NCBI RefSeq assembly: GCF_900452395.1
Contig: NZ_UGNV01000001.1
Location: 2,257,501-2,321,500 of the forward strand
Origin: Legionella beliardensis
GTDB taxonomy: Bacteria; Pseudomonadota; Gammaproteobacteria; Legionellales; Legionellaceae
Direction of reading: 5' to 3'
Length of the DNA: 64,000 bases
This document shows positions 1-64,000 of the stretch, in pieces. Under the pieces are notes generated by a model. That model did no database searches. It saw nothing but the letters and a program-made list of their open reading frames with translations, and was not told the DNA's origin. The stretch's first letter is position 1; each line of letters opens with the position of its first letter. Both the position numbers and the translations under genes were made by a program.

Positions 1-350
1 GCTGTATCATCTGCTTCGGCTGCTTTTTTAAACCATTTGAATGCTTCTTCAGGCTCATTTTTACTTAAAGCATAATTTGCTAATAGACGCTGAGCAGGCA
101 GAAACCCTTTATTAGCAGCATTGGTAAAATAGCGTAATGCGAGCGTATCATTTTTTAATTCGCCATAGCCATAAAGGCGCATTAACCCAAGATAATAATT
201 AGCCACAGGATCTTTAGAAGCTAAACTTGGTAGTGTTTTTGCTGCAAGATTATAACTTCCTTGTCGATAAGCCTCTAAACCATTGGCAGCATAGGTCAAT
301 TGACTTCCTGCTGCAGCAACTAGGCAAAACCATGGTAATAATGATTTCAT
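1..350 (-). CDS. enhC: EnhC-like Sel1-repeat secreted protein, N-terminal part (runs off the left edge)
   Basis: The first 116 codons are visible, read leftwards from an ATG at 350. The product begins with a signal peptide (MKSLLPWFCLVAAAGSQLTYA) and continues into Sel1/TPR-like helical repeats (LGLMRLYGYG, then AEEAFKWF-type segments). It lies directly downstream of the EnhB-like and EnhA-like genes on the same strand. That is the gene order of the enhABC 'enhanced entry' locus of Legionella, where EnhC is a very long periplasmic Sel1-repeat protein that affects host-cell entry and intracellular growth. The identity rests on context plus the repeats, because most of the gene lies outside the window. 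A shorter Sel1 protein cannot be excluded. Confidence 0.75.
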   Translation of the reverse strand, partial: MKSLLPWFCLVAAAGSQLTYAANGLEAYRQGSYNLAAKTLPSLASKDPVANYYLGLMRLYGYGELKNDTLALRYFTNAANKGFLPAQRLLANYALSKNEPEEAFKWFKKAAEADDT

Positions 351-412
351 GGTAAATTTCCTTTCTAATTATTAATTAATACCCTCACTTTTAATCAAAT
401 TAGTACAATCCC

Positions 413-940
413 TTAGAGGGAAGGAATAATACCGTATCGTACAATTGCTCTAACTGCATCATTTTTAGAGTTAGTGTTTACAAGCCAATAATTTCCCTGA
501 TTGTTTAAACCATATTTTACATTTGTATATTCACATACTTGCAGGTGATTTTGACAGTCAACAACCTTACCATAAGGTGATTTTCCGTCAGTGACCGAGC
601 AAATATATTTCACTAAGGGTTCATTGGTTGCTAAAACAGCCCATTGACTACCCTTAACCGTGTGATTTAAATACATGCTACGTGAACTATCTTCATTGCG
701 CATTTGAAACAAGTTAATCGCTTGGTCAGATTTATTGAGAATAACATAAAGCGATTGACTTGCCCCAGCTGAACGTGGTGCTAGCTTAAGCGTTTTTAAA
801 TCAAAGGTATAACCTTCATTTCGACAACCAATTGGGTTATTCGTGTTTTCTTTTTCCTCAGCAAAAAGAGGATTACAAACTACTAGTAACAAGGGCAAGA
901 GTGCTACCTGTTTTAAATAAGTTTGGCTGATTATGTTCAT
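413..940 (-). CDS. enhB: EnhB-like secreted protein
   Basis: A 175-residue protein with an N-terminal signal peptide (hydrophobic about residues 10-27, ending LFAEEK). The mature part is a beta-rich domain with several Cys (IGCRNEG, KYICSV, VVDCQ, QVCEY) that probably form periplasmic disulfides. Its start overlaps the end of the L,D-transpeptidase gene by 4 bases, so the two are probably translationally coupled, and the EnhC-like gene follows about 60 bases downstream. I recognise no enzyme motif. The assignment to EnhB follows from its middle position in an enhA-enhB-enhC order and its size. Its molecular role is not known. Confidence 0.7.
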   Translation of the reverse strand: MNIISQTYLKQVALLPLLLVVCNPLFAEEKENTNNPIGCRNEGYTFDLKTLKLAPRSAGASQSLYVILNKSDQAINLFQMRNEDSSRSMYLNHTVKGSQWAVLATNEPLVKYICSVTDGKSPYGKVVDCQNHLQVCEYTNVKYGLNNQGNYWLVNTNSKNDAVRAIVRYGIIPSL

Positions 941-1659
941 TGTCTTTTTCCACTTGCAGTTGTTAAGATGGGTCGAACAATTACTTTAGTTCCTAAATTA
1001 TCTCCCTTACTTGTTTCTACAAATTCGTGGTTTAGCCAAAGGGCATCTTTAGTAAATAATCTCACACAGCCATGGCTTGCTCGATGCCCCGGTATGTCAT
1101 CCGAGCCATGTAAAGCAAATCCCTTATGAAAGTACATGCAGTAAGGCATTTTTGCACCACCACGACCAATGGGGTAAACATTAGAACGGCATTTTTCATT
1201 TTCTTTACTGAAGAAATAAAAGACCCCTGTCATTGTGCGGCAAGAATGACTGCTGTCTGGGCACTTATCGATGCCTGAGGAAATTGGCCCCCAATTAACT
1301 AATTTACCACTTGTATCATAGGCACCCCAAGCGAGCTTGTCTTGATCGACGATCACCTGTTTTTCACCATCAGATTTGATTTGTAGAGGAAAAGGCGAAA
1401 AATCAAAAATGGTCTTGTTGGCTAGCTCTCGTGGTACAACTATTTCTTTGCCATACCATAAATAGTTATAACTCCGATTTATACGCTGTACAATGTCACG
1501 CTGCTGTTCATCAGGAAAGAGCTTTTCCCAGGTCTGTCCGCGATCAACTTTAATACATTCATACTGAGGGTAAGCACAGAGTCCTTTACCATAATAAAGG
1601 GTTGCGTGAACTGCAAAGGCAGGTATTAAGAGAGTAATCAGCACCAATATTCTTTTCAT
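937..1659 (-). CDS. enhA: L,D-transpeptidase (YkuD domain), EnhA-like
   Basis: A 240-residue exported protein with a signal peptide at residues 1-19. A LysM-like stretch follows (about 34-76, ending WYGKEIVVP), then a YkuD catalytic domain. The active-site signature is complete: His184 in ALHGSD and SHGCVR at 195-200, with Cys198 as nucleophile. Enzymes of this family make 3-3 cross-links in peptidoglycan or attach proteins to it. It is the first gene of a minus-strand set followed by the EnhB-like and EnhC-like genes, which matches the Legionella enhA position. Regulation cannot be read from the sequence; the 447-base region upstream must hold the promoter. Confidence 0.85.
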   Translation of the reverse strand: MKRILVLITLLIPAFAVHATLYYGKGLCAYPQYECIKVDRGQTWEKLFPDEQQRDIVQRINRSYNYLWYGKEIVVPRELANKTIFDFSPFPLQIKSDGEKQVIVDQDKLAWGAYDTSGKLVNWGPISSGIDKCPDSSHSCRTMTGVFYFFSKENEKCRSNVYPIGRGGAKMPYCMYFHKGFALHGSDDIPGHRASHGCVRLFTKDALWLNHEFVETSKGDNLGTKVIVRPILTTASGKRQ

Positions 1660-2106
1660 GACGTGATCCCCTGAGTAATTTTTATGAAAGATTGCGCTTT
1701 ATAAAATCCTTCTTTTAACTTATTTCGGTTGCCGGCTTAAAAAGTTTAGTACTCCTTTTGCTCAATTCCATATTTTTTACTCGCTTCACATCTAGCCTTA
1801 AAGCAAATCGTCATTACAGCTTGCCCGATGTGTCAGTAAATCCATCAAAGCCTTTTTCTTTATTTAAGCAAAATAACAGAATTAAGCTTCAATTAAATGA
1901 TTGCAAAAACCAGGCCAAAATCGTGAGTTTGATCTAAAGTAGAAGTTATTTTGCTAAATGAATCCTACCCGCTCAATTGGTCATCTCTCTAGGCATGCTT
2001 CTGAGTGCTATAGAAATTATAAGTTACTCTATCTTCTAATTTAATTATTGTTTTATTTATTGATTTATTGTATTATAATTTGCCAAACCATTCCTGAAAA
2101 TAATAT
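1660..2106. other. Intergenic region between divergent enhA and a BPL_N-like gene
   Basis: A 447-base A+T-rich spacer between two divergently transcribed genes. It must contain promoters for both. A TATAAT at 2074-2079 lies about 28 bases before the rightward ATG, but I see no well-spaced -35 partner. No RNA gene, repeat family member or convincing ORF was found. Confidence 0.4.
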
Positions 2107-2958
2107 ATGCGTAAGCCTACTGAAAAAATATTAATAGCACAGTCTGAGGGTGATTTTGAGCCTTCAAGAAGTGATTTAAAAACTTTATTTGAGGAATATA
2201 ATCAAGCTCTTTTTACCAATCCAGATGTGGCCTATTTTACCAAAGATACTAATCTAGATGGTTTAGATCCTAAACATACAACCATTGTTATACCAGGGGG
2301 CCAGGCTATGATGATGAGTTTAAATTTACCGGTTAAAAATGAGGTCTTAGAAAAATTATTTACCACAGGGAGTAATGGCGTTTTTATTTGCGCTGGTGGA
2401 TATCTTGCGGCGCGGGAAATGAGGGTAGGCAATAAGAATAATGGGTTAGTTACTCTTTCACCACCTATACTTGATTTCTCATTAGGCATTTTATCAAATT
2501 TCACTGCCATAGGCCCTTTCTATCCTACAGATATTTATGATAAAGACACTAAATATTCTGCCCATAGTGTACAGATTAAAAGCTCAATATACACACTTAA
2601 TGCTCGGCAAATTTATTGGGAGGGCTGCGGTTTTGTTCCTAATAAACTATCAAATAGCTTAGTTGAGAAAGAATTTGAAGTAGTAGCAACCTATGGCGAT
2701 AAGGATACTTATTTTTTTAATAATCACGAAAACTATGATAATTTAGCGGCTATTGTGAGAAAAAAGCCATCAGGGGCTAGCGGAGGGTTTTTCGCTTCTG
2801 GCATACATATTGAAGCTGGGGTTCAAAACAGTAAGCTGTTAAATGAGGCTAAAGGAACTAACAGATACTTAAAAAACACAGCAAGTTTTTTTAACTCAAA
2901 ACAAGCGTTGGATGAAGTTCTGCCTATACTGTCGGAATCTATTTCTAGAAAGCCTTAA
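2107..2958 (+). CDS. BPL_N-like (biotin-protein-ligase N-domain, amidotransferase fold) protein, cytosolic
   Basis: A 283-residue protein with the layout of class I amidotransferase-like folds. It has an oxyanion-type loop VIPGGQ (about 61-66), a nucleophile elbow with Cys95 (VFICAGGYLAA) and a late His in SGIHIEA (about 236). These features match the BPL_N family, the N-terminal domain of fungal biotin-protein ligases, which also occurs alone in some bacteria. There is no biotin ligase domain and no signal peptide. It stands alone between divergent enhA and convergent uvrC, with no clear Shine-Dalgarno before its ATG. The substrate is unknown. A role as an acquired, eukaryote-like protein is possible but unproven. 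Confidence 0.55.
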   Translation: MRKPTEKILIAQSEGDFEPSRSDLKTLFEEYNQALFTNPDVAYFTKDTNLDGLDPKHTTIVIPGGQAMMMSLNLPVKNEVLEKLFTTGSNGVFICAGGYLAAREMRVGNKNNGLVTLSPPILDFSLGILSNFTAIGPFYPTDIYDKDTKYSAHSVQIKSSIYTLNARQIYWEGCGFVPNKLSNSLVEKEFEVVATYGDKDTYFFNNHENYDNLAAIVRKKPSGASGGFFASGIHIEAGVQNSKLLNEAKGTNRYLKNTASFFNSKQALDEVLPILSESISRKP

Positions 2959-3191
2959 ATTGATCTGCGCTTCCATTTCAGTAAGCGCAACATTGAAAAC
3001 CTGTAGGACATAAGATAGGTCGCTTAACAAGACTATATGTATTAAGAATTAATTCTCGTCTTAACAACCAATTAAAAGCTCACTTTGTAGGCTAAAGAAA
3101 TAGAAATCTGAGTCATTTATAGGGCATGCTTGTCAAATTAGACGTATTTAATTCGCAAAAAATTTTTATAAAACCCCTGTAGATAATGAGG

Positions 3192-5036
3192 TTAAGGGTG
3201 AAAATGCTGATAAATACGGGCCGCGAGTTCGGCATTAATTCCACTTACTTTTACAATTTCGTCAATGGGGGCTTTTGCCAAATCGCGTAAACCACCAAAA
3301 CGTTGTAGTAAAGCATGCCGTCTCTTAGGGCCAACCCCTTCAATCATTTCTAATGATGACTCAAGTCCCGCTGCTTGGCGTTTTTTACGATGTGCCATAA
3401 TTGCAAATCGATGTGCTTCATCACGAATATGTTGCAATAAATGCAGCGCTGGTGAGTCACTTGGTAATGATATTTCTTTATCTTGCTTGACTAAAATTAA
3501 TCGCTCCCATCCTGCTTTTCTATCAGCACCTTTAGCAATACCTAATAGAGTAATGCCTTCAATATTAAGCTCTTGTAAAACTTGTTGTGCTACACTTACT
3601 TGCCCTTTACCACCATCAATAATTAAGACATCAGGAAGATTTTGTTCTTGCAATAAACGTTTATAGCGTCGTGACAATACTTGTTGCATAGCTGCATAAT
3701 CGTCTGCCGGTGTAATACCATTAATATTAAAACGACGATAATCACTTTTTCGTGGCCCCTCTGCATCAAACACCACACAAGAAGCAACAGTCTGATTGCC
3801 TTGAGTATGACTAATATCAAAACACTCCATGCGTGCAATAGGCTCATTAAGTTCAAGAAGCTCCACCAAAGCAGCATAACGTTTAGCCAAGTTAGCGGCA
3901 GACGCTGCCTGTTCACTTACAGCTAAGCGGAGATTATTTTGCGCAAACTCAAGCCAACGGGCTTTAATACCACGCGGGCGAACTTGTAGACGACATTCCT
4001 TGCCTCGTAATTCAGTCAACATCGCGGCAATGAGTGGCAAGTCATAAACCGCTTCATCAAGAACTAATAAACCGGGGATGCGCTCAGGAACGTCAACGTA
4101 ATAAAAAGAAATAAATGCTTCTAACACTTGTTGACGCAAATCAACTGCCTCCATGGGTAGTTCAGGAACAGTTGGAAAAAAGCTTTGACTTGCAATGACA
4201 TGGCCATCACGAACAGAAATACATTGCACACAAGCAAAGCCTGCACGCGCATCAATGGCAATAACATCAGCATCACCACGTAATTGCACAACCCCTTGTT
4301 GTTCTTGTACTAAGCGTAGACTTTTAATTTGATCACGTAATACAGCTGCCTCTTCATAAGCAAGCGCTTGTACCGCTTTGCTCATCCGTATTTCTAATTC
4401 TTTCAGAATATCTTGACACTTGCCCTGCAAAAATTTGACCGCATCACTGACTGATTGTTGGTAATCTTCTTTAGAAATATAACCTGTACAGGGAGCGGTA
4501 CAACGTTTGATTTGGTACTGTAAACAGGGTCTTGAACGAGTATTAAAATAACTGTCTTTGCAATTGCGAATTTTAAAAACTTTTTGTATGGTATTTAACG
4601 TTTCGCGCACTATCGCAGCACTGGGGTAAGGACCAAAATAAGTTCCTTTTTGCGGCTTTCTCTTACTGCGATACATCTCCATACGTGGGTACACATGTCC
4701 TGATGCAATATGAATATACGGATAAGATTTATCATCACGCATTAAAACATTGTATTTAGGACGTAGCGCTTTAATTAAATTACTTTCTAAAAGCAGCGCC
4801 TCTGTTTCTGTTTTAGTAATGGTTACTTCAACTGCAACAACCTGACTTACTAAAGAGCGTGTTTTTGCACCAAGCGCTTGCTTAGTGAAGTAACTGCTGA
4901 CTCGTTTTTTTAAATTGGCTGCCTTACCCACATAAAGAATATTGCCCTGTGCATCTAGCATGCGATAAACGCCAGGCTCAGTCGTAAGACTTGTAAGAAA
5001 ATTGCTTAAGTCAGTAGATAATACGTGCTTGTTCAT
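3192..5036 (-). CDS. uvrC: Excinuclease ABC subunit C
   Basis: UvrC makes the two incisions around UvrB-bound lesions in nucleotide excision repair. The protein (614 residues from the chosen start) has the N-terminal GIY-YIG nuclease ([18 protein letters not shown]), a Cys-rich stretch ([15 protein letters not shown]), a UVR motif in the middle ([13 protein letters not shown]), the RNase H-like C-terminal nuclease ([20 protein letters not shown]) and a terminal helix-hairpin-helix pair ([14 protein letters not shown]). I chose the ATG at 5036. An upstream TTG at 5060 gives eight extra residues without a ribosome-binding site. It follows letA on the same strand, as in other gammaproteobacteria (uvrY-uvrC). 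Confidence 0.97.
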
Positions 5037-5081
5037 AAATAATGATAAGAATAGAAACAACTACTAATATATTTAATCGGT

Positions 5082-5123
5082 AACAGGATTTATCTGCAAC
5101 TGTAGCACAAAATAAATCCTGTT
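5082..5123. other. Perfect 12-bp inverted repeat between letA and uvrC
   Basis: AACAGGATTTAT at 5082-5093 is exactly mirrored by ATAAATCCTGTT at 5112-5123, with an 18-base spacer. It lies in the 141-base gap between two same-strand genes. No U-run follows the stem in the direction of transcription, so a simple intrinsic terminator is not supported. An RNA hairpin acting on processing, or a dimeric protein-binding site, remains possible. Confidence 0.6.
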
Positions 5124-5177
5124 GCTGTTAGTGTGAAATTAATTTAAGAATAACAAACAGGTCTTCTTAGCCTTAAA

Positions 5178-5828
5178 TTAGTTATCCTCTGACGGCTTTT
5201 CAATAACGCCGTGCTTCATCGCTAGATGGGTAAGTTCAACATCATTCTTAATGCCAATTTTTTCAAAAATACGGTAACGATAACCATTAATCGTTTTTGT
5301 GCTTAAGAATAGACGATCAGCAATGTCTTGCACGGCCATGCCACTGGTTATCATTAACATGACTTGCATTTCTCTCTCTGATAAGGCATCAAATGGCGAG
5401 CCTTGCACAGCCATTAAGCTATTGATAGCCATTTTTTGTGCGATTTCAGCACTTAAATATTTTTCGCCTTTTGCTACCTTGCGAATAGCTGCCGCCATTT
5501 CTTGAGCGCCAGATTCTTTCGTCAGATAGCCCATAGCACCTAATTGCAAAATACGTGTTGGTAGGGGTTCAGCACAAACTGCAGTCACAGCAATAATTTT
5601 AATATGAGGATTAGATTTCTTAAGTCGTCGCGTTACTTCCCATCCATCAATGCCTGGCATTTTCATATCTAATAAAACAACATCAGGTTTGTGAGATTTC
5701 ACCAACAAGAGGGCCTCCTCGCCACTTGCAGCCTCAGCAACTACATCCATATCCGGCAAATCCTCTAATAGTCGGCGAATACCCATTCTAACCAACGCAT
5801 GGTCGTCAACAATGAGTATTTTGATCAA
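5178..5828 (-). CDS. letA: LetA/GacA/UvrY-type response regulator
   Basis: A 216-residue NarL-family response regulator. The receiver domain has acidic residues DD at 8-9, phospho-acceptor Asp54 (VVLLDMKMPG) and Lys104 (YLTKES). A LuxR-type helix-turn-helix lies at about 148-195 (LSEREMQVML, KTINGYRYRIFEKIG). The HTH wording is that of GacA/UvrY/LetA proteins. In Legionella LetA, with the sensor LetS, turns on small RNAs that titrate CsrA and so drives the switch to transmissive phase. The start codon is TTG at 5828, supported by AAGGAG six bases upstream. It sits next to uvrC as usual; no sensor kinase is in the window. Confidence 0.93.
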   Translation of the reverse strand: MIKILIVDDHALVRMGIRRLLEDLPDMDVVAEAASGEEALLLVKSHKPDVVLLDMKMPGIDGWEVTRRLKKSNPHIKIIAVTAVCAEPLPTRILQLGAMGYLTKESGAQEMAAAIRKVAKGEKYLSAEIAQKMAINSLMAVQGSPFDALSEREMQVMLMITSGMAVQDIADRLFLSTKTINGYRYRIFEKIGIKNDVELTHLAMKHGVIEKPSEDN

Positions 5829-6047
5829 GTAATGCTCCTTGACAATATGTCAGTCAATAACCTTCTTGTATAATCGATGTTTTGCTTCATAGCAAGCTAA
5901 TATTAATAAATAAAATTGCAGAAACGCTTGCAACGTTTATTTAAGCAAAAAGTTACAAGTATGCAAGAGGTCTCACGAATACAAAAAGTACACCGATATT
6001 AACAAGACTAGTCATGCATTACAATTAGAAGACATTGTTTAGCCTTC

Positions 6048-6866
6048 TTAACAGGCATGAATATGAATGCTTGGATTATTTTCATCCACTTCAAACAGTG
6101 GCGGGTATTCGCCTAACTCACATGCTCTGTGCATGTGCTGCCCTAGATCTTGGCAAACAAAGTTATACAATACTTGATAATTATCGATAACAAAGTAAAT
6201 GCGTTGCAGCATGTCAATCCGATAAGGCGTTCGAAATGCCGCGATGGGATCAAATAAAACACGCAAAGGAATGTCACTTTCTACACTATAAGCCGTTTCA
6301 CTGATAGATGATAAAATACCGCCGCCATAAGCACGCAAGCCTTTATTGGTTTTAATTAAACCAAACTCTACGGTAAACCAAAATAATCGTTGTAATAAAG
6401 GCCATTGTTCTTCAGGAAAAGTTAAAACCTTACGCGCATAATTGCAGATAAAATCAGCATAGATTGGATCAGTTAGCATCGGACAATGACCAAAAATTTC
6501 ATGAAAAATATCTGGCTCTTTCACATAATCTAATTCTTCCTGACAACGGATAAACGTGGCTGCCGGAAAACGCCTTTCTGCCAATAACTCAAAAAATTCA
6601 CGTGCTGAAATAAGTGCGGGAACTGCCTGAACTTGCCAGCCGGTTAAATTAATGAGCTTACTACTAATATCAGGAAGTTGCGGTATATGATTTGGTGATA
6701 AATCAAGTATCTTTAAACCTTGCAAAAATTCATCACTTGCCCGATTAGGTAAAATAGCCATTTGTCGCTCATACAATTGTTGCCAAATATGATTTTCTTC
6801 AGGTGAATACTCAATAAAGCCCTGCGCATTAGGTTGATGCGAAACATACTGACTAACAAAGTTCAT
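6048..6866 (-). CDS. phhA: Phenylalanine 4-monooxygenase
   Basis: Converts phenylalanine to tyrosine using Fe(II) and a pterin. The 272-residue length is that of bacterial single-domain enzymes without the regulatory ACT domain. The iron ligands are visible as His122 and His127 in DIFHEIFGHCPM and Glu167 in WFTVEFGL. Substrate-site segments TGWQ and GGGILSSISE are also present. It lies upstream of letA on the same strand, but with a 219-base gap, so it is probably a separate transcript. In Legionella this enzyme has been linked to pyomelanin formation through tyrosine catabolism. Confidence 0.95.
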   Translation of the reverse strand: MNFVSQYVSHQPNAQGFIEYSPEENHIWQQLYERQMAILPNRASDEFLQGLKILDLSPNHIPQLPDISSKLINLTGWQVQAVPALISAREFFELLAERRFPAATFIRCQEELDYVKEPDIFHEIFGHCPMLTDPIYADFICNYARKVLTFPEEQWPLLQRLFWFTVEFGLIKTNKGLRAYGGGILSSISETAYSVESDIPLRVLFDPIAAFRTPYRIDMLQRIYFVIDNYQVLYNFVCQDLGQHMHRACELGEYPPLFEVDENNPSIHIHAC

Positions 6867-7218
6867 ATTAGCTCCTGGCGCTCATGGTGATATGGTTATT
6901 TATAATTTTATTATACAGCTATGAGGAAGCACATGGTGTAATTATTTTGTCTAAAAATAGATCTTTCTAATGACAATTAACTCATCCACGCCATTATAAA
7001 AAAATACGTTACCGATATTCAACCTAAACGAACCCTAACCTATTAAATACAAAGCATTTGTATGAGGTTCATTAAAAAGAATAGTTAAATTATAGCTCTT
7101 TCTATAAGAAATCAAGAATTAGGCACAAATTAACACTTGCTACCGATTTCTACGAATGGTGATGGCAGGAATAATTAATTCAACTCCTGTTGTTTTTTTA
7201 CAATTTAATGGTTAGTCC
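6867..7218. other. Intergenic region upstream of phhA
   Basis: A 352-base A+T-rich spacer between two minus-strand genes. It must hold the phhA promoter. Near 7165-7199 there is a weak 5-bp stem followed by seven T on the plus strand, but no plus-strand gene ends there. No other structure was seen. Confidence 0.35.
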
Positions 7219-7509
7219 TTAAAAAAACTTACGCTCTAATCCAGGCGCTTTCAGTTCTTCAACATTCTGCAACGCTTTATTAACTTCTCTAGTAAGCTCT
7301 CTATTATTATTTTCACGACAATAGTCCTGAAGACGTTCTAAACAATGACTAGTTTGTTCAAGTAATTCGGATGGGTCATCTTCCGTTTTAATTAAATGAT
7401 CTACGTCTGCTAGGATGTCATTGATATTTTTATCAGGATTGTGCGTGTTTATTTTTGCTTGCAGGCTTTCTTTGATAAATTTTATGGTTTCACGTTCGTT
7501 AGCGGCCAT
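7219..7509 (-). CDS. Small helical hypothetical protein
   Basis: A 96-residue charged, almost wholly helical protein that I do not recognise. The chosen ATG at 7509 (MAANERETIKFI) has GGAG five bases upstream. A longer reading from 7536 lacks such support. There is no signal peptide or membrane segment. The heptad-like Leu/Ile pattern (IKFIKESLQAKI, LADVDHLIKTEDD, LLEQTSHCLERLQDY) suggests a coiled coil. The next gene on the strand, upstream, is the large PP2C-like protein about 150 bases away. No function is proposed. Confidence 0.6.
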   Translation of the reverse strand: MAANERETIKFIKESLQAKINTHNPDKNINDILADVDHLIKTEDDPSELLEQTSHCLERLQDYCRENNNRELTREVNKALQNVEELKAPGLERKFF

Positions 7510-7662
7510 AATTAACTCCAACATCTTATACAACAAGTTTAATTATAGTACAAATAGAAAAATTTAAGCGCCTTTTAAAATTCGCAAGGAATAATCCGCT
7601 GATGATAACATCAGCGAGTTACAGAAAATTTTAAGAGAATTTTCTTAGTTGGAAAAGGGAGC

Positions 7663-9621
7663 TTAAATCATTGGATTTGAATATAAAGCGTGCTCATCTT
7701 TAATTTTTTCCAAATCGGTTTTAAACGACTCGCTAGCTGGTTTAAATAAATTGAGCGGTGATTTACCAGTGCAGGCATAGACTAAACCGATGAGAACAAG
7801 GCCTGGTAAAATCCCTGTAGCTAAGGTTGCAACAAAGATAGCAAGGCCGGCAATAAAGCGCTTAGTTGAGATATCTTTATTCTGTTCAATGATCGCAATA
7901 TTAGTAAATGACTTTTTAGGCTCTTTTGTATTCAGTAATTTAAAATACTCTTGGATGGTAGCTTGATTTTTTTCAGAAGCATTTAAAGTACTAAGAAGTG
8001 ACTCAATAATTCCATGAATTTCTTGATTTTTTCTCGATAAATTCTTTTGATAATCTTGCGTTGCTTTTAATAACTGTTCAATGATTAGTTGACATTCTTC
8101 TTGGTTTGCCAGAGCAGAGTCAGATGAATTTGAGTCATCTAAATAATCAGTCATAGGACTAGGCTTATCGGATGGTGCTACAAATGGAGAAGTTACTTCC
8201 TTGTTTATTGCATCCTCACCCAAACCTATAATTAACTTATTTTCTATTGCTGGCACTGCTTGTTTTACTTCGTATTTTATCACGCCAGATTGGTCAGTAG
8301 CCGTGTTAAGTGCATTTGAGTCGTCTTTTTCTGCAAATTTTATTAAATCATCAGTCCTAGGACTAAGCTTAATAAACGGTGCTATGGAAGAAGTTATTTC
8401 TTTCTCCTCTCCTTCTTCGTTTGTCGCATCCTGACTAGAATTTATAGTGAACTCTTTTTCTACTAAGGGTATTGAGGGTACAGGTTTTTCTTCCTGACTT
8501 ATTATGTCAGAAGTACCAAGACTATCATCAACAATCTCAGTTTGTTCGATTAAAGGAGTAGGATCTTTTATTTCTTGTTCAATAGTTTCATCATGGACTA
8601 GATTAGGATTATCACGAAGATAAGCCGATTGATTTTTATTAGTGCTGAGTTCTTGCGCGGCATAGGACTCTTTAGTTAAAGCACATTGCTTTCTAAATTC
8701 TGCGCCAATATTTTCTGCAACATAAATTGATGCTTTATCGCCACCATGCCCATCGTAAACGCCTAATAAAAAGGCGGGCGTATCGGCAGTTATCGTTTGA
8801 ATAGCAACTGTAATGTTGTCACGTGAACCATTTTCCAATGCCTCATTGACTAAGGCTCTTGCTATATCTGCCTCATACAACTGCTTGTTAGTATTTAAAG
8901 TTTTTATTAATGTTTCTTGTAAAAATTGTTCATGCGCTTCTTTTGTTTCTTCACTGGCACCATCGGTAAACCCATCACAAGTATTAATCACTTGTACTTT
9001 TTTAATAGCCTCGCGATTTACCTTAAATTGGTTTGCCAGGTCATTAATACTGGTCATATCAACTGTAGACTCAGAACAAACGCCAGCTTTTTTAAGACTT
9101 TTATCACCAATAGCTCTTGAAACAGCAAGGCTGCCATTTACTCTACCCCAAATAACTGTCCCACCTACTTCTTCAATTCGCTGCTTTTCTTTTGCCTGTG
9201 TTGGTTTATGAGTGCCTGAATTTAGACGAACCACACCTAAAAGATTATCATTATCATCATAAACTGCGGCAAACGATGCAGCATCTGCTAGGAGCGCTGT
9301 AATTATATTACCTTTTCCATCATAAACTGTGCTTATAGCTGTTGTGCCATCTTCATAGCCTTGCTCTAAAAAGCGCTCATCTAATGTGCAATGGGTTGTC
9401 CATAAGCGTTGACCAATCTCTTCAGGTGTTAAAGATTCTACTGATTTATCTAAAATTTCCCAAGCTAAAGCATCTTCTTGTGTGCGGCGACAAGAGGCAT
9501 TTTGAACTTCGAAATAGCCAAAGGAATGGTTGCTGTCTTGATGGACAATATTCTCTGGGTCTGCGTCAGTGTGCTTTTTTGGGTGAGAGATAACTTTAAT
9601 TTCTTCAGTCTTAGATTGCAT
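7663..9621 (-). CDS. PP2C-type (PPM) protein phosphatase with rearranged motif order, coiled coil and C-terminal membrane segment
   Basis: A 652-residue protein whose first 300 residues carry all hallmark PP2C motifs: RTQED (46-50), DGTTA (91-95), LAVSRAIGD (165-173), the metal-binding DG (216-217) and RDN (267-269). The other metal motif, YDGHGG (289-294), follows RDNITV instead of preceding the GTTA motif as in normal PP2C enzymes. A long acidic, low-complexity linker follows (about 320-520), then a coiled coil (about 520-585), a strongly hydrophobic segment (FIAGLAIFVATLATGILPGL, about 605-630) and a charged tail. All metal ligands seem present, so Ser/Thr phosphatase activity is plausible. 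The modular, anchored build resembles secreted host-directed effectors. I chose the ATG at 9621; AAGGAG lies about 12 bases upstream. Confidence 0.75.
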   Translation of the reverse strand: MQSKTEEIKVISHPKKHTDADPENIVHQDSNHSFGYFEVQNASCRRTQEDALAWEILDKSVESLTPEEIGQRLWTTHCTLDERFLEQGYEDGTTAISTVYDGKGNIITALLADAASFAAVYDDNDNLLGVVRLNSGTHKPTQAKEKQRIEEVGGTVIWGRVNGSLAVSRAIGDKSLKKAGVCSESTVDMTSINDLANQFKVNREAIKKVQVINTCDGFTDGASEETKEAHEQFLQETLIKTLNTNKQLYEADIARALVNEALENGSRDNITVAIQTITADTPAFLLGVYDGHGGDKASIYVAENIGAEFRKQCALTKESYAAQELSTNKNQSAYLRDNPNLVHDETIEQEIKDPTPLIEQTEIVDDSLGTSDIISQEEKPVPSIPLVEKEFTINSSQDATNEEGEEKEITSSIAPFIKLSPRTDDLIKFAEKDDSNALNTATDQSGVIKYEVKQAVPAIENKLIIGLGEDAINKEVTSPFVAPSDKPSPMTDYLDDSNSSDSALANQEECQLIIEQLLKATQDYQKNLSRKNQEIHGIIESLLSTLNASEKNQATIQEYFKLLNTKEPKKSFTNIAIIEQNKDISTKRFIAGLAIFVATLATGILPGLVLIGLVYACTGKSPLNLFKPASESFKTDLEKIKDEHALYSNPMI

Positions 9622-9816
9622 AGTTAATTTCAACTCCTTTAAAAAGGTTAGCCAAGCTATTATTTTTTACATTAATCTTTAATTGTTGCTCCATACATTC
9701 CTATGCCTAATTTTTTAAAATAGTGCAATTTAAATAGTTTCTCTAGTATTGTCAAATTAACCAATGCCACCATAAAAAGAGCAGGTAGGCAAATTATAGA
9801 CAATAGACTGCTTTAA

Positions 9817-10677
9817 TTATTTCTTAATTCGACCAATTTTAGACACCGGAATAAATGTTTCTATTCCTTCTTCTAATTTTCTTTGCTCCCCTTTCCAAGC
9901 ATGCCCATAAATCACTTCATAGGTTAAGGGAAATTTACCGTTAGCGGTGAGAAAGGATTGATAATTTCTTTGAAAGGCTTGCCAGCTTCCTTTGGCAGTT
10001 AATCCTGGATTGCGAGAAGAATTGATATTGCGCACACCTTGATCTTTTAAGCTATGCACTAGTTGCGCTAAATCATTATAATGAACTGTTAAATATTCCA
10101 TATCAACGACCGGATCTAAAAACCGCTCATTTAATAAACAATCACCAATATCATGCATGTCGATAAAATGATTAGTATGAGCATAGTCATCGACTAAAGA
10201 CCAGGCTTGTTTTAATTCCTTAAACGTATCAGGGCCGAGCGTAGAAAACATAAAGCAGCCATTTGGTTTCATGACTCGATTTAATTCGCGCATTAAAGGT
10301 GATAATGCGTCATGCCAATGAATTACTTGATTGGCAAAGACTAAATCAAATAAACCATCCATAAAGGGTAATGCTGTCATATCCCCATTCACTAAAAACC
10401 ATTTACGCCAAAAATGTTGTTTGCTTTTAGCTTGCTGTAACATGTCATACGCTAAATCAATGCCAACAATTCTAGCTTTAGGGTATTTTTTCTTTAATAA
10501 AGGGGTAAAAATAGCCGGCCCACACCCTAAATCAAGCACGAAGCGCGGGTTAATTTTTAAATAATCTAGACGCTCAAATAAGCGTTTACCTATTTCACAT
10601 TGAACTTTTGCTGCTTGTTCATAATGCGCAGCATGTTGATTAAAAGCATTGCAAATTTCTTGTTTAGGATTCATCAT
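9817..10677 (-). CDS. bioC: Malonyl-[acyl-carrier protein] O-methyltransferase BioC
   Basis: BioC methylates malonyl-ACP so that the fatty-acid machinery can build the pimelate part of biotin. The protein has a class I SAM-binding fold: VLDLGCGPAIFTPLL (motif I, about 45-60), acidic residue in VGIDLAYDM, and motif LFDLVFANQVIHW. The BioC-type N-terminus (ICNAFNQHAAHYEQAA) and the LTAKGSWQAF segment fit the family. I chose the ATG at 10677, just after which the family homology begins; neither this nor the neighbouring ATG has a good ribosome site. Other bio genes are absent nearby. The gene is divergent from comF with only a few dozen bases between them, so their promoters must overlap each other's coding ends. 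Confidence 0.88.
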   Translation of the reverse strand: MMNPKQEICNAFNQHAAHYEQAAKVQCEIGKRLFERLDYLKINPRFVLDLGCGPAIFTPLLKKKYPKARIVGIDLAYDMLQQAKSKQHFWRKWFLVNGDMTALPFMDGLFDLVFANQVIHWHDALSPLMRELNRVMKPNGCFMFSTLGPDTFKELKQAWSLVDDYAHTNHFIDMHDIGDCLLNERFLDPVVDMEYLTVHYNDLAQLVHSLKDQGVRNINSSRNPGLTAKGSWQAFQRNYQSFLTANGKFPLTYEVIYGHAWKGEQRKLEEGIETFIPVSKIGRIKK

Positions 10678-10710
10678 ATCAGCGCTTAAATGGAAGGAAG
10701 TCCAACGGTC

Positions 10711-11409
10711 ATGCATCAAAAAATGGCGAGTATAGCACAAGTATTGCGATTAACTGCAGTTTGTGCACTATGCAATCAATATCATCGTGAACAATTTGCT
10801 ATTTGTAAGCCATGCTTAGAACTAATAAGCCCACTAACTTACGCTTGCTCTATTTGCCGCCTTCCTCTACCCAATAATTCCTTACAGCAATGCGGTTATT
10901 GCATTAGGCAAAAACCAGTGTTTGACTACGTATTAGCAGCTTACTCATTTGATGAACCACTAAGAACGTTAATTCATAACTTTAAATATCATCAAGCGCT
11001 ACATTTAAAATCCTTGCTGGCAAAACTTATGCTCGATGCCTTGCCCACATCGCCCTATCGTCCTGATTGCCTCATACCTATTCCTATGCATCCTAACAGG
11101 CTTTATCAACGTGGATTTAATCAAACCGTTGAACTAACTAAATTATTGGCTAAACGACTAGCAATTCCCATGGATTTAAACGTTGTACATAAAAAGATAA
11201 ATACTTTACCCCAAGCTTCCTTATCAGGGGCACAAAGACGGCGTAATCTCAAATCTTCTTTTATCGCCAAACCTAACCCCTATCAACATGTCACTATTAT
11301 TGATGATTTAATGACCACAGGCAGCACAGCAAACGAAGTGGCTAGGCTTTTAAAGAAACAACAGATAGAGCACGTTGATATCTGGTGCTTGGCCCGCGCT
11401 ACAATCTAG
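10711..11409 (+). CDS. comF: ComF family amidophosphoribosyltransferase-like protein
   Basis: ComF proteins take part in natural DNA uptake, and Legionella is naturally competent. Two CxxC pairs near the N-terminus (CALC, CKPC, then CSIC and CGYC) form the zinc-finger part. The C-terminal PRPP-binding loop is seen in VTIIDDLMTTGSTANEVA. The segment RGFNQTVEL is typical. The start is uncertain: ATG codons occur at 10690, 10711 and 10723. I prefer 10711, preceded by a purine-rich AAGGAAG. The gene is divergent from bioC, which is its neighbour in several relatives. Confidence 0.87.
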   Translation: MHQKMASIAQVLRLTAVCALCNQYHREQFAICKPCLELISPLTYACSICRLPLPNNSLQQCGYCIRQKPVFDYVLAAYSFDEPLRTLIHNFKYHQALHLKSLLAKLMLDALPTSPYRPDCLIPIPMHPNRLYQRGFNQTVELTKLLAKRLAIPMDLNVVHKKINTLPQASLSGAQRRRNLKSSFIAKPNPYQHVTIIDDLMTTGSTANEVARLLKKQQIEHVDIWCLARATI

Positions 11410-11519
11410 GTGGCATATTGGGCAAATATCTAAATTTGCCAGATTAAGTATGTGGTATGATTAAAGCAAGCAACGATTGAATAGACTTAAAAAATTTAAA
11501 TCCTTTAAGGTAATTATCA

Positions 11520-12683
11520 ATGTCTAAAAATAGCAAAATTCTTGTCATTGGCGCAGGCATAGCTGGCCCTACAATTTGTTATTGGCTAAAAAGATTTGGA
11601 TTTTCCCCTGTCTTAATTGAGAAATCTGCTTCTATTAGGAAAGGTGGCCAAGCACTTGATATCCGTGGCGTAGCAACTCATATTGCGAGGGAAATGGGTA
11701 TTTATGATCAAATAGGTACTATGCGCACACGAATAGAACTCGGTCGCTTTGTTGATACAGCAGGCAAGGTGCTGCATGAGGAAAAGGGTGAGAAATTTGG
11801 GTTTAGACAAGATGATGAAGTCGAAATTCTTCGTGGTGATTTGGTTGAAATCTTGATGAAAACTATTGCTGATGTGCCATGTTATTTCAATCAATCCATT
11901 ATTGGCCTGCAGCAGAACGCTAATAACGTTACAGTCAATTTTAAGGATGGCAAGGTTGAAAATTATGACCTAGTGATTGCTGCAGATGGCATTCACTCTG
12001 CCACAAGGCGCCTAGTTTTTGATAAAAATGAATATCAGCTAATTCATCTTGGCTCATATCTTAGTACCTTTACTATTCCCAATTACCTGAACTTAAGTCA
12101 CATAGACTTAGAATGTGAAGCGAATCATAAATTGGTATCAATCAATAGTGATAATAATCCTGAAATAGCAAGAGCAGGATTTATGTTCCGTTCTCAGCAT
12201 ATATTGAAAGATATCCGTAATGAGCAGGAGCAAAAACAATTTCTGTGTGATACTTTTCGCAATTTTGGCTGGGAAGCACAAAATATTTTAAATCGCATGG
12301 CTGAAAGCGATGATTTCTATTTTGACGCAATTACCCAGGTAAAAATGACTAGTTGGACCAAAGGTCGAATAGCGCTTGTCGGTGATGCAGGCTATTGCCC
12401 TTCTCCATTATCTGGCCAAGGTAATAATTTGGCCTTCGTTGGCGCCTATATCCTAGCAGGAGAACTGAAAGCCGCTCATGGCAATTATAGACAAGCATTT
12501 ACTCGTTATAATGCCCTACTACGTCCTTTCGTTGATGCCAATCAACAATTTGGTGAATGGGTAAGCAAATCATTTCTTGTGGAAGATAAAATTTCTAAGG
12601 AAATTGCAGAAGAACGTGCAAACAAAACCTTAAGTATGATAAAAGCAGTGTCGAATGCGATTACTTTACCTCAATATGAATAA
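11520..12683 (+). CDS. FAD-dependent aromatic-ring-type monooxygenase (PHBH/TetX-like)
   Basis: A 387-residue soluble class A flavin monooxygenase. The FAD dinucleotide fold is at the N-terminus (LVIGAGIAGP, about 9-18), the DG motif is in VIAADGIHSATRR (about 152-165), and the second FAD motif is in IALVGDAGYCPSPLSGQG (about 288-305). The wording, including the RKGGQALDIRG stretch, resembles the TetX/monooxygenase group that hydroxylates small aromatic or polycyclic compounds. The substrate cannot be told from sequence. It stands alone, with its own spacer on both sides; AAGG precedes the ATG by about 8 bases. Confidence 0.82.
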   Translation: MSKNSKILVIGAGIAGPTICYWLKRFGFSPVLIEKSASIRKGGQALDIRGVATHIAREMGIYDQIGTMRTRIELGRFVDTAGKVLHEEKGEKFGFRQDDEVEILRGDLVEILMKTIADVPCYFNQSIIGLQQNANNVTVNFKDGKVENYDLVIAADGIHSATRRLVFDKNEYQLIHLGSYLSTFTIPNYLNLSHIDLECEANHKLVSINSDNNPEIARAGFMFRSQHILKDIRNEQEQKQFLCDTFRNFGWEAQNILNRMAESDDFYFDAITQVKMTSWTKGRIALVGDAGYCPSPLSGQGNNLAFVGAYILAGELKAAHGNYRQAFTRYNALLRPFVDANQQFGEWVSKSFLVEDKISKEIAEERANKTLSMIKAVSNAITLPQYE

Positions 12684-12771
12684 TTACATTTAGCTATGTG
12701 TGAAATTATTCGATGCTCATCCTTAAGTATTCACAATTTAATATTTTAATTTTTAGCACTGAATTCGCCTT

Positions 12772-13845
12772 TTAATGTACTAAAAAACGCTGCAAATCGT
12801 TGACTATTAACTGCACTAAAAACACACAAAATACAATAAAGGCTAATCGATACATTAAGATTTCTAAGGCAACAGAAATAGGACGGCCACGAATTTTTTC
12901 TAATAGCGTTAAGACAATGGAGCCGCCATCTAAACCTGGAATAGGAAATAAATTCACCAAGCCCACGGCCAAACTAAAATTGGCGATAAAATATAAGAAG
13001 GTAATAAAACCTTGATTTAAAGAACCGGCAGAAACAGAGATTAAACCAATAGGCCCCAATAAGAGTGAAAAAGAAACAGCGCCAATTAAAACTTGTTTTA
13101 GAGTTAAAATTAAAAAGACTAACATCCGCCAACTGGTATTGACCGCATGCTGAATGGCAGTTATTAAAGATTGCGGTGCAACATGTTCTTTATATTGTGC
13201 TGATTTCTCGAGCGTGATCCCAAGAAACCCTGCTAGACCCTTAGCTTGCTTATTAAATTTCCCGGATAAATTCAACCTAACCTGCTTAACGGATTGCTTG
13301 GCATCGGCTACTGTTGCAGCAACATCCTGCTTTCCTAAATTAACAATTAAAACATTGCCTACTTCTTGCCAGGAATTAGTTGGCCAATTCGCAATACTAA
13401 GAAATCGATCTTGGGGCTGTAATCCGGCCTGTGCAGCTATGCTATTAGGCATAACTTCTTTAATTACTGGAATCACCCGTTGATAACCAGCCATATAAAA
13501 GATAGTCAAAGCAAGCAGAGCCACTAAAAAATTAGCTAATCCACCAGCTAATAGAATAACGATACGCTGCCAAGCCGGTCGCTTGTCAAAGCAATGAGAA
13601 TAATCTTTGGGATTTACTTCTTGAATGCGGGAGTTTAATAATTTAACGTAACCACCCAAAGGCCAAGTTGCCCATACCCATTCCTGCCCTTGCCTATCTT
13701 TCCAGGAAAAAATAGGCTTACCAAAGCCGATTGAAATACGCTGTATTTTAACCCCAAATAGTTTTGCAGCTAACGCATGCCCTGCCTCGTGCAAGCCTAC
13801 CACTAAGACGAGTGTTAAAATAATAGCGAGTAAGACCATCAACAT
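12772..13845 (-). CDS. M50 site-2-type membrane metalloprotease (RseP-like, short form)
   Basis: An intramembrane zinc protease of 357 residues. HEAGH near residue 20 gives two zinc ligands and the catalytic Glu. The third ligand is in the late IPGLDGGSIV motif. At least three other hydrophobic segments are seen (AGGLANFLVALLALTIFYM, MLVFLILTLKQVLIGAVSF, and the C-terminal one). Only one PDZ-like region (VIKEVMPNSIAAQAGLQPQDRFLSI) is visible, whereas canonical RseP is about 450 residues with two PDZ domains. It may therefore be a paralogue rather than the sigma-E pathway enzyme. It begins 12 bases after a small conserved gene and is probably co-transcribed with it. Confidence 0.85.
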   Translation of the reverse strand: MLMVLLAIILTLVLVVGLHEAGHALAAKLFGVKIQRISIGFGKPIFSWKDRQGQEWVWATWPLGGYVKLLNSRIQEVNPKDYSHCFDKRPAWQRIVILLAGGLANFLVALLALTIFYMAGYQRVIPVIKEVMPNSIAAQAGLQPQDRFLSIANWPTNSWQEVGNVLIVNLGKQDVAATVADAKQSVKQVRLNLSGKFNKQAKGLAGFLGITLEKSAQYKEHVAPQSLITAIQHAVNTSWRMLVFLILTLKQVLIGAVSFSLLLGPIGLISVSAGSLNQGFITFLYFIANFSLAVGLVNLFPIPGLDGGSIVLTLLEKIRGRPISVALEILMYRLAFIVFCVFLVQLIVNDLQRFLVH

Positions 13846-13857
13846 AAAAAATCCAAA

Positions 13858-14136
13858 TTAACGAGTATTATCCACTACTAATTGCAACACGGGACGGCGA
13901 TCTCGTCCAGTATTTAATTCACAACCCTTACGATAGACTTCAAAAGTCCGGTAAACCTGATTAGTTTCACTATCTACTAACTCTACATCGTCGCCTTGAT
14001 CATCTAGTAGTGTTACTGATAAACGAATTTCGCGAAATTGCGTAATTTGATAATGTTCTTTAAATAAACGCAATACGCTTAATAAGCTTTCGGCAGCTTC
14101 TTCATTTGTATGTTTGCCTTGCAAAATAATTTCCAT
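13858..14136 (-). CDS. Small hypothetical protein, probably co-transcribed with the M50 protease
   Basis: A 92-residue soluble protein I do not recognise. The ATG at 14136 (MEIILQGKHTNEEAAES) has AAGGAG six bases upstream. A longer reading to 14184 lacks this. Predicted structure is an N-terminal strand, a helix (EEAAESLLSVLRLFKEHY), then several beta strands (REIRLSVTLL, VELVDSET, YRTFEVYRKG, VLQLVVDN). It directly precedes the M50 protease gene, which suggests a shared transcript, but no functional link is known to me. Confidence 0.7.
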   Translation of the reverse strand: MEIILQGKHTNEEAAESLLSVLRLFKEHYQITQFREIRLSVTLLDDQGDDVELVDSETNQVYRTFEVYRKGCELNTGRDRRPVLQLVVDNTR

Positions 14137-14362
14137 TTGCTGCTCCTTATAAAAGGAATCACTATAATTAGCGGCATCAACCATAATATCTTGAGTAATA
14201 ATTGCTTCTATTCATCAATTGATAAAATATTTATTAATCCATTGATTAATATAATAAAATTATTATTAGTTACTAAAAGTAACCGTTAAATCTTTAGGAT
14301 GTCTATAAATGAAAATAGTTTTAGTTTACAATTCATAATTATAGCGTAAACCGTGTAAATAT

Positions 14363-15625
14363 ATGGCGTTTGTTGCATGTGGGCTCAACTATAAAACAGC
14401 TCCCCTAGATGTTCGTGAAAAAATTGCACTGCCTCCAGCAATGCAAACGGACTTTTTACAAAATTTGATAGCTCAGCCTGCTGTTAATGAAGCAGCGATT
14501 TTATCAACCTGTAATCGTACGGAAATTTATTGCGAGACAGATGATCCAGCAAGCCTAGTGCCCTGGTTAGCAAAAGAACATCAAATTGCTGCCTACAATC
14601 TCTTACCTTTTTTCTATATGCATCATGGTGAACAAGGGATACGACATACGCTACGCGTTGCCAGTGGCTTAGATTCTATGATGTTAGGAGAGCCACAGAT
14701 TTTAGGGCAGATGAAACAGGCCTATAAACAAGCCTGTGAAGCCGGTACTATTAAAGCCAATCTACGTTTTATTTTTGAGTACGTTTTTAAAGCAAGTAAA
14801 CGTGTCAGAACGCATAGTGGAATAGGCGCAAGCCCGATTTCAGTAGCCTACGCCGCAGTACAGCTTATTAGTAAGCTATTTCCAAATTCTAAAACCCTAG
14901 ACGTCTTTTTAATTGGCTCAGGCGAGATAGCAAGCCTTGTTGCTAAGTACTTACATAAACAAGGAATACATCGCTTTCGTGTAGCAAGCCGTACGCGCGA
15001 AAATGCGCAGCTCCTAGCAATGAACTTTAATGGTGAAGCGCTCACTATCGGAGATATTCCAGAGTATTTATCCCAAGCAGATGTGGTTATTTCTGCAACC
15101 GCTTGCCCTTTACCTTTTATTAATAAAAGTCTAGTGGAAAATGCATTAACTAAACGCCATCATGCACCGATGTTCTTTTTAGACTTAGCTGTACCACGTG
15201 ATATCGAACCAGATGTAGGTGATTTACCTGGCGTAAGCTTATGTAATATTGATGATTTACAAAAAATGACTGATGATGGTATGAATGAAAGGCGTTCTGC
15301 TGCCTTACAAGCTGAGCAATTAGTTGATTGTGAGCTAGATAACTACATTCGCTGGCACCGCTCATTGCGGGCAAAAGAAGTCATTTGCGATTATCGCAAT
15401 CGTATGCAATTACTTGCTGAAGAAGAGTTGCGTCGTGCGCAAGGTAGGTTAGCAAACGGCCTTAATCAGGATTTAGTATTACGGGAGTTTTGCGACCGCT
15501 TAGTCAATAAATTGACTCACCAACCCACTATTGGATTAAGGCAGGCTGCTTGGGACGGCAAGCAAGAATTGCTTGATCTTACTCATTACTTATTTAATAC
15601 TTCGAATGACCAATTAATTTTATGA
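14363..15625 (+). CDS. hemA: Glutamyl-tRNA reductase
   Basis: Catalyses the first step of the C5 haem pathway, reducing glutamyl-tRNA to glutamate-1-semialdehyde. The 420-residue protein starts [15 protein letters not shown], has the nucleophilic Cys in [11 protein letters not shown] (about residue 50), the tRNA-contacting [10 protein letters not shown], and the NADPH-binding domain ([17 protein letters not shown], about 179-195). Its stop overlaps the start of prfA by 4 bases, so translation is coupled. The hemA-prfA-prmC order is the usual gammaproteobacterial one. hemB, the next pathway enzyme on file here, lies 36 kb to the right. Confidence 0.97.
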
Positions 15626-16710
15626 AAAAATCGCTTGAGTTAAAACTGCAACAATTGCTAGAGCGCTTCCAAGAAATAGGACGTCTCTTATCAGAACCAA
15701 CGATTATTGCTGATCAAACGCAATTTAAGAATTTATCCAAAGAATATGCACAATTAGAACCTGTTGCCAATTCTTATAATACTTATCTACAAGCCAAAAA
15801 TAACCTTCAATCCCTACAAGAATTGGTAACTAATCCAGATCAAGAATTAGCTAGCATGGCTGCTGAAGAAATCGATGCTGCGACAGCAGAATTAGAAAAC
15901 CTTGATAACGAATTACAGTGGCATTTAGTACCTAAAGATCCTGATGATTCGCGTAATGTTTACTTAGAAGTGCGCGCTGGTGCTGGTGGTGATGAGGCTG
16001 CAATTTTTGCTGGTGATTTGTTTCGTATGTACAGCCGCTATGCTGAAAATCACGGTTGGCAAGTCGAAGTTGTTAGTGCTAACCATGGGGAACATGGTGG
16101 TTATAAAGAAATTATTGCTCGAATTTCGGGTAATGCCGTTTACTCACAATTAAAATTTGAATCAGGTGCACATCGAGTGCAACGTGTACCAGCTACGGAA
16201 TCACAGGGTCGCGTACATACATCAACTTGTACCGTTGCTATTTTACCGGAAGTCGAAGAAATTGATGATATTGACATTAATCCTGATGAGCTACGCATCG
16301 ATACTTATCGCTCCTCAGGTGCAGGCGGCCAGCATGTTAATAAAACAGATTCCGCAATCCGTATCACTCATTTACCCACTGGATTTGTGGTTGAATGCCA
16401 AGACGAACGCTCTCAACATAAAAACCGCGCTAAAGCCATGGCGCTACTCAAAACTCGTCTTCTTGATGCCGAGCAAAGTAAACAACGACAAGAGCAAGCG
16501 CAAACAAGGAAACTTCTAGTTGGCTCAGGCGATCGTTCTGAACGTATCAGAACCTATAATTTCCCTCAAGGCCGTTTAACTGATCACCGTATTAATTTAA
16601 CGCTTTACCAACTTACTGATATTATTGAAGGTGATATATCACCTGTACTTGAAGCACTCAAGCGCGAACATCACGCTGAGTTGCTTGCTGAGCTTGGACG
16701 CCATGAGTAA
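15622..16710 (+). CDS. prfA: Peptide chain release factor 1
   Basis: RF1 reads UAG and UAA stop codons and triggers peptide release. The 362-residue length is standard. The catalytic GGQ is in [18 protein letters not shown] (about 230-247), and a PAT-type codon-recognition motif appears in [10 protein letters not shown] (about 191-200). Overlapping starts with both neighbours (ATGA with hemA, 8 bases with prmC) show one translationally coupled operon. The third gene, PrmC, methylates the GGQ glutamine of this protein. Confidence 0.97.
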
Positions 16711-17551
16711 TATTAAATATTCCCTTGAGCTTGCGACAAGACAATTAGAAGAATACATCCATGATGGTGCACGCACGGATGCTGAGATTCTATTAGCGCA
16801 TGTCATAGGTAAGACACGCACGTATATTTATACGCATCCTGAAAAAGAATTAACCAAAGATGAGTTTAAGCTTTTTCAACGTTTAGTTGCCCGCCGCTCA
16901 CTTGGTGTACCTGTCGCTTATATTATAGGCACACGAGAATTCTGGTCACTACCATTAAAAGTAAATGAAGAAACGCTTATTCCTCGGCCAGAAACAGAGT
17001 TACTAGTAGAAATTACCTTAAATTTATTAAATCCTTGCTCTAATGCTCGCATTTTAGACCTAGGTACAGGCAGTGGTGCTATTGCTATTGCGTTAGCTAA
17101 AGAAAGACCTGATTGGCAAATTACTGCGTGTGACTGTAGTCAAGGCGCGTTAGAAACGGCGAAGCAAAATACTCAGTTGTTAGAATTACATAATATCCAA
17201 TTATGTTACTCTAATTGGTTCTCAGAAATTAAAGAACCAAAAACATTTCATGCCATTGTTTCTAATCCACCCTATATCGCTGCCAATGATCCTCATCTCA
17301 CTTCTGGGGATGCTCGCTTTGAGCCACAGCTTGCTTTAATGGGGGGAGTAAATGGCTTAGGAGCCTTAGAACACATTATTCAGCATAGTCTTGCAAGGCT
17401 TGAGCCAAACGGGCTATTATTGATAGAACACGGCTTTGATCAAAAATCTGCAGTTGCGTCTATGCTTAATAATTATGGCTATCAGGATGTGCAATGTTGG
17501 CAAGATTTACAAGGACATGACCGAGTTAGTGTAGGAAAACGTCTTAATTAG
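16703..17551 (+). CDS. prmC: Release factor glutamine N5-methyltransferase PrmC
   Basis: PrmC methylates the glutamine of the GGQ motif of RF1 and RF2. The 282-residue protein has the N-terminal helical recognition domain, a class I SAM site ([15 protein letters not shown], about 116-130) and the signature NPPY in [16 protein letters not shown] chose the ATG at 16703, which overlaps the end of prfA by 8 bases. A longer reading from 16625 would lie inside prfA and adds 26 unconserved residues. It sits at the end of the hemA-prfA-prmC operon. Confidence 0.96.
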
Positions 17552-17810
17552 TTGCTGAACAAGCTAATTTTTGATATACCTAGGCGCCTTTTAATTGTCA
17601 TGCCCTTGAGCTTGCCTCAGAGCTATAAATGGAAATTTTGACGAAAGTCATCATTGAGCGCAAATTGGATGAAAATGATCTTAAAGGCCACCCTCTGGAT
17701 GTATACTTTAGAATCATTTTAAACCATTATGCCTCAAATGTTTCCTTTTTGATAGCTTTTGATCAATAATAGGGCGTATATGTGGATAAGTACCAACGTG
17801 GGAGGCAATT

Positions 17811-18269
17811 ATGCCAGCGCAATCAGTTAAAACGAAGTTTAAAAGTGACGCGACAGGTAACATGGGAATTCCCTTCTATAAGGAAGCTGAAGGCGAAGAG
17901 TACATGAATGAAAAACAGTTAGCACATATTGAAAAAATATTGCTAGCTTGGCGTCAATCCCTCATGGAGGAAGTGGATAGAACTGTATCCCATATGAAGG
18001 ATGAAGCGGCTAATTTTCCCGATCCATCTGATCGTGCCAGCCAAGAAGAAGAATTTAGCTTAGAGTTACGCACTCGTGATAGAGAACGTAAACTTATTAA
18101 GAAAATTGAAGATGCTCTAGAGCGTCTGCGAGATGCTGATTTTGGCTATTGTGAAGCCTGTGGTATTGAAATTGGGTTGCGCCGCTTAGAAGCTCGACCA
18201 ACTGCAACACTTTGTATAGATTGCAAAACGCTGTCTGAAATTAAAGAAAGACAAAATCAAGGCAGCTAA
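17811..18269 (+). CDS. dksA: RNA polymerase-binding transcription factor DksA
   Basis: DksA binds the RNA polymerase secondary channel and works with ppGpp in the stringent response. In Legionella it contributes to the transmissive-phase switch. The 152-residue length matches E. coli DksA. The coiled-coil tip is [12 protein letters not shown], with the acidic pair needed for function. The zinc finger is CEACG followed by CIDC, so this is the four-Cys form. GGAGG lies 5 bases before the ATG. An 11-bp hairpin at 18296-18322 follows the stop. Confidence 0.97.
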
Positions 18270-18295
18270 ATCACAAACCTACTCCCCTCATCCCT

Positions 18296-18322
18296 AGATA
18301 CCGCGGTTAAGCCGCGGTATCT
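18296..18322 (+). terminator. Hairpin after dksA (copy of the ATACCG palindrome family)
   Basis: AGATACCGCGG and CCGCGGTATCT form 11-bp arms around the loop TTAAG, followed by CGTTTT. It lies 27 bases after the dksA stop. The T-run is short, so termination strength is uncertain. The same palindrome recurs at 36827, 38284 and 53019, so it is also a dispersed repeat. Confidence 0.65.
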
Positions 18323-18389
18323 CGTTTTAAGGATTACCTTTTTTAATTTACTATAGTAAGTGGTTGGCTAAGCCACAAGATTTCAGCAT

Positions 18390-18451
18390 GTAGCCTGGGT
18401 GAAACAAAGTGAAACCCGGGTTCCGGCCCTATGGGCCTGCACCCAGGCTAC
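18390..18451 (+). repeat. 62-bp GTAGCC...GGCTAC palindromic repeat, copy 1
   Basis: Starts GTAGCCTGGGTG and ends CACCCAGGCTAC, so its ends are inverted repeats. The middle carries GAAACCCGGGTT and GGCCCTATGGGCC. Closely similar copies are at 36874-36935 and 37951-38012 (opposite orientation) and 52833-52894 (same orientation). It is non-coding and MITE- or REP-like. Confidence 0.9.
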
Positions 18452-18603
18452 ATTTAATTTTCTAAGTCTTTATAATTTGTCTTGTCTGCGAGAATGATTT
18501 AAATCTCAGTATAATCTTTCTAAATTTATTGTCTTCTCCGTACATCATTGTTGCGTGTAAGAAAGCCAAGCTAGAAAAAAGAAATCGTTGCAAATCTTTT
18601 GCT

Positions 18604-18701
18604 CGTCTTTGCGAGCGAAGCGAAGCAATCCAGGTCGGATGTGGTAAATAGCACCGATCTGGATTGGTTCACCTTTGACTTCATAAAGGTTCGCAAAGAC
18701 A
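18604..18701. repeat. ~98-bp inverted-repeat element
   Basis: The outer ends CGTCTTTGCGA and TCGCAAAGAC are inverted repeats, and internal pieces CAATCCAG and CTGGATTG also pair. This is the form of short dispersed palindromic elements common in Legionella-like and other proteobacterial genomes. Only one full copy was found in the window. Confidence 0.7.
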
Positions 18702-18729
18702 GGGTGTTTTAGCAAGGGTCCCAACTATC

Positions 18730-18757
18730 GTAGCCCGGTTGCTAGCAGCCAGGCTAC
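18730..18757. repeat. Shortened GTAGCC...GGCTAC palindrome
   Basis: A 28-base element with the same ends as the 62-bp family (GTAGCC, AGGCTAC) but an unrelated short centre (GGTTGCTAGCAGCC). It is probably an internally deleted or decayed relative. Confidence 0.55.
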
Positions 18758-18796
18758 CAGGTCGCTTTGATCACTTATTCTATCCACACAACAATG

Positions 18797-18881
18797 CTTC
18801 TTCGCAAAGGCGAAGATCTAAGGCTCTCTCACTAGCATGATGCCAATTTAGGCATAGATTCCCTTTTACATGGGAATGACA
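18797..18881 (-). repeat. Two-hairpin ~85-bp repeat, copy 1
   Basis: Contains two small hairpins, CTTCTTCGCAAAGGCGAAG and ATTCCCTTTTACATGGGAAT, ending in GAC. Read in reverse it has the same order as the copy at 38049-38133: GTCATTCCC hairpin, a TAGCCTGG/TATGCCTA spacer, then a second hairpin. The hairpin sequences have diverged, but the layout is kept. Confidence 0.55.
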
Positions 18882-18986
18882 AGTGTATGGAGCGAATACT
18901 GTGGTAGATTTTTATTAGTTTTGCAACATAATTTTCTTAAGCTTAGAAACCCTTATCATCTTTACTCAGCTAAGGTAAGCTTCTTA

Positions 18987-20240
18987 TTAATTTAGCATGG
19001 CATCAATTTTATTGAGGTAAAGGTTAACTGTGCCTTTATTCTCATTTAGAATGCGGGTTGCATTATTTATTAATGTTTGACGCTTCCCTTGATCATTATA
19101 AAGCTCAACTAGCCTAGCAACTAAGTCATCAGCATTATCAACTAAAATCATAGCATTGGCATTATTCAAGGCATTACAAATCGCTTTAAAATTATGTACA
19201 TGCTTGCCACTGAAGACGGGAACTTGCATGGCAATAGGCTCAAGCACATTATGTCCCCCTACTGGCACAAAGCTACCGCCAATAAATGCGTAATGGCTTA
19301 TTTGATAGAAGGTTAATAATTCGCCAATAGAGTCTAAGATTATTACATCCTCATTATTCACTTCGCTGTTTATTTGACTCCTTAGAGTCGTCTTAAACCC
19401 CATCTTACGAGATAATTGATAAACTTTTTGAAAGCGTTCTGGATGACGAGGCGCGATTAAAAGTAAAAGATTAGGAATGCGCGCTTTTAAGGTATTTAAG
19501 CGTGCTAAAATTTGTTGTTCCTCATCCTCATGGGTGCTTGCTACGATTACCCTTACTCTATTTTTGCCTAAATAGTTATCAAATTCTAATACATGTGGCT
19601 TGGGAGGTGGAATTTGTAAATCAAATTTTATATTACCCCCCACCATTACTTTATCAACCTTTGCTCCGAGTTGTTTAAAATGATTGGCATCATCTTGGCT
19701 TTGAGCAAGAATACATTGAAACTTATTTAATATCGGTTTAAACAAAAATTTAACCTTTTTATAACCTTGATAAGAACGTTTTGATAAGCGAGCGTTTAAT
19801 AACAATAATGGTATTGCCTGTTGGCTTGCTATAGTAATCAGATTTGGCCATAATTCTGTTTCCATAATAATGCCAAGACGCGGCCTATTAAAATTAAAGA
19901 AACGCTTTAAAGCAAATGGTAAATCATAAGGAATATACCGATGGGTTACCCGCTGTTTAAAATGAGTTTGTATCTTTTCAGCGCCCGTCGGCGTCATGGT
20001 GGTGATTAATAATTGTTTCTTCTTTTGTAAAAGCCCTTCTATTAAGGGAATAGCCGCTATCACTTCTCCTAATGACACGGCATGAACCCAAACATCGTAA
20101 GTTTGCTTTGTCTTATTACTATACCCAAATCGTTCAGCGATGCGTTGGCGATAGGCAGGTAGTTTTCGTCCTTTCCACCACAGTCTTGCTAATAAATAAG
20201 GACTTAAACAATACAATAAAGCTGAGTAAAAACGACGCAT
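18987..20240 (-). CDS. waaA: 3-deoxy-D-manno-octulosonic acid (Kdo) transferase
   Basis: Adds Kdo to lipid A precursor at the inner face of the cytoplasmic membrane. The 417-residue protein has an N-terminal membrane-associated helix, the glycosyltransferase catalytic Glu in VSLGEVIAA (about residue 58), and the GT-B C-terminal domain with GGSFVPVGGHNVLEPI (about 316-331). Length and motifs are those of the WaaA/KdtA family. It reads convergently toward dksA and divergently from djlA. No lipid A partner gene is adjacent. Confidence 0.95.
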   Translation of the reverse strand: MRRFYSALLYCLSPYLLARLWWKGRKLPAYRQRIAERFGYSNKTKQTYDVWVHAVSLGEVIAAIPLIEGLLQKKKQLLITTMTPTGAEKIQTHFKQRVTHRYIPYDLPFALKRFFNFNRPRLGIIMETELWPNLITIASQQAIPLLLLNARLSKRSYQGYKKVKFLFKPILNKFQCILAQSQDDANHFKQLGAKVDKVMVGGNIKFDLQIPPPKPHVLEFDNYLGKNRVRVIVASTHEDEEQQILARLNTLKARIPNLLLLIAPRHPERFQKVYQLSRKMGFKTTLRSQINSEVNNEDVIILDSIGELLTFYQISHYAFIGGSFVPVGGHNVLEPIAMQVPVFSGKHVHNFKAICNALNNANAMILVDNADDLVARLVELYNDQGKRQTLINNATRILNENKGTVNLYLNKIDAMLN

Positions 20241-20471
20241 AAAAAGTAATCTTAACCAAATTTCTTGATTATAACTGCTATGAAAGTGCTAGTGCTAGCA
20301 AAAAAAAAGAGAATTTAGCTATAAAAATTGTTAAAACACAATAAAACTCGTAATTTTTCCAAACACCTGGCAAAATTAAGACTAGAATTAACAAGTGCCC
20401 TCATGCTTTATAAAGGACGATTGCTTGGAAGGTTTACTTAGTTAACTCGATAATATAACGATACCGGAACT

Positions 20472-21350
20472 ATGATTGTGAATTTTCGTCAATTCTTTAC
20501 CACCCATACTTGGTGGGGAAAAATTTTAGGCTGCTTTTTTGGCTACTTAATAGCAGGGCCCCCAGGTGCGCTTTTTGGTATTTTAATCGGCAATTTCTTT
20601 GACCGTGGCTTAGCTGCTCATTTCACCAGACCCCATTGGTCTTATTATGATGAAAAGCGCCGATCAGTGCAAAAAATTTTCTTTCAAGCTACTTTTACTG
20701 TAATGGGCTATGTCGCTAAAGCCGATGGACGAGTTTCTGAAAACGAAATTCAAATGGCTAGGCAATTAATGAGTGAGATGCGCTTAAGTCGAGAGCAGCA
20801 AGTGTTAGCGAAGCGTTTTTTTAATCAAGGCAAAGATAAGCATTTTAATTTAGACACAATGACATCGACGTTACGGAGCGCCTGCCAAGACAATCCGCAG
20901 TTGTTAAAATTGTTTATGGACATACAATATCGTTCAGCGCAAGTTGACGGTTTAACTGAGCGAAAAGTTGAAGTATTAGATTCCGTTTTTATACGCCTAG
21001 GATTTGCGCCACTGCGTCAGCAATACCGATTTTATGAGGATTTCCATTACCGACGTCACACGCGCTCGTCGTCATCCTCACAGCAACAAAATTCGTCTTA
21101 TCAAGGCAACTATAATCATCAAACCTCTACTGCACCAAACTCACTAGCACAAGCCTATGCAATTTTAGAAATTAGTTCTTCAGCTACTAAACAAGAGGTT
21201 AAAAAAGCCTATCGCCGCCTTATCAGTCAAAACCATCCAGATAAATTAATTGCCCAAGGCTTACCTGAAGAAATGATTAAAATGGCTAATGATAAAACGC
21301 AAAAAATTACCAAAGCCTATGAACAAATTTGCACAAGCAAAGGTTGGTAG
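20472..21350 (+). CDS. djlA: DjlA-type membrane-anchored J-domain co-chaperone
   Basis: A 292-residue DjlA homologue. It has one N-terminal membrane segment rich in Gly (KILGCFFGYLIAGPPGALFGILIG), a TerB-like helical domain (FQATFTVMGYVAKADGRVSENEI, about 69-180), a Ser/Gln-rich linker (about 195-222) and a C-terminal J domain with the HPD triad (RLISQNHPDKLIAQGL). The J domain stimulates DnaK ATPase. DjlA homologues have been linked to stress survival and intracellular growth in Legionella. Gene start and length fit the family. Confidence 0.93.
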   Translation: MIVNFRQFFTTHTWWGKILGCFFGYLIAGPPGALFGILIGNFFDRGLAAHFTRPHWSYYDEKRRSVQKIFFQATFTVMGYVAKADGRVSENEIQMARQLMSEMRLSREQQVLAKRFFNQGKDKHFNLDTMTSTLRSACQDNPQLLKLFMDIQYRSAQVDGLTERKVEVLDSVFIRLGFAPLRQQYRFYEDFHYRRHTRSSSSSQQQNSSYQGNYNHQTSTAPNSLAQAYAILEISSSATKQEVKKAYRRLISQNHPDKLIAQGLPEEMIKMANDKTQKITKAYEQICTSKGW

Positions 21351-21360
21351 CCTAAAACGA

Positions 21361-22656
21361 TTAAATAACATAAGGAATGATTTTATAAGGAACATGGTTA
21401 CAGTAAACCTGCCAATATTGACCATATTTATTTAAGCACCGTTCATCATCGCGAAAAGCGCGATCAATGAGTAAAACGGTTAAAAACGTCACATAAAAAT
21501 AAGGTGAGAAATGATTAAAAAGCGCAGGCACTGACCAAAAAAATGCCCCGGCAATTTCTGGAAGGTAATGAAAATGTCGGGTAATTCCCCACCAACCCGA
21601 GTGCAAAAGAATACTTTCTTTACGCTCACCTGTGTCAGTATAATAACTTGCAATAGTAATATCAGGCTTCCTTCCCCAAATTTTACAATCCCCACTGGTG
21701 GCACGCACTAGCTGTCGTTGGCGGTCAGCTAAATAATTAATTAGAATGCTAAGCGCACCCAATATAAATATTGTGGCAGCTAACCAGGCATTTAATTGAT
21801 TAGGATGATAGACCAGATACATGGTAGGTGAAGTGTAGATACCAGGTACCCAAACCATACAACCCCAACAAATATAATAACCAGCCCTATCGTGCATAAT
21901 ATCTAGTGACGCTAAGTAGCCTGTCTCCCAAATAAAAAATTTAGTGATGTAAATTAATTGCAGCGCAACAGCAATTAACATTGAATTACTCAATCCATAT
22001 AATTGCTGCTGCTTAGCCGCATAAGACAATAAAATCAATCCCCAGCTCATCATGCCAAAACGGCAATTGATAAACATTTTAAGATTGATTCCCCACAGCA
22101 TAGGATAAAGTTCGCTGCCCCAATAATAATCAAAAACAAGATTACCTGTGGTGCCAGAATCAGAAGATGAAGGCTTATAGCGCCCTTTTAAGTATAAAAA
22201 AAGACACGCAATTAAGCTTAAGATATTAAGTGCGCCTAAAATAGCGCCTAAATTATCAAAAATAATTGTTGCTGGAAAAAGTTGCCAATAATAACTACAC
22301 AAACAAAATACAGCGATTGTAGTTAAGAAAGCTAAAATGCCATTGGCTTTATAAATAGGCACATTCCCTTTAGGCGTGACAGGGCCACGAAATTGCTTAC
22401 CTGGGAGAATTTTAATGAGCAGCACTTCAAAGGTAATAAAGGTAACGATAATTAGCCAAGCAGTAGAAGAACCCCAAAAAACCGGCTGCCAGATTTGATA
22501 AATTGTCTTAAAAAATCCTTGCTGCCCTATAAGCTGCCAAAGTTTAGAAAGTGAGCCATTTAAAGCGGTGTTGGTATACCACATCATCATAACAAATGGC
22601 GTACAACACATGATAAGAAAGAGAGGCCCAATAGTATTGCGAAGTATTTTTAACAT
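21361..22656 (-). CDS. Sterol reductase of the ERG4/ERG24 family, DHCR7-like
   Basis: A 431-residue polytopic membrane protein with about eight to ten hydrophobic segments. The C-terminal half reads like animal 7-dehydrocholesterol reductase: NCRFGMMSW, FIWETGYLASLDIMHDRAG, YLVYHPNQLN, GDCKIWGRKP, HSGWWGITRHFHYLPEI, DDERCLNKYGQYW and YCNHVPYKIIPYV. These include the NADPH- and sterol-pocket regions. Such enzymes reduce ring or side-chain double bonds of sterols. Bacteria in this order are not known to make sterols, so a host-derived substrate is likely (inference). Coxiella also carries such reductases. I chose the ATG at 22656; a TTG at 22671 is less likely. Confidence 0.9.
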   Translation of the reverse strand: MLKILRNTIGPLFLIMCCTPFVMMMWYTNTALNGSLSKLWQLIGQQGFFKTIYQIWQPVFWGSSTAWLIIVTFITFEVLLIKILPGKQFRGPVTPKGNVPIYKANGILAFLTTIAVFCLCSYYWQLFPATIIFDNLGAILGALNILSLIACLFLYLKGRYKPSSSDSGTTGNLVFDYYWGSELYPMLWGINLKMFINCRFGMMSWGLILLSYAAKQQQLYGLSNSMLIAVALQLIYITKFFIWETGYLASLDIMHDRAGYYICWGCMVWVPGIYTSPTMYLVYHPNQLNAWLAATIFILGALSILINYLADRQRQLVRATSGDCKIWGRKPDITIASYYTDTGERKESILLHSGWWGITRHFHYLPEIAGAFFWSVPALFNHFSPYFYVTFLTVLLIDRAFRDDERCLNKYGQYWQVYCNHVPYKIIPYVI

Positions 22657-22682
22657 CTTGCTGCCCTGCAATGATCGCTATC

Positions 22683-23333
22683 CTAAAATCGATAAGCTAA
22701 GTTCATAAAAACAGAATAAAGAAAAGGAAAGTAATCTTTCGCTGGATCTATTTCTGACTCACCATAGCCAGCTGTATAATTACCACCCAAACCAAACATA
22801 AAATGTTTACCAATAAGATTAAAACCTATATCAAAGGTGGGCACTTTCCGCCAATCATTACTAATCACATCATAACGATGAATGCCAGCAACGCCTGCGC
22901 CTGAATAAATTTGCATAGATGTATTAGGAACAATCAACATTATTTTACCCATAAGGCCAATTGTTTCGGTATGGCTAGTGAAATGAGTAGTATTATGATG
23001 ATCAAACGCAAATAAACTGTCTTTATCAAAATCCACCTGCGCACTTGGATAATGACGATAGTGCGACTCAATAGCAAAATGAGGGCTAAATTCATAGCCT
23101 GAAAAAAACCCCCACATGAAGCCCCCTTCATTGACATGAATAGGGGTTGAAATAGTCATAGCACCATTCTTATTCTTATCAGCAGGAACTAGCCCTTCCC
23201 AAGTTGTTGAACCATAACCACCTGTAAGACCTACATATATGGTATTGGAAAAAAGCTGGCTTCCTTCTGCAAAACAAGACAATGAGGCTATAAAAAGACA
23301 ATATCCTACATAAACATTAATATCTTTATACAT
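22683..23333 (-). CDS. OmpA-like beta-barrel outer-membrane protein
   Basis: A 216-residue protein with a signal peptide (hydrophobic about 8-20, ending CFAEGS). The mature part is a small beta-barrel: NTIYVGLTGGYGST, FMWGFFSGYEFSPHFAIESHYRHY, IGLMGKIMLI, SMQIYSGAGVAG, and a terminal strand ending in AYRF with a C-terminal Phe, the usual outer-membrane insertion signal. It resembles the surface-antigen/OmpX-type eight-strand barrels. It starts about 28 bases before a small secreted protein gene's end and lies on the same strand as the sterol reductase. Ligand unknown. Confidence 0.75.
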   Translation of the reverse strand: MYKDINVYVGYCLFIASLSCFAEGSQLFSNTIYVGLTGGYGSTTWEGLVPADKNKNGAMTISTPIHVNEGGFMWGFFSGYEFSPHFAIESHYRHYPSAQVDFDKDSLFAFDHHNTTHFTSHTETIGLMGKIMLIVPNTSMQIYSGAGVAGIHRYDVISNDWRKVPTFDIGFNLIGKHFMFGLGGNYTAGYGESEIDPAKDYFPFLYSVFMNLAYRF

Positions 23334-23361
23334 TTCAATTCACTTAAGACCAAAGAAACTC

Positions 23362-23718
23362 TTATTTGCAGGATTTTCCAGTACTACTACATAGTTTACC
23401 TGTTGAGTCTTTACCACCTAATCGGTAGCAATTCCAAGAATCCTTACAAACCTGAGGCGGTGTTTCTTGCTGATAAGCACAAGCCCTTTCTAAAGAACCG
23501 AATAGAGCAAGCATACGTTGATATAATTGCTGCATATTGCCACAAATTGATTTTGGTAATCCTGAGCTTGTGCAATGGCACTCAGCAGACACTTTAAAAG
23601 ATTTACAAAATGCAGCGCTTGAAGGTAAAGCCGCCGGCGGACATGCGGCTGCGAGGACAGAAGCAGAACTTGCCAATGAAATTAGAAAAATGCCTAAGGT
23701 TGTTATTTTCTTTAACAT
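23362..23718 (-). CDS. Small Cys-rich secreted protein
   Basis: A 118-residue exported protein that I do not recognise. A signal peptide (MLKKITTLGIFLISLASS to about residue 24) is followed by a domain with about ten Cys (CPPAAL, FCKSFK, CHCTSS, ICGN, ACAYQ, VCKDSWNCYRL, KLCSS, SCK), suggesting several disulfides. Three possible starts lie together (TTG 23724, ATG 23721, ATG 23718). The last has AAGGA six bases upstream. It precedes the beta-barrel gene on the same strand with a 28-base gap, so they may form one transcript. Confidence 0.65.
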   Translation of the reverse strand: MLKKITTLGIFLISLASSASVLAAACPPAALPSSAAFCKSFKVSAECHCTSSGLPKSICGNMQQLYQRMLALFGSLERACAYQQETPPQVCKDSWNCYRLGGKDSTGKLCSSTGKSCK

Positions 23719-23905
23719 CATCAATCCTTAATGTAGTTAATAAAGACATACTGTTTTAAAAGATAGACTTTTACAAACAATCATTTCACTCTACAGGTTA
23801 ACTATACAAGCAAGTTAGTGGAAAAGCCAATCTCCCTAGGCTAAATTTGACTTGAAGCTTTTTTTTACTAAATTTAAAAATAATAAAAACTCAAGTTAGT
23901 TTATC

Positions 23906-24748
23906 ATGCAGCACTACATTATTGAACGGATGACTCCCAGAGAAGTAAATTTAGCAATAGATTGGGCCAAACAGGAAGAGTGGAATCCTGGACTTAATGA
24001 TGGCTATTGTTTTTATCAAACAGACCCACAAGGTTTTTTTGCTGGTAAGCTAAAGGGTAAAATTATTGCTGTGGGCTCGGCAGTTGCTTATGATGAGCAA
24101 TTTGCTTTTTTTGGACTTTATATTGTTGACAAGGCCTACAGGCAGCAAGGATACGGCTTAAAATTAACTCATCACTGCCTTAACTATATGGGTAATCGTA
24201 ACGTAGGTCTTGATGGTGTGTTAGCCATGCTTACTAAGTATGAGCATTTAGGCTTTCAACTTGCCCATAAGAATACTCGCTATCATTTTACTAATCTTTT
24301 TCCTAAAGATTGTGCTAATTTATCTGTCATACCTTTGCAACAAGTTAGTTTTGAATTATTAACTCAATTTGATAGGCAACACTTTCCAAGTTCCCGAAAC
24401 ACATTTTTACAGTGTTGGATAAATCAAACAAATGCAGTAAGTTTAGGGTTTCTAGAAAAAGAAAAACTACGAGGCTATGGTGTTATTCGCGCCTGTCAAA
24501 GTGGGTATAAAATTGGCCCCTTATTTGCCCAAACACCAGAGATTGCAGAGGCTTTATTTCTGCAACTTATCAGACATGCTAATAAATCTATTTATTTAGA
24601 TATTCCTGAAAATAATCAATTCGCCCTTGAGTTAGTTAAAAAATACAAAGGAAACCAAGTCTTTTCTACGGGCCGTATGTATTTAAAAGAAGAACCGCCC
24701 ATTACTTATCAGCAGATTTATGGCATTACTTCTTTTGAATTAGGTTAG
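23906..24748 (+). CDS. GNAT-family N-acetyltransferase (two-domain, YitH-like)
   Basis: A 280-residue cytosolic protein. The N-terminal half is a GNAT domain with the acetyl-CoA loop in VDKAYRQQGYGLKL (Q/RxxGxG/A type, about 75-88) preceded by the strand FFGLYIV. The C-terminal half (about 145-270) is a second, degenerate GNAT-like domain (GYGVIRACQSGYKIGPLFAQTPEIA) as in YitH-type proteins. The acetyl acceptor is unknown. The gene stands alone and is convergent with the Sel1 protein gene. Confidence 0.78.
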   Translation: MQHYIIERMTPREVNLAIDWAKQEEWNPGLNDGYCFYQTDPQGFFAGKLKGKIIAVGSAVAYDEQFAFFGLYIVDKAYRQQGYGLKLTHHCLNYMGNRNVGLDGVLAMLTKYEHLGFQLAHKNTRYHFTNLFPKDCANLSVIPLQQVSFELLTQFDRQHFPSSRNTFLQCWINQTNAVSLGFLEKEKLRGYGVIRACQSGYKIGPLFAQTPEIAEALFLQLIRHANKSIYLDIPENNQFALELVKKYKGNQVFSTGRMYLKEEPPITYQQIYGITSFELG

Positions 24749-24796
24749 AACTTAGAAAAGTAGCTCTATTTATGACTGAGTCTAACTTAGCCTGCC

Positions 24797-25924
24797 CTAA
24801 TCTTCTTCTGGTTTATAGCGTGAGGTATAACTTGCTGCTAAGTCTTTGGCTTGCTTTAATTGTTCAGGTGTTAACTTTTTCTCAAGATCATCGCGATTTT
24901 TAACAGCGTCTGTGAAATCATTTGCAGCAGCCGTAGCAAACCACGCATAAGCTTCTACAAGATTTGTTGAAATGCCAATACCATCTCGATAAAAAACACC
25001 TAATTTATTTTGTGCTTTAGCAAAGCCTTGCTCAGCAGATTTACGCAGCCACGTTAAAGACAATTGGGTATCTTTACCCACACCATCGCCATACAAATAC
25101 ATATCAGCTACGTTATATTGGGCATTTGGGTTGCCTTGATCAGCGCTCTTTTTATACCAAAAAAACGCTTTGTCGAAGTTTGTTGGTACAACTTTACCGG
25201 TATCATAAAATGTGCCCAATTGTAATTGCGCCTTAGCATGCCCTTGGTCAGCGGCTTTTTGAAAGAATTCAAACGCTTTTGTTTCATCTTTAGGAACGCC
25301 TTCGCCATATTGATACAATAGCCCAAGGTTATATTGCGCACTTTCATTGCCCTTATCAGCTGACTGTGTGTACCATTTCATCGCTTCTGATAAATTTTTA
25401 GGCACACCAATACCCATATCATACATATAACCAATCGCTAAAGACGCTTCAGGGTTACCTGCTTCAGCGGATTTTTTATACCAAGACATAGCCATATTAT
25501 AATCACGGGGTACACCGTTACCATTTTCATACATATAACCTAAGCTATATAAAGCATGTGGATCATTTTTCTCCGCTGCTTTTTTATACCAGTCCAATGC
25601 TTTTTGATAACCTTCTGGTGTTTTTTGATACCAATAAAAACCTGCTAGTAAGACTTGTGCATCCACATTACCCTGATTAGCCGAAGCCAATAATAATTGC
25701 TCTGTTTTTTGCGGATCATAAGTGACCCCTTGGCTGTTGTAATACATTTTACCCAATAAATACTGCGCCTTCGCATCGCCTTTTGCTGCTTCTTCTGATA
25801 AAAGCAGATAAGCTTTTTCATAGCGCTGCTCATTATAAGCGTCTTCACCTTCTTGAGTTGTGGCAAAAATTGGATTAAAACAGGTAATAAGAGACAAAGT
25901 TAAAAGATAATTTTTAACGTTCAT
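24797..25924 (-). CDS. Exported Sel1-like repeat protein (LpnE-like architecture)
   Basis: A 375-residue protein with a signal peptide (residues 1-21, ending PIFA) and about eight Sel1-like repeats of 36 residues, each ending like SLGYMYENGNGVPRDY or NLGLLYQYGEGVPKDE. The ATG at 25924 has GAGG six bases upstream. Size and layout match LpnE of L. pneumophila, a Sel1 protein that aids host entry and vacuole traffic. Orthology is not proven, since Legionella genomes have many Sel1 proteins. The repeats form a curved protein-binding scaffold. There is no operon partner. Confidence 0.85.
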   Translation of the reverse strand: MNVKNYLLTLSLITCFNPIFATTQEGEDAYNEQRYEKAYLLLSEEAAKGDAKAQYLLGKMYYNSQGVTYDPQKTEQLLLASANQGNVDAQVLLAGFYWYQKTPEGYQKALDWYKKAAEKNDPHALYSLGYMYENGNGVPRDYNMAMSWYKKSAEAGNPEASLAIGYMYDMGIGVPKNLSEAMKWYTQSADKGNESAQYNLGLLYQYGEGVPKDETKAFEFFQKAADQGHAKAQLQLGTFYDTGKVVPTNFDKAFFWYKKSADQGNPNAQYNVADMYLYGDGVGKDTQLSLTWLRKSAEQGFAKAQNKLGVFYRDGIGISTNLVEAYAWFATAAANDFTDAVKNRDDLEKKLTPEQLKQAKDLAASYTSRYKPEED

Positions 25925-26059
25925 AGAGAGCCTCATGCTTAATTATTATAGTTTAAAATATAGGCAAAAAGATTGATTTTTTCTAGCTGAGGCTAAAAGT
26001 ATAACGTTACCCCTAAGCTTTAAACGAGGCGCAAGTAAGCGACTTAAGGTGACGCTATA

Positions 26060-26290
26060 CTATGATTGACTGTCTCTTTCATGCTGATGATCTCTTACAC
26101 GAGCTTTTCCATCTTTACCATGAATCATAAGCGCTGTGCCTTGGTTTTTACTAATCTTCCTAGCAATATCAGTGGCTAGTTGCTGCGTTTTAATTTGTCT
26201 ACGCGTAGCACGAATTGCATTGTCTTTAATAATGTCCCACCCAACTTTACTATTAGGTAGTACGTGATGATAACTTTTGTTTTTCCTCAT
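26060..26290 (-). CDS. DUF2188 family small protein
   Basis: A 76-residue basic protein. It has the DUF2188 pattern: a strand (KVGWDII), an ATRR helix region, TQQLATDIARKISKNQGTAL, then MIHGKDGKARVRD. These proteins are common and of unknown function; the IHGKDGKI ending is typical. It stands alone between the Sel1 gene and a flavin reductase gene. No signal peptide is present. Confidence 0.72.
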   Translation of the reverse strand: MRKNKSYHHVLPNSKVGWDIIKDNAIRATRRQIKTQQLATDIARKISKNQGTALMIHGKDGKARVRDHQHERDSQS

Positions 26291-26376
26291 AATCTCTACT
26301 AAATTAAGTTAATTGAATACCAAATTAATTTTAGTACATAATGGGACCTTTATAGGGAAATTTTAAGGAAAAAATT

Positions 26377-26934
26377 ATGGCAAATTACCAAATTGGAGTC
26401 ATTGTTGGCAGCATACGGAAAGAGGCTTGGAGTCTTAAATTAGCTAACGCGCTGATAGCACTTGCGCCAGAATCTCTCAATTTAAAAATCATTGAAATCG
26501 GCCATTTATCCTTGTTTAATCAAGATTATGAAATGACCCCCCCAGAACCTTGGGTTGAATTTAAAAAGCAAATCAGTGCATTAGATGGCGTACTCTTTGT
26601 TACCCCAGAACATAATCGTTCTATCCCCAGCGCCCTAAAAAATGCCTTAGATATTGCCTCACGCCCTTATGGCCACAATGCCTGGCATGGTAAACCAGGT
26701 GCAGTTGTTAGTAATTCACCAGGCGGCCCCGGCGCATTTGGTGCTAATCATCATTTAAGACAATGTTTTGTTTTTTTAAATATCCTATGCATGCAACAGC
26801 CAGAAGCTTATATTGGCCATATCGCCAATTTATTTGACGATAATAATAATATCAATAATCAAGGCACTAAAGACTTCTTAAGTCAGTTTATGTCTGCTTT
26901 TGCTGCGTGGATTGAAACTCACGTAAAGCAATAA
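26377..26934 (+). CDS. NADPH-dependent FMN reductase (ChrR/YieF-like)
   Basis: A 185-residue flavodoxin-like quinone/FMN reductase. The FMN phosphate loop is in VGSIRKEAWSLKLANAL (about 9-25), and the flavin-ring motif is in FVTPEHNRSIPSALKNALD (about 75-93). A TAAGG sequence precedes the ATG by about 9 bases. Family members reduce quinones, nitro compounds or chromate by two-electron transfer and protect from oxidative stress. The real substrate is unknown. A small Cys-rich protein gene follows on the same strand. Confidence 0.87.
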   Translation: MANYQIGVIVGSIRKEAWSLKLANALIALAPESLNLKIIEIGHLSLFNQDYEMTPPEPWVEFKKQISALDGVLFVTPEHNRSIPSALKNALDIASRPYGHNAWHGKPGAVVSNSPGGPGAFGANHHLRQCFVFLNILCMQQPEAYIGHIANLFDDNNNINNQGTKDFLSQFMSAFAAWIETHVKQ

Positions 26935-26987
26935 AGTGGTTTATCTTTGCTATAATTATTATTCTTCTACTTAATAAGGAAGTTAAG

Positions 26988-27227
26988 ATGAATGCTTGTA
27001 ATGTTTGTGGTAATACGTATCAACATGCCTTCGAAATACATCAAAAAGGACAAACCTATACGTTTGATTGTTTTGAATGTGCTATTCATAAACTGGCACC
27101 ACATTGCAAGCATTGTGACTGTCAAATTATTGGCCATGGAGTTGCCGTAGAAAATGACTGCTTTTGCTGTGCGCATTGTGCAAGAGAAGCAGGTTTTCAT
27201 GATGCAAAAGATAATATCCAAGCTTAA
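26988..27227 (+). CDS. Small Cys-rich metallothionein-like metal-binding protein
   Basis: A 79-residue protein with paired Cys motifs through its length (CNVC, CFEC, CKHCDC, CFCCAHCA) and several His. The segment CQIIGHGVAVENDCFCC resembles prokaryotic metallothionein-type domains. It should bind zinc or a similar metal. AAGGAAG lies about 5 bases before the ATG. Its stop overlaps the stop of the convergent M28 peptidase gene by 4 bases. It could be co-transcribed with the FMN reductase 53 bases upstream. Confidence 0.7.
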   Translation: MNACNVCGNTYQHAFEIHQKGQTYTFDCFECAIHKLAPHCKHCDCQIIGHGVAVENDCFCCAHCAREAGFHDAKDNIQA

Positions 27228-28228
27228 TGCTCACTTAAATCTAAAATTGCCGCGCTTAACCCGTTAATCACTCGCGCTAATCGCGAATAATCGATGGTGT
27301 TAGGTAAATCAGAAGCTAAATGATAATTTGGGTTACGAAATAATGCGGTGTCAGTGATCATTAAAGCTAAATAACCTTGCTGCCAAAATGCCCATTGATC
27401 AGACCAACCTACTCCTGTTATCGCACTAGGTGCTGCAACACCTTCAGATGGGAAAGAGGCATGCTTACGAAAAGAGGAAATGACTTGCGATAATAATGGT
27501 CTTGAAGCAATATTCGCAACAAAACCTATGAAATCACCAGTATTTGGATAGAAATAAGAAAAAGGAAACGGATAATGTTGTGATTTTTTTTCTAAATCAT
27601 AATAACCAATACTTTCTAGAGAAAGCATTGCTACTACCTTTTCATTTTTTTCTTTTAAAGACTTAGCATAATAAAAACTACCCATGTGCGGGGTTTGAAA
27701 GAAAGGCGGCTCTTCATTAACAAAGGCTACAAAACGTATGGTTCTTTTTGTTTGTTGTCCTTTAATTAGACGAGCAAGCTCAAGCAATGCCGCAACGCCT
27801 GAGCCATTATCATCCGCTCCAGGTGAGCCAAAGACGGTGTCATAATGGGCACCAATGATAATAATTTCATGAGCGTTCATTGTGCCCTTAAGCTCGACAA
27901 TGATATTTTTAACAGGTTTATTATGTACGAGATAATCTTGTGAGGTAACTTGATAGCCAAGATTAGTGAACACGTTTTCAATATAATGTGCAGCATCGCG
28001 TAAATTTTCTTCTTGCCATAGGAGATTTCGCTCACCAATATCGCCTGCCAATACTTGAATATGGCCGTGGGTCAGCTTAGCAATTTCCTGCTCTTGTACA
28101 GATAGAGGTAAAAAAGGGCCACGATAAGATTGACCGGGCATCGCTAGCATATAAGCCATCCCTAGCAATAAGACGAGTATTACTATGATCATAAACCATA
28201 GCCAAAAATAATTCCTTTTTAAAAGCAT
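27224..28228 (-). CDS. M28 family zinc aminopeptidase, membrane-anchored
   Basis: A 334-residue protein with one N-terminal membrane segment (about 8-30) that acts as an uncleaved anchor or signal. The M28 di-zinc site is visible in GAHYDTV (His, Asp), GADDNGSGVAALLELA, and FVNEEPPFF with the catalytic Glu pair (about 166-175). A late ligand His is in NYHLASDLP. It would face the periplasm and cut N-terminal residues from peptides. It is next downstream of fliA on the same strand, with an 80-base gap and no functional link. Confidence 0.87.
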   Translation of the reverse strand: MLLKRNYFWLWFMIIVILVLLLGMAYMLAMPGQSYRGPFLPLSVQEQEIAKLTHGHIQVLAGDIGERNLLWQEENLRDAAHYIENVFTNLGYQVTSQDYLVHNKPVKNIIVELKGTMNAHEIIIIGAHYDTVFGSPGADDNGSGVAALLELARLIKGQQTKRTIRFVAFVNEEPPFFQTPHMGSFYYAKSLKEKNEKVVAMLSLESIGYYDLEKKSQHYPFPFSYFYPNTGDFIGFVANIASRPLLSQVISSFRKHASFPSEGVAAPSAITGVGWSDQWAFWQQGYLALMITDTALFRNPNYHLASDLPNTIDYSRLARVINGLSAAILDLSEH

Positions 28229-28308
28229 TTAAGTGATCTAACTTATTTTTTAAGTGAAAAGGCACAGTCTTATTCGCTATTTCTAGCGAATAAGACTTAT
28301 TATGAACG

Positions 28309-29022
28309 CTATATTGATAAACGGGCGCGAATTCTCAACATAGCTTGAGTATGAATTTGACACACTCTTGACTCACTTACCTCGAGCACTTCACCAATTT
28401 CTTTTAAATTTAAATCTTGCTCATAATAAAGTGATAATACTAAGCGCTCTTTTTCAGGTAAGCCTCTAATAATTTCTGCTAAATGATGCTTGAAATCAGC
28501 CTGCATCACATTGGCATGTGGCTCAGATAAGCTATTGCTATCACTTTTAAGCATGTCATCTGTTACACCTAGATCCTCAAAACCGTATAATTGGCTTCCG
28601 GCTGCATCTTTTAGCATGTCATAGTAATCATCTAAACTGACATTTAATTCAGCAGCTACTTCATTATCCTTTGCCTCACGTCCTAAACGATTTTCTACCG
28701 TTTTGACTGCCAGTGCAATCATTCTCGCGTTACGATATACGGAACGAGGAACCCAATCATTACGTCGTACTTCATCTAACATATGCCCTCTAATACGGAT
28801 ACCGGCATAGGTTTCAAAGGACGCCCCTTTAGAGATATCATAGTGCCTGGCGGCCTCTAACAATCCCATCATGCCTGCCTGAATTAAGTCATCTAATTGA
28901 ATAGAATGTGGTAATTTTGCCTGAAGATGATAAGCAATACGTTTGACTAATAACGCATAAGCTTTAACAAACGTTTCTTGATTTAGTTGAGTAGCTTTGC
29001 CGTATGCTGCTAACGCATCCAC
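28309..29022 (-). CDS. fliA: RNA polymerase sigma factor FliA (sigma-28)
   Basis: A 237-residue sigma-28 factor with regions 2 (LDDLIQAGMMGLLEAARHYD, FETYAGIRIRGHMLDEVR), 3 (about 90-145) and 4 (LPEKERLVLSLYYEQDLNLKEIGEVLEVSESRVCQ). The start is GTG at 29022, with AAGGAG six bases upstream. It lies 75 bases behind flhG. In Legionella FliA drives flagellin and some virulence traits. Here no flagellin, rod, hook, export or motor genes are in the neighbourhood. It may serve a non-motility regulon. No flgM gene is visible. Confidence 0.94.
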   Translation of the reverse strand: MDALAAYGKATQLNQETFVKAYALLVKRIAYHLQAKLPHSIQLDDLIQAGMMGLLEAARHYDISKGASFETYAGIRIRGHMLDEVRRNDWVPRSVYRNARMIALAVKTVENRLGREAKDNEVAAELNVSLDDYYDMLKDAAGSQLYGFEDLGVTDDMLKSDSNSLSEPHANVMQADFKHHLAEIIRGLPEKERLVLSLYYEQDLNLKEIGEVLEVSESRVCQIHTQAMLRIRARLSI

Positions 29023-29096
29023 GACTGTCTCCTTATTAGTATTTTTCGTTTTTATTAACTCAAAACCTGCCTCAGAATAAAGCTACAAATAATCTT

Positions 29097-29957
29097 TTAA
29101 TGTTCTCTAGTTACTAAACGCTCCAAGAAAAAGCTTGTATTACCTAATGAATGCTTAAATGGCCAACTTTCAATACTCACTGCCATTTGATAAAAAGCTT
29201 TAGAAGCATTGCAATCAGGATAAGCAATTAAAACGGCTTGCTGCTTTTTAACTGCATCGTGAATTCGTTCGTCAAATGGTATAGCACCTAAATAATCAAG
29301 CCTTACATCTAAAAATTGCTCAGCGACTTGATAAAGCCGATTAAACAGTTCTCGGCCTTCACGCAAATGATGTACCATATTAGACAATATGCGAAAATGG
29401 CTCCATTCAAAGCGTTTATTCATGACTTTAATCAGGGCATAAGCATCTGTTAAAGCAGTTGGCTCATCACAAACAATCACAATGATTTCTTGTGATGAAC
29501 GAGCAAAGCTTAAAACGGTATCCGAAATACCAGCAGCAGTATCGATGATCATGTAATCAAAATCATCCGTTAATTCATTAAATGAATCAATAATACCTGC
29601 ATGCTGAACAGCCGTAAGTTGAGTCATATATTCTGTACCGGACGCCGCAGGAATGACTGAAATTCCTGCAGGTCCTTCTAAAATAATGTCGGTTAAACGA
29701 CAAGCACCTTGTATAACATGGGATAAATTATACTTTGCTGATAGGCCTAACATAATATCAATGTTAGCTAAGCTTAAATCCGCATCAAACAATAGTACTT
29801 TTTTCTTTTTCTGCGCTAGTGCTATTGCTAAATTGACGGAAACACTACTTTTCCCAACACCACCCTTACCAGCAGACACAGCGATAACTTTTACCGGTTT
29901 AAAATTAGACATATGATGAAAGCCTGCTTTACTTCTAACTTCTTGCTTTCTTTCCAT
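29097..29957 (-). CDS. flhG: FlhG/FleN MinD-like ATPase
   Basis: A 286-residue MinD/ParA-family ATPase. The deviant Walker A KGGVGKSSVSVNLA is at about 30-43, the switch I region in FDADLSLANIDIMLGL, and Walker B in YMIIDTAAG. FlhG/FleN controls flagellum number with FlhF and the master regulator, and binds the EIDALL-type N-terminus of FliM/FliY. No flhF is adjacent, whereas in flagellated Legionella it lies just upstream. The N-terminal DQAxxLR motif, which stimulates FlhF, is not seen. The ATG at 29957 has GGGAG five bases upstream. A FliM-like gene with EIDALL lies just upstream. Confidence 0.9.
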   Translation of the reverse strand: MERKQEVRSKAGFHHMSNFKPVKVIAVSAGKGGVGKSSVSVNLAIALAQKKKKVLLFDADLSLANIDIMLGLSAKYNLSHVIQGACRLTDIILEGPAGISVIPAASGTEYMTQLTAVQHAGIIDSFNELTDDFDYMIIDTAAGISDTVLSFARSSQEIIVIVCDEPTALTDAYALIKVMNKRFEWSHFRILSNMVHHLREGRELFNRLYQVAEQFLDVRLDYLGAIPFDERIHDAVKKQQAVLIAYPDCNASKAFYQMAVSIESWPFKHSLGNTSFFLERLVTREH

Positions 29958-30077
29958 ATTATCTCCCTTTAACCCCCTGCATTCTTTAACGATTACATCA
30001 TTGCAAACTTGTTAAATAAAATGATGCACTATTCATGCCAATAAGTCCTATCTGTCTAGTACTCTACACTTAATAAA

Positions 30078-30374
30078 TCAATTATTTAAACAGCTAAGGC
30101 GTTTAGCTTTACTGTGAACAGTCGTAATTCGAATACCTAAGCCTTCTTTACGGTGTTCTAATTCGCCCTTGGCAACCACTTTACCATTAACACATATCTC
30201 TAAGGGTTCATCAAAATACTGGTCTAACTCTAACATATCACCGGATTTGAGATTTATTAAATCAAAAAGATTAATTTTAGCACTTCCATAAACTATGTTT
30301 ACCGTAATAGGCAAATGTGCCATGTGAGTCAGTTCATCTTCACTACAGTTCTTCTTTTTTTTTCTTTTGTGCAT
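30078..30374 (-). CDS. fliN: FliN-like SPOA-domain protein
   Basis: An SPOA domain protein of 98 residues from the ATG at 30374. The core is LPITVNIVYGSAKINLFDLI, then LKSGDMLELDQ and EICVNGKVVAKGELEHRK, ending IRITTV, as in FliN. It overlaps the 3' end of the EIDALL-SPOA gene in the +1 frame. No Shine-Dalgarno is seen before the ATG at 30374, the TTG at 30389, or the internal ATG at 30323 (MAHLPI). It may therefore be made by re-initiation, or as a fusion to the upstream frame by slippage on A9 (30354-30362, minus strand). Standard FliN is about 100-140 residues. Confidence 0.65.
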   Translation of the reverse strand: MHKRKKKKNCSEDELTHMAHLPITVNIVYGSAKINLFDLINLKSGDMLELDQYFDEPLEICVNGKVVAKGELEHRKEGLGIRITTVHSKAKRLSCLNN

Positions 30375-30711
30375 AATCAATTTTATCAATTAGTTTTAAA
30401 GCTCGTTTATCAACATGTCTGTCTATGGTCGCTGTGAAAATAGGTGTTTTAGCGAGGTCAACCGTTACTGTAGACACAGATAACGGCAAAAAATGACCGA
30501 CTTGCCAATTGAGAAATTCTTCTAAGGTTGTTATTTTTGTAGCTAAAAGGGAACGAATCATGAGCGTAGTAATCGCTAGATGCTCACGAGAAATATTAGA
30601 TTTCTCAGTTATTACTGGTGCCTTATTTTCTAAGCTAGCGAAATTATCAATCGTTGAAATGCGAAGTAGTGCATCAATTTCTTCTTGAGTTAAGATTCCT
30701 TTCCTAGGCAT
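30343..30711 (-). CDS. fliM: Mini-FliM: EIDALL motif plus one SPOA domain (central CheC-like domain missing)
   Basis: A 122-residue protein. It begins with the FliM/FliY signature ILTQEEIDALL (6-16), which in FliM binds CheY and, in some species, FlhG. A spacer of about 35 residues follows, then an SPOA-like domain (about 57-112: LATKITTLEEFLNWQVGHFLPL, DLAKTPIFTATIDRH). Normal FliM is about 330 residues with a CheC-like middle domain, which is absent here. The frame ends in KKKKEEL encoded over an A9 run. Deleting one A would join it to the following FliN-like frame and give about 208 residues with two SPOA domains. GGGAA precedes the ATG at 30711. Confidence 0.65.
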   Translation of the reverse strand: MPRKGILTQEEIDALLRISTIDNFASLENKAPVITEKSNISREHLAITTLMIRSLLATKITTLEEFLNWQVGHFLPLSVSTVTVDLAKTPIFTATIDRHVDKRALKLIDKIDYAQKKKKEEL

Positions 30712-30780
30712 ATAGTTCCCTTAGATACTATTTATCAGATCTCATGCATTAACAATAGATTTTGTTTTAGCCTAAGAAAT

Positions 30781-31020
30781 CTATTGTTCTAACGCCTTTT
30801 CCTTACATTTATCTTCTGCTGCATCCTCACAATTAGGAATACATTCTGTATCTGTTGAAGTTAGGCAATGAGAATTAACACATTCATTTTTATTGTTTTG
30901 TACACACATTTGCATATTAAATTCCTCAGTCCCTTCTACAATATCGGGCTCATCTGCAGCATAAGCAACTAGTGGAAACCAAACAGTCACAACTAAACTT
31001 AATTGCCGTAAATGATTCAT
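30781..31020 (-). CDS. Small secreted Cys-containing protein
   Basis: A 79-residue protein with a signal peptide (residues 1-21, ending VAYA). The mature part is acidic with six Cys (MCVQNN, ECVNSHCL, ECIPNCED, KCKE). AAGGAT precedes its ATG by about 5 bases. I recognise no family. Two or three disulfides in the periplasm or outside are likely. It stands alone upstream of the fliM-like gene with a 70-base gap. Confidence 0.6.
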   Translation of the reverse strand: MNHLRQLSLVVTVWFPLVAYAADEPDIVEGTEEFNMQMCVQNNKNECVNSHCLTSTDTECIPNCEDAAEDKCKEKALEQ

Positions 31021-31190
31021 GATAATCCTTTAAGATGTTTAATCTTAGTTAATATTGGTTTAGCCGCACAAAAGCTCGTATAGCTTTTATACTGAACTCT
31101 TGTTAATTATAGATAATTTATTAAGTAAACGTTTTACTTTAGTAACTATTTTCGATTAATCTGCAATAAAATGTTTGCTAGGAATATATA

Positions 31191-32486
31191 ATGCGCAGTA
31201 AAAAAATGCGTTTTTCAAATTTTAGCCAAGCAATTACCTCAAGCTCAACGTGTTATCGCCCCGAACAGGAAAAGCAATTAGCGATGCTTTTCGAATACAG
31301 TCAGCAAACGCATCAAACCTTGCTCGCTAGAGGAAAAGGCTTAAGTTACAGCGATTGTTGTATTAATCATGGTGGTATCATTGTCGATACCTCCCGCTTC
31401 AATCATTTTTTAGCGTTTGATGAACAGGAAGAAACCGTCATTTGTCAGCCAGCTGTTACCTTTGCGGAATTACTTTCTCTTCACCCTCATTATATACCCC
31501 CTGTTATTCCTGGTACGCTCCATGCAACAATCGGTGGCGGGGTTGCTAACGATGTTCATGGTAAGAATAATAGTCATTTAGGTACGTTAGGACATCATAT
31601 TCAATGGCTTGAGGTGCAAATAGGCGAGCAAACGTTTTATTGCGGCTCACAAGAAAATCAGCAACTCTTACAAGCAACGATTGGCGGCTTAGGGTTAACA
31701 GGTATTATTAAACGTGTCGCTATTAAAATGCGCAAAGCAAGTCGCACCATTCAAACGCAAGCTGAAAAACACCACCAATGGGCAAGCTTGCTAGAACGCA
31801 TGCAGCAAGAAGCAGAAAAACAAGAGTATATGGTTGCCTGGCTTGATTTGTTAAACACCAATCAAGCGCTCCTTACGTTTGGCAATCATTTCTCTGAAGA
31901 AATTACGCCTAAAAAAACAATGACTTTAACTATCCCGTCATTACCTATGCGCTTAATTACTCGCCAAACCATGAAACTCTACAATCACTATTATTTTCAT
32001 AAAGCCAAGGAGTCGCTTTACCTGCAACCACTTGCACAATTTAATAATCCATTAGATTCTCTAAAGCATTGGAATCGTTTATATGGCAAAAATGGGCTTT
32101 TACAATTTCAAGGTGTTTTTAGCAAAGATATTGCCTTAGAATTATTAACAGAATTACAAAAAATCATTAGCCACTATGGCGCTGTGCCCACATTAGCCGT
32201 ATTAAAATATTTTACTAACTCTGGCCCTGGCTTATTATCGTTTGCTAAGCCCGGTTTTACTGTAGCTATTGACTTTATTAACACTGTAAAAGCGAGAGAT
32301 GCCATTAAACAAATGAATGAATTAGTAACGGAAAGTAAAGGAAAAGTTTATCTAGCCAAAGATTTGTTTCTTACCGCTGAGCAATTTAAATTGCAGTACC
32401 CCAACCATCAGCAATTTCATCGTATTTTAACCGAATTTTCACCACCGATAAGTTCTAATTTATCTCATAGATTGGGGTTAACATGA
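31191..32486 (+). CDS. FAD-binding oxidoreductase, DprE1-like
   Basis: A 431-residue protein of the VAO/PCMH flavoprotein fold. Segments match mycobacterial DprE1, which oxidises C2 of decaprenyl-phospho-ribose: RGKGLSYSD, IPGTLHATIGGGVANDVHGKN (FAD site, about 105-125), IGGLGLTGII, LAQFNNPLDSLKHWN and KVYLAKDLFLT. The next gene, which it overlaps by 4 bases (ATGA), is an SDR like DprE2. In actinobacteria the pair makes decaprenyl-phospho-arabinose. In this Gram-negative it may epimerise another polyprenyl-linked sugar. No prenyltransferase or arabinosyltransferase gene is adjacent. AGGA lies about 9 bases before the ATG. Confidence 0.85.
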   Translation: MRSKKMRFSNFSQAITSSSTCYRPEQEKQLAMLFEYSQQTHQTLLARGKGLSYSDCCINHGGIIVDTSRFNHFLAFDEQEETVICQPAVTFAELLSLHPHYIPPVIPGTLHATIGGGVANDVHGKNNSHLGTLGHHIQWLEVQIGEQTFYCGSQENQQLLQATIGGLGLTGIIKRVAIKMRKASRTIQTQAEKHHQWASLLERMQQEAEKQEYMVAWLDLLNTNQALLTFGNHFSEEITPKKTMTLTIPSLPMRLITRQTMKLYNHYYFHKAKESLYLQPLAQFNNPLDSLKHWNRLYGKNGLLQFQGVFSKDIALELLTELQKIISHYGAVPTLAVLKYFTNSGPGLLSFAKPGFTVAIDFINTVKARDAIKQMNELVTESKGKVYLAKDLFLTAEQFKLQYPNHQQFHRILTEFSPPISSNLSHRLGLT

Positions 32487-33202
32487 AACCAACGACTTGG
32501 GTTATTTTAGGTGCAACCTCAATCATTGCTGAAGAGTTTGCCCATCTTGCGGGTCAACACGGCCACCCTTTATTATTAATAGGCCGAGATAAAGCTGAAC
32601 TTGAAATTATCGCTGCTGATTTACAATTACGGCATCAAGTTGATTGCGAGATTATTATTTTTGACTTTACCAACGATATGAATAGCCTTATTAAATGTTT
32701 ACAAGAAAAAGAAGAGGAACTGGCTCTTTTTATTGCGTATAGTGACTTTACCGATAATCAAGCACTTACTTTTGCATCCATTAAAACACTGATCACAATT
32801 AATATCAGCAGTATTGTCCAGTTAGTGCATGGTTATTTACAAAAATTTCAATCACAGCATCGTTTGATTTTCTTAAGTTCAGTTGCCGCTTGTCGCGGCA
32901 GATCTAAAAACAGTCTTTATGGTGCAAGTAAAGCAGCAGTTGAAGTCTATTTACAAGGTTTGCAGCAAACACCTGAAAAGAACCGGCAAATTACTATAGC
33001 TAGATTAGGCTTTATTGATACAGCTCAAACCTTTGGCCTGCCTGGTATTTTTTATGCCTCTCCTCCTAAAAAATGTGCCGAAGCGTGTTGGAAAGCAACT
33101 TATGCAGGTAAGCCTCTTATTTATCATCCGCATTTTTGGCGCGCGATTATGGCTATCATTACCCGCTTACCTTTTTTCATTTACCGAAAATTGAAATTCT
33201 AA
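32483..33202 (+). CDS. Short-chain dehydrogenase, DprE2-like
   Basis: A 239-residue SDR with the nucleotide-binding Gly region modified to ILGATSIIAEEFAHLA (5-20) and the catalytic Ser-Tyr-Lys set in LSSVAACRGRSKNSLYGASKAAVE (about 133-156). The C-terminus has a hydrophobic stretch that could touch the membrane. DprE2 reduces the 2-keto intermediate made by DprE1. The 4-base start/stop overlap shows coupled translation with the DprE1-like gene. A strong hairpin (33208-33235) follows the stop. Confidence 0.83.
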   Translation: MKPTTWVILGATSIIAEEFAHLAGQHGHPLLLIGRDKAELEIIAADLQLRHQVDCEIIIFDFTNDMNSLIKCLQEKEEELALFIAYSDFTDNQALTFASIKTLITINISSIVQLVHGYLQKFQSQHRLIFLSSVAACRGRSKNSLYGASKAAVEVYLQGLQQTPEKNRQITIARLGFIDTAQTFGLPGIFYASPPKKCAEACWKATYAGKPLIYHPHFWRAIMAIITRLPFFIYRKLKF

Positions 33203-33207
33203 TTAAG

Positions 33208-33235
33208 AATTGGTGCGTATAAATACGCACCAATT
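33208..33235. terminator. Perfect 13-bp hairpin between convergent genes
   Basis: AATTGGTGCGTAT (33208-33220) and ATACGCACCAATT (33223-33235) are perfect inverted repeats with a 2-base centre. It lies just after the SDR stop and 35 bases from the stop of the convergent ferritin-like gene. No long T-run is present, but A/T ends flank it. It may terminate in both directions. Confidence 0.7.
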
Positions 33236-33269
33236 TAGAGAAAAGGCTCATCATTTACCGTATAAACCA

Positions 33270-33974
33270 TTAATTAAGTGATTTTTTATAAAGGGTCTTA
33301 ATAATGTGTAAGTGCTCTTGTTCCTGTGCTAATGCTTTTTGGAATTTGCCTATAAGCTTTGTTTTTTGACTTTCTTGCATTAACTCTATCAATAATTCCC
33401 AAGCGGCATTATCACCTAGTTCAATAACCAGTAACGCATTTAAGCAATGCGCTATATTGGTTCTTGGATCAGTTAATACTTGCATGACACCCTGGGCAAT
33501 GACACCCATGACATCGGCACTGGGCGTCATCACTGTTGGATCAGCGCCCAAGTCCTTTAAGGTATCTATAAGCAAGAACATATGCTCTGCTTCTTCATCG
33601 CGGATATGAGTTAGTTCTTTTACTAACTGTTTTTGTTTAAATGCCATGGCTTTGGCAATTGCTGCCTCATAAAGCCTTACTCCACTACGTTCATAAGCCA
33701 GACGCTCCCCTAATTTATCAATTAGGAGCTCAGGCTGATTTCCTAATAATTTATCTACACCAGTTTTTATAGCTCCTTTAGCTGAGCCTGGTAATGGAAT
33801 AGTCCCTAAGGCATTATCAGTATTAGCTGAGCGGGTTCGTTCTTTACTTATTTGCATAGCATCGCCTGAGACATCAGCAGGATGTTTTTTTACGTAATCT
33901 AATAGGTTCTTTGTATCTAGCGGTGACATTTGCACCCCAGTATGATTCATACCCATATTTACTGTCTTAGCCAT
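33270..33974 (-). CDS. Ferritin-like domain protein
   Basis: A 234-residue cytosolic protein. After a polar N-terminal stretch (1-75) it has a four-helix ferritin-like domain with metal-ligand pattern ERLAYERSGVRLYEAA, RDEEAEHMFLL (ExxH), VIELGDNAAWELL and QEQEHLHIIKTLY (second ExxH). It should bind a di-iron or Fe/Mn centre. Function (iron storage, peroxide defence) is not settled. It follows another ferritin-like gene by 9 bases on the same strand, so the pair is an operon. AAGGAG lies five bases before the ATG. Confidence 0.78.
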   Translation of the reverse strand: MAKTVNMGMNHTGVQMSPLDTKNLLDYVKKHPADVSGDAMQISKERTRSANTDNALGTIPLPGSAKGAIKTGVDKLLGNQPELLIDKLGERLAYERSGVRLYEAAIAKAMAFKQKQLVKELTHIRDEEAEHMFLLIDTLKDLGADPTVMTPSADVMGVIAQGVMQVLTDPRTNIAHCLNALLVIELGDNAAWELLIELMQESQKTKLIGKFQKALAQEQEHLHIIKTLYKKSLN

Positions 33975-33983
33975 AATGTCTCC

Positions 33984-35159
33984 TTAACTGTTTGGGCGGT
34001 TTAATTCGGTTCCAGGCCGCCAATTATAGCCTGCCGATACTATTTCCGCAGGAACGCCCTCAGCATTGTAGTGATCACGATAAACGAGTGAATCTTTGTT
34101 TTCTTTATTGCGTTTAACGTACTTAGTCCCATCGGTACGTAAATCAACTTCAGCAGCCAAGACCTTACGCACAAAGTCTCTCTGGCTCGTAAAATCTATC
34201 ATCTCTGGCAGCTTATCTGATAAAATTTCGGCAGGATCACGATGTTCATATTGCTTAAATAAATCGCAGGCAATTTTAAGATGTGTGATTTCATAATCTA
34301 CAAAACGTTCCCAAATTTTCTTTATGCGATTATTTGTTTCTTGTTCTGCACAAGAAATATAATTATAAAGCTCAGTCGCTTCATGAAGTATCCATTTTTC
34401 TATGTAAGATTCCCGTGTATCCATTAAGGAGCCATATTGGGTTACATGCTGTTCTTCAACAGAGGCTATTTCTGCATAAAGCTGTCTGGCGATAGGGTCA
34501 GCAAAAATTGGCCCGATATTCATGTAATAATCATGGGTTTGATATTCAGCCGCTGTAATCATTGTTGCATGAATTTTAGTCAATAATGCCGCTCTATCTT
34601 TATCATAGGAATCACGTAAATCATTAATTGGCGCCCGATGATGAAACGTGGTTGGACGTCCGGGAACAATATCAGTATAACCTTGTAAAATATTATTGGC
34701 GTCCTTTCCTTCTAGTCTATCTAATAAGGCCGAATAACGGTAAAGATGATCAAAATCCTCTAATAAGCCAAACCGATAAGTCTGTGCTTGATAAGGATCG
34801 GGCTCAGTTTGAGCGACTGCTGCTGTGACTTCAATAGCTACTTGTTCATAAGCAATCGTTGTTTCTAGCGGGGAATGATCAGCTGATAACAGCCAGTTAA
34901 TCATTGTCGCTTGATGCTGCTCTACTCGACGGATTTCTGCTAGGGGTAATTGCAGGTCTTTATTAAACCGTGCAATAAGATGCTTAAGGCGCAATGCATC
35001 TAATTCAATACCATTCATTAAAATAATCCTTACCCGCGTAAATGCATCATCATCAAGCTTGCTGATTGGAAGGATGCCGCCTATTTCACGCCAGGTAAAA
35101 TACTGTTTATTAAGCGGAGTAGAGCGTTCCTTTAATAAATCCATGTAATTAATTTCCAT
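33984..35159 (-). CDS. Large ferritin-like protein
   Basis: A 391-residue cytosolic protein, almost wholly helical. Candidate metal-binding sites are IRRVEQHQATMINWLL, LLEDFDHLYRYSAL, IASVEEQHVTQYGSL (ExxH) and RFVDYEITHLKIACDLF (ExxH). These fit a ferritin-like four-helix domain, possibly duplicated. I know of no named function. The first gene of a pair with the 234-residue ferritin-like protein, spaced by 9 bases. AAGGAG lies five bases before the ATG. The C-terminal tail (GYNWRPGTELNRPNS) is polar. Confidence 0.7.
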   Translation of the reverse strand: MEINYMDLLKERSTPLNKQYFTWREIGGILPISKLDDDAFTRVRIILMNGIELDALRLKHLIARFNKDLQLPLAEIRRVEQHQATMINWLLSADHSPLETTIAYEQVAIEVTAAVAQTEPDPYQAQTYRFGLLEDFDHLYRYSALLDRLEGKDANNILQGYTDIVPGRPTTFHHRAPINDLRDSYDKDRAALLTKIHATMITAAEYQTHDYYMNIGPIFADPIARQLYAEIASVEEQHVTQYGSLMDTRESYIEKWILHEATELYNYISCAEQETNNRIKKIWERFVDYEITHLKIACDLFKQYEHRDPAEILSDKLPEMIDFTSQRDFVRKVLAAEVDLRTDGTKYVKRNKENKDSLVYRDHYNAEGVPAEIVSAGYNWRPGTELNRPNS

Positions 35160-35341
35160 AAAAGCTCCTTTTAAGAGGGCCTCTCCCCATGTTTATTTTC
35201 AAATGTCTTAAATTAGTATAGTCTGTTCATCTATAAATACTAACTTCTACTAAATTAAATTAACTTTAAAAAATTAATAACTAGTTTAGGGTTTAATAGA
35301 AACTTGCTAACATAAGAAATTTAATGTAAAGGATGCAGCTT

Positions 35342-36784
35342 ATGGTTAGTCTATTAAAAGGATTTACGGTAACCCATTTTAAAAAAATCAAAACTATTAC
35401 AGGGATTCTGTTTAATTCTATTTTCCTAACTTTTTGCCTTAATTCATTAACTTTAGCAGCTACCTCAAATCCTAAAGATGTCACCGTGACCCTGTTTCAA
35501 TGGAAATTTGATTCAATTGCTAAAGAATGCACAACAACATTAGGGCCCCTAGGGTATGGTTACGTCGAAATATCACCGCCGCAAGAGCATATTCAGGGCC
35601 ATGAGTGGTGGACATCTTATCAACCAGTAAGCTATCGAATTGCAGGCCGCTTAGGCGATGAAGCTTCTTTTAAGGCAATGATTAATAAATGTCACGCTGC
35701 AGGGGTTAAAGTTATTGTTGATGCTGTCATTAACCACATGTCTATGACAGCAGGCGTTGGTACAGGTGGCTCAGCCTTTAGCAAATATGACTACCCAGGA
35801 CTTTATCAAACTCAGGATTTTCATAATTGTCGCCATGGAATTAATGATTATGCTAATCGTTATGAAGTGCAACATTGTGAATTAGTGGGGCTTGCTGATT
35901 TAGATACCGCAAGCGCCTATGTACAAACTAAAATTGCAGACTATTTTAATAAATTAATTAGCTATGGTGTTGATGGTTTTCGTATTGATGCTGCCAAACA
36001 TATTTCTGCTTACGATTTACAAGGCATTAAAGCAAAATTAAGTAATCCTAAGGTATTTTGGGTACAAGAGGTCATCTATGGCGAGGGTGAAGCAGTTCAG
36101 CCAATGGAATATATTGATCTAGGTAGTATTGATGAATTTCGCTATGGCCGCGATCTTAAACGAATGTTTGAACAGGAGCGCTTAAGTTATTTAAGTAATT
36201 TTGGTGAAGCCTGGGGTTACCTACCAAGTAATAAGGCTCGTACTTTTGTGGATAATTGGGACACCGAACGCAATGGTTCCACATTAACTTATAAAAATGG
36301 ACCTAACTACATTTTAGCGAATGTATTTATGTTAGCTCATCCTTATGGTGCACCTAATATTTATTCTGGTTATGAATTTTCAGACTTCAACACAGGCCCA
36401 CCCAATAGCGGTAAGGTGGTAAGCTGTTTTCAAGACGGATGGACTTGTCAGCATAAACGCCGTCAAATTGCGAATATGGTTCATTTTCATAATACAGTCG
36501 CGGGCACACCTGTAACCAACTGGTGGTCAAATGATTATCAAGCTATCGCTTTTGGTCGAGGAAATAAGGGATATGTGGTCATTAATCATGAAAATACCGA
36601 GCTAAAACGCGTCTTCCAAACCTCTCTTCCCGCTGGTGTTTACTGCGATATCCTGCATGCTGAAGTCTTAAATGATTCTAGCTGTAGTGGTCATAGGTAT
36701 ACTGTCGATGTTAAGGGGCAATTTACAGCGACGATCCGACCTAATGATGCACTCGCTTTGCATGTAGGGGCTCAAAATTTGTAG
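35342..36784 (+). CDS. Secreted alpha-amylase (GH13)
   Basis: A 480-residue exported glycoside hydrolase that cuts internal alpha-1,4 bonds of starch or glycogen. A signal peptide ends near LTLAA (about 40). Conserved regions are DAVINH (region I), [12 protein letters not shown] with the nucleophile Asp (region II), FWVQEVI with the acid Glu (region III) and FVDNWDTER (region IV). The C-terminal barrel and beta domain resemble Streptomyces-type amylases (NGGS-like [23 protein letters not shown]). Region IV usually reads NHD; here it is NWD. I chose the second ATG (35342), which has AAGG nine bases upstream. Genes on either side are unrelated. Confidence 0.9.
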
Positions 36785-36826
36785 TTGCGACAATGACGCT
36801 TAAACAGGTAAGCCAGATCGCAATGG

Positions 36827-36849
36827 ATACCGTGGTCAAGCCACGGTAT
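36827..36849 (+). repeat. ATACCG palindrome, copy 2
   Basis: ATACCGTGG and CCACGGTAT around the loop TCAAG, followed by TTCGG. It lies 42 bases after the amylase stop and may end its transcript, though there is no T-run. Confidence 0.8.
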
Positions 36850-36873
36850 TTCGGAGTAAGAGATTAACTAGAT

Positions 36874-36935
36874 GTAGCCTGGGTGCAGGCCCATAGGGCC
36901 GTAACCCAGGTTCTCACCTCGTTCATCCTGGCTAC
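36874..36935 (-). repeat. 62-bp GTAGCC...GGCTAC repeat, copy 2 (reversed)
   Basis: Begins GTAGCCTGGGTGCAGGCCCATAG and ends CATCCTGGCTAC. It is the reverse complement arrangement of the copy at 18390, with a few changes. It supplies the open start of a spurious N-terminal extension of the ankyrin gene. Confidence 0.88.
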
Positions 36936-37095
36936 AACGCCGCTAGCCAAAAATTATTGCTCTATTATAGACAATAATGGTCAAAATTCAAATTATTTAC
37001 TCAAAATCAGCCCTAAATATAGTGCGCAATTAAGTCAATTAGATTATAATTTTACTATTAACCAAATAAAATGCAGTACAATTGAGGTCGATGTA

Positions 37096-37914
37096 ATGAA
37101 GAGAAAGCAAGAAGACGAAACGCAAGCTACTGAGGAGATAGATCCTTATAAGAAATTGATAAACACGATGTTTCAGTGGGATCTGGCCTCACAAAACTCT
37201 TTCTTAGGCTCCACAGGACGGGAACCAAGAGAACTTTTAACTAAAATCGAAACCATATTAAAAGAACACCCAGGTATCAGCAATCAAGGTGAATATACTA
37301 ATAATTTAACACCGTTTCATCAGGCTATTGCGTTTGCTCGCCCTGAGTTGATTAACCTACTCATAAAATATGGCGCCGATGTTAATTTACCTGTATCCGC
37401 TACACGATTAGAGGATTTAGGTAATCAAGCATATATCACCCCACCGCTGCCGCCAACTAGGCCTGCCTCCAACTACCCATTACATCAAGTACTACATGAT
37501 TCTCCTGTCAACCAATTAGCACTCATTAAGCTTTTGTTAGATAACGGCGCTGATCCTTTTAAACTTAACGGGAGTAACTTCACCCCCCTGGAATTAGCTA
37601 ACCATAAGCTAAAAACATTAGATCCTAACAAAGCATCACAGGCAATCAATCGGTATAATCAAGTTATTCAATACCTGACAGAAAAGATGCAAGAGCCGCA
37701 ATACGCTGGTAGACAAGAGAAATTAGCTCAAGAAAGAATAGACAATCAAAAAATCCGAGATGATTATTATAGAGAAGGTACTAAAAAAGAAGATCCCAAA
37801 GAGGGAAAAGTTTCTACTAATCCTCAAACCTTATTTTCTCAAAAAGAAAACGAAAGTGATAAAAATTTGACAAGTAGCTCTCAAACTGGATTAGGTTCTA
37901 CCTCTCCCAAATGA
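37096..37914 (+). CDS. Ankyrin-repeat protein
   Basis: A 272-residue protein from the ATG at 37096 (MKRKQEDETQ), with GAGG about 8 bases upstream. A longer frame from 36883 runs through a palindromic repeat and is rejected. Two ankyrin repeats are clear: LTPFHQAIAFARPELINLLI, KYGADVNLP (about 69-105) and PLHQVLH, LALIKLLLDNGADP (about 128-165). The C-terminal third is charged (Lys/Glu/Gln) and ends Ser/Thr-rich. No signal peptide is present. Ankyrin proteins with polar tails are common Dot/Icm substrates in Legionella, but export is not shown. The gene is bracketed by same-orientation 62-bp repeats. Confidence 0.75.
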   Translation: MKRKQEDETQATEEIDPYKKLINTMFQWDLASQNSFLGSTGREPRELLTKIETILKEHPGISNQGEYTNNLTPFHQAIAFARPELINLLIKYGADVNLPVSATRLEDLGNQAYITPPLPPTRPASNYPLHQVLHDSPVNQLALIKLLLDNGADPFKLNGSNFTPLELANHKLKTLDPNKASQAINRYNQVIQYLTEKMQEPQYAGRQEKLAQERIDNQKIRDDYYREGTKKEDPKEGKVSTNPQTLFSQKENESDKNLTSSSQTGLGSTSPK

Positions 37915-37950
37915 TGAGATGAATAGAAGCAAGGTAAGTTGGACTCAGAT

Positions 37951-38012
37951 GTAGCCTGGGTGTAGGTCAGCAAGACCGTAACCCGGGTTTCACTTTGTTT
38001 CACCCAGGCTAC
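37951..38012 (-). repeat. 62-bp GTAGCC...GGCTAC repeat, copy 3 (reversed)
   Basis: Begins GTAGCCTGGGTGTAGG and ends TTTCACCCAGGCTAC. Same orientation as the copy at 36874, about 1.08 kb away, with the ankyrin gene between them. Confidence 0.9.
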
Positions 38013-38048
38013 TTGCTAGGCCTCGCAATATGAATAACACCGAATATT

Positions 38049-38133
38049 GTCATTCCCGTGTAGACGGGAATCTAGCCTGGTAATGGCATGTTGCTAATAT
38101 TAGGCATGGATCTCCGCCTACGCGGAGATGTCA
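38049..38133 (+). repeat. Two-hairpin ~85-bp repeat, copy 2
   Basis: Starts GTCATTCCCGTGTAGACGGGAATC, followed by TAGCCTGG and a second hairpin ATCTCCGCCTACGCGGAGAT near 38109-38129. Short elements of this type are common in proteobacterial spacers. A diverged relative lies at 18797-18881. Confidence 0.75.
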
Positions 38134-38283
38134 GTAAACGTAAATACTGTCCTTAGAAATAGCTAGCCTTTTAATGAAAGTTTAGCTTGATTTTAAAGAT
38201 AGTATCTACATTACTAGTGAAGAAACATGAGAAATTCGGCATTAATATTTAAAATTAGGATAAATTTGCAGCAAAAATAAATG

Positions 38284-38306
38284 GATACCGTGGTCAAGTC
38301 ATAGTA
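38284..38306 (+). repeat. ATACCG palindrome, copy 3 (decayed)
   Basis: ATACCGTGG TCAAG TCATAGTAT followed by TTCGG. The right arm has two mismatches compared with the 36827 copy, so pairing is weaker. Confidence 0.7.
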
Positions 38307-38385
38307 TTTCGGTAGCTGATATGAAGTCAATTAAAATAACGAATTACCGCAGCTTCACTCAGGCATCCAGCATCTTTAAATAATC

Positions 38386-38775
38386 TTAATTATCTTTTCT
38401 AGAAGGATTAGAAGCTAATAATTCTTTAATCTCTAATAAAATTTTTTCTTGATTACTAAGATGAACTGGCTCATCTTCTTGCTTTTTTTGTAATAAATTG
38501 ATGAATCTAATTACAATAAAAACTGCAAAAGCAACTAAGGTAAAGTCAAAAATAGACTGCAGAAAAGCCCCCCATTTAATGACTGCATCACCTATTTTGA
38601 ATACCTTATCGGTGATATCAATACCACCTAGTAACAAACCAAGAAAAGGCATGATAATACCGTCTACTAAAGACGATACTATCTTGCTAAATGCACTACC
38701 AATAACAACTGCTACAGCTAAATCAACCACATTGCCACGCATGGCAAATTGTTTAAATTCGCTTATAAAGCTCAT
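38386..38775 (-). CDS. mscL: Large-conductance mechanosensitive channel MscL
   Basis: A 129-residue inner-membrane channel that opens on osmotic downshock. It has the N-terminal amphipathic helix (MSFISEFKQFAMRGN), TM1 (VVDLAVAVVIGSAFSKIVSSLV, about 16-37), a periplasmic loop, TM2 (FTLVAFAVFIVIRFINLL, about 77-96) and a charged C-terminal helix bundle. Length and sequence are typical. It starts 14 bases after alaS on the same strand and probably shares its transcript. Confidence 0.97.
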   Translation of the reverse strand: MSFISEFKQFAMRGNVVDLAVAVVIGSAFSKIVSSLVDGIIMPFLGLLLGGIDITDKVFKIGDAVIKWGAFLQSIFDFTLVAFAVFIVIRFINLLQKKQEDEPVHLSNQEKILLEIKELLASNPSRKDN

Positions 38776-38789
38776 TAAAGTCCTTTAAT

Positions 38790-41375
38790 TTAACTCACCT
38801 GCCCTGCAACAGTTACCTTAATTTCATTGATTTTTGCCTGAAGATCACCGGGAACTAAGCCACCGCCTTGCGCCATATCATCCCGGCCACCGCCTTTACC
38901 ACATAACAATTTAACCAAGCTTACTGCTGAGGGCGCCCTATTTAATAGGCTTTTACTTATGCCAGCAACAACATTAATTTTTTCTTGATCAATGGTATAG
39001 AGAACAATAACAGCGTTATTAATATTACCCTTTAACTGATCAAGGGTGGTACGCAGCGCTTGGTTGTCCATATCAAGCTGTTTAATTAATAAATTAACAT
39101 CATTAATTTTTTCGATGTCTTTAGCTAACTCATTTCCTTGATTAGCTGCAAGCTTCGCTTGTAATTTTGTTATTTCTTTTTCTTGTAATTTAAACTCATT
39201 TAAAACCTGCCCTACTTTATCAGACACCTTATCAGCACTTACTTTAAATTTTTGGGCAACCTCTTCAAGCTGTGCGATCTGCTGATTCACCCACTCTAGG
39301 GCATAGGCACCGGTCACTATTTCAATACGTCTGACTCCACTTGCAATACCATACTCCGCTATGATTTTGAAAAGACCAATATCGCCAGTTCGTTTCACAT
39401 GCGTTCCACCACATAATTCTTTAGAAAAATCGCCTACTGATAAAACCCGAACCTCATCACTATACTTTTCACCAAACAGAGCCACTGCCCCACTTTTTTT
39501 AGCATCGTCAAGTGACATATTCTCAGTAGCTACATCGATGTTTTCTCTTATTTTATTGTTTACGATGGTTTCTAATTGCTGAATTTGATCTTTAGTTAGC
39601 GCCTCAAAATGAGAAAAGTCAAAACGAGCTCGACCAGCATCGACTAAAGAGCCCTTTTGTTGCACATGCGTGCCCGCCACAGTTTTAAGAGCCGCATGTA
39701 ACAAGTGAGTTGCGGTATGATTTAGACGAATAGCGTCACGGCGTTTTGTATCAACTTGAGCCTCTACAGCCTGTTGTACGGCCAGCTCACCTTGTAACAC
39801 TTCAACATAATGCACAATGGCTTGCCCTAGTCGCTGGGTATCGCTTACTTTAAAACGTCCCTGCTCATTGGTTAAATAACCCTTATCACCTACTTGCCCA
39901 CCACTTTCAGCATAAAAAGGTGTGTTATCTAAAATAACGGCACCCTTCTGGCCTTCGGTTAATCGGTCAACTTTTTTGTCTTCATGCAAAATAGCTAGAA
40001 CCTTACTATCCATGTGATCACGTTCATAACCATGAAATTCAGAGGATTCATGTTGAATTGCCACGTTAGAATAATCAGCCGTAAACTGACTCGCTGACTG
40101 CGATAACTCTCGCTGTTGCTGCATGCAAGCATTAAAGCCTTCTGTGTCAACTGTTAAACCCTGTTCACGCGCAATATCTTGGGTTAAATCAAAGGGAAAA
40201 CCATAGGTATCATATAGTTTAAAGGCGATGTCGCCTGGAATTTGTTGACTGCTTAAGGTTTGAATTTGTTCTTGCAATAAACGTAACCCCTGCTCTAATG
40301 TTTTAGTAAATTGGTTTTCTTCTTGTACAAGAATGCGTTCAATGTGTGTCTGGTTAGCTGCTAATTCTGGATAAGCATCTCCCATGACGTCTATTAGTGG
40401 AGCCAATAATTTATAAAAGAAAGGAGAAGGTAAATTAAGCTTATTACCATGACGTATAGCACGTCTTATAATACGCCGTAACACATAACCGCGACCCTCA
40501 TTACTGGGCAATACACCATCAGCAATTAGAAAAGCACACGCCCTAATATGATCAGCAATTACTTTTAAGGAAGGATGATTTGCTTGAATCGAAGGTGATA
40601 AAGCAACAATAGCTTTTATAATATGCTGAAAGCTATCGATATCATAATTATTATGCACGCCTTGAACCACAGCCGCGATTCGCTCTAAGCCCATACCCGT
40701 ATCTACCGAAGGCTTTGGTAGTGGATGTAAAACGCCTGCCTTATCACGGTTATATTGCATGAAAACTAAATTCCAGATTTCAATGTATCTATCACCATCT
40801 TCCTCAGGGCTTCCTGGTGGGCCACCTGGAATATCAGGTCCATGATCGTAAAAAATTTCTGTGCAAGGGCCACAAGGTCCGGTATCACCCATTGACCAAA
40901 AATTATCTTTCTCGCCACAACGTGAGAAGCGATTAGGTGATACACCTATTTCATTTAGCCAAATATTAGCTGCCTCATCATCATTTAAATAAACGGTAAC
41001 CCATAGTTTTTCAGCAGGTAATTTTAAAATATTAGTTAAAAAATCCCACGCATATTGAATGGCTTCTCGTTTAAAATAATCACCAAAACTAAAATTACCT
41101 AGCATTTCAAAGAAAGTATGATGCCTTGCTGTATAACCTACATTTTCCAAGTCATTATGCTTGCCACCCGCACGCACACAGCGCTGGGAGCTAACAGCTC
41201 GTGTATAGAATTTAGACTCAAGACCTAAAAAAATTTCCTTAAACTGCACCATACCTGCGTTGGTAAATAATAAGGTTGGATCATTGGCAGGAATAAGAGA
41301 GCTAGACTCAACTAACTGGTGATTTTTTTCCTTAAAAAAATCAAAAAATGCTTGTCTAATTTCAGAGCTTTTCAT
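38790..41375 (-). CDS. alaS: Alanyl-tRNA synthetase
   Basis: An 861-residue class II synthetase. The N-terminal catalytic core has [19 protein letters not shown] (motif region, about 71-89) and [10 protein letters not shown]. The editing domain has [11 protein letters not shown] (HxxxH, about 553-563) and CGGTHV (zinc/editing site, about 658). A C-terminal coiled coil and C-Ala domain end with [13 protein letters not shown]. Length and motifs are canonical. It lies in the order recA-recX-alaS; csrA, which follows alaS in E. coli, is replaced here by mscL. Confidence 0.98.
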
Positions 41376-41739
41376 AATACAAACTCATTGCTAATTCATA
41401 ATAATTGAGTTGGCGTTTTTTTGTATGAATTGATGCCATTGTTCTTTAATTTACTTAGCTAATTTTACCAAATTTAGATAATTTTTTATGGTTAGTGCCT
41501 AGGTAAATTTTTAACCCAACTCGCCGGTAGTGGCAATTCGTTATAGTAATGATTTTTTTATAGCGAACTGCTTTTTTTAATCTATATCAGTTTAAATTCT
41601 GCACTTTAAAGGATAACCGTCGTTTCGATCGAACTCACGTTAACGACTTGTATTTATCAAGCTAACGCATGAATACCCGTCACAGTATACCTATTAAGTA
41701 ATAGAAACTCACTGAATTTAATTTAGGAAAGTAATTCTA
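41376..41739. other. Intergenic region between recX and alaS
   Basis: A 364-base spacer between two minus-strand genes, so it holds the alaS promoter. An imperfect stem (CGTTAACGACTTG / CAAGCTAACG, about 41638-41668) is present. No small gene, tRNA-like fold or family repeat was seen. Confidence 0.4.
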
Positions 41740-42183
41740 CTAAATCTTGTTATTATTATGCACTATTTTTGCAGCAATTTCTGCTGGAAAACCGCGATAA
41801 ATGAGAAAGCGTAATTGCTTTTGGGAATCAGAAAGTAGCGCAGACTTAAGGCCTTTAAATTTCTTTTGCCAAACAATAGAAGCTTGTTTCTCCCACTGCC
41901 CGTGATAGGCGTTTAATGCCTCTGCCGCTATTTCTTTGTTAATATGGTTAGATTTTAGCTCTTGCATGATTCTTACAGGCCCATAGCCTTGCTGAAATCT
42001 GGTATAACAAATGGTTTCAGCAAATCGCTTATCACTTTGTAAATCGAGTTCTTGGCACTTATCAACCGCTTCTTTACTTTCTTGTAGCAGATAGCCTTTG
42101 CTGGTTAATTTAGTTATTAATTCATGCATACCATGCTCGCGCCTTGCGAGTAAACGCACGGCGCAATCAAATGCCTTAGTCAT
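41740..42183 (-). CDS. recX: Regulatory protein RecX
   Basis: RecX caps RecA filaments and limits recombination. The 147-residue protein has three helix-bundle repeats ([61 protein letters not shown]). Its ATG overlaps the last 8 bases of recA, so translation is coupled. Size and pattern match the family. Confidence 0.93.
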
Positions 42184-43231
42184 CCATTGACTCTAATTCT
42201 TCTTCTTGAACCGCAGCCTGAGCTTCCGTCGTTGACTTTTTATTAAGTAATTCCGCTCTAATTAACTTTTCAAGCTCTGCTGCAACCTCTGGTTTTTCCT
42301 TAAGGTACATGCGTACATTTTCCTTACCTTGGCCAATTTTTTCTTGTTTATAACTATACCAAGCGCCAGATTTTTCAATTAGTCCTAGTTGCGTACCTAA
42401 GTTAATTACTTCACTCTCTCGTGAAATTCCTTCGTTATAGAGAATATCGAAATCAACTGTCTTAAAGGGCGGCGCAACTTTGTTTTTAACAACTTTTACG
42501 CGTGTTTCATTACCTAATATTTCTTCGGCTTTTTTAATTGAGCCAACACGTCGTATATCCAAACGGACAGATGCATAGAATTTTAAGGCATTACCACCTG
42601 TTGTGGTCTCAGGATTACCAAACATTACACCAATTTTCATACGAATTTGGTTAATAAAAACAACCAAGGTATTAGAACGTTTAATATTTGCTGTTAGTTT
42701 ACGTAATGCTTGCGACATTAATCGCGCTTGTAATCCGACATGCGCATCACCCATTTCACCCTCAATTTCTGCTTTAGGTGTTAACGCTGCAACCGAGTCA
42801 ATAATAATGACATCTACAGCAGCAGAGCGAACTAGCATGTCAGTAATTTCTAACGCTTGCTCACCTGTGTCAGGCTGAGAGATTAATAAATCATCAACAT
42901 TCACACCTAACTTAGCCGCATAACTAGGATCTAGTGCATGTTCAGCATCGATAAAGGCAGCTGTGCCGCCAGCTTTTTGGCATTCTGCAATAACTTGTAA
43001 CGTTAGGGTTGTTTTACCTGAGGACTCAGGGCCATAAATTTCTACGATACGTCCCTTTGGTAGGCCACCAATGCCTAAGGCAATATCAAGGCCTAAAGAG
43101 CCTGTTGAAATGGCTTCAATGTCGCGATTTGATAAACTATCATCACCTAACCGCATGACCGAACCTTTACCAAATTGTCGTTCAATTTGTGCGAGAGCAG
43201 CACCTAATGCTTTTTGTTTATTCGTTTCCAT
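42176..43231 (-). CDS. recA: Recombinase RecA
   Basis: RecA forms filaments on single-stranded DNA, drives strand exchange and triggers LexA-type autocleavage where present. The 351-residue protein has Walker A GPESSGKT (about 67-74), Walker [11 protein letters not shown], the L1/L2 loops ([38 protein letters not shown]) and the acidic C-terminal tail. I prefer the ATG at 43231 to a GTG at 43243. I saw no LexA-type CTGT-N8-ACAG box in the 171 bases upstream, which fits reports that Legionella lacks a LexA-controlled SOS system. Confidence 0.99.
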
Positions 43232-43402
43232 TATATTATCCACTATAGTCTACTAACGGGGTAAATTATCCCATAGATACTAGCCTGCAGCAAACAATTA
43301 TTAACCATTTGATAGATTATTAAGACAATTAAAATGGTCATTTTGACTAGAAAATAATGAAGCCTTAGAAGTGGTTGATTGGTAAAGGTATTCTTAAATT
43401 AC

Positions 43403-43891
43403 CTAATTAGCTAATAAAGCAAGTACACCTAAAAAAGCCTGGCGACAAGAAAGCAGGCGAATGTCTTCTCGTCCTTTACTGCTAAAATAATGGTGCTCGC
43501 TGCGTGGTTGTTGGTTTCGTAAAGCAAATGCAAAATAAACGGTGCCTACCGGTTTTTTAAGACTACCGCCCGTAGGGCCCGCAATGCCTGTTACGGCTAA
43601 CGCGACATCGGCTGCACTATGCTCTAAAGCGCCTTCAACCATTGCTTCAGCAACGATTCTACTGACTGCCCCATGCGCCTTTATTAAATTTAAATCCACA
43701 CCAAGCATTTCATGCTTCGCTAAATTACTATAAGTGACAAACCCACGTTCAAACCAAGCTGAGCTTCCTGGCTGCTCTGTTAAGAAGCTCGCGACAAGCC
43801 CGCCAGTACAAGACTCAGCAGTAACAATGGTCATATGCTTTGCTTGTAATTTATGAGTCAGTTCTGATAACAGGGTTTTTAAATCATTCAT
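43403..43891 (-). CDS. pncC: CinA C-terminal-domain nicotinamide-nucleotide amidohydrolase
   Basis: A 162-residue stand-alone CinA C domain (PncC-type), which hydrolyses nicotinamide mononucleotide in NAD recycling. Motifs are [14 protein letters not shown] (about 23-36), [20 protein letters not shown] and [12 protein letters not shown] (about 96-107), with the conserved [10 protein letters not shown]. It lies next to recA, as in many relatives (cinA-recA), with a 171-base gap. A competence link, known for CinA in Streptococcus, is not implied. Confidence 0.92.
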
Positions 43892-43983
43892 TTTAAATTT
43901 AAATACATGGAAGGCAGGTTAATAAGTAAAACATCCTTAGTTGATTAGCTAGCATAAATAGACATTAACTATCCGTATGAGTT

Positions 43984-44015
43984 TAAAAAAACAATTCCCC
44001 CATTTAAAATGGGGG
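43984..44015 (-). terminator. Intrinsic terminator of the small lipoprotein gene
   Basis: CCCCCATTT (43997-44005) pairs with AAATGGGGG (44007-44015). On the minus strand the stem is followed by AATTGTTTTTTTAAAC. It lies 74 bases beyond the lipoprotein stop. A clean stem plus T7 run. Confidence 0.85.
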
Positions 44016-44088
44016 CCTTGCTAACAGAATCGCTTAGCGCAATTCTTTAAAACTATTAAACCCAACTTACCTTAATCTTGATAATTTC

Positions 44089-44319
44089 TTATGGGTTAGT
44101 GTTAGTATTTGCATCTTGAGATTGAGTATTTGCTTTGTTTGCATTAGCATCACTTGATAACTCAGCATTCACATCTTTGTTAGCGTTGTTTAAATTACCT
44201 TGTGATTGTGTTGTTGTATCAGTAGTACCCGTTTTATTATTGCCGCCAGCGTTATCACCACAAGCAGTTAATAACAAAGCCATAGAAGCAGAAGCTACCA
44301 GCAGGGCTAAACGTTTCAT
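44089..44319 (-). CDS. Small lipoprotein with Asn/Thr-rich tail
   Basis: A 76-residue protein. The signal peptide MKRLALLVASASMALLLTAC ends in the lipobox LTAC, so the Cys at 20 becomes lipidated. The rest is a low-complexity tail rich in Asn, Thr, Gln and Asp (DNAGG, TTTQSQ, NANKANTQSQ, TNTNP), with no folded domain expected. The ATG at 44319 has GGAG six bases upstream. A Rho-independent terminator follows. Function unknown; Legionella has several such small lipoproteins. Confidence 0.8.
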   Translation of the reverse strand: MKRLALLVASASMALLLTACGDNAGGNNKTGTTDTTTQSQGNLNNANKDVNAELSSDANANKANTQSQDANTNTNP

Positions 44320-44483
44320 AATATTCTCCATAATTGATATTCGATTTAATGCCGTTTACTAGTCTAACAAAAATTTGTCTTAAGTGAAGGACTTAAGTTA
44401 AAAAACATCGTTATTATTATAGCTGCACTTACTCTCTTTTGCAGAGTTTGTTAAAATGAGCAAATTTATATCAATGAGTTGTT

Positions 44484-47033
44484 ATGTTTTCTAGCCATAC
44501 ACCCATGATGCAACAGTACCTACGCATCAAAGCCGAATACCCAGATATGCTTTTATTTTATCGGATGGGTGATTTCTACGAATTATTCTTTGAAGATGCT
44601 AAAAAAGGGGCTCGCCTACTCGATTTAACGTTGACCCATCGAGGTCAAACAGCGGGCAAACCAATCCCGATGGCAGGCGTTCCTTATCATGCGGTTGAAA
44701 ATTATCTAGCAAGATTAATTAAAAAAGGGGAATCCGTTGCAATTTGTGAACAAACGGGTGATCCTGCTACCAGCAAAGGCCCTGTTGAGCGGCAAATTAC
44801 TCGGATTATTACCCCAGGTACGGTGACTGATGAGGCTCTTTTAGATTCGCGGTGTGATAATTTATTACTTGCTATTCATCGTTATCGCAAAGAGCAATTT
44901 GGTCTTGCCTGGGTAGATTTAAGTGGTGGGCGATTTTACCTTTCGCAAGTAAGTGATGAAAATCAACTACAAGCGACTATTAATCGCTTAAAGCCTGCAG
45001 AAATTCTTATTGCAGAAAACACAACCCTTACTAACTATCCTAGCAGTACTGTATTAAAGATGCGGCCTGGTTGGGAATTCGACTTACAGCGTGCGAAACA
45101 ATTATTGTGTGAGCAATTTGCAGTAGCTAATTTGCAAGGACTTGGCGAACCCGATTATACGGATGCCTTTCCAGCAGCAGGTTGTTTATTATTTTATCTA
45201 CAAGCAACGCAACGTCAAAGCCTTCCGCATTTAAAACAGTTAACGCTGGAAAAAGATGATGATTACTTACAATTAGATGCCTCTACTCAAAAGCATTTAG
45301 AAATTTTTGAAAACTACCAGGGTGAGCGCACCAATTCATTACTTTCGGTGCTTGATCACACCGTTAATCCTATGGGAAGCCGGTTATTAAAACGCTGGCT
45401 AGGCCGGCCTTTATGTCAGCGTGCTCTAATTCATCAACGCCTAGATGCTGTTAATGAATTATTAGTAGCTCGACAAGACATACACTTACAGACACTCTTA
45501 AGTGAAGTATGTGATATTGAGCGAATACTATCCCGAATTGCTCTGCGCTCAGCAAGACCACGTGATTTAATTAATTTACGTCAGACATTGGCTTTATTAC
45601 CCGCTTTAATCGACATGTTAAAGCCTAATCAAGCAGATTTAATCATCAAACAACGTCAATCTCTCATTCCCCAACCCGAGTTACTCGCGCTTTTAACCAA
45701 AGCAATCGTTGACAATCCGCCCGTGCTTATTCGTGAAGGTGGTGTAATTGCCTTAGGCTTTGATGAAGAACTAGATGAGTTACGTGCCTTAAGTACGCAT
45801 GCTAATGAAAAGGTTTTAGAGTTAGAAAATCAAGAAAGACAACGCACGGGCATTGCTTCTTTAAAGGTCGGGTTTAATCGTGTTCAAGGGTATTATATTG
45901 AATTAGCCCGGGGACAGGCTGATAAAGCGCCTGCAAATTATCAGCGCAAACAAACGCTTAAAAATGTTGAGCGCTATATTACGCCTGAACTAAAAGTATT
46001 TGAAGAAAAGGTCTTGTCTGCTCAGTCTAAAGCACTTGCCCGGGAAAAATGGCTTTATGAAAATTTATTAACAGAATTAATTCAATACATTCAAGCTTTA
46101 AAAGAAATTGCTGATGCTTGTGCCAAACTTGATGTCTTAGCCAATTTCGCTGAACGAGCGCACAGTCTACATTGGTGCAGGCCAACCATTGTAAACGAAG
46201 ACATCATTGATATTGAGCAAGGGCGTCATCCGGTCATTGAGCCACTTCTTAAAGAACAATTTATCGCTAATTGCTTGGCTCTTGAGCCTAAGCAAAATAT
46301 GCTATTAATCACCGGCCCTAATATGGGTGGTAAATCTACTTTCATGCGTCAAAATGCCTTAATTGTCTTATTAGCTCACCTTGGTAGCTTTGTACCAGCT
46401 AAAGCAGCCACCATCGGTCATATTGATAAGATCTTCACTCGTATTGGTGCAAGTGATGATTTAGCCTCTGGCCGCTCTACATTCATGGTTGAGATGACTG
46501 AAACAGCACATATCCTTCGCCAAGCTACGGCAAAGAGCTTAATCTTGATTGACGAAATCGGCCGAGGTACGAGTACTTATGATGGCATGGCACTCGCTTA
46601 CGCTACTTGTGCTTATCTGGCGAACACTGTAAAAGCCTATACGCTTTTTTCCACACATTATTTTGAATTAACACAATTGCCGCAGCAATTTAAATGCATT
46701 AAAAATGTACATTTGCAAGCTGAACTAACTCAAGATAAGATAATTTTCTTATATCGACTTGAAGAAGGTCACGCTAGTCGAAGTTATGGATTAGAAGTTG
46801 CACAACTTGCAGGAATTCCAGCCAATGTACTTGCGCTTGCTAACGAATACTTACAAAATGTACCGTCGATTAAAGAGCCAGCGCCTAAAGTTATGCTCCC
46901 AGAGAAGATAGCTGGTCAAGAAGCTAAACTTCTTAAGCTATTAGCTCATATCGATATTGATAATTTAACACCGCGCAGTGCCTTGGATCTATTATATCAA
47001 TTAAAATCCGAAGCGGACTGTAAAACGTGTTAA
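44484..47033 (+). CDS. mutS: DNA mismatch repair protein MutS
   Basis: MutS recognises mispairs and starts repair with MutL. The 849-residue protein has the mismatch-binding FYE in [11 protein letters not shown] (about 32-42), core domains, and the C-terminal ATPase with [17 protein letters not shown] (about 606-622), Walker [13 protein letters not shown] and [12 protein letters not shown] small helix-turn-helix dimer domain ends the protein. Length fits the family. It starts divergently from the lipoprotein gene. Confidence 0.98.
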
Positions 47034-47129
47034 AGGTTTTGTTAACTGTGTTTTAACCTAATAGGACGTACGAGGGACGTGCGGCTTACGGAGGTGGTTA
47101 ATCGCAAACAGCATGGTTGAGAGTGAAGT

Positions 47130-48821
47130 ATGAATAAAATAACCCGCTTACTAGTGATTATCTTATGCTTGCCACTATTTATAGCTGCTGAAACTATTAA
47201 GAGCATTCAAGTTAATGGTGTGCGTGGAAAACTACTTACCAATATTAAAGAAAGATTAGATGAGTTTGCGCAAAGTAAGCCACTTGGGGAAGAATCAGAA
47301 GAAGAGTTAAAATCACAGGTTGAAAAAGCCATGGCACCTTATGGTTTTTTAAAACCAACTATTCAGATTGCTTACCGCCCTAATAAACTTATTTTTAATA
47401 TTAATCCTGGCCCGCGCTTAATGATTAATAAACTATCAGTCAGCGTAGCAGGTGAGGGCAAAAATAACCCAAGCATTATTAATGCACTGCAAGAATTACC
47501 TATTAAACAAGGAAAACCCTTTAATAGCACCAATTATGAGAAAGCAAAACAAAATTTAATGAGTGCGGCTGAGCATGAAGGTTATTTACGTGCTTCATTT
47601 GAAAAATCTGAGGTATTAATTGATAGGAATGCTTATACAGCAAGCATCGTCCTCAATTTTAATACAGGCCCGCAATATTATTTTGGTCAAGTGCAGTTTG
47701 ATCCTACCTATATTTCACCGGACTTGTTACATCGTTTTGTACCCTTTAAACCAGGCCAGCCCTATTCTGCCGATAAAGTTTTAGAATTTAATAATTATTT
47801 AAGTGGCAGCGGTTATTTTAAAAGCGTCTCTGTTCAACCACAACAACAGGAAAATTCAAGCATTATACCTATTGATGTCCATCTACAGCGTGCTGGGCGC
47901 ATTAATTATTCGCTAGGCTTAGGTTTTGGCACAGACACAGGAATTCGTGCCCGAGCTGGCGCGCATGTGGTTCCTGTTAATCGCGCCGGCCATAAATTCA
48001 ATGCGATTGCTTTAGGCTCATTTAATGAAAACACCTTACAAGCCCAATACATTATTCCAGGTCATAACCCTATTACGGATCAATATGAAGCAGTAGGCAG
48101 TTTTTCTAATTTAAATTACAACGCCGGTTACAGTAATTCATTATTACTTACGTTAGCGCAGCGCCATAATCTGCCATCCTATCAACGGTTATTATCTTTA
48201 AATGGCCTTTATGAGCGCTTTAATTATAATGATAAACCTAAATTTGAAAAAACTGTCCTATTTCCTAGGGCTTCTTTTACTTGGCTTAATAAGTCAGATC
48301 AGTTGTTCTCACCTAATGGCTATAAACTCACTCTAACTGGCGCAGGCGCAACCAGAGCTTTACTTTCAGAAATTAACTTCGCGCAAGCAATTCTAGATGC
48401 TAGAGCTGCTTATATGTTAGAACCGATAAGGACACGTTTGTTTTTTCATACTATCCAAGGCATTACCGAGATTAACGATATTAACGAGCTACCTGTATCC
48501 TTAGCAGTTTTATTAGGGGGCTCTGATAATTTAAAAGGTTACAATTATAAGACATTACCTCCTGGTAAAATTGTCACCTATGGTGGAATTGAAGTTCAGA
48601 AAGAAACGTTCAAAGATTGGTATTTAGTTGGCTTTTTTGATATAGGCGATGTCTATAAACCGACCTTTAAAAATACAAAACAAGATATAGGCCTTGGTTT
48701 AATGTGGGTATCACCCGTTGGACCTATAAAAATAGGTCTTGCACAAGCAATTGAGTCAGATTTTAGACGGACTGAAGGTAAAAAACCTAAATTAGTCATT
48801 AATATAGGACCTGATTTATAA
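47130..48821 (+). CDS. tamA: TamA translocation and assembly module, outer-membrane part
   Basis: TamA is an Omp85-family barrel that works with TamB in outer-membrane protein and lipid handling. The 563-residue protein has a signal peptide (1-20), POTRA domains (about 22-260: SIQVNGVRG, FDPTYISPDLLH) and a barrel to the end (ARAGAHVV, LGGSDNLKGYNYKTL, GLGLMWVSPVGPIKIGLA). The VRGY-type loop appears as LKGYNY. The stop shares one base with the start of tamB, so the pair is coupled. Confidence 0.93.
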   Translation: MNKITRLLVIILCLPLFIAAETIKSIQVNGVRGKLLTNIKERLDEFAQSKPLGEESEEELKSQVEKAMAPYGFLKPTIQIAYRPNKLIFNINPGPRLMINKLSVSVAGEGKNNPSIINALQELPIKQGKPFNSTNYEKAKQNLMSAAEHEGYLRASFEKSEVLIDRNAYTASIVLNFNTGPQYYFGQVQFDPTYISPDLLHRFVPFKPGQPYSADKVLEFNNYLSGSGYFKSVSVQPQQQENSSIIPIDVHLQRAGRINYSLGLGFGTDTGIRARAGAHVVPVNRAGHKFNAIALGSFNENTLQAQYIIPGHNPITDQYEAVGSFSNLNYNAGYSNSLLLTLAQRHNLPSYQRLLSLNGLYERFNYNDKPKFEKTVLFPRASFTWLNKSDQLFSPNGYKLTLTGAGATRALLSEINFAQAILDARAAYMLEPIRTRLFFHTIQGITEINDINELPVSLAVLLGGSDNLKGYNYKTLPPGKIVTYGGIEVQKETFKDWYLVGFFDIGDVYKPTFKNTKQDIGLGLMWVSPVGPIKIGLAQAIESDFRRTEGKKPKLVINIGPDL

Positions 48822-51784
48822 TGCGTATTTATTATTCAGTAATAAAAAAACTTTTATATGGCGTGCTCATTCTTATTTTGCTCTTATTAAGCACTGCTAT
48901 TTTTTTATTAGGAACCACGCCTGGTTTAAAGGCTTCATTAAAACTTGCCGAACAATTTATGCCTGGCAAACTAATCATTCATTCCGCTGAAGGTCGCCTT
49001 TTTGATCATGTCATCATTAAACAAGCTGTCTATACAGATGATAATATCACTGCAAAAATTAATAACCTCAACTTAAGCTGGCGTTTGCTTGATTTATTCA
49101 ATCGGCAATTAACCATTGATAATCTACAGGCAGATGACGCAAGTCTCATACTTACTTCAACAAAACAAGAAAAACCAGCATCAACAACACCTGTACAACA
49201 ATTTACTCTACCTAATTTGCCTATTAACTTAACCATTCGTCAGGCCAAAATAGATAAATTCATTATTAAGCAAGATGACTCAATTAATGAACTAAACAAT
49301 ATTCATGTCCAGGCAAATCTAACTAATCAACAATGGCAATTTGAGGATTTATCGCTCACTTTTAAAGAGCACACATTGCAAAGTAAGGCCGTTCTTAAAC
49401 CAGTTATGCCTTATCCTGTAACCGCCTCCCTACAAGTAAGCGCACCACAACAAGTAGACCAAGGTCAAGCGAAAGTACAAGGACATGTTAATTTAACGGG
49501 CAATTTCTTTCATTATTATCTCACAGGTGAATTAACCGCCCCCACGCCTTTAGTCATCACAGGTGATTTAATTAATGGATCACAGGTGCAGCTCGTAGGC
49601 AGTTGGGATAACTTACAATGGCCTATTAACAATGACTATCGGTTTAGCAGTGAAAAAGGTCAGTTAAAAATTAAGGGCACTTTACCTGATTTAACAATCA
49701 CCTTAGATAGCAAGATTAATGAGCCGCTTGCCTCAAATCTACAGGTGCATGCTTACACGAATGCTTTAGGCGGACAGGCAAATGCGGTGCTTTCATCTAA
49801 AGCAGGTAATGTAAATTTAAATTTATCGTATGATGATAACCACATTCCCAAATTAAAAGGCAATTTTAAAGCCCAACTTACCGATGCGGATGAACAACTC
49901 CAATTACCCATTAAGCAACTACAAACTGAAAATCAATTCTCTGGTGAATCGCTTGCGAATCTTTCTTTATTTAGTCAGCTTACTGGTCGTTATAATGAAC
50001 ATCCTATCAATATGACCATTCGTTATAATAAGCAAACGCTACATGCTATCGCTAATTTAGGTCCTAACCAAATCGAGATTAATGGCAAAGCGCTATTTCC
50101 TTGGCACCTATCTGCCTCTATACCACAACCTGCTTTATTACACTCATCATTAACAGGCCTAGATACAACTATTACAGCAAAAGCTGATTTATTAGAAGAA
50201 CAAAAAGGAGATCTACATCTCACCATAGGTAGGGGCCAATTTAAAAATCCTGAACTGTCTAAGCTTACTTTTGAAGGTGGAAATATAACGGCGATGCTTG
50301 ATGATAAACAATTGCAAGCAACAGGTAATCTAAGCTTAGATCAAGCCAAAAAATTATTTTTGACTCTTAATTTACCGCATTTTAATTATTTTAAAGGCAA
50401 TCTCAAGCAACAAAAAATAGACGCAAACATAAAGCTGTTAATAAATTCTTTGGCTTTTTTAAACGACTTAACCCCGATAATTAATAATCTACAAGGGCAG
50501 TTAGGGGCTAATTTAAAAGTAGCTGGCACTATAGGCAGGCCTGTAATTGATGGCGAAGTTCAGTTAACTAAAGCAGGCGTCGCTGTACCCAGCATGGGCA
50601 TTGATTTAAATCCTATTGAAATAACGCTACAAAGTAGTAATAAAAAATGGCAAGCAAAGGGAGAAATTTTTTCTCATGGCAGCCCATTAAATATTAGCGG
50701 TAATGGTGAGTTTGCACCTACCATTAAAGGGATGATTCATTTAAAAGGCGAACAAATTCCTTTCATTGCAAGCAAGGAATATTTAATTGATGTGTCTCCT
50801 GATTTATCTTTTGATTTCACGCCATCTGATTTAAAAATGCGAGGACGGATTCTTGTTCCTAAAGCAACCATTAAACCACAAACTTTTTCAAACTCAGTCA
50901 GCTTAACGGATGATGCAGTCTTTGTAGACAAGAAAGAATCTACCAACCCTTTCAACATAGATACCGATATCAAGGTAGAAATGGGTGATCAGGTCATGCT
51001 CGCTGTCAAAGGGTTGCAAGGCTATTTAATTGGCGCGATTAATTTGCGCCAAATTCCCCCAGGGCCACTTACAGCCACAGGTGAACTTAATGTAAAAGAA
51101 GGCAAGTACCAAGCTTACGGACAGGATTTAACCATTGAAAAGGGGCAATTATTATTTACCGGTGGATTAATTGACAATCCCGCTATTCAGGTGCGAGCGA
51201 TTAGAAAATTTAATAATACGGCCAATACAATGTCAGGCTCAAATAGCTGGTTTGATTTTAACTCAGCTAACCTACAAACGCTTGATTTTGGTAAAAAGAC
51301 AACTGTTGGTATTGCTGTATCCGGTCGACTAAATAACCCTAAAGTAGAGTTATTTTCTGTACCCGCTACGTTATCCCAAGCAGACATTTTATCGATGCTG
51401 TTACTTGGTAGGCCAGCGAACCAAGCTGACAAATCGGGCGCCCAATTATTACTGGCAGCTGTGTCTGCTCTAAATCTAGATTCAAGCCACAGTGGCCCAC
51501 AGTTACTGTCACAATTAAAACAAAGCTTAGGCATTGATTTTAATTTAGAAAATAACATTCAGTATGATCAAAAAACTAATCAGAGCACGGATAATACAAC
51601 CTTAGTCTTGGGTAAATCATTATCAAAACGATTGTATTTAAGTTATAACGTAGGTCTATCATCAAAAACAGACACGAACGTTCTCACGTTAAAATACTTA
51701 CTAAATAAATTTTTTAGTGTGCAGGTTAATGCTAGCACATCAGGCAGTGGTATTGATTTATTTTATACCCATCAAAAGGAATAA
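48821..51784 (+). CDS. tamB: TamB inner-membrane-anchored translocation module protein
   Basis: A 987-residue protein with one N-terminal membrane helix (about 8-30) and a very long beta-strand region that spans the periplasm as a groove. The C-terminal TamB domain carries the typical LTATGELNVKEGKYQAYGQDL, LLFTGGLIDNPAIQVRA and LLLGRPANQ stretches, ending LYLSYNVGLSS and VNASTSGSGIDLFYT. It follows tamA with a shared base and precedes hemB by 5 bases. The known family works with TamA. E. coli TamB is longer (about 1260), so this is a shorter form. Confidence 0.93.
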   Translation: MRIYYSVIKKLLYGVLILILLLLSTAIFLLGTTPGLKASLKLAEQFMPGKLIIHSAEGRLFDHVIIKQAVYTDDNITAKINNLNLSWRLLDLFNRQLTIDNLQADDASLILTSTKQEKPASTTPVQQFTLPNLPINLTIRQAKIDKFIIKQDDSINELNNIHVQANLTNQQWQFEDLSLTFKEHTLQSKAVLKPVMPYPVTASLQVSAPQQVDQGQAKVQGHVNLTGNFFHYYLTGELTAPTPLVITGDLINGSQVQLVGSWDNLQWPINNDYRFSSEKGQLKIKGTLPDLTITLDSKINEPLASNLQVHAYTNALGGQANAVLSSKAGNVNLNLSYDDNHIPKLKGNFKAQLTDADEQLQLPIKQLQTENQFSGESLANLSLFSQLTGRYNEHPINMTIRYNKQTLHAIANLGPNQIEINGKALFPWHLSASIPQPALLHSSLTGLDTTITAKADLLEEQKGDLHLTIGRGQFKNPELSKLTFEGGNITAMLDDKQLQATGNLSLDQAKKLFLTLNLPHFNYFKGNLKQQKIDANIKLLINSLAFLNDLTPIINNLQGQLGANLKVAGTIGRPVIDGEVQLTKAGVAVPSMGIDLNPIEITLQSSNKKWQAKGEIFSHGSPLNISGNGEFAPTIKGMIHLKGEQIPFIASKEYLIDVSPDLSFDFTPSDLKMRGRILVPKATIKPQTFSNSVSLTDDAVFVDKKESTNPFNIDTDIKVEMGDQVMLAVKGLQGYLIGAINLRQIPPGPLTATGELNVKEGKYQAYGQDLTIEKGQLLFTGGLIDNPAIQVRAIRKFNNTANTMSGSNSWFDFNSANLQTLDFGKKTTVGIAVSGRLNNPKVELFSVPATLSQADILSMLLLGRPANQADKSGAQLLLAAVSALNLDSSHSGPQLLSQLKQSLGIDFNLENNIQYDQKTNQSTDNTTLVLGKSLSKRLYLSYNVGLSSKTDTNVLTLKYLLNKFFSVQVNASTSGSGIDLFYTHQKE

Positions 51785-51789
51785 GTTGT

Positions 51790-52779
51790 ATGACTCAGTA
51801 TGAATTACCGCTACGTTTAAAAAGATTGCGACGCACGCCTTTAATGCGCGCTTTAATTCAGGAGACACGCCTACACCCGCAGCAGCTTATTGCCCCTCTT
51901 TTTATTGATGAAACCATCAACACTAAAGTCGAAATTACCAGCATGCCAGGCCAGTTTCGCTTACCTCTCAGAGCGTTAGCACAAGAAGTTGAGGAGATTT
52001 CTAAGCTTAATATTGCTGCTGTTTTATTATTTGGTATTCCTAATCACAAAGATGCTAACGGTAGTGCATCATTACAACAAACTGGCATCATTCAGCAAGC
52101 CATTAAAATTATTCGTGAAAATAATCCAGCGCTAGTTATTATTACTGATGTTTGCTTCTGTGAGTACACCAATCATGGGCATTGTGGCATTTTGCAAGGC
52201 GATTTTATTGATAACGATGCAACCCTTGAGTTACTAGGGCAGCAAGCGGTAAGCCATGCACAAGCCGGCGCTGATTGGGTCGCGCCTAGCAGCATGACAG
52301 ACGGCATGGTGGGGGCTATTCGCCAAGCGTTAGATGCCAGAGGTTACCAGCAAACTGCTATTTTAAGCTACGCTGTTAAATATTGTTCTAGCTTTTATGG
52401 ACCGTTTCGCGAGGCAGCGCAAGGCGCACCACAATTTGGTGACCGAAAAACTTATCAAATGAATCCAGCCAATAGCAGTGAGGCATTAAGAGAAGCGGCA
52501 CTAGATTTAGAAGAAGGCGCAGATTTGCTGATGGTTAAGCCCGCAATGAATTATTTAGACATTATTTACAAATTGAAAACTCACTTTCCTGAAGTGCCCT
52601 TATGTGCCTATCAGGTTAGTGGCGAATATGCCATGTTAAAGTATGCCGCACGTCAAGGTTTAATACATGAAGAACAAGCTATGATAGAAAGCCTATTAGC
52701 AATTAAACGCGCCGGCGCTGATCTTATTATTTCTTACTTTGCTAAAGACATTGCTCGTTTATTAGCAGTTACAGCCTAA
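51790..52779 (+). CDS. hemB: Delta-aminolevulinic acid dehydratase (porphobilinogen synthase)
   Basis: Joins two 5-aminolevulinate molecules into porphobilinogen in haem synthesis. The 329-residue protein has the active-site Lys pair: one in SYAVKYCSSFYGPFR (about 195-209), the Schiff-base Lys in LLMVKPAMNYLD (about 248-259). The metal-binding segment TDVCFCEYTNHGHCG (about 118-132) has the three Cys of zinc-type enzymes. It begins 5 bases after tamB, so it may share its transcript. HemA acts one step earlier. Confidence 0.97.
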   Translation: MTQYELPLRLKRLRRTPLMRALIQETRLHPQQLIAPLFIDETINTKVEITSMPGQFRLPLRALAQEVEEISKLNIAAVLLFGIPNHKDANGSASLQQTGIIQQAIKIIRENNPALVIITDVCFCEYTNHGHCGILQGDFIDNDATLELLGQQAVSHAQAGADWVAPSSMTDGMVGAIRQALDARGYQQTAILSYAVKYCSSFYGPFREAAQGAPQFGDRKTYQMNPANSSEALREAALDLEEGADLLMVKPAMNYLDIIYKLKTHFPEVPLCAYQVSGEYAMLKYAARQGLIHEEQAMIESLLAIKRAGADLIISYFAKDIARLLAVTA

Positions 52780-52832
52780 AGCACTCTCTTAGGTAAATAG
52801 CCTATTTTCCCTGTGGCGATACTATATGCGAT

Positions 52833-52894
52833 GTAGCCTGGGTGAAATAACGTGAAACCCGGGTTACGGCCCTATGGGCCTGCACCCAGGCTAC
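52833..52894 (+). repeat. 62-bp GTAGCC...GGCTAC repeat, copy 4
   Basis: Starts GTAGCCTGGGTGAAATAACG and ends TGCACCCAGGCTAC. Almost the same as the copy at 18390 and in the same orientation. Confidence 0.9.
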
Positions 52895-52940
52895 ATTCAC
52901 TTATTAGCAGTTACGCCTTAAAAGAGGATGCAGTGATAGA

Positions 52941-52986
52941 GCTTAGTGAAACCTGGGTTTCGGCTCTATGGGCCTGCACAGGCTAC
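52941..52986 (+). repeat. Decayed GTAGCC-family repeat
   Basis: Keeps GTGAAACCTGGGTTTCGG, CTATGGGCCTGCAC and GGCTAC but has lost the left end. It lies 47 bases after copy 4 in the same orientation. Confidence 0.7.
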
Positions 52987-53018
52987 GTTTATCTAGTATG
53001 AAATAAACCACAACCGAA

Positions 53019-53041
53019 ATACCGCGGCTTGACCGCGGTAT
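53019..53041 (-). repeat. ATACCG palindrome, copy 4
   Basis: ATACCGCGG and CCGCGGTAT around CTTGA, followed by CC and preceded by CGAA. It is the reverse of the 36827 copy and lies 60 bases beyond the FadL-type gene stop. Confidence 0.8.
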
Positions 53042-53100
53042 CCAGTGAAGTGACACTAAGGGTATGGATACTGTGACTTGATCTTGAGTCTACAAGTAGA

Positions 53101-54549
53101 TTATTTCGTCGGAACAGGCTCAACGCTATCCATTGTCCAAACTGCTTGTAGTGCTACTAAATCAGCGTGTCCTTTTGCTCTAGCGTTAACAGTATACGTG
53201 CTACCCGCGCCAGCAACATCTGTTCTATTAATAGTATCGTCGTGAGCACCAAATAGATGTGTATAACCTGCATCAACACCTATATTCGGATTATATTGGT
53301 AATGCGCTCCAACTGACAAAGCCCAACGATCGGTATCTGGTATACGAATATCACGAAACTCATCAACCGTTGGCGTTTGATCATAGCCACCGCCTGCACG
53401 GATTAACCATTGAGAATTAACTCGATAATTAGCTCCAAGTGCTGCGCGCCACGTATTACGATAATCGGTTACAGACTCGGCAAATAAATTTGCTTGGCCA
53501 ACGCCTGGTGCGAAACCTGCTACTTTATTAAATTGAATGCTACGTAACACATGCCAATTAGTGTAAACAACCGATCCTAATAAAGCGAAAGATTCATTAA
53601 CATCATGGTAACCACTTAATGTAACAATATCTGGGTACTCAATGTTGTTACTCGACAGATCATTGCTCCAAAATACCGCATCGCTTCCAGCTAAATTAGC
53701 AGCGATTGCAGAGGTTGGGGTTACTGTTGGCGTTTGTCTTGCTAACGGGCCAGTTAAGCGACTCCAACCATGGAATTTATGATGAACTCGAGATTGGTAA
53801 TTTAAACCAAGACGTGAGTGGTTATCATTAAGTAATAACATGGCGCCTGCATGGAAACCTACACCAAACGAGTCACCTTTGTTATAAGAGTATGAATCAA
53901 GGATCATGGGGCTTAAGCCAGGCACTGGTAATTGCCCAAAGGCAGGTGAGCCTAAAACGCGATTAAGTTTTACGCGCGAATACTGCAGGTCAATACCCAA
54001 ACCAAGCGCTAGGTTTTCAGTTATCCTACCGCCAATCTCTGGTGCAATATTGGTAGAGATTAATTCACTGTAAGTTGCCTGATAGCGAACAGGGCTTGTT
54101 CTGCTCCAATTGGTTGCTAAACCAAAAGGCCCATTCATAGTCAAACCAGCCGTGACATTTTCACCTAAAGGAATTGCCGCATGGAAAAATGGCACAAAGC
54201 CATCATCCCCTCCATTTAAGTCATGAAAGGTTTGTGTATAATTTCTTAACGCCGGCACCGGAACAGATGACGTGAAGAAATTACTGGTACCCGTAATTTT
54301 TGAGGAAACGAATATGCCTACACCACCCGTTAAAGCTTGTAAGTCATGAATTAATGATAAACCAGCAGGATTATACCAACCAGTAGCTGCGTCAGCAGCT
54401 TCTGCAGCGATACCTGCCCCATAATTCCCAACTGCTACAGCGCTTGACTCCGTATAGAGAGAAAAGCTTCCAGCATTCGCATTATTAGCTAAAATAGCAA
54501 CAATTGCAGCACTCAGGATTGTTTTAATAGGTTTTTGCATGCTCAACAC
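53101..54549 (-). CDS. FadL-type outer-membrane long-chain hydrocarbon/fatty-acid transporter
   Basis: A 482-residue protein of the FadL family. The signal peptide ends NANA (about 27). Next come GSFSLYTESSAVAVGNYGAG, the NPAG motif (YNPAGLS, about 58-64), and a long barrel with FGLATNW, VGFHAGAMLLL and DAGYTHLFG strands. FadL proteins admit fatty acids or other hydrophobic compounds. The GTG at 54549 has AGGAG six bases upstream; an ATG at 54540 is also possible but spaced 15 bases from it. It reads convergently with hemB and divergently from lysAC. Confidence 0.9.
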   Translation of the reverse strand: MLSMQKPIKTILSAAIVAILANNANAGSFSLYTESSAVAVGNYGAGIAAEAADAATGWYNPAGLSLIHDLQALTGGVGIFVSSKITGTSNFFTSSVPVPALRNYTQTFHDLNGGDDGFVPFFHAAIPLGENVTAGLTMNGPFGLATNWSRTSPVRYQATYSELISTNIAPEIGGRITENLALGLGIDLQYSRVKLNRVLGSPAFGQLPVPGLSPMILDSYSYNKGDSFGVGFHAGAMLLLNDNHSRLGLNYQSRVHHKFHGWSRLTGPLARQTPTVTPTSAIAANLAGSDAVFWSNDLSSNNIEYPDIVTLSGYHDVNESFALLGSVVYTNWHVLRSIQFNKVAGFAPGVGQANLFAESVTDYRNTWRAALGANYRVNSQWLIRAGGGYDQTPTVDEFRDIRIPDTDRWALSVGAHYQYNPNIGVDAGYTHLFGAHDDTINRTDVAGAGSTYTVNARAKGHADLVALQAVWTMDSVEPVPTK

Positions 54550-54795
54550 ACCTAACTCCTTACATTATAAAATGCATCCTAAAACTCGCAGAGCAAAAAA
54601 TAATAAATGAATTAAAGTGATTTTCAAATGATTCTATTAAAAAAATATTATTAAAATCAGTAAATTCTACATATAAAAATCAAAGTGAAATTATTTAAAT
54701 CACAATGATTTTTTTATGACAATTAATTCTTATCGTCTACCTTGTCAGAAAAACAACTCCATGCTAATGTGTTCTTTCTTTGTGCGGACAATTTT

Positions 54796-57357
54796 ATGCA
54801 ACAAGTCGTTACTAAATTTGGTGGTACGAGTGTCTCAACTTTGCAAACTTGGGAAAATATTGCACAAATCACCCAACAGCATATTAAAAGCGGCGTACAG
54901 CCCATTATTGTCTGCTCAGCGATGGCACAAATTTCAAATAAGCTTGAAAAAGCTACCGAAGCTGCCTTATTTGATCAACATCAAGTCATTGCAGACGATA
55001 TCATTCAAAGTTATTTTCAACTTGCTGAAAGCCTCGGTGTTTCGCCAGACTTAATTAATTTAGAAATTACCTTAATTAATCAATGGCTTACAGGCATTGC
55101 CCTACTTAAAGAAGCACCTGCTAAAACGCGAGCACAATTAATGAGCTTGGGCGAATTAATGATGACTCGCCTTGGGCATGCTTTTTTGCAGAAAAAAGGG
55201 ATAAACTGCCTTTGGTTTGATGTGCGTGAAGCGTTAGTCTCAACGCCAGTTGCAGGTGGAGATACCATTAATTTTCTAGCTGCACGCTGCACAAGTGAAC
55301 CTAACCCAGACCTTAAGCAGCGATTCGTTGGCTCAGGCGCACAAGCGATTATTACCCAAGGCTTCTTTGCTGCTAATCCAGAAGGCGATACTGTGTTATT
55401 AGGCCGCGGCGGTTCTGATACCTCTGCAGGATTGCTTGCTGCCATGTTAAGTGCTAAAAGTTGCGAAATCTGGACAGATGTACCAGGCATTTATACAGCC
55501 AATCCCTATCAATTTCCCCATGCTCGATTACTTAAACAACTTAATTATGATGAAGCGCAAGAAATTGCATCCATGGGTGCTAAGGTTCTACATCCTAACT
55601 GCTTACCGCCAGTACGCAAAGCCAATATCCCCATGATTGTAAAATACACGCAGTTGCCTGAGCATTCAGGTACACGCATTACCAAAGACAGTGATGAGTT
55701 AGCACCGCCCATTAAATCAATACAAATAAAACATAGCATCATTTTAGTATCGATTGACACCTTAAATATGTGGCAACAAGTCGGCTTTCTCGCTGATGTT
55801 TTTACAGCCTTTAAGCGTCATGGCTTTTCTGTGGACTTATTATCTTCTTCTGAATTTAATGTCACCTTATCACTTGATACGAATGCAAAACTGCATGAAA
55901 GACGCGCTTTAGAAGCGCTTTTAGCTGAATTAAATCAGTTTGGCCGCGCAAAATTGATTGAACCTTGCAGTGCCATTAGTTTAGTAGGGCACCATATTCG
56001 TACTATTTTGCCACAATTAGGCCCAACACTAGAAGTTTTTGAAGCCAAACAAATTTATTTAATGTCCCTTGCCTCAAATGATTTAAACTTAACCTTTGTC
56101 GTTGATGAATCTCATGCTGAAAAATTGTGCCAGAAATTACATAATTTATTGATAGAAAGTAACCCGCAAAGCTTTTATTATTCAAAAAGTTGGCATGAAG
56201 AATTTGGTAATCCAGGCCTGCGCCCTCTTCCTTGGTGGGAAACCAAACGAGATAAGTTGCTTGATTTAGCACACGCCCATTCCCCCTGCTATGTTTATGA
56301 TCGCGAAACGCTAGTAAAGAGAGCAGATGAATTACTGCAATTAACAGCGCTCGACCAACTCTTTTATTCAGTAAAAGCGAATGCCAATAGTGAAGTCTTA
56401 AAGACTTTTTACCAGCAAGGATTAGGCTTTGAATGCGTATCAATTAATGAGCTGCAGTTTTTATTGAAATTATTCCCAGATATTGATCCTAAACGCATCT
56501 TTTTTACCCCTAATTTTGCTGCTAAAAATGAGTATGAATTTGCACTTTCTCTTAATTGCTATTTAACCATTGATAGTTTATATCCGTTAGAGAATTGGCC
56601 AGAATTATTTAAAAATCGCGCTATCTTTTTACGCGTTGATCCAGGCAGTGGTGCCGGACATCATAAATTTGTCTGCACGGCTGGCAATGAATCTAAATTT
56701 GGCATACCACAAAGTGATTTAGAAACAGCCCAAAAGCTTGTTGCTCAACATCAAATTTCGGTCATTGGTTTGCACGCTCATTCAGGTAGCGGCATTTTAA
56801 CCACCGAGCTTTGGCAAAGCACAGCGCAAATGCTAACCATGCTTTTGTCCTTATTTCCAGAGGTTAAAATTGTCAATTTAGGCGGCGGCCTTGGTGTGGT
56901 CGAGAAACCAGGCCAGCAGCCACTTGATTTATCTGCCTTAGACGCGGCCCTATTAGCCGTTAAAACTCGCTTTGCTCATCTGTCTTTCTGGCTAGAGCCA
57001 GGACGCTATTTTGTGTCCGATAGCGGTGTTATTTTAGCGAAAGTAACGCAATGTAAAGAAAAAGGTAAAGTACGTTTTATTGGGATTGAAACAGGTATGA
57101 ATTCTTTAATTCGCCCTGCTTTATATGGCGCTTATCATGAAATTGTTAATTTAACCCGTCTAAATGACGAGAAAACAGATTTTTCACATGTTGTTGGTCC
57201 TATTTGCGAATCATCTGATACCTTAGGTTATGATCGCCTTTTCCCAAGAACCTTTGAGAACGACATCATTCTAATTGCCAATGCGGGCGCTTATGGCTAT
57301 TGCATGAGTTCTAATTATAATCTACGGCCTCCAGCACAAGAAATTGTAGTAGATTAA
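54796..57357 (+). CDS. Bifunctional aspartate kinase / diaminopimelate decarboxylase
   Basis: A fusion of the first and last enzymes of lysine synthesis. The N-terminal half is a LysC kinase: VVTKFGGTSVSTLQTW (4-19), GRGGSDTSAGL, EIWTDVPGIYTANP, followed by an ACT-like regulatory part (about 300-450). The C-terminal half (about 490-853) is a LysA PLP enzyme: FYSVKANANSEVL (PLP Lys), GLHAHSGSG, VNLGGGLGV, WLEPGRYFV and ICESSDTLGYD (active-site Cys). I chose the ATG at 54796; an upstream TTG frame (54742) adds 18 unsupported residues. The helicase gene starts one base after the stop. Such fusions are known in Legionella and Xanthomonas. Confidence 0.94.
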   Translation: MQQVVTKFGGTSVSTLQTWENIAQITQQHIKSGVQPIIVCSAMAQISNKLEKATEAALFDQHQVIADDIIQSYFQLAESLGVSPDLINLEITLINQWLTGIALLKEAPAKTRAQLMSLGELMMTRLGHAFLQKKGINCLWFDVREALVSTPVAGGDTINFLAARCTSEPNPDLKQRFVGSGAQAIITQGFFAANPEGDTVLLGRGGSDTSAGLLAAMLSAKSCEIWTDVPGIYTANPYQFPHARLLKQLNYDEAQEIASMGAKVLHPNCLPPVRKANIPMIVKYTQLPEHSGTRITKDSDELAPPIKSIQIKHSIILVSIDTLNMWQQVGFLADVFTAFKRHGFSVDLLSSSEFNVTLSLDTNAKLHERRALEALLAELNQFGRAKLIEPCSAISLVGHHIRTILPQLGPTLEVFEAKQIYLMSLASNDLNLTFVVDESHAEKLCQKLHNLLIESNPQSFYYSKSWHEEFGNPGLRPLPWWETKRDKLLDLAHAHSPCYVYDRETLVKRADELLQLTALDQLFYSVKANANSEVLKTFYQQGLGFECVSINELQFLLKLFPDIDPKRIFFTPNFAAKNEYEFALSLNCYLTIDSLYPLENWPELFKNRAIFLRVDPGSGAGHHKFVCTAGNESKFGIPQSDLETAQKLVAQHQISVIGLHAHSGSGILTTELWQSTAQMLTMLLSLFPEVKIVNLGGGLGVVEKPGQQPLDLSALDAALLAVKTRFAHLSFWLEPGRYFVSDSGVILAKVTQCKEKGKVRFIGIETGMNSLIRPALYGAYHEIVNLTRLNDEKTDFSHVVGPICESSDTLGYDRLFPRTFENDIILIANAGAYGYCMSSNYNLRPPAQEIVVD

Positions 57358-57358
57358 A

Positions 57359-60300
57359 ATGCTTAAAGACCACAAGCAACGTGAACAGGCAACTGATCCA
57401 AGCCGCTCTTTCATTGTCCAAGCTCCAGCTGGCTCTGGTAAAACAGAGCTGTTAACGCAGCGTTTTTTAAGATTACTGAGTACGGTTACTTCGCCTGAAC
57501 AAATTGTTGCCTTAACATTTACCCGCAAAGCAGCCAGTGAAATGCGAGAACGTATCATCACGGCATTACAACGGGCGGCAGATGGTCTAGAAGCAACGAC
57601 GCCACATCAGCAACTTACAAAGCGCTACGCCCAAGACGCTTTAAAGCAAAGTCAAAAACTTAATTGGCAACTGCTTAAGCAGCCAGGCTCCTTAAAAATC
57701 ATGACGATTGATGCGCTGTGTCAAACAATTAGCCAGGCAATTTTCTTAGATGATGAGCAAATCCCCTATGCTAAAGTAAGCGATGATCCACAGGGCCTTT
57801 ACCAACATGCGATACGAGAATGGTTAAACGATGTATTAGATAAAGAGGCTCTGCATTATCCCCTACAGGTATTACTCCATCATCTTGATAATCGCCAAGA
57901 CAAGCTCATCTTATTATTAAGTGATTTACTTAAAACGCGCGAGCAATGGTTACCCGCTCTCTATGCTGCCCATGAACAAACAAAAGAAACATTTGAGCAA
58001 GCTCTCTATCTGATTGAACAGCACGAATTAGAACGTTTTCTTAAAAGCTTTCCTTTAACCGAGTGTGACGAATTACGTCAATTATGTAGTCAGTTTGCAT
58101 CGCTTAACATAGAGGCAAACATTACTCGACAACCTCTTCGCACCTGGAACTCAGTAAAGCAATTTAATAAGGAAATAGCAACCTGCCTAGCCATGTTACT
58201 GTTAACTAAGGATGATAAATTACGTAAAAGTTTTGATCATCATGTCGGATTAAAACGCGATTGCTGTGCCAAAGAAGTGTATGACGATTTAAAAGTTAGA
58301 AGTAAAGATATTTTATATAAATTAGGCCAGATGCCTGATTTTTTAAAAGCATTAATTCGTTTAAAAAACCTACCACCGCCACATTATAATGCTGAGCAAT
58401 GGGAAGTATTACAAGCGCTCTTAACCCTACTTCCCTTATTAGCTGCTCATTTGCATATTACATTTAGCATTAAAAACCAAGTCGATTTTACCGCTATTTC
58501 GCAACAAGCTTTGTTAGCATTAGGTGATGATTTATACCCAACTGATTTAGCGCTTTACCTCGATCATGCTATTTGCCATTTATTAATTGATGAGTTTCAA
58601 GATACTTCCATTCAACAATTTCAGCTCTTAAAAAAACTCACTCAAGGCTGGAGCCCTAATGATGGGAAAACGCTTTTTATTGTGGGCGATCCTATGCAAT
58701 CTATTTATCGCTTTAGGCAGGCAGAAGTAGGGCTTTTTATTAAAGCAAGGCAACATGGTTTAGGACATCTTAACTTAATCCCACTCGAGCTTTGCTCTAA
58801 TTTTCGTTCGACTAAAATGATTGTCGATTGGGTCAATGAACACTTTAAAACTATTTTCCCCAAACAGGATGATATTGAAACAGGCGCTATTTCTTTTCAT
58901 GCTTCTACTCATGTTTTAACGGAGACAACAGCGAGCTGGATTAAGGCGCAACAAGTTAATGATAAATTAGAGGAAGCGAGTGCTGTTGTTAATTTAATTA
59001 AACAAGAATTAGAAAAATACCCGCAGGATAAAATTGCCATACTCGTGCGCTCACGTACTCATTTAACAGACATTGTTTCAATACTGCGGCGAGCTAAGAT
59101 TCCCTTTCAAGGCATTGACATTGAAAAGCTATCAAGTTTAGCGCATTTAGTCGATATTTGGTCTCTAACGAAAGCATTGCTGATGCCTGCTAATCGCCTC
59201 GCGTGGTTAGCCCTTTTGAGAAGCCCTTGGTGTGGGCTTAGTTTAAAAGATTTGTACTACATTGCTAATTTTAACAAGTATAAATCGATTTATTATGCCT
59301 TGGCTAATTTAGATAAATTGCCCCAATTAAGTGAAGAGGGATTAATTCGGGCGCATTACCTTTATACCGTAATGCAGCGTGCCTTAAATCAGCGCCAACA
59401 AAAGCCTCTAGTTGATTCGCTCCTGGACATTATGAAGCAATTACATGGCGACTTACTTCTTAACGATGCCCAGCAACTCGATATTGAGCAATTTTGGAGC
59501 CTGCTAAATCGGTTTACTAAGGATGGTCAAATTAGTGATATCAAACAATTAGAATTAGAATTTAAGCGCCTTTATTCGCAACAAGTTTCAGCATCACGCC
59601 TACATATCATGACCATTCACAAATCAAAAGGCCTGGAATTTGATGCTGTCATTTTACCCAGCTTAGGAAGTAAAGCGCAGCAGCAAGATAAGCCGCTTCT
59701 GCGTTGGTTAAAGTTACCCAGGCAAACGCAAGACGACTTATTGCTCATGTCGCCCGTTCGTGCCGCACAGCAAAAGCATTGCCCCTTATATGATTACTTA
59801 GCTGAGATTGATCTAGAAAAAGAGAGTTATGAACAACAGCGGTTACTTTATGTTGCGGTCACCCGTGCCAAAAAAAGATTGTACCTTTTTGATAATCAAC
59901 AGAAAATAACGACAAACACCATGCGCGATCTATTAAAGGCACAATCATTTACAACGCTTGATTTACCAACCCAAACGCTTAATTCACAACCGCTGCTTCC
60001 TAGCTTAAAGCGTTTGCCTGTAGACTTTTATATCAGACCACCTGCAGACTTAACACCAGGAACAACTTCGCGGTTAACTATCCAAATAAATGATAAAACA
60101 AATCCCGCCGACCCTATTATTCATGAATTACTTTATTGGATTTTTAATAATCACCCAAGCCAGGCAGATGAGCTACCTTGGGGGACGATAAACCGGCAAT
60201 TACAAGCATTAGGCTTTACTAAAGCAGAGCAGCAGCACATGCTACATCAATTACAAACTCAAATTGCAACAATGCTTGCTAGTGACTTAGGGAAGTGGCT

Positions 60301-60607
60301 TTGCAAAGCGCATGTAGATGAGCGCAGTCCCTATGAGCTCCTTACCTATGAAGACAGCCTAATTAAAACAAAATTAATTGACAGAACTTTCTATGATAAG
60401 GATGTTTACTGGTTAATTAACATTAAAACAAGACAAGCCAATGCAGAGGAGCAACGTCTAGCGCAAGAAGAATTAAATAAAAGTGCTATGCTCTTGCAAG
60501 AAATCATTGAAGTCCCAATTAAGCTTGGCCTATTTTATTTACCAACAGGATTATGGCTAAATTGGACACTAACGCCTGCGCTATGCCTATCAAACGAAGA
60601 CTCGTGA
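57359..60607 (+). CDS. UvrD/RecB-family ATP-dependent helicase with degenerate nuclease tail (AddA-like)
   Basis: A 1082-residue superfamily 1 helicase. Motif I is VQAPAGSGKTELLTQRF (about 20-36), motif Ia TFTRKAASEMRERI, motif II LLIDEFQDTSIQQF, motif III VGDPMQSIYRFRQAE and motif VI YVAVTRAKKRLYLF (about 834-847). This is the layout of AddA/ExoV beta subunits. The C-terminal segment KLIDRTFYDKDVYWLINIKT (about 1004-1023) resembles the RecB-type nuclease core, but the usual DYKT reads NIKT. No AddB-like partner is adjacent. Role in double-strand break repair is likely, but exact class is uncertain. Confidence 0.87.
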   Translation: MLKDHKQREQATDPSRSFIVQAPAGSGKTELLTQRFLRLLSTVTSPEQIVALTFTRKAASEMRERIITALQRAADGLEATTPHQQLTKRYAQDALKQSQKLNWQLLKQPGSLKIMTIDALCQTISQAIFLDDEQIPYAKVSDDPQGLYQHAIREWLNDVLDKEALHYPLQVLLHHLDNRQDKLILLLSDLLKTREQWLPALYAAHEQTKETFEQALYLIEQHELERFLKSFPLTECDELRQLCSQFASLNIEANITRQPLRTWNSVKQFNKEIATCLAMLLLTKDDKLRKSFDHHVGLKRDCCAKEVYDDLKVRSKDILYKLGQMPDFLKALIRLKNLPPPHYNAEQWEVLQALLTLLPLLAAHLHITFSIKNQVDFTAISQQALLALGDDLYPTDLALYLDHAICHLLIDEFQDTSIQQFQLLKKLTQGWSPNDGKTLFIVGDPMQSIYRFRQAEVGLFIKARQHGLGHLNLIPLELCSNFRSTKMIVDWVNEHFKTIFPKQDDIETGAISFHASTHVLTETTASWIKAQQVNDKLEEASAVVNLIKQELEKYPQDKIAILVRSRTHLTDIVSILRRAKIPFQGIDIEKLSSLAHLVDIWSLTKALLMPANRLAWLALLRSPWCGLSLKDLYYIANFNKYKSIYYALANLDKLPQLSEEGLIRAHYLYTVMQRALNQRQQKPLVDSLLDIMKQLHGDLLLNDAQQLDIEQFWSLLNRFTKDGQISDIKQLELEFKRLYSQQVSASRLHIMTIHKSKGLEFDAVILPSLGSKAQQQDKPLLRWLKLPRQTQDDLLLMSPVRAAQQKHCPLYDYLAEIDLEKESYEQQRLLYVAVTRAKKRLYLFDNQQKITTNTMRDLLKAQSFTTLDLPTQTLNSQPLLPSLKRLPVDFYIRPPADLTPGTTSRLTIQINDKTNPADPIIHELLYWIFNNHPSQADELPWGTINRQLQALGFTKAEQQHMLHQLQTQIATMLASDLGKWLCKAHVDERSPYELLTYEDSLIKTKLIDRTFYDKDVYWLINIKTRQANAEEQRLAQEELNKSAMLLQEIIEVPIKLGLFYLPTGLWLNWTLTPALCLSNEDS

Positions 60608-60619
60608 TTTTCTAATGTC

Positions 60620-62227
60620 TTACATTTTTATATCTTTATTCGAGCTCTTTTCAAGCAATGCATTTTGAATAAATTCCATCGTGTCACTGCATCTATCCAA
60701 CAAATGAATAAGCCTCGTTTCTTCCTCCGGATTATTCTTATCCATGCGCGCTACTACTTGTTCCTTATAATTTTGGACAACTTCTAAGTCTTCTTCACTT
60801 ATTTCTTCGCGGCTTTTACTTAAAATTTTATCAATTTTTTCATCAGCACCTTCCATGATTAAATCATCCAAATCGTATTTTTCCTGCACTGGAATGAAAA
60901 AGGAGCCACGCATGCCTGTCATCGTTCTTTTATGTAAATTTCTAAGATCATGAACATAATCTGCAAATTTCTCTGCATTAAAAAGATTATCTGAGTCTCT
61001 AGGAGGTAGGCATTCGGCGAATTGTTGACCCGTTGTTAACCCATCACTGATTCCATGACTTAAATGAAAGTGTGGGCTTTGCAGCGCATCTCCTACAGCA
61101 ACTAACCAATGTTGGTTATTAGCAGATAAACGTTGCACAGGGTTCTTAAGGCGAGAAAGGGTTAAATCAAAGCCAGTTACACTTAATTGATGTTGTTTTT
61201 TTGCTGCCTCTTCGGCAAGGGGTCCATCTAGATGATGTCTCTTTTGAAATTTTTCTTTTTGCTTTTGAAATTCAGCGGGCTGCGCCTCATCTCCTTTAAT
61301 ATATAAATCGTTTGGGTCTATTGCAAAGCGTTTACAAACCATATGCTTGCACCAAGCTTCAATTTGCTCACGGCGGAGAGCATTTTCTGCTTTTATGTCA
61401 CGGTTATTCGCTTCATCAAATAGTCTTATTTTTGTGTAAAAGCCAGGTATCTCTCCGCCTACATAGAGGCGAGTATGCGCACGATTAGCAAAGATATATA
61501 CTTGAGGTGCTCTATCATGATTCCAACCAAACTTAAGCTGCAGTTCTTTGATGTCTTCTTCTTTAAAGTTTAACTTGTAAGTATAGCCAGATTTATTTTG
61601 AAGTTTTGGGTATTTTTTCTCAATCACTTCTTTGTCTAAGTGAAAAGTTGCCGTACCCTGTGCTTCGTGCGGCAAACGTACTAAGGGCTCTGAAATATCA
61701 TCAGCTGTTTTTGAATGCACAAGCCGAAAAGCTTCTCTTTTATTGCCAGTCGCATCAACAATATGAAGATAAGGAATCGTGTGTTGATTCTGGTTAATAT
61801 CTGTTAGGGTAACGGTACTAGAAGATGGGTCTATTTCTGTGAGTTTAGCGACTCGCCTATCGAGATGTATAAAATGATTTGTTTTATTCGGAAATTCCTT
61901 TAATTTCCTTAATAGAAAATTTTCAACTTCCTGAATAGCTAAAATGCCATCATTTTTAATAAATTTATCTCTAAATCTGACATCGTCTGCATTATTAGGA
62001 TCAACATGTGAAAGTAAAATTTTGCGCGCTTCTTTATCTTTAACAAATACATTTTGGGTTCTGACTGAATAAGGGTATTCGGTAACCAGTAAAACATCAT
62101 ACCCTTTGCTTAGCGCAGCTAAAGCGGTAGATAGCCCAGAAGGGCCACCTCCCATAATAACAATGGGATTCTTAAGGTTTTTATCGGCAAGCAGATCATC
62201 TAAACCACTTTCATGTCTAGTTCTCAT
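60620..62227 (-). CDS. FAD-dependent monooxygenase-like protein with charged C-terminal extension, possible effector
   Basis: A 535-residue protein. The N-terminal FAD site is IVIMGGGPSGLSTALAAL (22-39), followed by VRTQNVFV (about 55), a DATGNK stretch (about 157-162) and a second FAD motif in VAVGDALQSPHFHLSHGISDG (about 372-392). This is the fold of class A flavin monooxygenases; the layout is reminiscent of MICAL-type enzymes. The last 120 residues are helical and charged, with acidic clusters (SREEISEEDLE). No signal peptide. It is convergent with the helicase gene and upstream lie two unknown paralogues. Substrate unknown; a secreted role is a guess. Confidence 0.65.
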   Translation of the reverse strand: MRTRHESGLDDLLADKNLKNPIVIMGGGPSGLSTALAALSKGYDVLLVTEYPYSVRTQNVFVKDKEARKILLSHVDPNNADDVRFRDKFIKNDGILAIQEVENFLLRKLKEFPNKTNHFIHLDRRVAKLTEIDPSSSTVTLTDINQNQHTIPYLHIVDATGNKREAFRLVHSKTADDISEPLVRLPHEAQGTATFHLDKEVIEKKYPKLQNKSGYTYKLNFKEEDIKELQLKFGWNHDRAPQVYIFANRAHTRLYVGGEIPGFYTKIRLFDEANNRDIKAENALRREQIEAWCKHMVCKRFAIDPNDLYIKGDEAQPAEFQKQKEKFQKRHHLDGPLAEEAAKKQHQLSVTGFDLTLSRLKNPVQRLSANNQHWLVAVGDALQSPHFHLSHGISDGLTTGQQFAECLPPRDSDNLFNAEKFADYVHDLRNLHKRTMTGMRGSFFIPVQEKYDLDDLIMEGADEKIDKILSKSREEISEEDLEVVQNYKEQVVARMDKNNPEEETRLIHLLDRCSDTMEFIQNALLEKSSNKDIKM

Positions 62228-62435
62228 AATTTGCGGTACTCTAATGGAAGATTACTCACAATTTTGTTTAATTATAGTACAAAATTAATGCGGGAATTTT
62301 TGTAAACCACACGGTAGATGACCTAAGCACTGCTTGAGCTTAGATGGTTTTTAACCCAGTTGATTTTTAAGGTTGAATTGATATAAATTTTTTATTTCAA
62401 AAACTTAATTAATGCTTACCCTTCACTTAAAAAAC

Positions 62436-63452
62436 TCAGCTTAGGATTGAGTTATTGTTATTAACTTCCTGATTTTGCGACTCATTATCACGGGATTTGT
62501 CTTGCTCCTGAGCTGGCTGCTTATTCTTTGCGTTATTTATTTGTTCTTCTGAGGAGGTAAAAAAGCGAAACTTTCTTCTACGGCTAGGGCTATCAAGTTT
62601 TACGCCTTTATCCCAATAAGTCGTATCTAGATCATAACAATACTTAGGTACATTCGTAGGAATTCTAGGTGATGATGGTTTTTCAAGCTCATATTGCTTA
62701 ACGAGTTCTTCTATTTTTACTTCACCTTTTATGTCTTTATTTGGTCCTTTAGCTCTCATTAAAGCGACAGGTTTAAACTTATCTGTTTTAGTGCCCTTGG
62801 TGTTAAAAGTAATACCCGTTCCTAAAGGTTGATCAATCATTTGCAACACTTCTGCGCTTGACAATAATGATTTACATTCCCCACTAAAACATATTTCTGG
62901 ATTAACCTTAATACCATGTTCATTAAAATAATTTTTTATTCTTTTTATTAATAGCCATTCCTCTAAAGTACTATGCATAGTCGCTGACTGTAGAAAAGGC
63001 CTCATAACTACTAATTGTAGATCTTGATTCGTTTTTAAATCTTTACAATTAAATACAGCATAAGCATGAGTATACATTTTTTCACTAGGAATTGTTTTAT
63101 CAGGTGCGTAAGCTAGGAATGTATCTGACAGATTATCTACTGAATTCAACCCTACTGTAAGTACATGACCTTCGTCATTGAGAATTAGAAGTCGATAATT
63201 CTTAAAAAAATCAAATTGAAATACTTTTCCTTCTTGAATTAACGAATCAATAGCTTGTGTTGCTGTAGTATGCTCATTTTCTTGCAAGCCTTCTACTACC
63301 ATATTATCTGGTGTAGAATTGTTATTTTCTGAGTCAATAACTTCATCTTTTGGGGAACTGCCTGTATGTTCAGGTTGCTCGTCAAGCTTAACGAATTTAG
63401 AAAAGTTCTCAGAATTAGTATCCACTTTACGCTTTAGTTCACTGCTTTTCAT
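62436..63452 (-). CDS. Hypothetical protein, first of two tandem paralogues
   Basis: A 338-residue soluble protein of no family known to me. N-terminal 75 residues are polar. The middle (about 75-250) has mixed strands and helices (KVFQFDFFKNYRLLILNDEGHVL, AYAVFNCKDL, EEWLLIKRIKNYFN). The C-terminal part holds PLGTGITFNTKGTKT, ending in an Asn/Gln/Glu-rich tail (NKQPAQEQDKSRDN, NNNNSILS). A second gene upstream (63598-64000) repeats the last 133 residues clearly: PLGKGITFNTKGTQT, KLNSPQYRRK and NSNNSKLS. No signal peptide, charged tail: a possible secreted effector family. Confidence 0.6.
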   Translation of the reverse strand: MKSSELKRKVDTNSENFSKFVKLDEQPEHTGSSPKDEVIDSENNNSTPDNMVVEGLQENEHTTATQAIDSLIQEGKVFQFDFFKNYRLLILNDEGHVLTVGLNSVDNLSDTFLAYAPDKTIPSEKMYTHAYAVFNCKDLKTNQDLQLVVMRPFLQSATMHSTLEEWLLIKRIKNYFNEHGIKVNPEICFSGECKSLLSSAEVLQMIDQPLGTGITFNTKGTKTDKFKPVALMRAKGPNKDIKGEVKIEELVKQYELEKPSSPRIPTNVPKYCYDLDTTYWDKGVKLDSPSRRRKFRFFTSSEEQINNAKNKQPAQEQDKSRDNESQNQEVNNNNSILS

Positions 63453-63597
63453 ACCAAAATCTACAGAAAATAAGTCATTAGCTTCTATGTATTATACTAG
63501 GAATTTATTAAGTAAAAATTAACAATATTGAATAAATTATAGCCAAAACAAGTAGTTCATGAAAAGTGAAGCCATGTTATATTTTATTATAAAATAG

Positions 63598-64000
63598 TTA
63601 GCTTAATTTTGAATTATTGCTATTAAATTCTCTATCCTGGTCTTGAGACTCATTATTATCATTTGATTTATCTTCTTGCTCATGAGTGTCCTGCTCATTC
63701 TTTACTTTAGTTGTTTGTTCGCCTGAGGAGAAAAAGCTATCTTTTCTCCGATATTGAGGACTATTAAGTTTTAAGCCTAAATCCCACTCTTCCTTATCTA
63801 AATCAAAATTACGCTTAGGTATGTAGGTAAGTATTCTAGGCAGTGACGGTTTTTCTCCTCCATGCCACCTTTGAACTAGCTCTCTTAGCTTTATTTCATC
63901 TGAATTAGTAAGTTCTTTTAGCTTAGCAATGGGCTTAAAGGCATTTGTTTGCGTACCTTTGGTGTTAAAAGTAATACCCTTTCCTAAGGGTTGATCTATC
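63598..64000 (-). CDS. Hypothetical protein, second tandem paralogue (partial, runs off the right edge)
   Basis: The last 133 codons of a gene entering from the right. It reads IDQPLGKGITFNTKGTQT, then FKPIAKLKEL, PSLPRILTYIPKRNFD, GLKLNSPQYRRKDSFFSSGEQ and a polar tail ending FNSNNSKLS with TAA at 63598-63600. Each block aligns with the C-terminal part of the neighbouring gene (62436-63452), showing a tandem duplication. The start lies outside the window. Function unknown. Confidence 0.65.
   Translation of the reverse strand, partial: IDQPLGKGITFNTKGTQTNAFKPIAKLKELTNSDEIKLRELVQRWHGGEKPSLPRILTYIPKRNFDLDKEEWDLGLKLNSPQYRRKDSFFSSGEQTTKVKNEQDTHEQEDKSNDNNESQDQDREFNSNNSKLS

What the first reader, a model, noticed from the sequence alone, without database searches (positions are those of the whole stretch)
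28309..30711. Collapsed flagellar locus retaining fliM', fliN', flhG and fliA only
In L. pneumophila, fliM and fliN are followed by fliOPQR, flhB, flhA, flhF, fleN, fliA and motor genes. Here everything between fliN and flhG, and everything after fliA, is gone, and FliM has lost its central CheC-like domain. Yet all four remaining frames are open. FlhG is known in some bacteria to bind the EIDALL N-terminus of FliM/FliY, so the pieces that survive are exactly an FlhG, its docking motif with an SPOA partner, and a sigma factor. That suggests a flagellum-free regulatory or polar-positioning module, not just debris.
Basis: partly seen in the sequence, partly recalled or inferred. Interest (0 to 1): 0.82.

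Follow-up and report, generated by a model that had tools for sequence, protein, structure and literature searches.

The report
Flagellar switch piece kept without flagellum
Several relatives of Legionella that lost their main swimming tail have, apparently on four separate occasions, kept a shrunken tail-motor protein near its control partner, which suggests that this leftover piece has a regulatory job of its own.

Summary
The locus is as described: four open genes, fliM' (EIDALL head plus SPOA domain; CheC-like middle gone), fliN', flhG and fliA. The genome has no FlhA, FliG or FlhF but keeps FlgM and an intact FleQ, so "only" is too strong.

It does not look like debris. Two sister species keep the same genes; dN/dS is 0.17-0.34, and 0 of 2,000 neutral simulations per gene matched the observed value. 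Outside the genus an EIDALL/EINALL-SPOA mini-protein lies upstream of flhG in three further lineages, with different junctions; a single clade is rejected (AU p=1.5e-60).

FlhG has lost the FlhF-activating DQAxxLR motif (24 of 25 flagellated, 1 of 7 mini, 0 of 15 other genomes) but keeps mapped FliY-docking positions. Best reading: the FlhG partner switch (FliM head versus FleQ) survives as transcription control without a C-ring. Against: those 15 genomes keep flhG without the mini-protein, and binding is untested. FliA/FleN/FlgM retention was already published; the convergent EIDALL-SPOA remnant appears new.

The parts
30343..30711 (-). fliM' (122 aa): EIDALL head + variable linker + SPOA domain, no CheC-like middle domain
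   Evidence: orthologues L025:9004-9366 (-) and L026:7277-7633 (+)
30664..30711 (-). N-terminal head MPRKGILTQEEIDALL, the predicted FlhG-docking peptide
   Evidence: 14/16 identical to each sister against 12/45 and 15/45 in the linker; near-invariant block in A8
30379..30567 (-). SPOA (FliMN_C) domain of fliM'
   Evidence: Pfam PF01052, 30.6 bits over cut-off 23.8
30078..30374 (-). fliN' (98 aa from the ATG), SPOA domain; overlaps the 3' end of fliM' by 32 nt
30025..30041 (-). sigma-54-like -24/-12 site TTGGCATGAATAGTGCA upstream of flhG
   Evidence: spotted by eye, 2 mismatches to the recalled consensus; 1 mismatch at the equivalent place in both sister species
29097..29957 (-). flhG (fleN), MinD-type ATPase, 286 aa, with Walker A and (by eye) a membrane-helix-like C-terminal end
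29904..29957 (-). FlhG N-terminus where the FlhF-activating DQAxxLR motif has been lost
28309..29022 (-). fliA, sigma-28 factor (237 aa)
   Evidence: dN/dS 0.02-0.04
30781..31020 (-). 79-aa Cys-rich secreted-type protein directly upstream; an old neighbour, also present before full-length fliM in flagellated G010, so probably not part of the module

Best explanation
The locus encodes a stripped-down remnant of the flagellar C-ring checkpoint that still works as a regulator. FliM' (EIDALL head joined to an SPOA domain, paired with the SPOA protein FliN') is a soluble ligand of the ATPase FlhG. FlhG in turn holds back the sigma-54 activator FleQ, which (inferred) drives the sigma-54-like promoter in front of flhG-fliA. 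[quoted passage not shown] Here FliG and FlhF are gone, so no C-ring can be built, but ligand, ATPase, activator and the FliA/FlgM output are kept; the level or assembly state of FliM'-FliN' would set how much FlhG is free to inhibit FleQ. Shown here: gene content, conservation, selection, convergence, loss of the FlhF arm. Inferred: binding, competition and direction of control.
For: Same four genes in two sister species, exactly the three of 11 genus members lacking FlhA, FliG and FlhF over cut-off. dN/dS fliM' 0.17-0.23, fliN' 0.22-0.34; 0 of 2,000 neutral runs per gene as low as the G002-G004 value, frames open in about 2% of runs. EIDALL/EINALL-SPOA mini-proteins upstream of flhG also in G128, G113+G114 and G102; 7 rows need 4 changes on the FlhG+FliA tree, at least 3 forced by well-supported branches, one clade rejected. 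Junctions differ. FleQ in 7 of 7 mini genomes, intact in the own genome. FliY-docking positions 177, 207, 215 are K, K/R, F in 7 of 7 while DQAxxLR is lost in 6 of 7. Sigma-54-like sites before flhG (window, G002, G004) or the mini gene (G113, G114, G102). Published: FleN/FlhG inhibits FleQ/FlrA ATPase (PMC12826062, PMC10723142, passages); FlrA and FliM share a site on FlhG (PMC11236974, passages).
Against: Of 30 genomes I picked, 18 have FlhG; 15 of them (about five lineages; not counting G102 and the unclear G055 and G075) have no SPOA or EIDALL-type frame within 1.5 kb of flhG, and 14 of the 15 keep FleQ, so the ligand is dispensable. FliM' and FliN' are under weaker constraint than most neighbouring genes (about 0.1; the Cys-rich neighbour reaches 0.27) and than flhG/fliA (0.02-0.05). 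FlhG docking positions are nearly as well kept in the 15, so they do not single out the EIDALL partner. Sigma-54-like matches in the window are at chance in number (33 against 35.5), a stricter pattern found none, and none lies before fliM' in the window clade. G128 looks recent (82-87% DNA identity to a flagellated sister, truncated flhF-like ORF). G128, G113 and G114 have another flagellum-type or FHIPEP-bearing system, and G114's partial FHIPEP is of undetermined type. No binding was tested and no structure was obtained.
Confidence: 0.55

Rival explanations
1. Slowly decaying debris: fliM' and fliN' survive by chance between deletions, hitch-hiking on flhG and fliA, which are kept for other reasons.
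For: Faster evolution of FliM'/FliN' (53-55% identity) than FlhG/FliA (90-91%) between the window and its sisters; 15 FlhG-bearing genomes without the main flagellum lack the piece; G128 shows a truncated flhF-like ORF.
Against: dN/dS well under neutral, 0 of 2,000 simulations per gene as low; frames intact in all three species; repeated head-SPOA joins in separate lineages.
Confidence: 0.1
2. FlhG plus FliM'/FliN' acts in cell-pole or division-site control, as FlhG and the C-ring proteins do in Campylobacter jejuni, rather than on transcription.
For: C. jejuni flhG, fliM and fliN mutants make minicells (PMC6946799, passages); FlhG keeps its Walker A and, by eye, its membrane-helix-like C-terminus.
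Against: FlhF and the DQAxxLR motif, the polar-targeting arm, are lost; FleQ persists in 7 of 7 mini genomes. Whether a Min system is present was not searched.
Confidence: 0.15
3. The EIDALL head is kept to bind CheY or another response regulator, making FliM' a chemotaxis-protein sink or adaptor.
For: EIDAL is also the CheY-binding motif of FliM (PMC6946799, passages); some Legionella have che genes (PMC5655016, passages).
Against: The review says most Legionella lack che genes, including flagellated L. pneumophila, while the 29 flagellated fliM loci I scanned (23 genomes) all begin with EIDALL or EINALL.
Confidence: 0.08
4. FliM'/FliN' form part of another type III or flagellum-like machine.
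For: G128 carries a second flagellum-type cluster, and G113 and G114 carry another FHIPEP with SPOA genes.
Against: The window genome, G002, G004 and G102 have no FHIPEP match. Among the SPOA loci fetched, the only EIDALL-type heads are G098's full FliM and G114's mini-protein.
Confidence: 0.04

Closest known systems
FlhG-FliM-FlrA (FleN-FliM-FleQ) partner switch of monotrichous bacteria (Shewanella putrefaciens)
   Same: EIDALL head, FlhG with its ATPase motifs and docking positions, and FleQ are all present
   Different: No FliG, no FlhF, hence no C-ring; FlhG lacks DQAxxLR; the FliM is only head + SPOA
FliY of Bacillus/Geobacillus (EIDAL + CheC-like + SPOA), FlhG ligand
   Same: Docking head on an SPOA protein; the G113, G114 and G102 fusions look like FliY without its middle
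   Different: No CheC-like domain; no main-type flagellum found to assemble (G114 undetermined)
FliA/FlgM/FleN retention in non-flagellated Legionella (oakridgensis, longbeachae, israelensis, londiniensis)
   Same: Various sets of fliA, flhG/fleN, flgM and fleQ kept after loss of the flagellum
   Different: The passages seen list no FliM or FliN remnant
SctQ/SpaO-type SPOA proteins of injectisomes
   Same: SPOA domain pairs
   Different: No export gate in the window genome; NCBIfam SctQ score of FliN' 46.9 under its cut-off 100.8

Membership tests
FliM (TIGR01397) | full-length equivalog score | tested here: not met
   24.4 bits against cut-off 219.6; only profile 243-319 matched
FliM (TIGR01397) | N-terminal EIDALL head | tested here: met
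   QEEIDALL at residues 9-16
FliM (TIGR01397) | CheC-like, FliG-binding middle domain | tested here: not met
   absent in alignments A1 and A8
FliN (TIGR02480) | equivalog score | tested here: not met
   66.9 bits against cut-off 84.05; Pfam SPOA over cut-off, 64.0 against 23.8
FlhG/FleN | P-loop ATPase with KGGVGK Walker A, close match to FleN structures | tested here: met
   318 bits to 5j1j; K31, K36, D60, D139 kept
FlhG/FleN | N-terminal DQAxxLR helix that activates FlhF | tested here: not met
   lost in the window, G002, G004, G113, G114, G102
FlhG-FliM-FleQ partner switch | FlhG positions that contact the FliY N-terminus | tested here: met
   K177, R207, F215 by mapping through 4rz2; the paper prints 'Arginine 277' twice and R207E once, and the numbering offset is my inference
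FlhG-FliM-FleQ partner switch | FleQ with its N-terminal, AAA+ and HTH domains | tested here: met
   L124:3643-5052
FlhG-FliM-FleQ partner switch | competition of FliM and FleQ for FlhG | not testable with these tools
   no binding data
FliA (NF005413) | subfamily score over cut-off | tested here: met
   318.7 against 201

The most novel reading that the evidence does not exclude
A flagellum-independent signalling module: EIDALL-SPOA proteins are free-standing ligands that, after loss of the main flagellum, have been cut repeatedly and independently out of FliM and FliN (including FliM/FliN-chimeric SPOA domains) to keep controlling the FlhG-FleQ transcription switch. This would explain at least some of the rotor-only genomes noted among non-motile bacteria.
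Probability: 0.5. Interest if true: 0.85.

Novelty: new variant of a known kind. Interest (0 to 1): 0.73.

Why it matters
[quoted passage not shown] Here natural deletions have, in four lineages, kept the FlhG-docking head and an SPOA domain of the FliM/FliN pair and dropped the FliM middle, which makes a specific answer testable: rotor remnants act as ligands of the FlhG-FleQ transcription switch. The loss of the FlhF-activating motif in most of the same FlhG proteins separates two jobs of FlhG by evolution.

Tried and rejected
Second flagellar system in the window genome: no sign (FHIPEP 0, FliG 0, FlhF none over its cut-off, two SPOA places). The Cys-rich 79-aa neighbour as a module partner: set aside as an old neighbour, since it also precedes full-length fliM in flagellated G010. 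FlhG columns that would mark an EIDALL partner: the three docking positions are kept with and without the mini-protein; position 207 is R in 4 of 7 mini genomes and K in 25 of 25 flagellated and 15 of 15 others, only about two events, so I give it little weight. Sigma-28 sites: none found by my recalled pattern in the intergenic stretches scanned. My first, stricter sigma-54 pattern also found none there; I saw the sites by eye in that output and then scored them by mismatches. A sigma-54-like site directly upstream of fliM' in the window clade: not found. FlgM: looks shorter in G000 and G002 than in G001, G006 and G009, but my script misread six of 11 rows (L014-L018, L022), so no count is given. 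No match of FliM'/FliN' to PHROGs. A profile search of solved structures with the FliM' alignment gave 0 matches at E 0.1. The named-genome scan with A5 returned one locus, L. gresilensis, with the contig length of G004:C2. The motif pattern missed EINALL and that missed QAEIDALL; a looser one found, in the 18 flhG loci, only G102, and in the SPOA loci only G098's full FliM and G114.

Rows dropped: G112 (no flhG in the fetched stretch) was left out of the tree; G075 and G055 (unclear status) are in the tree but in no group. The flagellated group is 25 of about 60 family genomes with full or contig-cut FliM. The 30 genomes were picked by me from those with no or unclear main FlhA; other FHIPEP-less family genomes were not searched for FlhG. 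'Main' and 'second' FlhA are told apart by score only (about 868-893 bits against about 707-770 for full-length hits; G026 801 and G112 792 lie between).
Full report
What is there. On the minus strand the window carries fliM' (30343-30711), fliN' (30078-30374), flhG (29097-29957) and fliA (28309-29022), all open. FliM' consists of the N-terminal head MPRKGILTQEEIDALL, a linker of about 45 residues and an SPOA domain; the CheC-like middle found in full-length FliM of a flagellated member of the same genus is gone. FliN' is an SPOA protein. Both are over the Pfam cut-off but under the FliM and FliN equivalog cut-offs.

Genome context. The window lies in a 3.54 Mb genome of 6 contigs, 100% complete by the tool's estimate. 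In the 11 genomes of its genus, FlhA, FliG and FlhF (over cut-off) are each present in 8 of 11 and absent from the same three, G000 (window), G002 and G004. FlgM is in 11 of 11. FleQ is in 11 of 11, and in the window's genome it is an intact 469-aa protein with FleQ, sigma-54 activation and Fis-type domains. So the main flagellar genes searched are gone, but the sigma-28/anti-sigma-28 pair and the FleQ-FlhG pair are kept, which matches what is published for other non-flagellated Legionella (PMC5655016 and PMC2824747, passages). Those passages name no FliM or FliN remnant; a find for FliM in PMC5655016 gave 0 occurrences.

Not debris. G002 and G004 keep the same four genes in the same order with the same near neighbours. 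Between G002 and G004 dN/dS is 0.225 for fliM' and 0.225 for fliN' (dS 0.31 and 0.40); against the window it is 0.17-0.34 at high dS. The six comparison genes other than flhG and fliA range from 0.08 to 0.27 (five near 0.1; the Cys-rich neighbour 0.09-0.27), and flhG and fliA are at 0.02-0.05. With random mutation at the observed G002-G004 dS, 0 of 2,000 simulations for each gene gave a dN/dS as low, and the frame stayed open in 2.3% and 1.6% (assumed mutation bias, no indels). The head is kept at 14 of 16 residues against 12 and 15 of 45 in the linker and 36 and 34 of 52 in the SPOA domain (Fisher head versus linker 5e-5 and 3e-4).

Convergence. A search of 143 family genomes with the three-row FliM' alignment hit 65: 58 with frames of 331-388 aa, two cut by contig ends (G094, G138), and five short ones, G000, G002, G004, G128 and G113. 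SPOA hits and FlhG loci in genomes with no or unclear main FlhA gave two more, G102 and G114. In G128 (another genus) a 129-aa FliM keeps head and SPOA with an in-frame loss of the middle relative to its close flagellated sister G130, followed by fliN, a 153-aa flhF-like ORF (named by eye; no GTPase family matched), flhG and fliA. In G113 one 131-aa protein joins the head to a FliN-type SPOA domain. In G102 and G114 the head is joined to an SPOA domain that reads as FliM-like in its first half and FliN-like in its second (by eye; SPOA over cut-off). In each case the gene lies upstream of flhG, with at most fliN (and in G128 the flhF-like ORF) between. The best-kept block across lineages is LxQxEI(D/N)ALL (with G114). 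On a FlhG+FliA tree of 49 genomes the seven mini genomes need four changes, at least three forced by well-supported branches, with flagellated genomes between them; a single clade is rejected (AU p 1.5e-60). Regaining a full FliM is implausible, so I read this as four independent reductions (three if only starred branches are trusted).

What FlhG still does. The N-terminal DQAxxLR motif, described as the activator of FlhF (PMC12826062, passages), is present in 24 of 25 sampled flagellated genomes, 1 of 7 mini genomes (G128, which still has a truncated flhF-like ORF) and 0 of 15 others. Of 154 FlhG columns near-invariant in flagellated genomes, 112 are kept in all seven mini genomes and 51 in all 15 others; of the nine columns kept by three or fewer mini genomes, seven lie at positions 9-18, in that motif region. 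Geobacillus FlhG contacts the FliY N-terminus through K177, R207 and F215 (PMC12327844, passages; the paper prints 'Arginine 277' twice and R207E once). Through the 4rz2 alignment (eight-residue offset inferred from the letters) they fall on K177, R207 and F215 of the window's FlhG. The positions are K, K/R and F in all 25 flagellated and all 7 mini genomes; among the 15 others one has W at 215.

Promoters. A sigma-54-like site lies upstream of flhG in the window (2 mismatches) and in G002 and G004 (1 mismatch); 0 of 300 letter shuffles of each upstream stretch did as well. Upstream of the mini gene, G114 has a perfect site, G113 one with 2 mismatches (1 of 300 shuffles as good) and G102 one with 3 (6 of 300); G128's best before fliM has 3 (9 of 300). 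Before fliM' itself the window clade has none. A stricter pattern found no site in these stretches, and the number of matches in the whole window is at chance (33 against 35.5), so position and conservation carry the argument. Sites with at most 2 mismatches number 4 in the 64 kb.

Mechanism. FlhG/FleN inhibits the ATPase of FlrA/FleQ (PMC12826062, PMC10723142, passages). [quoted passage not shown] FliM binds without regard to nucleotide, FlrA only the ATP dimer (PMC11236974, passages). The components of that competition are here; those of assembly (FliG, FlhF, the DQAxxLR helix, the FliM middle) are not. The simplest account is that FliM'-FliN' is a free FlhG ligand that tunes FleQ, and through it flhG-fliA and unknown FleQ and FliA targets. 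Binding, competition and targets are inferred.

Against it. Of 30 genomes picked for, 18 have FlhG; apart from G102 and the unclear G055 and G075, 15 have no SPOA or EIDALL-type frame within 1.5 kb of flhG, and 14 of those keep FleQ, so the ligand is optional. Among the FlhG-bearing genomes examined that have no FHIPEP match, 4 of 16 keep the mini-protein (G000, G002, G004, G102). G128 has a second flagellum-type cluster (best matches FlgI, FlgF, FlhA, FliF, FliI, FlgE, FliP; FlhA, FlgE and FlgF under their equivalog cut-offs), and G113 and G114 carry another FHIPEP and SPOA genes, so those three are not strictly flagellum-free; G114's FHIPEP is partial and of undetermined type in an 80% complete genome.

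Novelty. The listings of seven paper searches showed no account of an EIDALL-SPOA remnant in non-flagellated bacteria; the library holds open-licence papers only, and I saw titles and abstract starts there. EIDAL motifs in some FliN and FliY proteins of flagellated bacteria are known (PMC6946799, passages). A 2025 survey raises the question of rotor proteins without filament (PMC12199754, passages). I rate this a new variant of a known kind.

Noticed in passing
window 30781-31020; L064 9089-9358; L121 6829-7056; L027 8030-8275; L146: A small Cys-rich secreted-type protein (about 75-89 aa) sits just upstream of fliM or the mini gene in flagellated G010 and in the window clade, G113, G114 and G102; no family matched the window's copy over its cut-off.
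   Followed up: partly
window 31191-33202: A pair resembling DprE1 (242 bits, under the cut-off of 500) and DprE2/SDR oxidoreductases flanks the locus; similar ORFs flank it in L025, L026, L027, L063, L064 and L121 (by eye).
   Followed up: no
L122 (G128), L123 (G113), and second FHIPEP hits: Many family members carry a second FHIPEP; in G128 it sits in a compact flagellum-type cluster. L123 was only listed for ORFs.
   Followed up: partly
L023 and L024 (FlgM of G000 and G002): FlgM looks shorter than in three flagellated relatives, as might follow loss of export; my comparison covered only five of 11 rows.
   Followed up: partly
FlhG residue 207: K in 25 of 25 flagellated and 15 of 15 bare genomes but R in 4 of 7 mini genomes (two lineages), at a mapped FliY-docking position.
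   Followed up: partly
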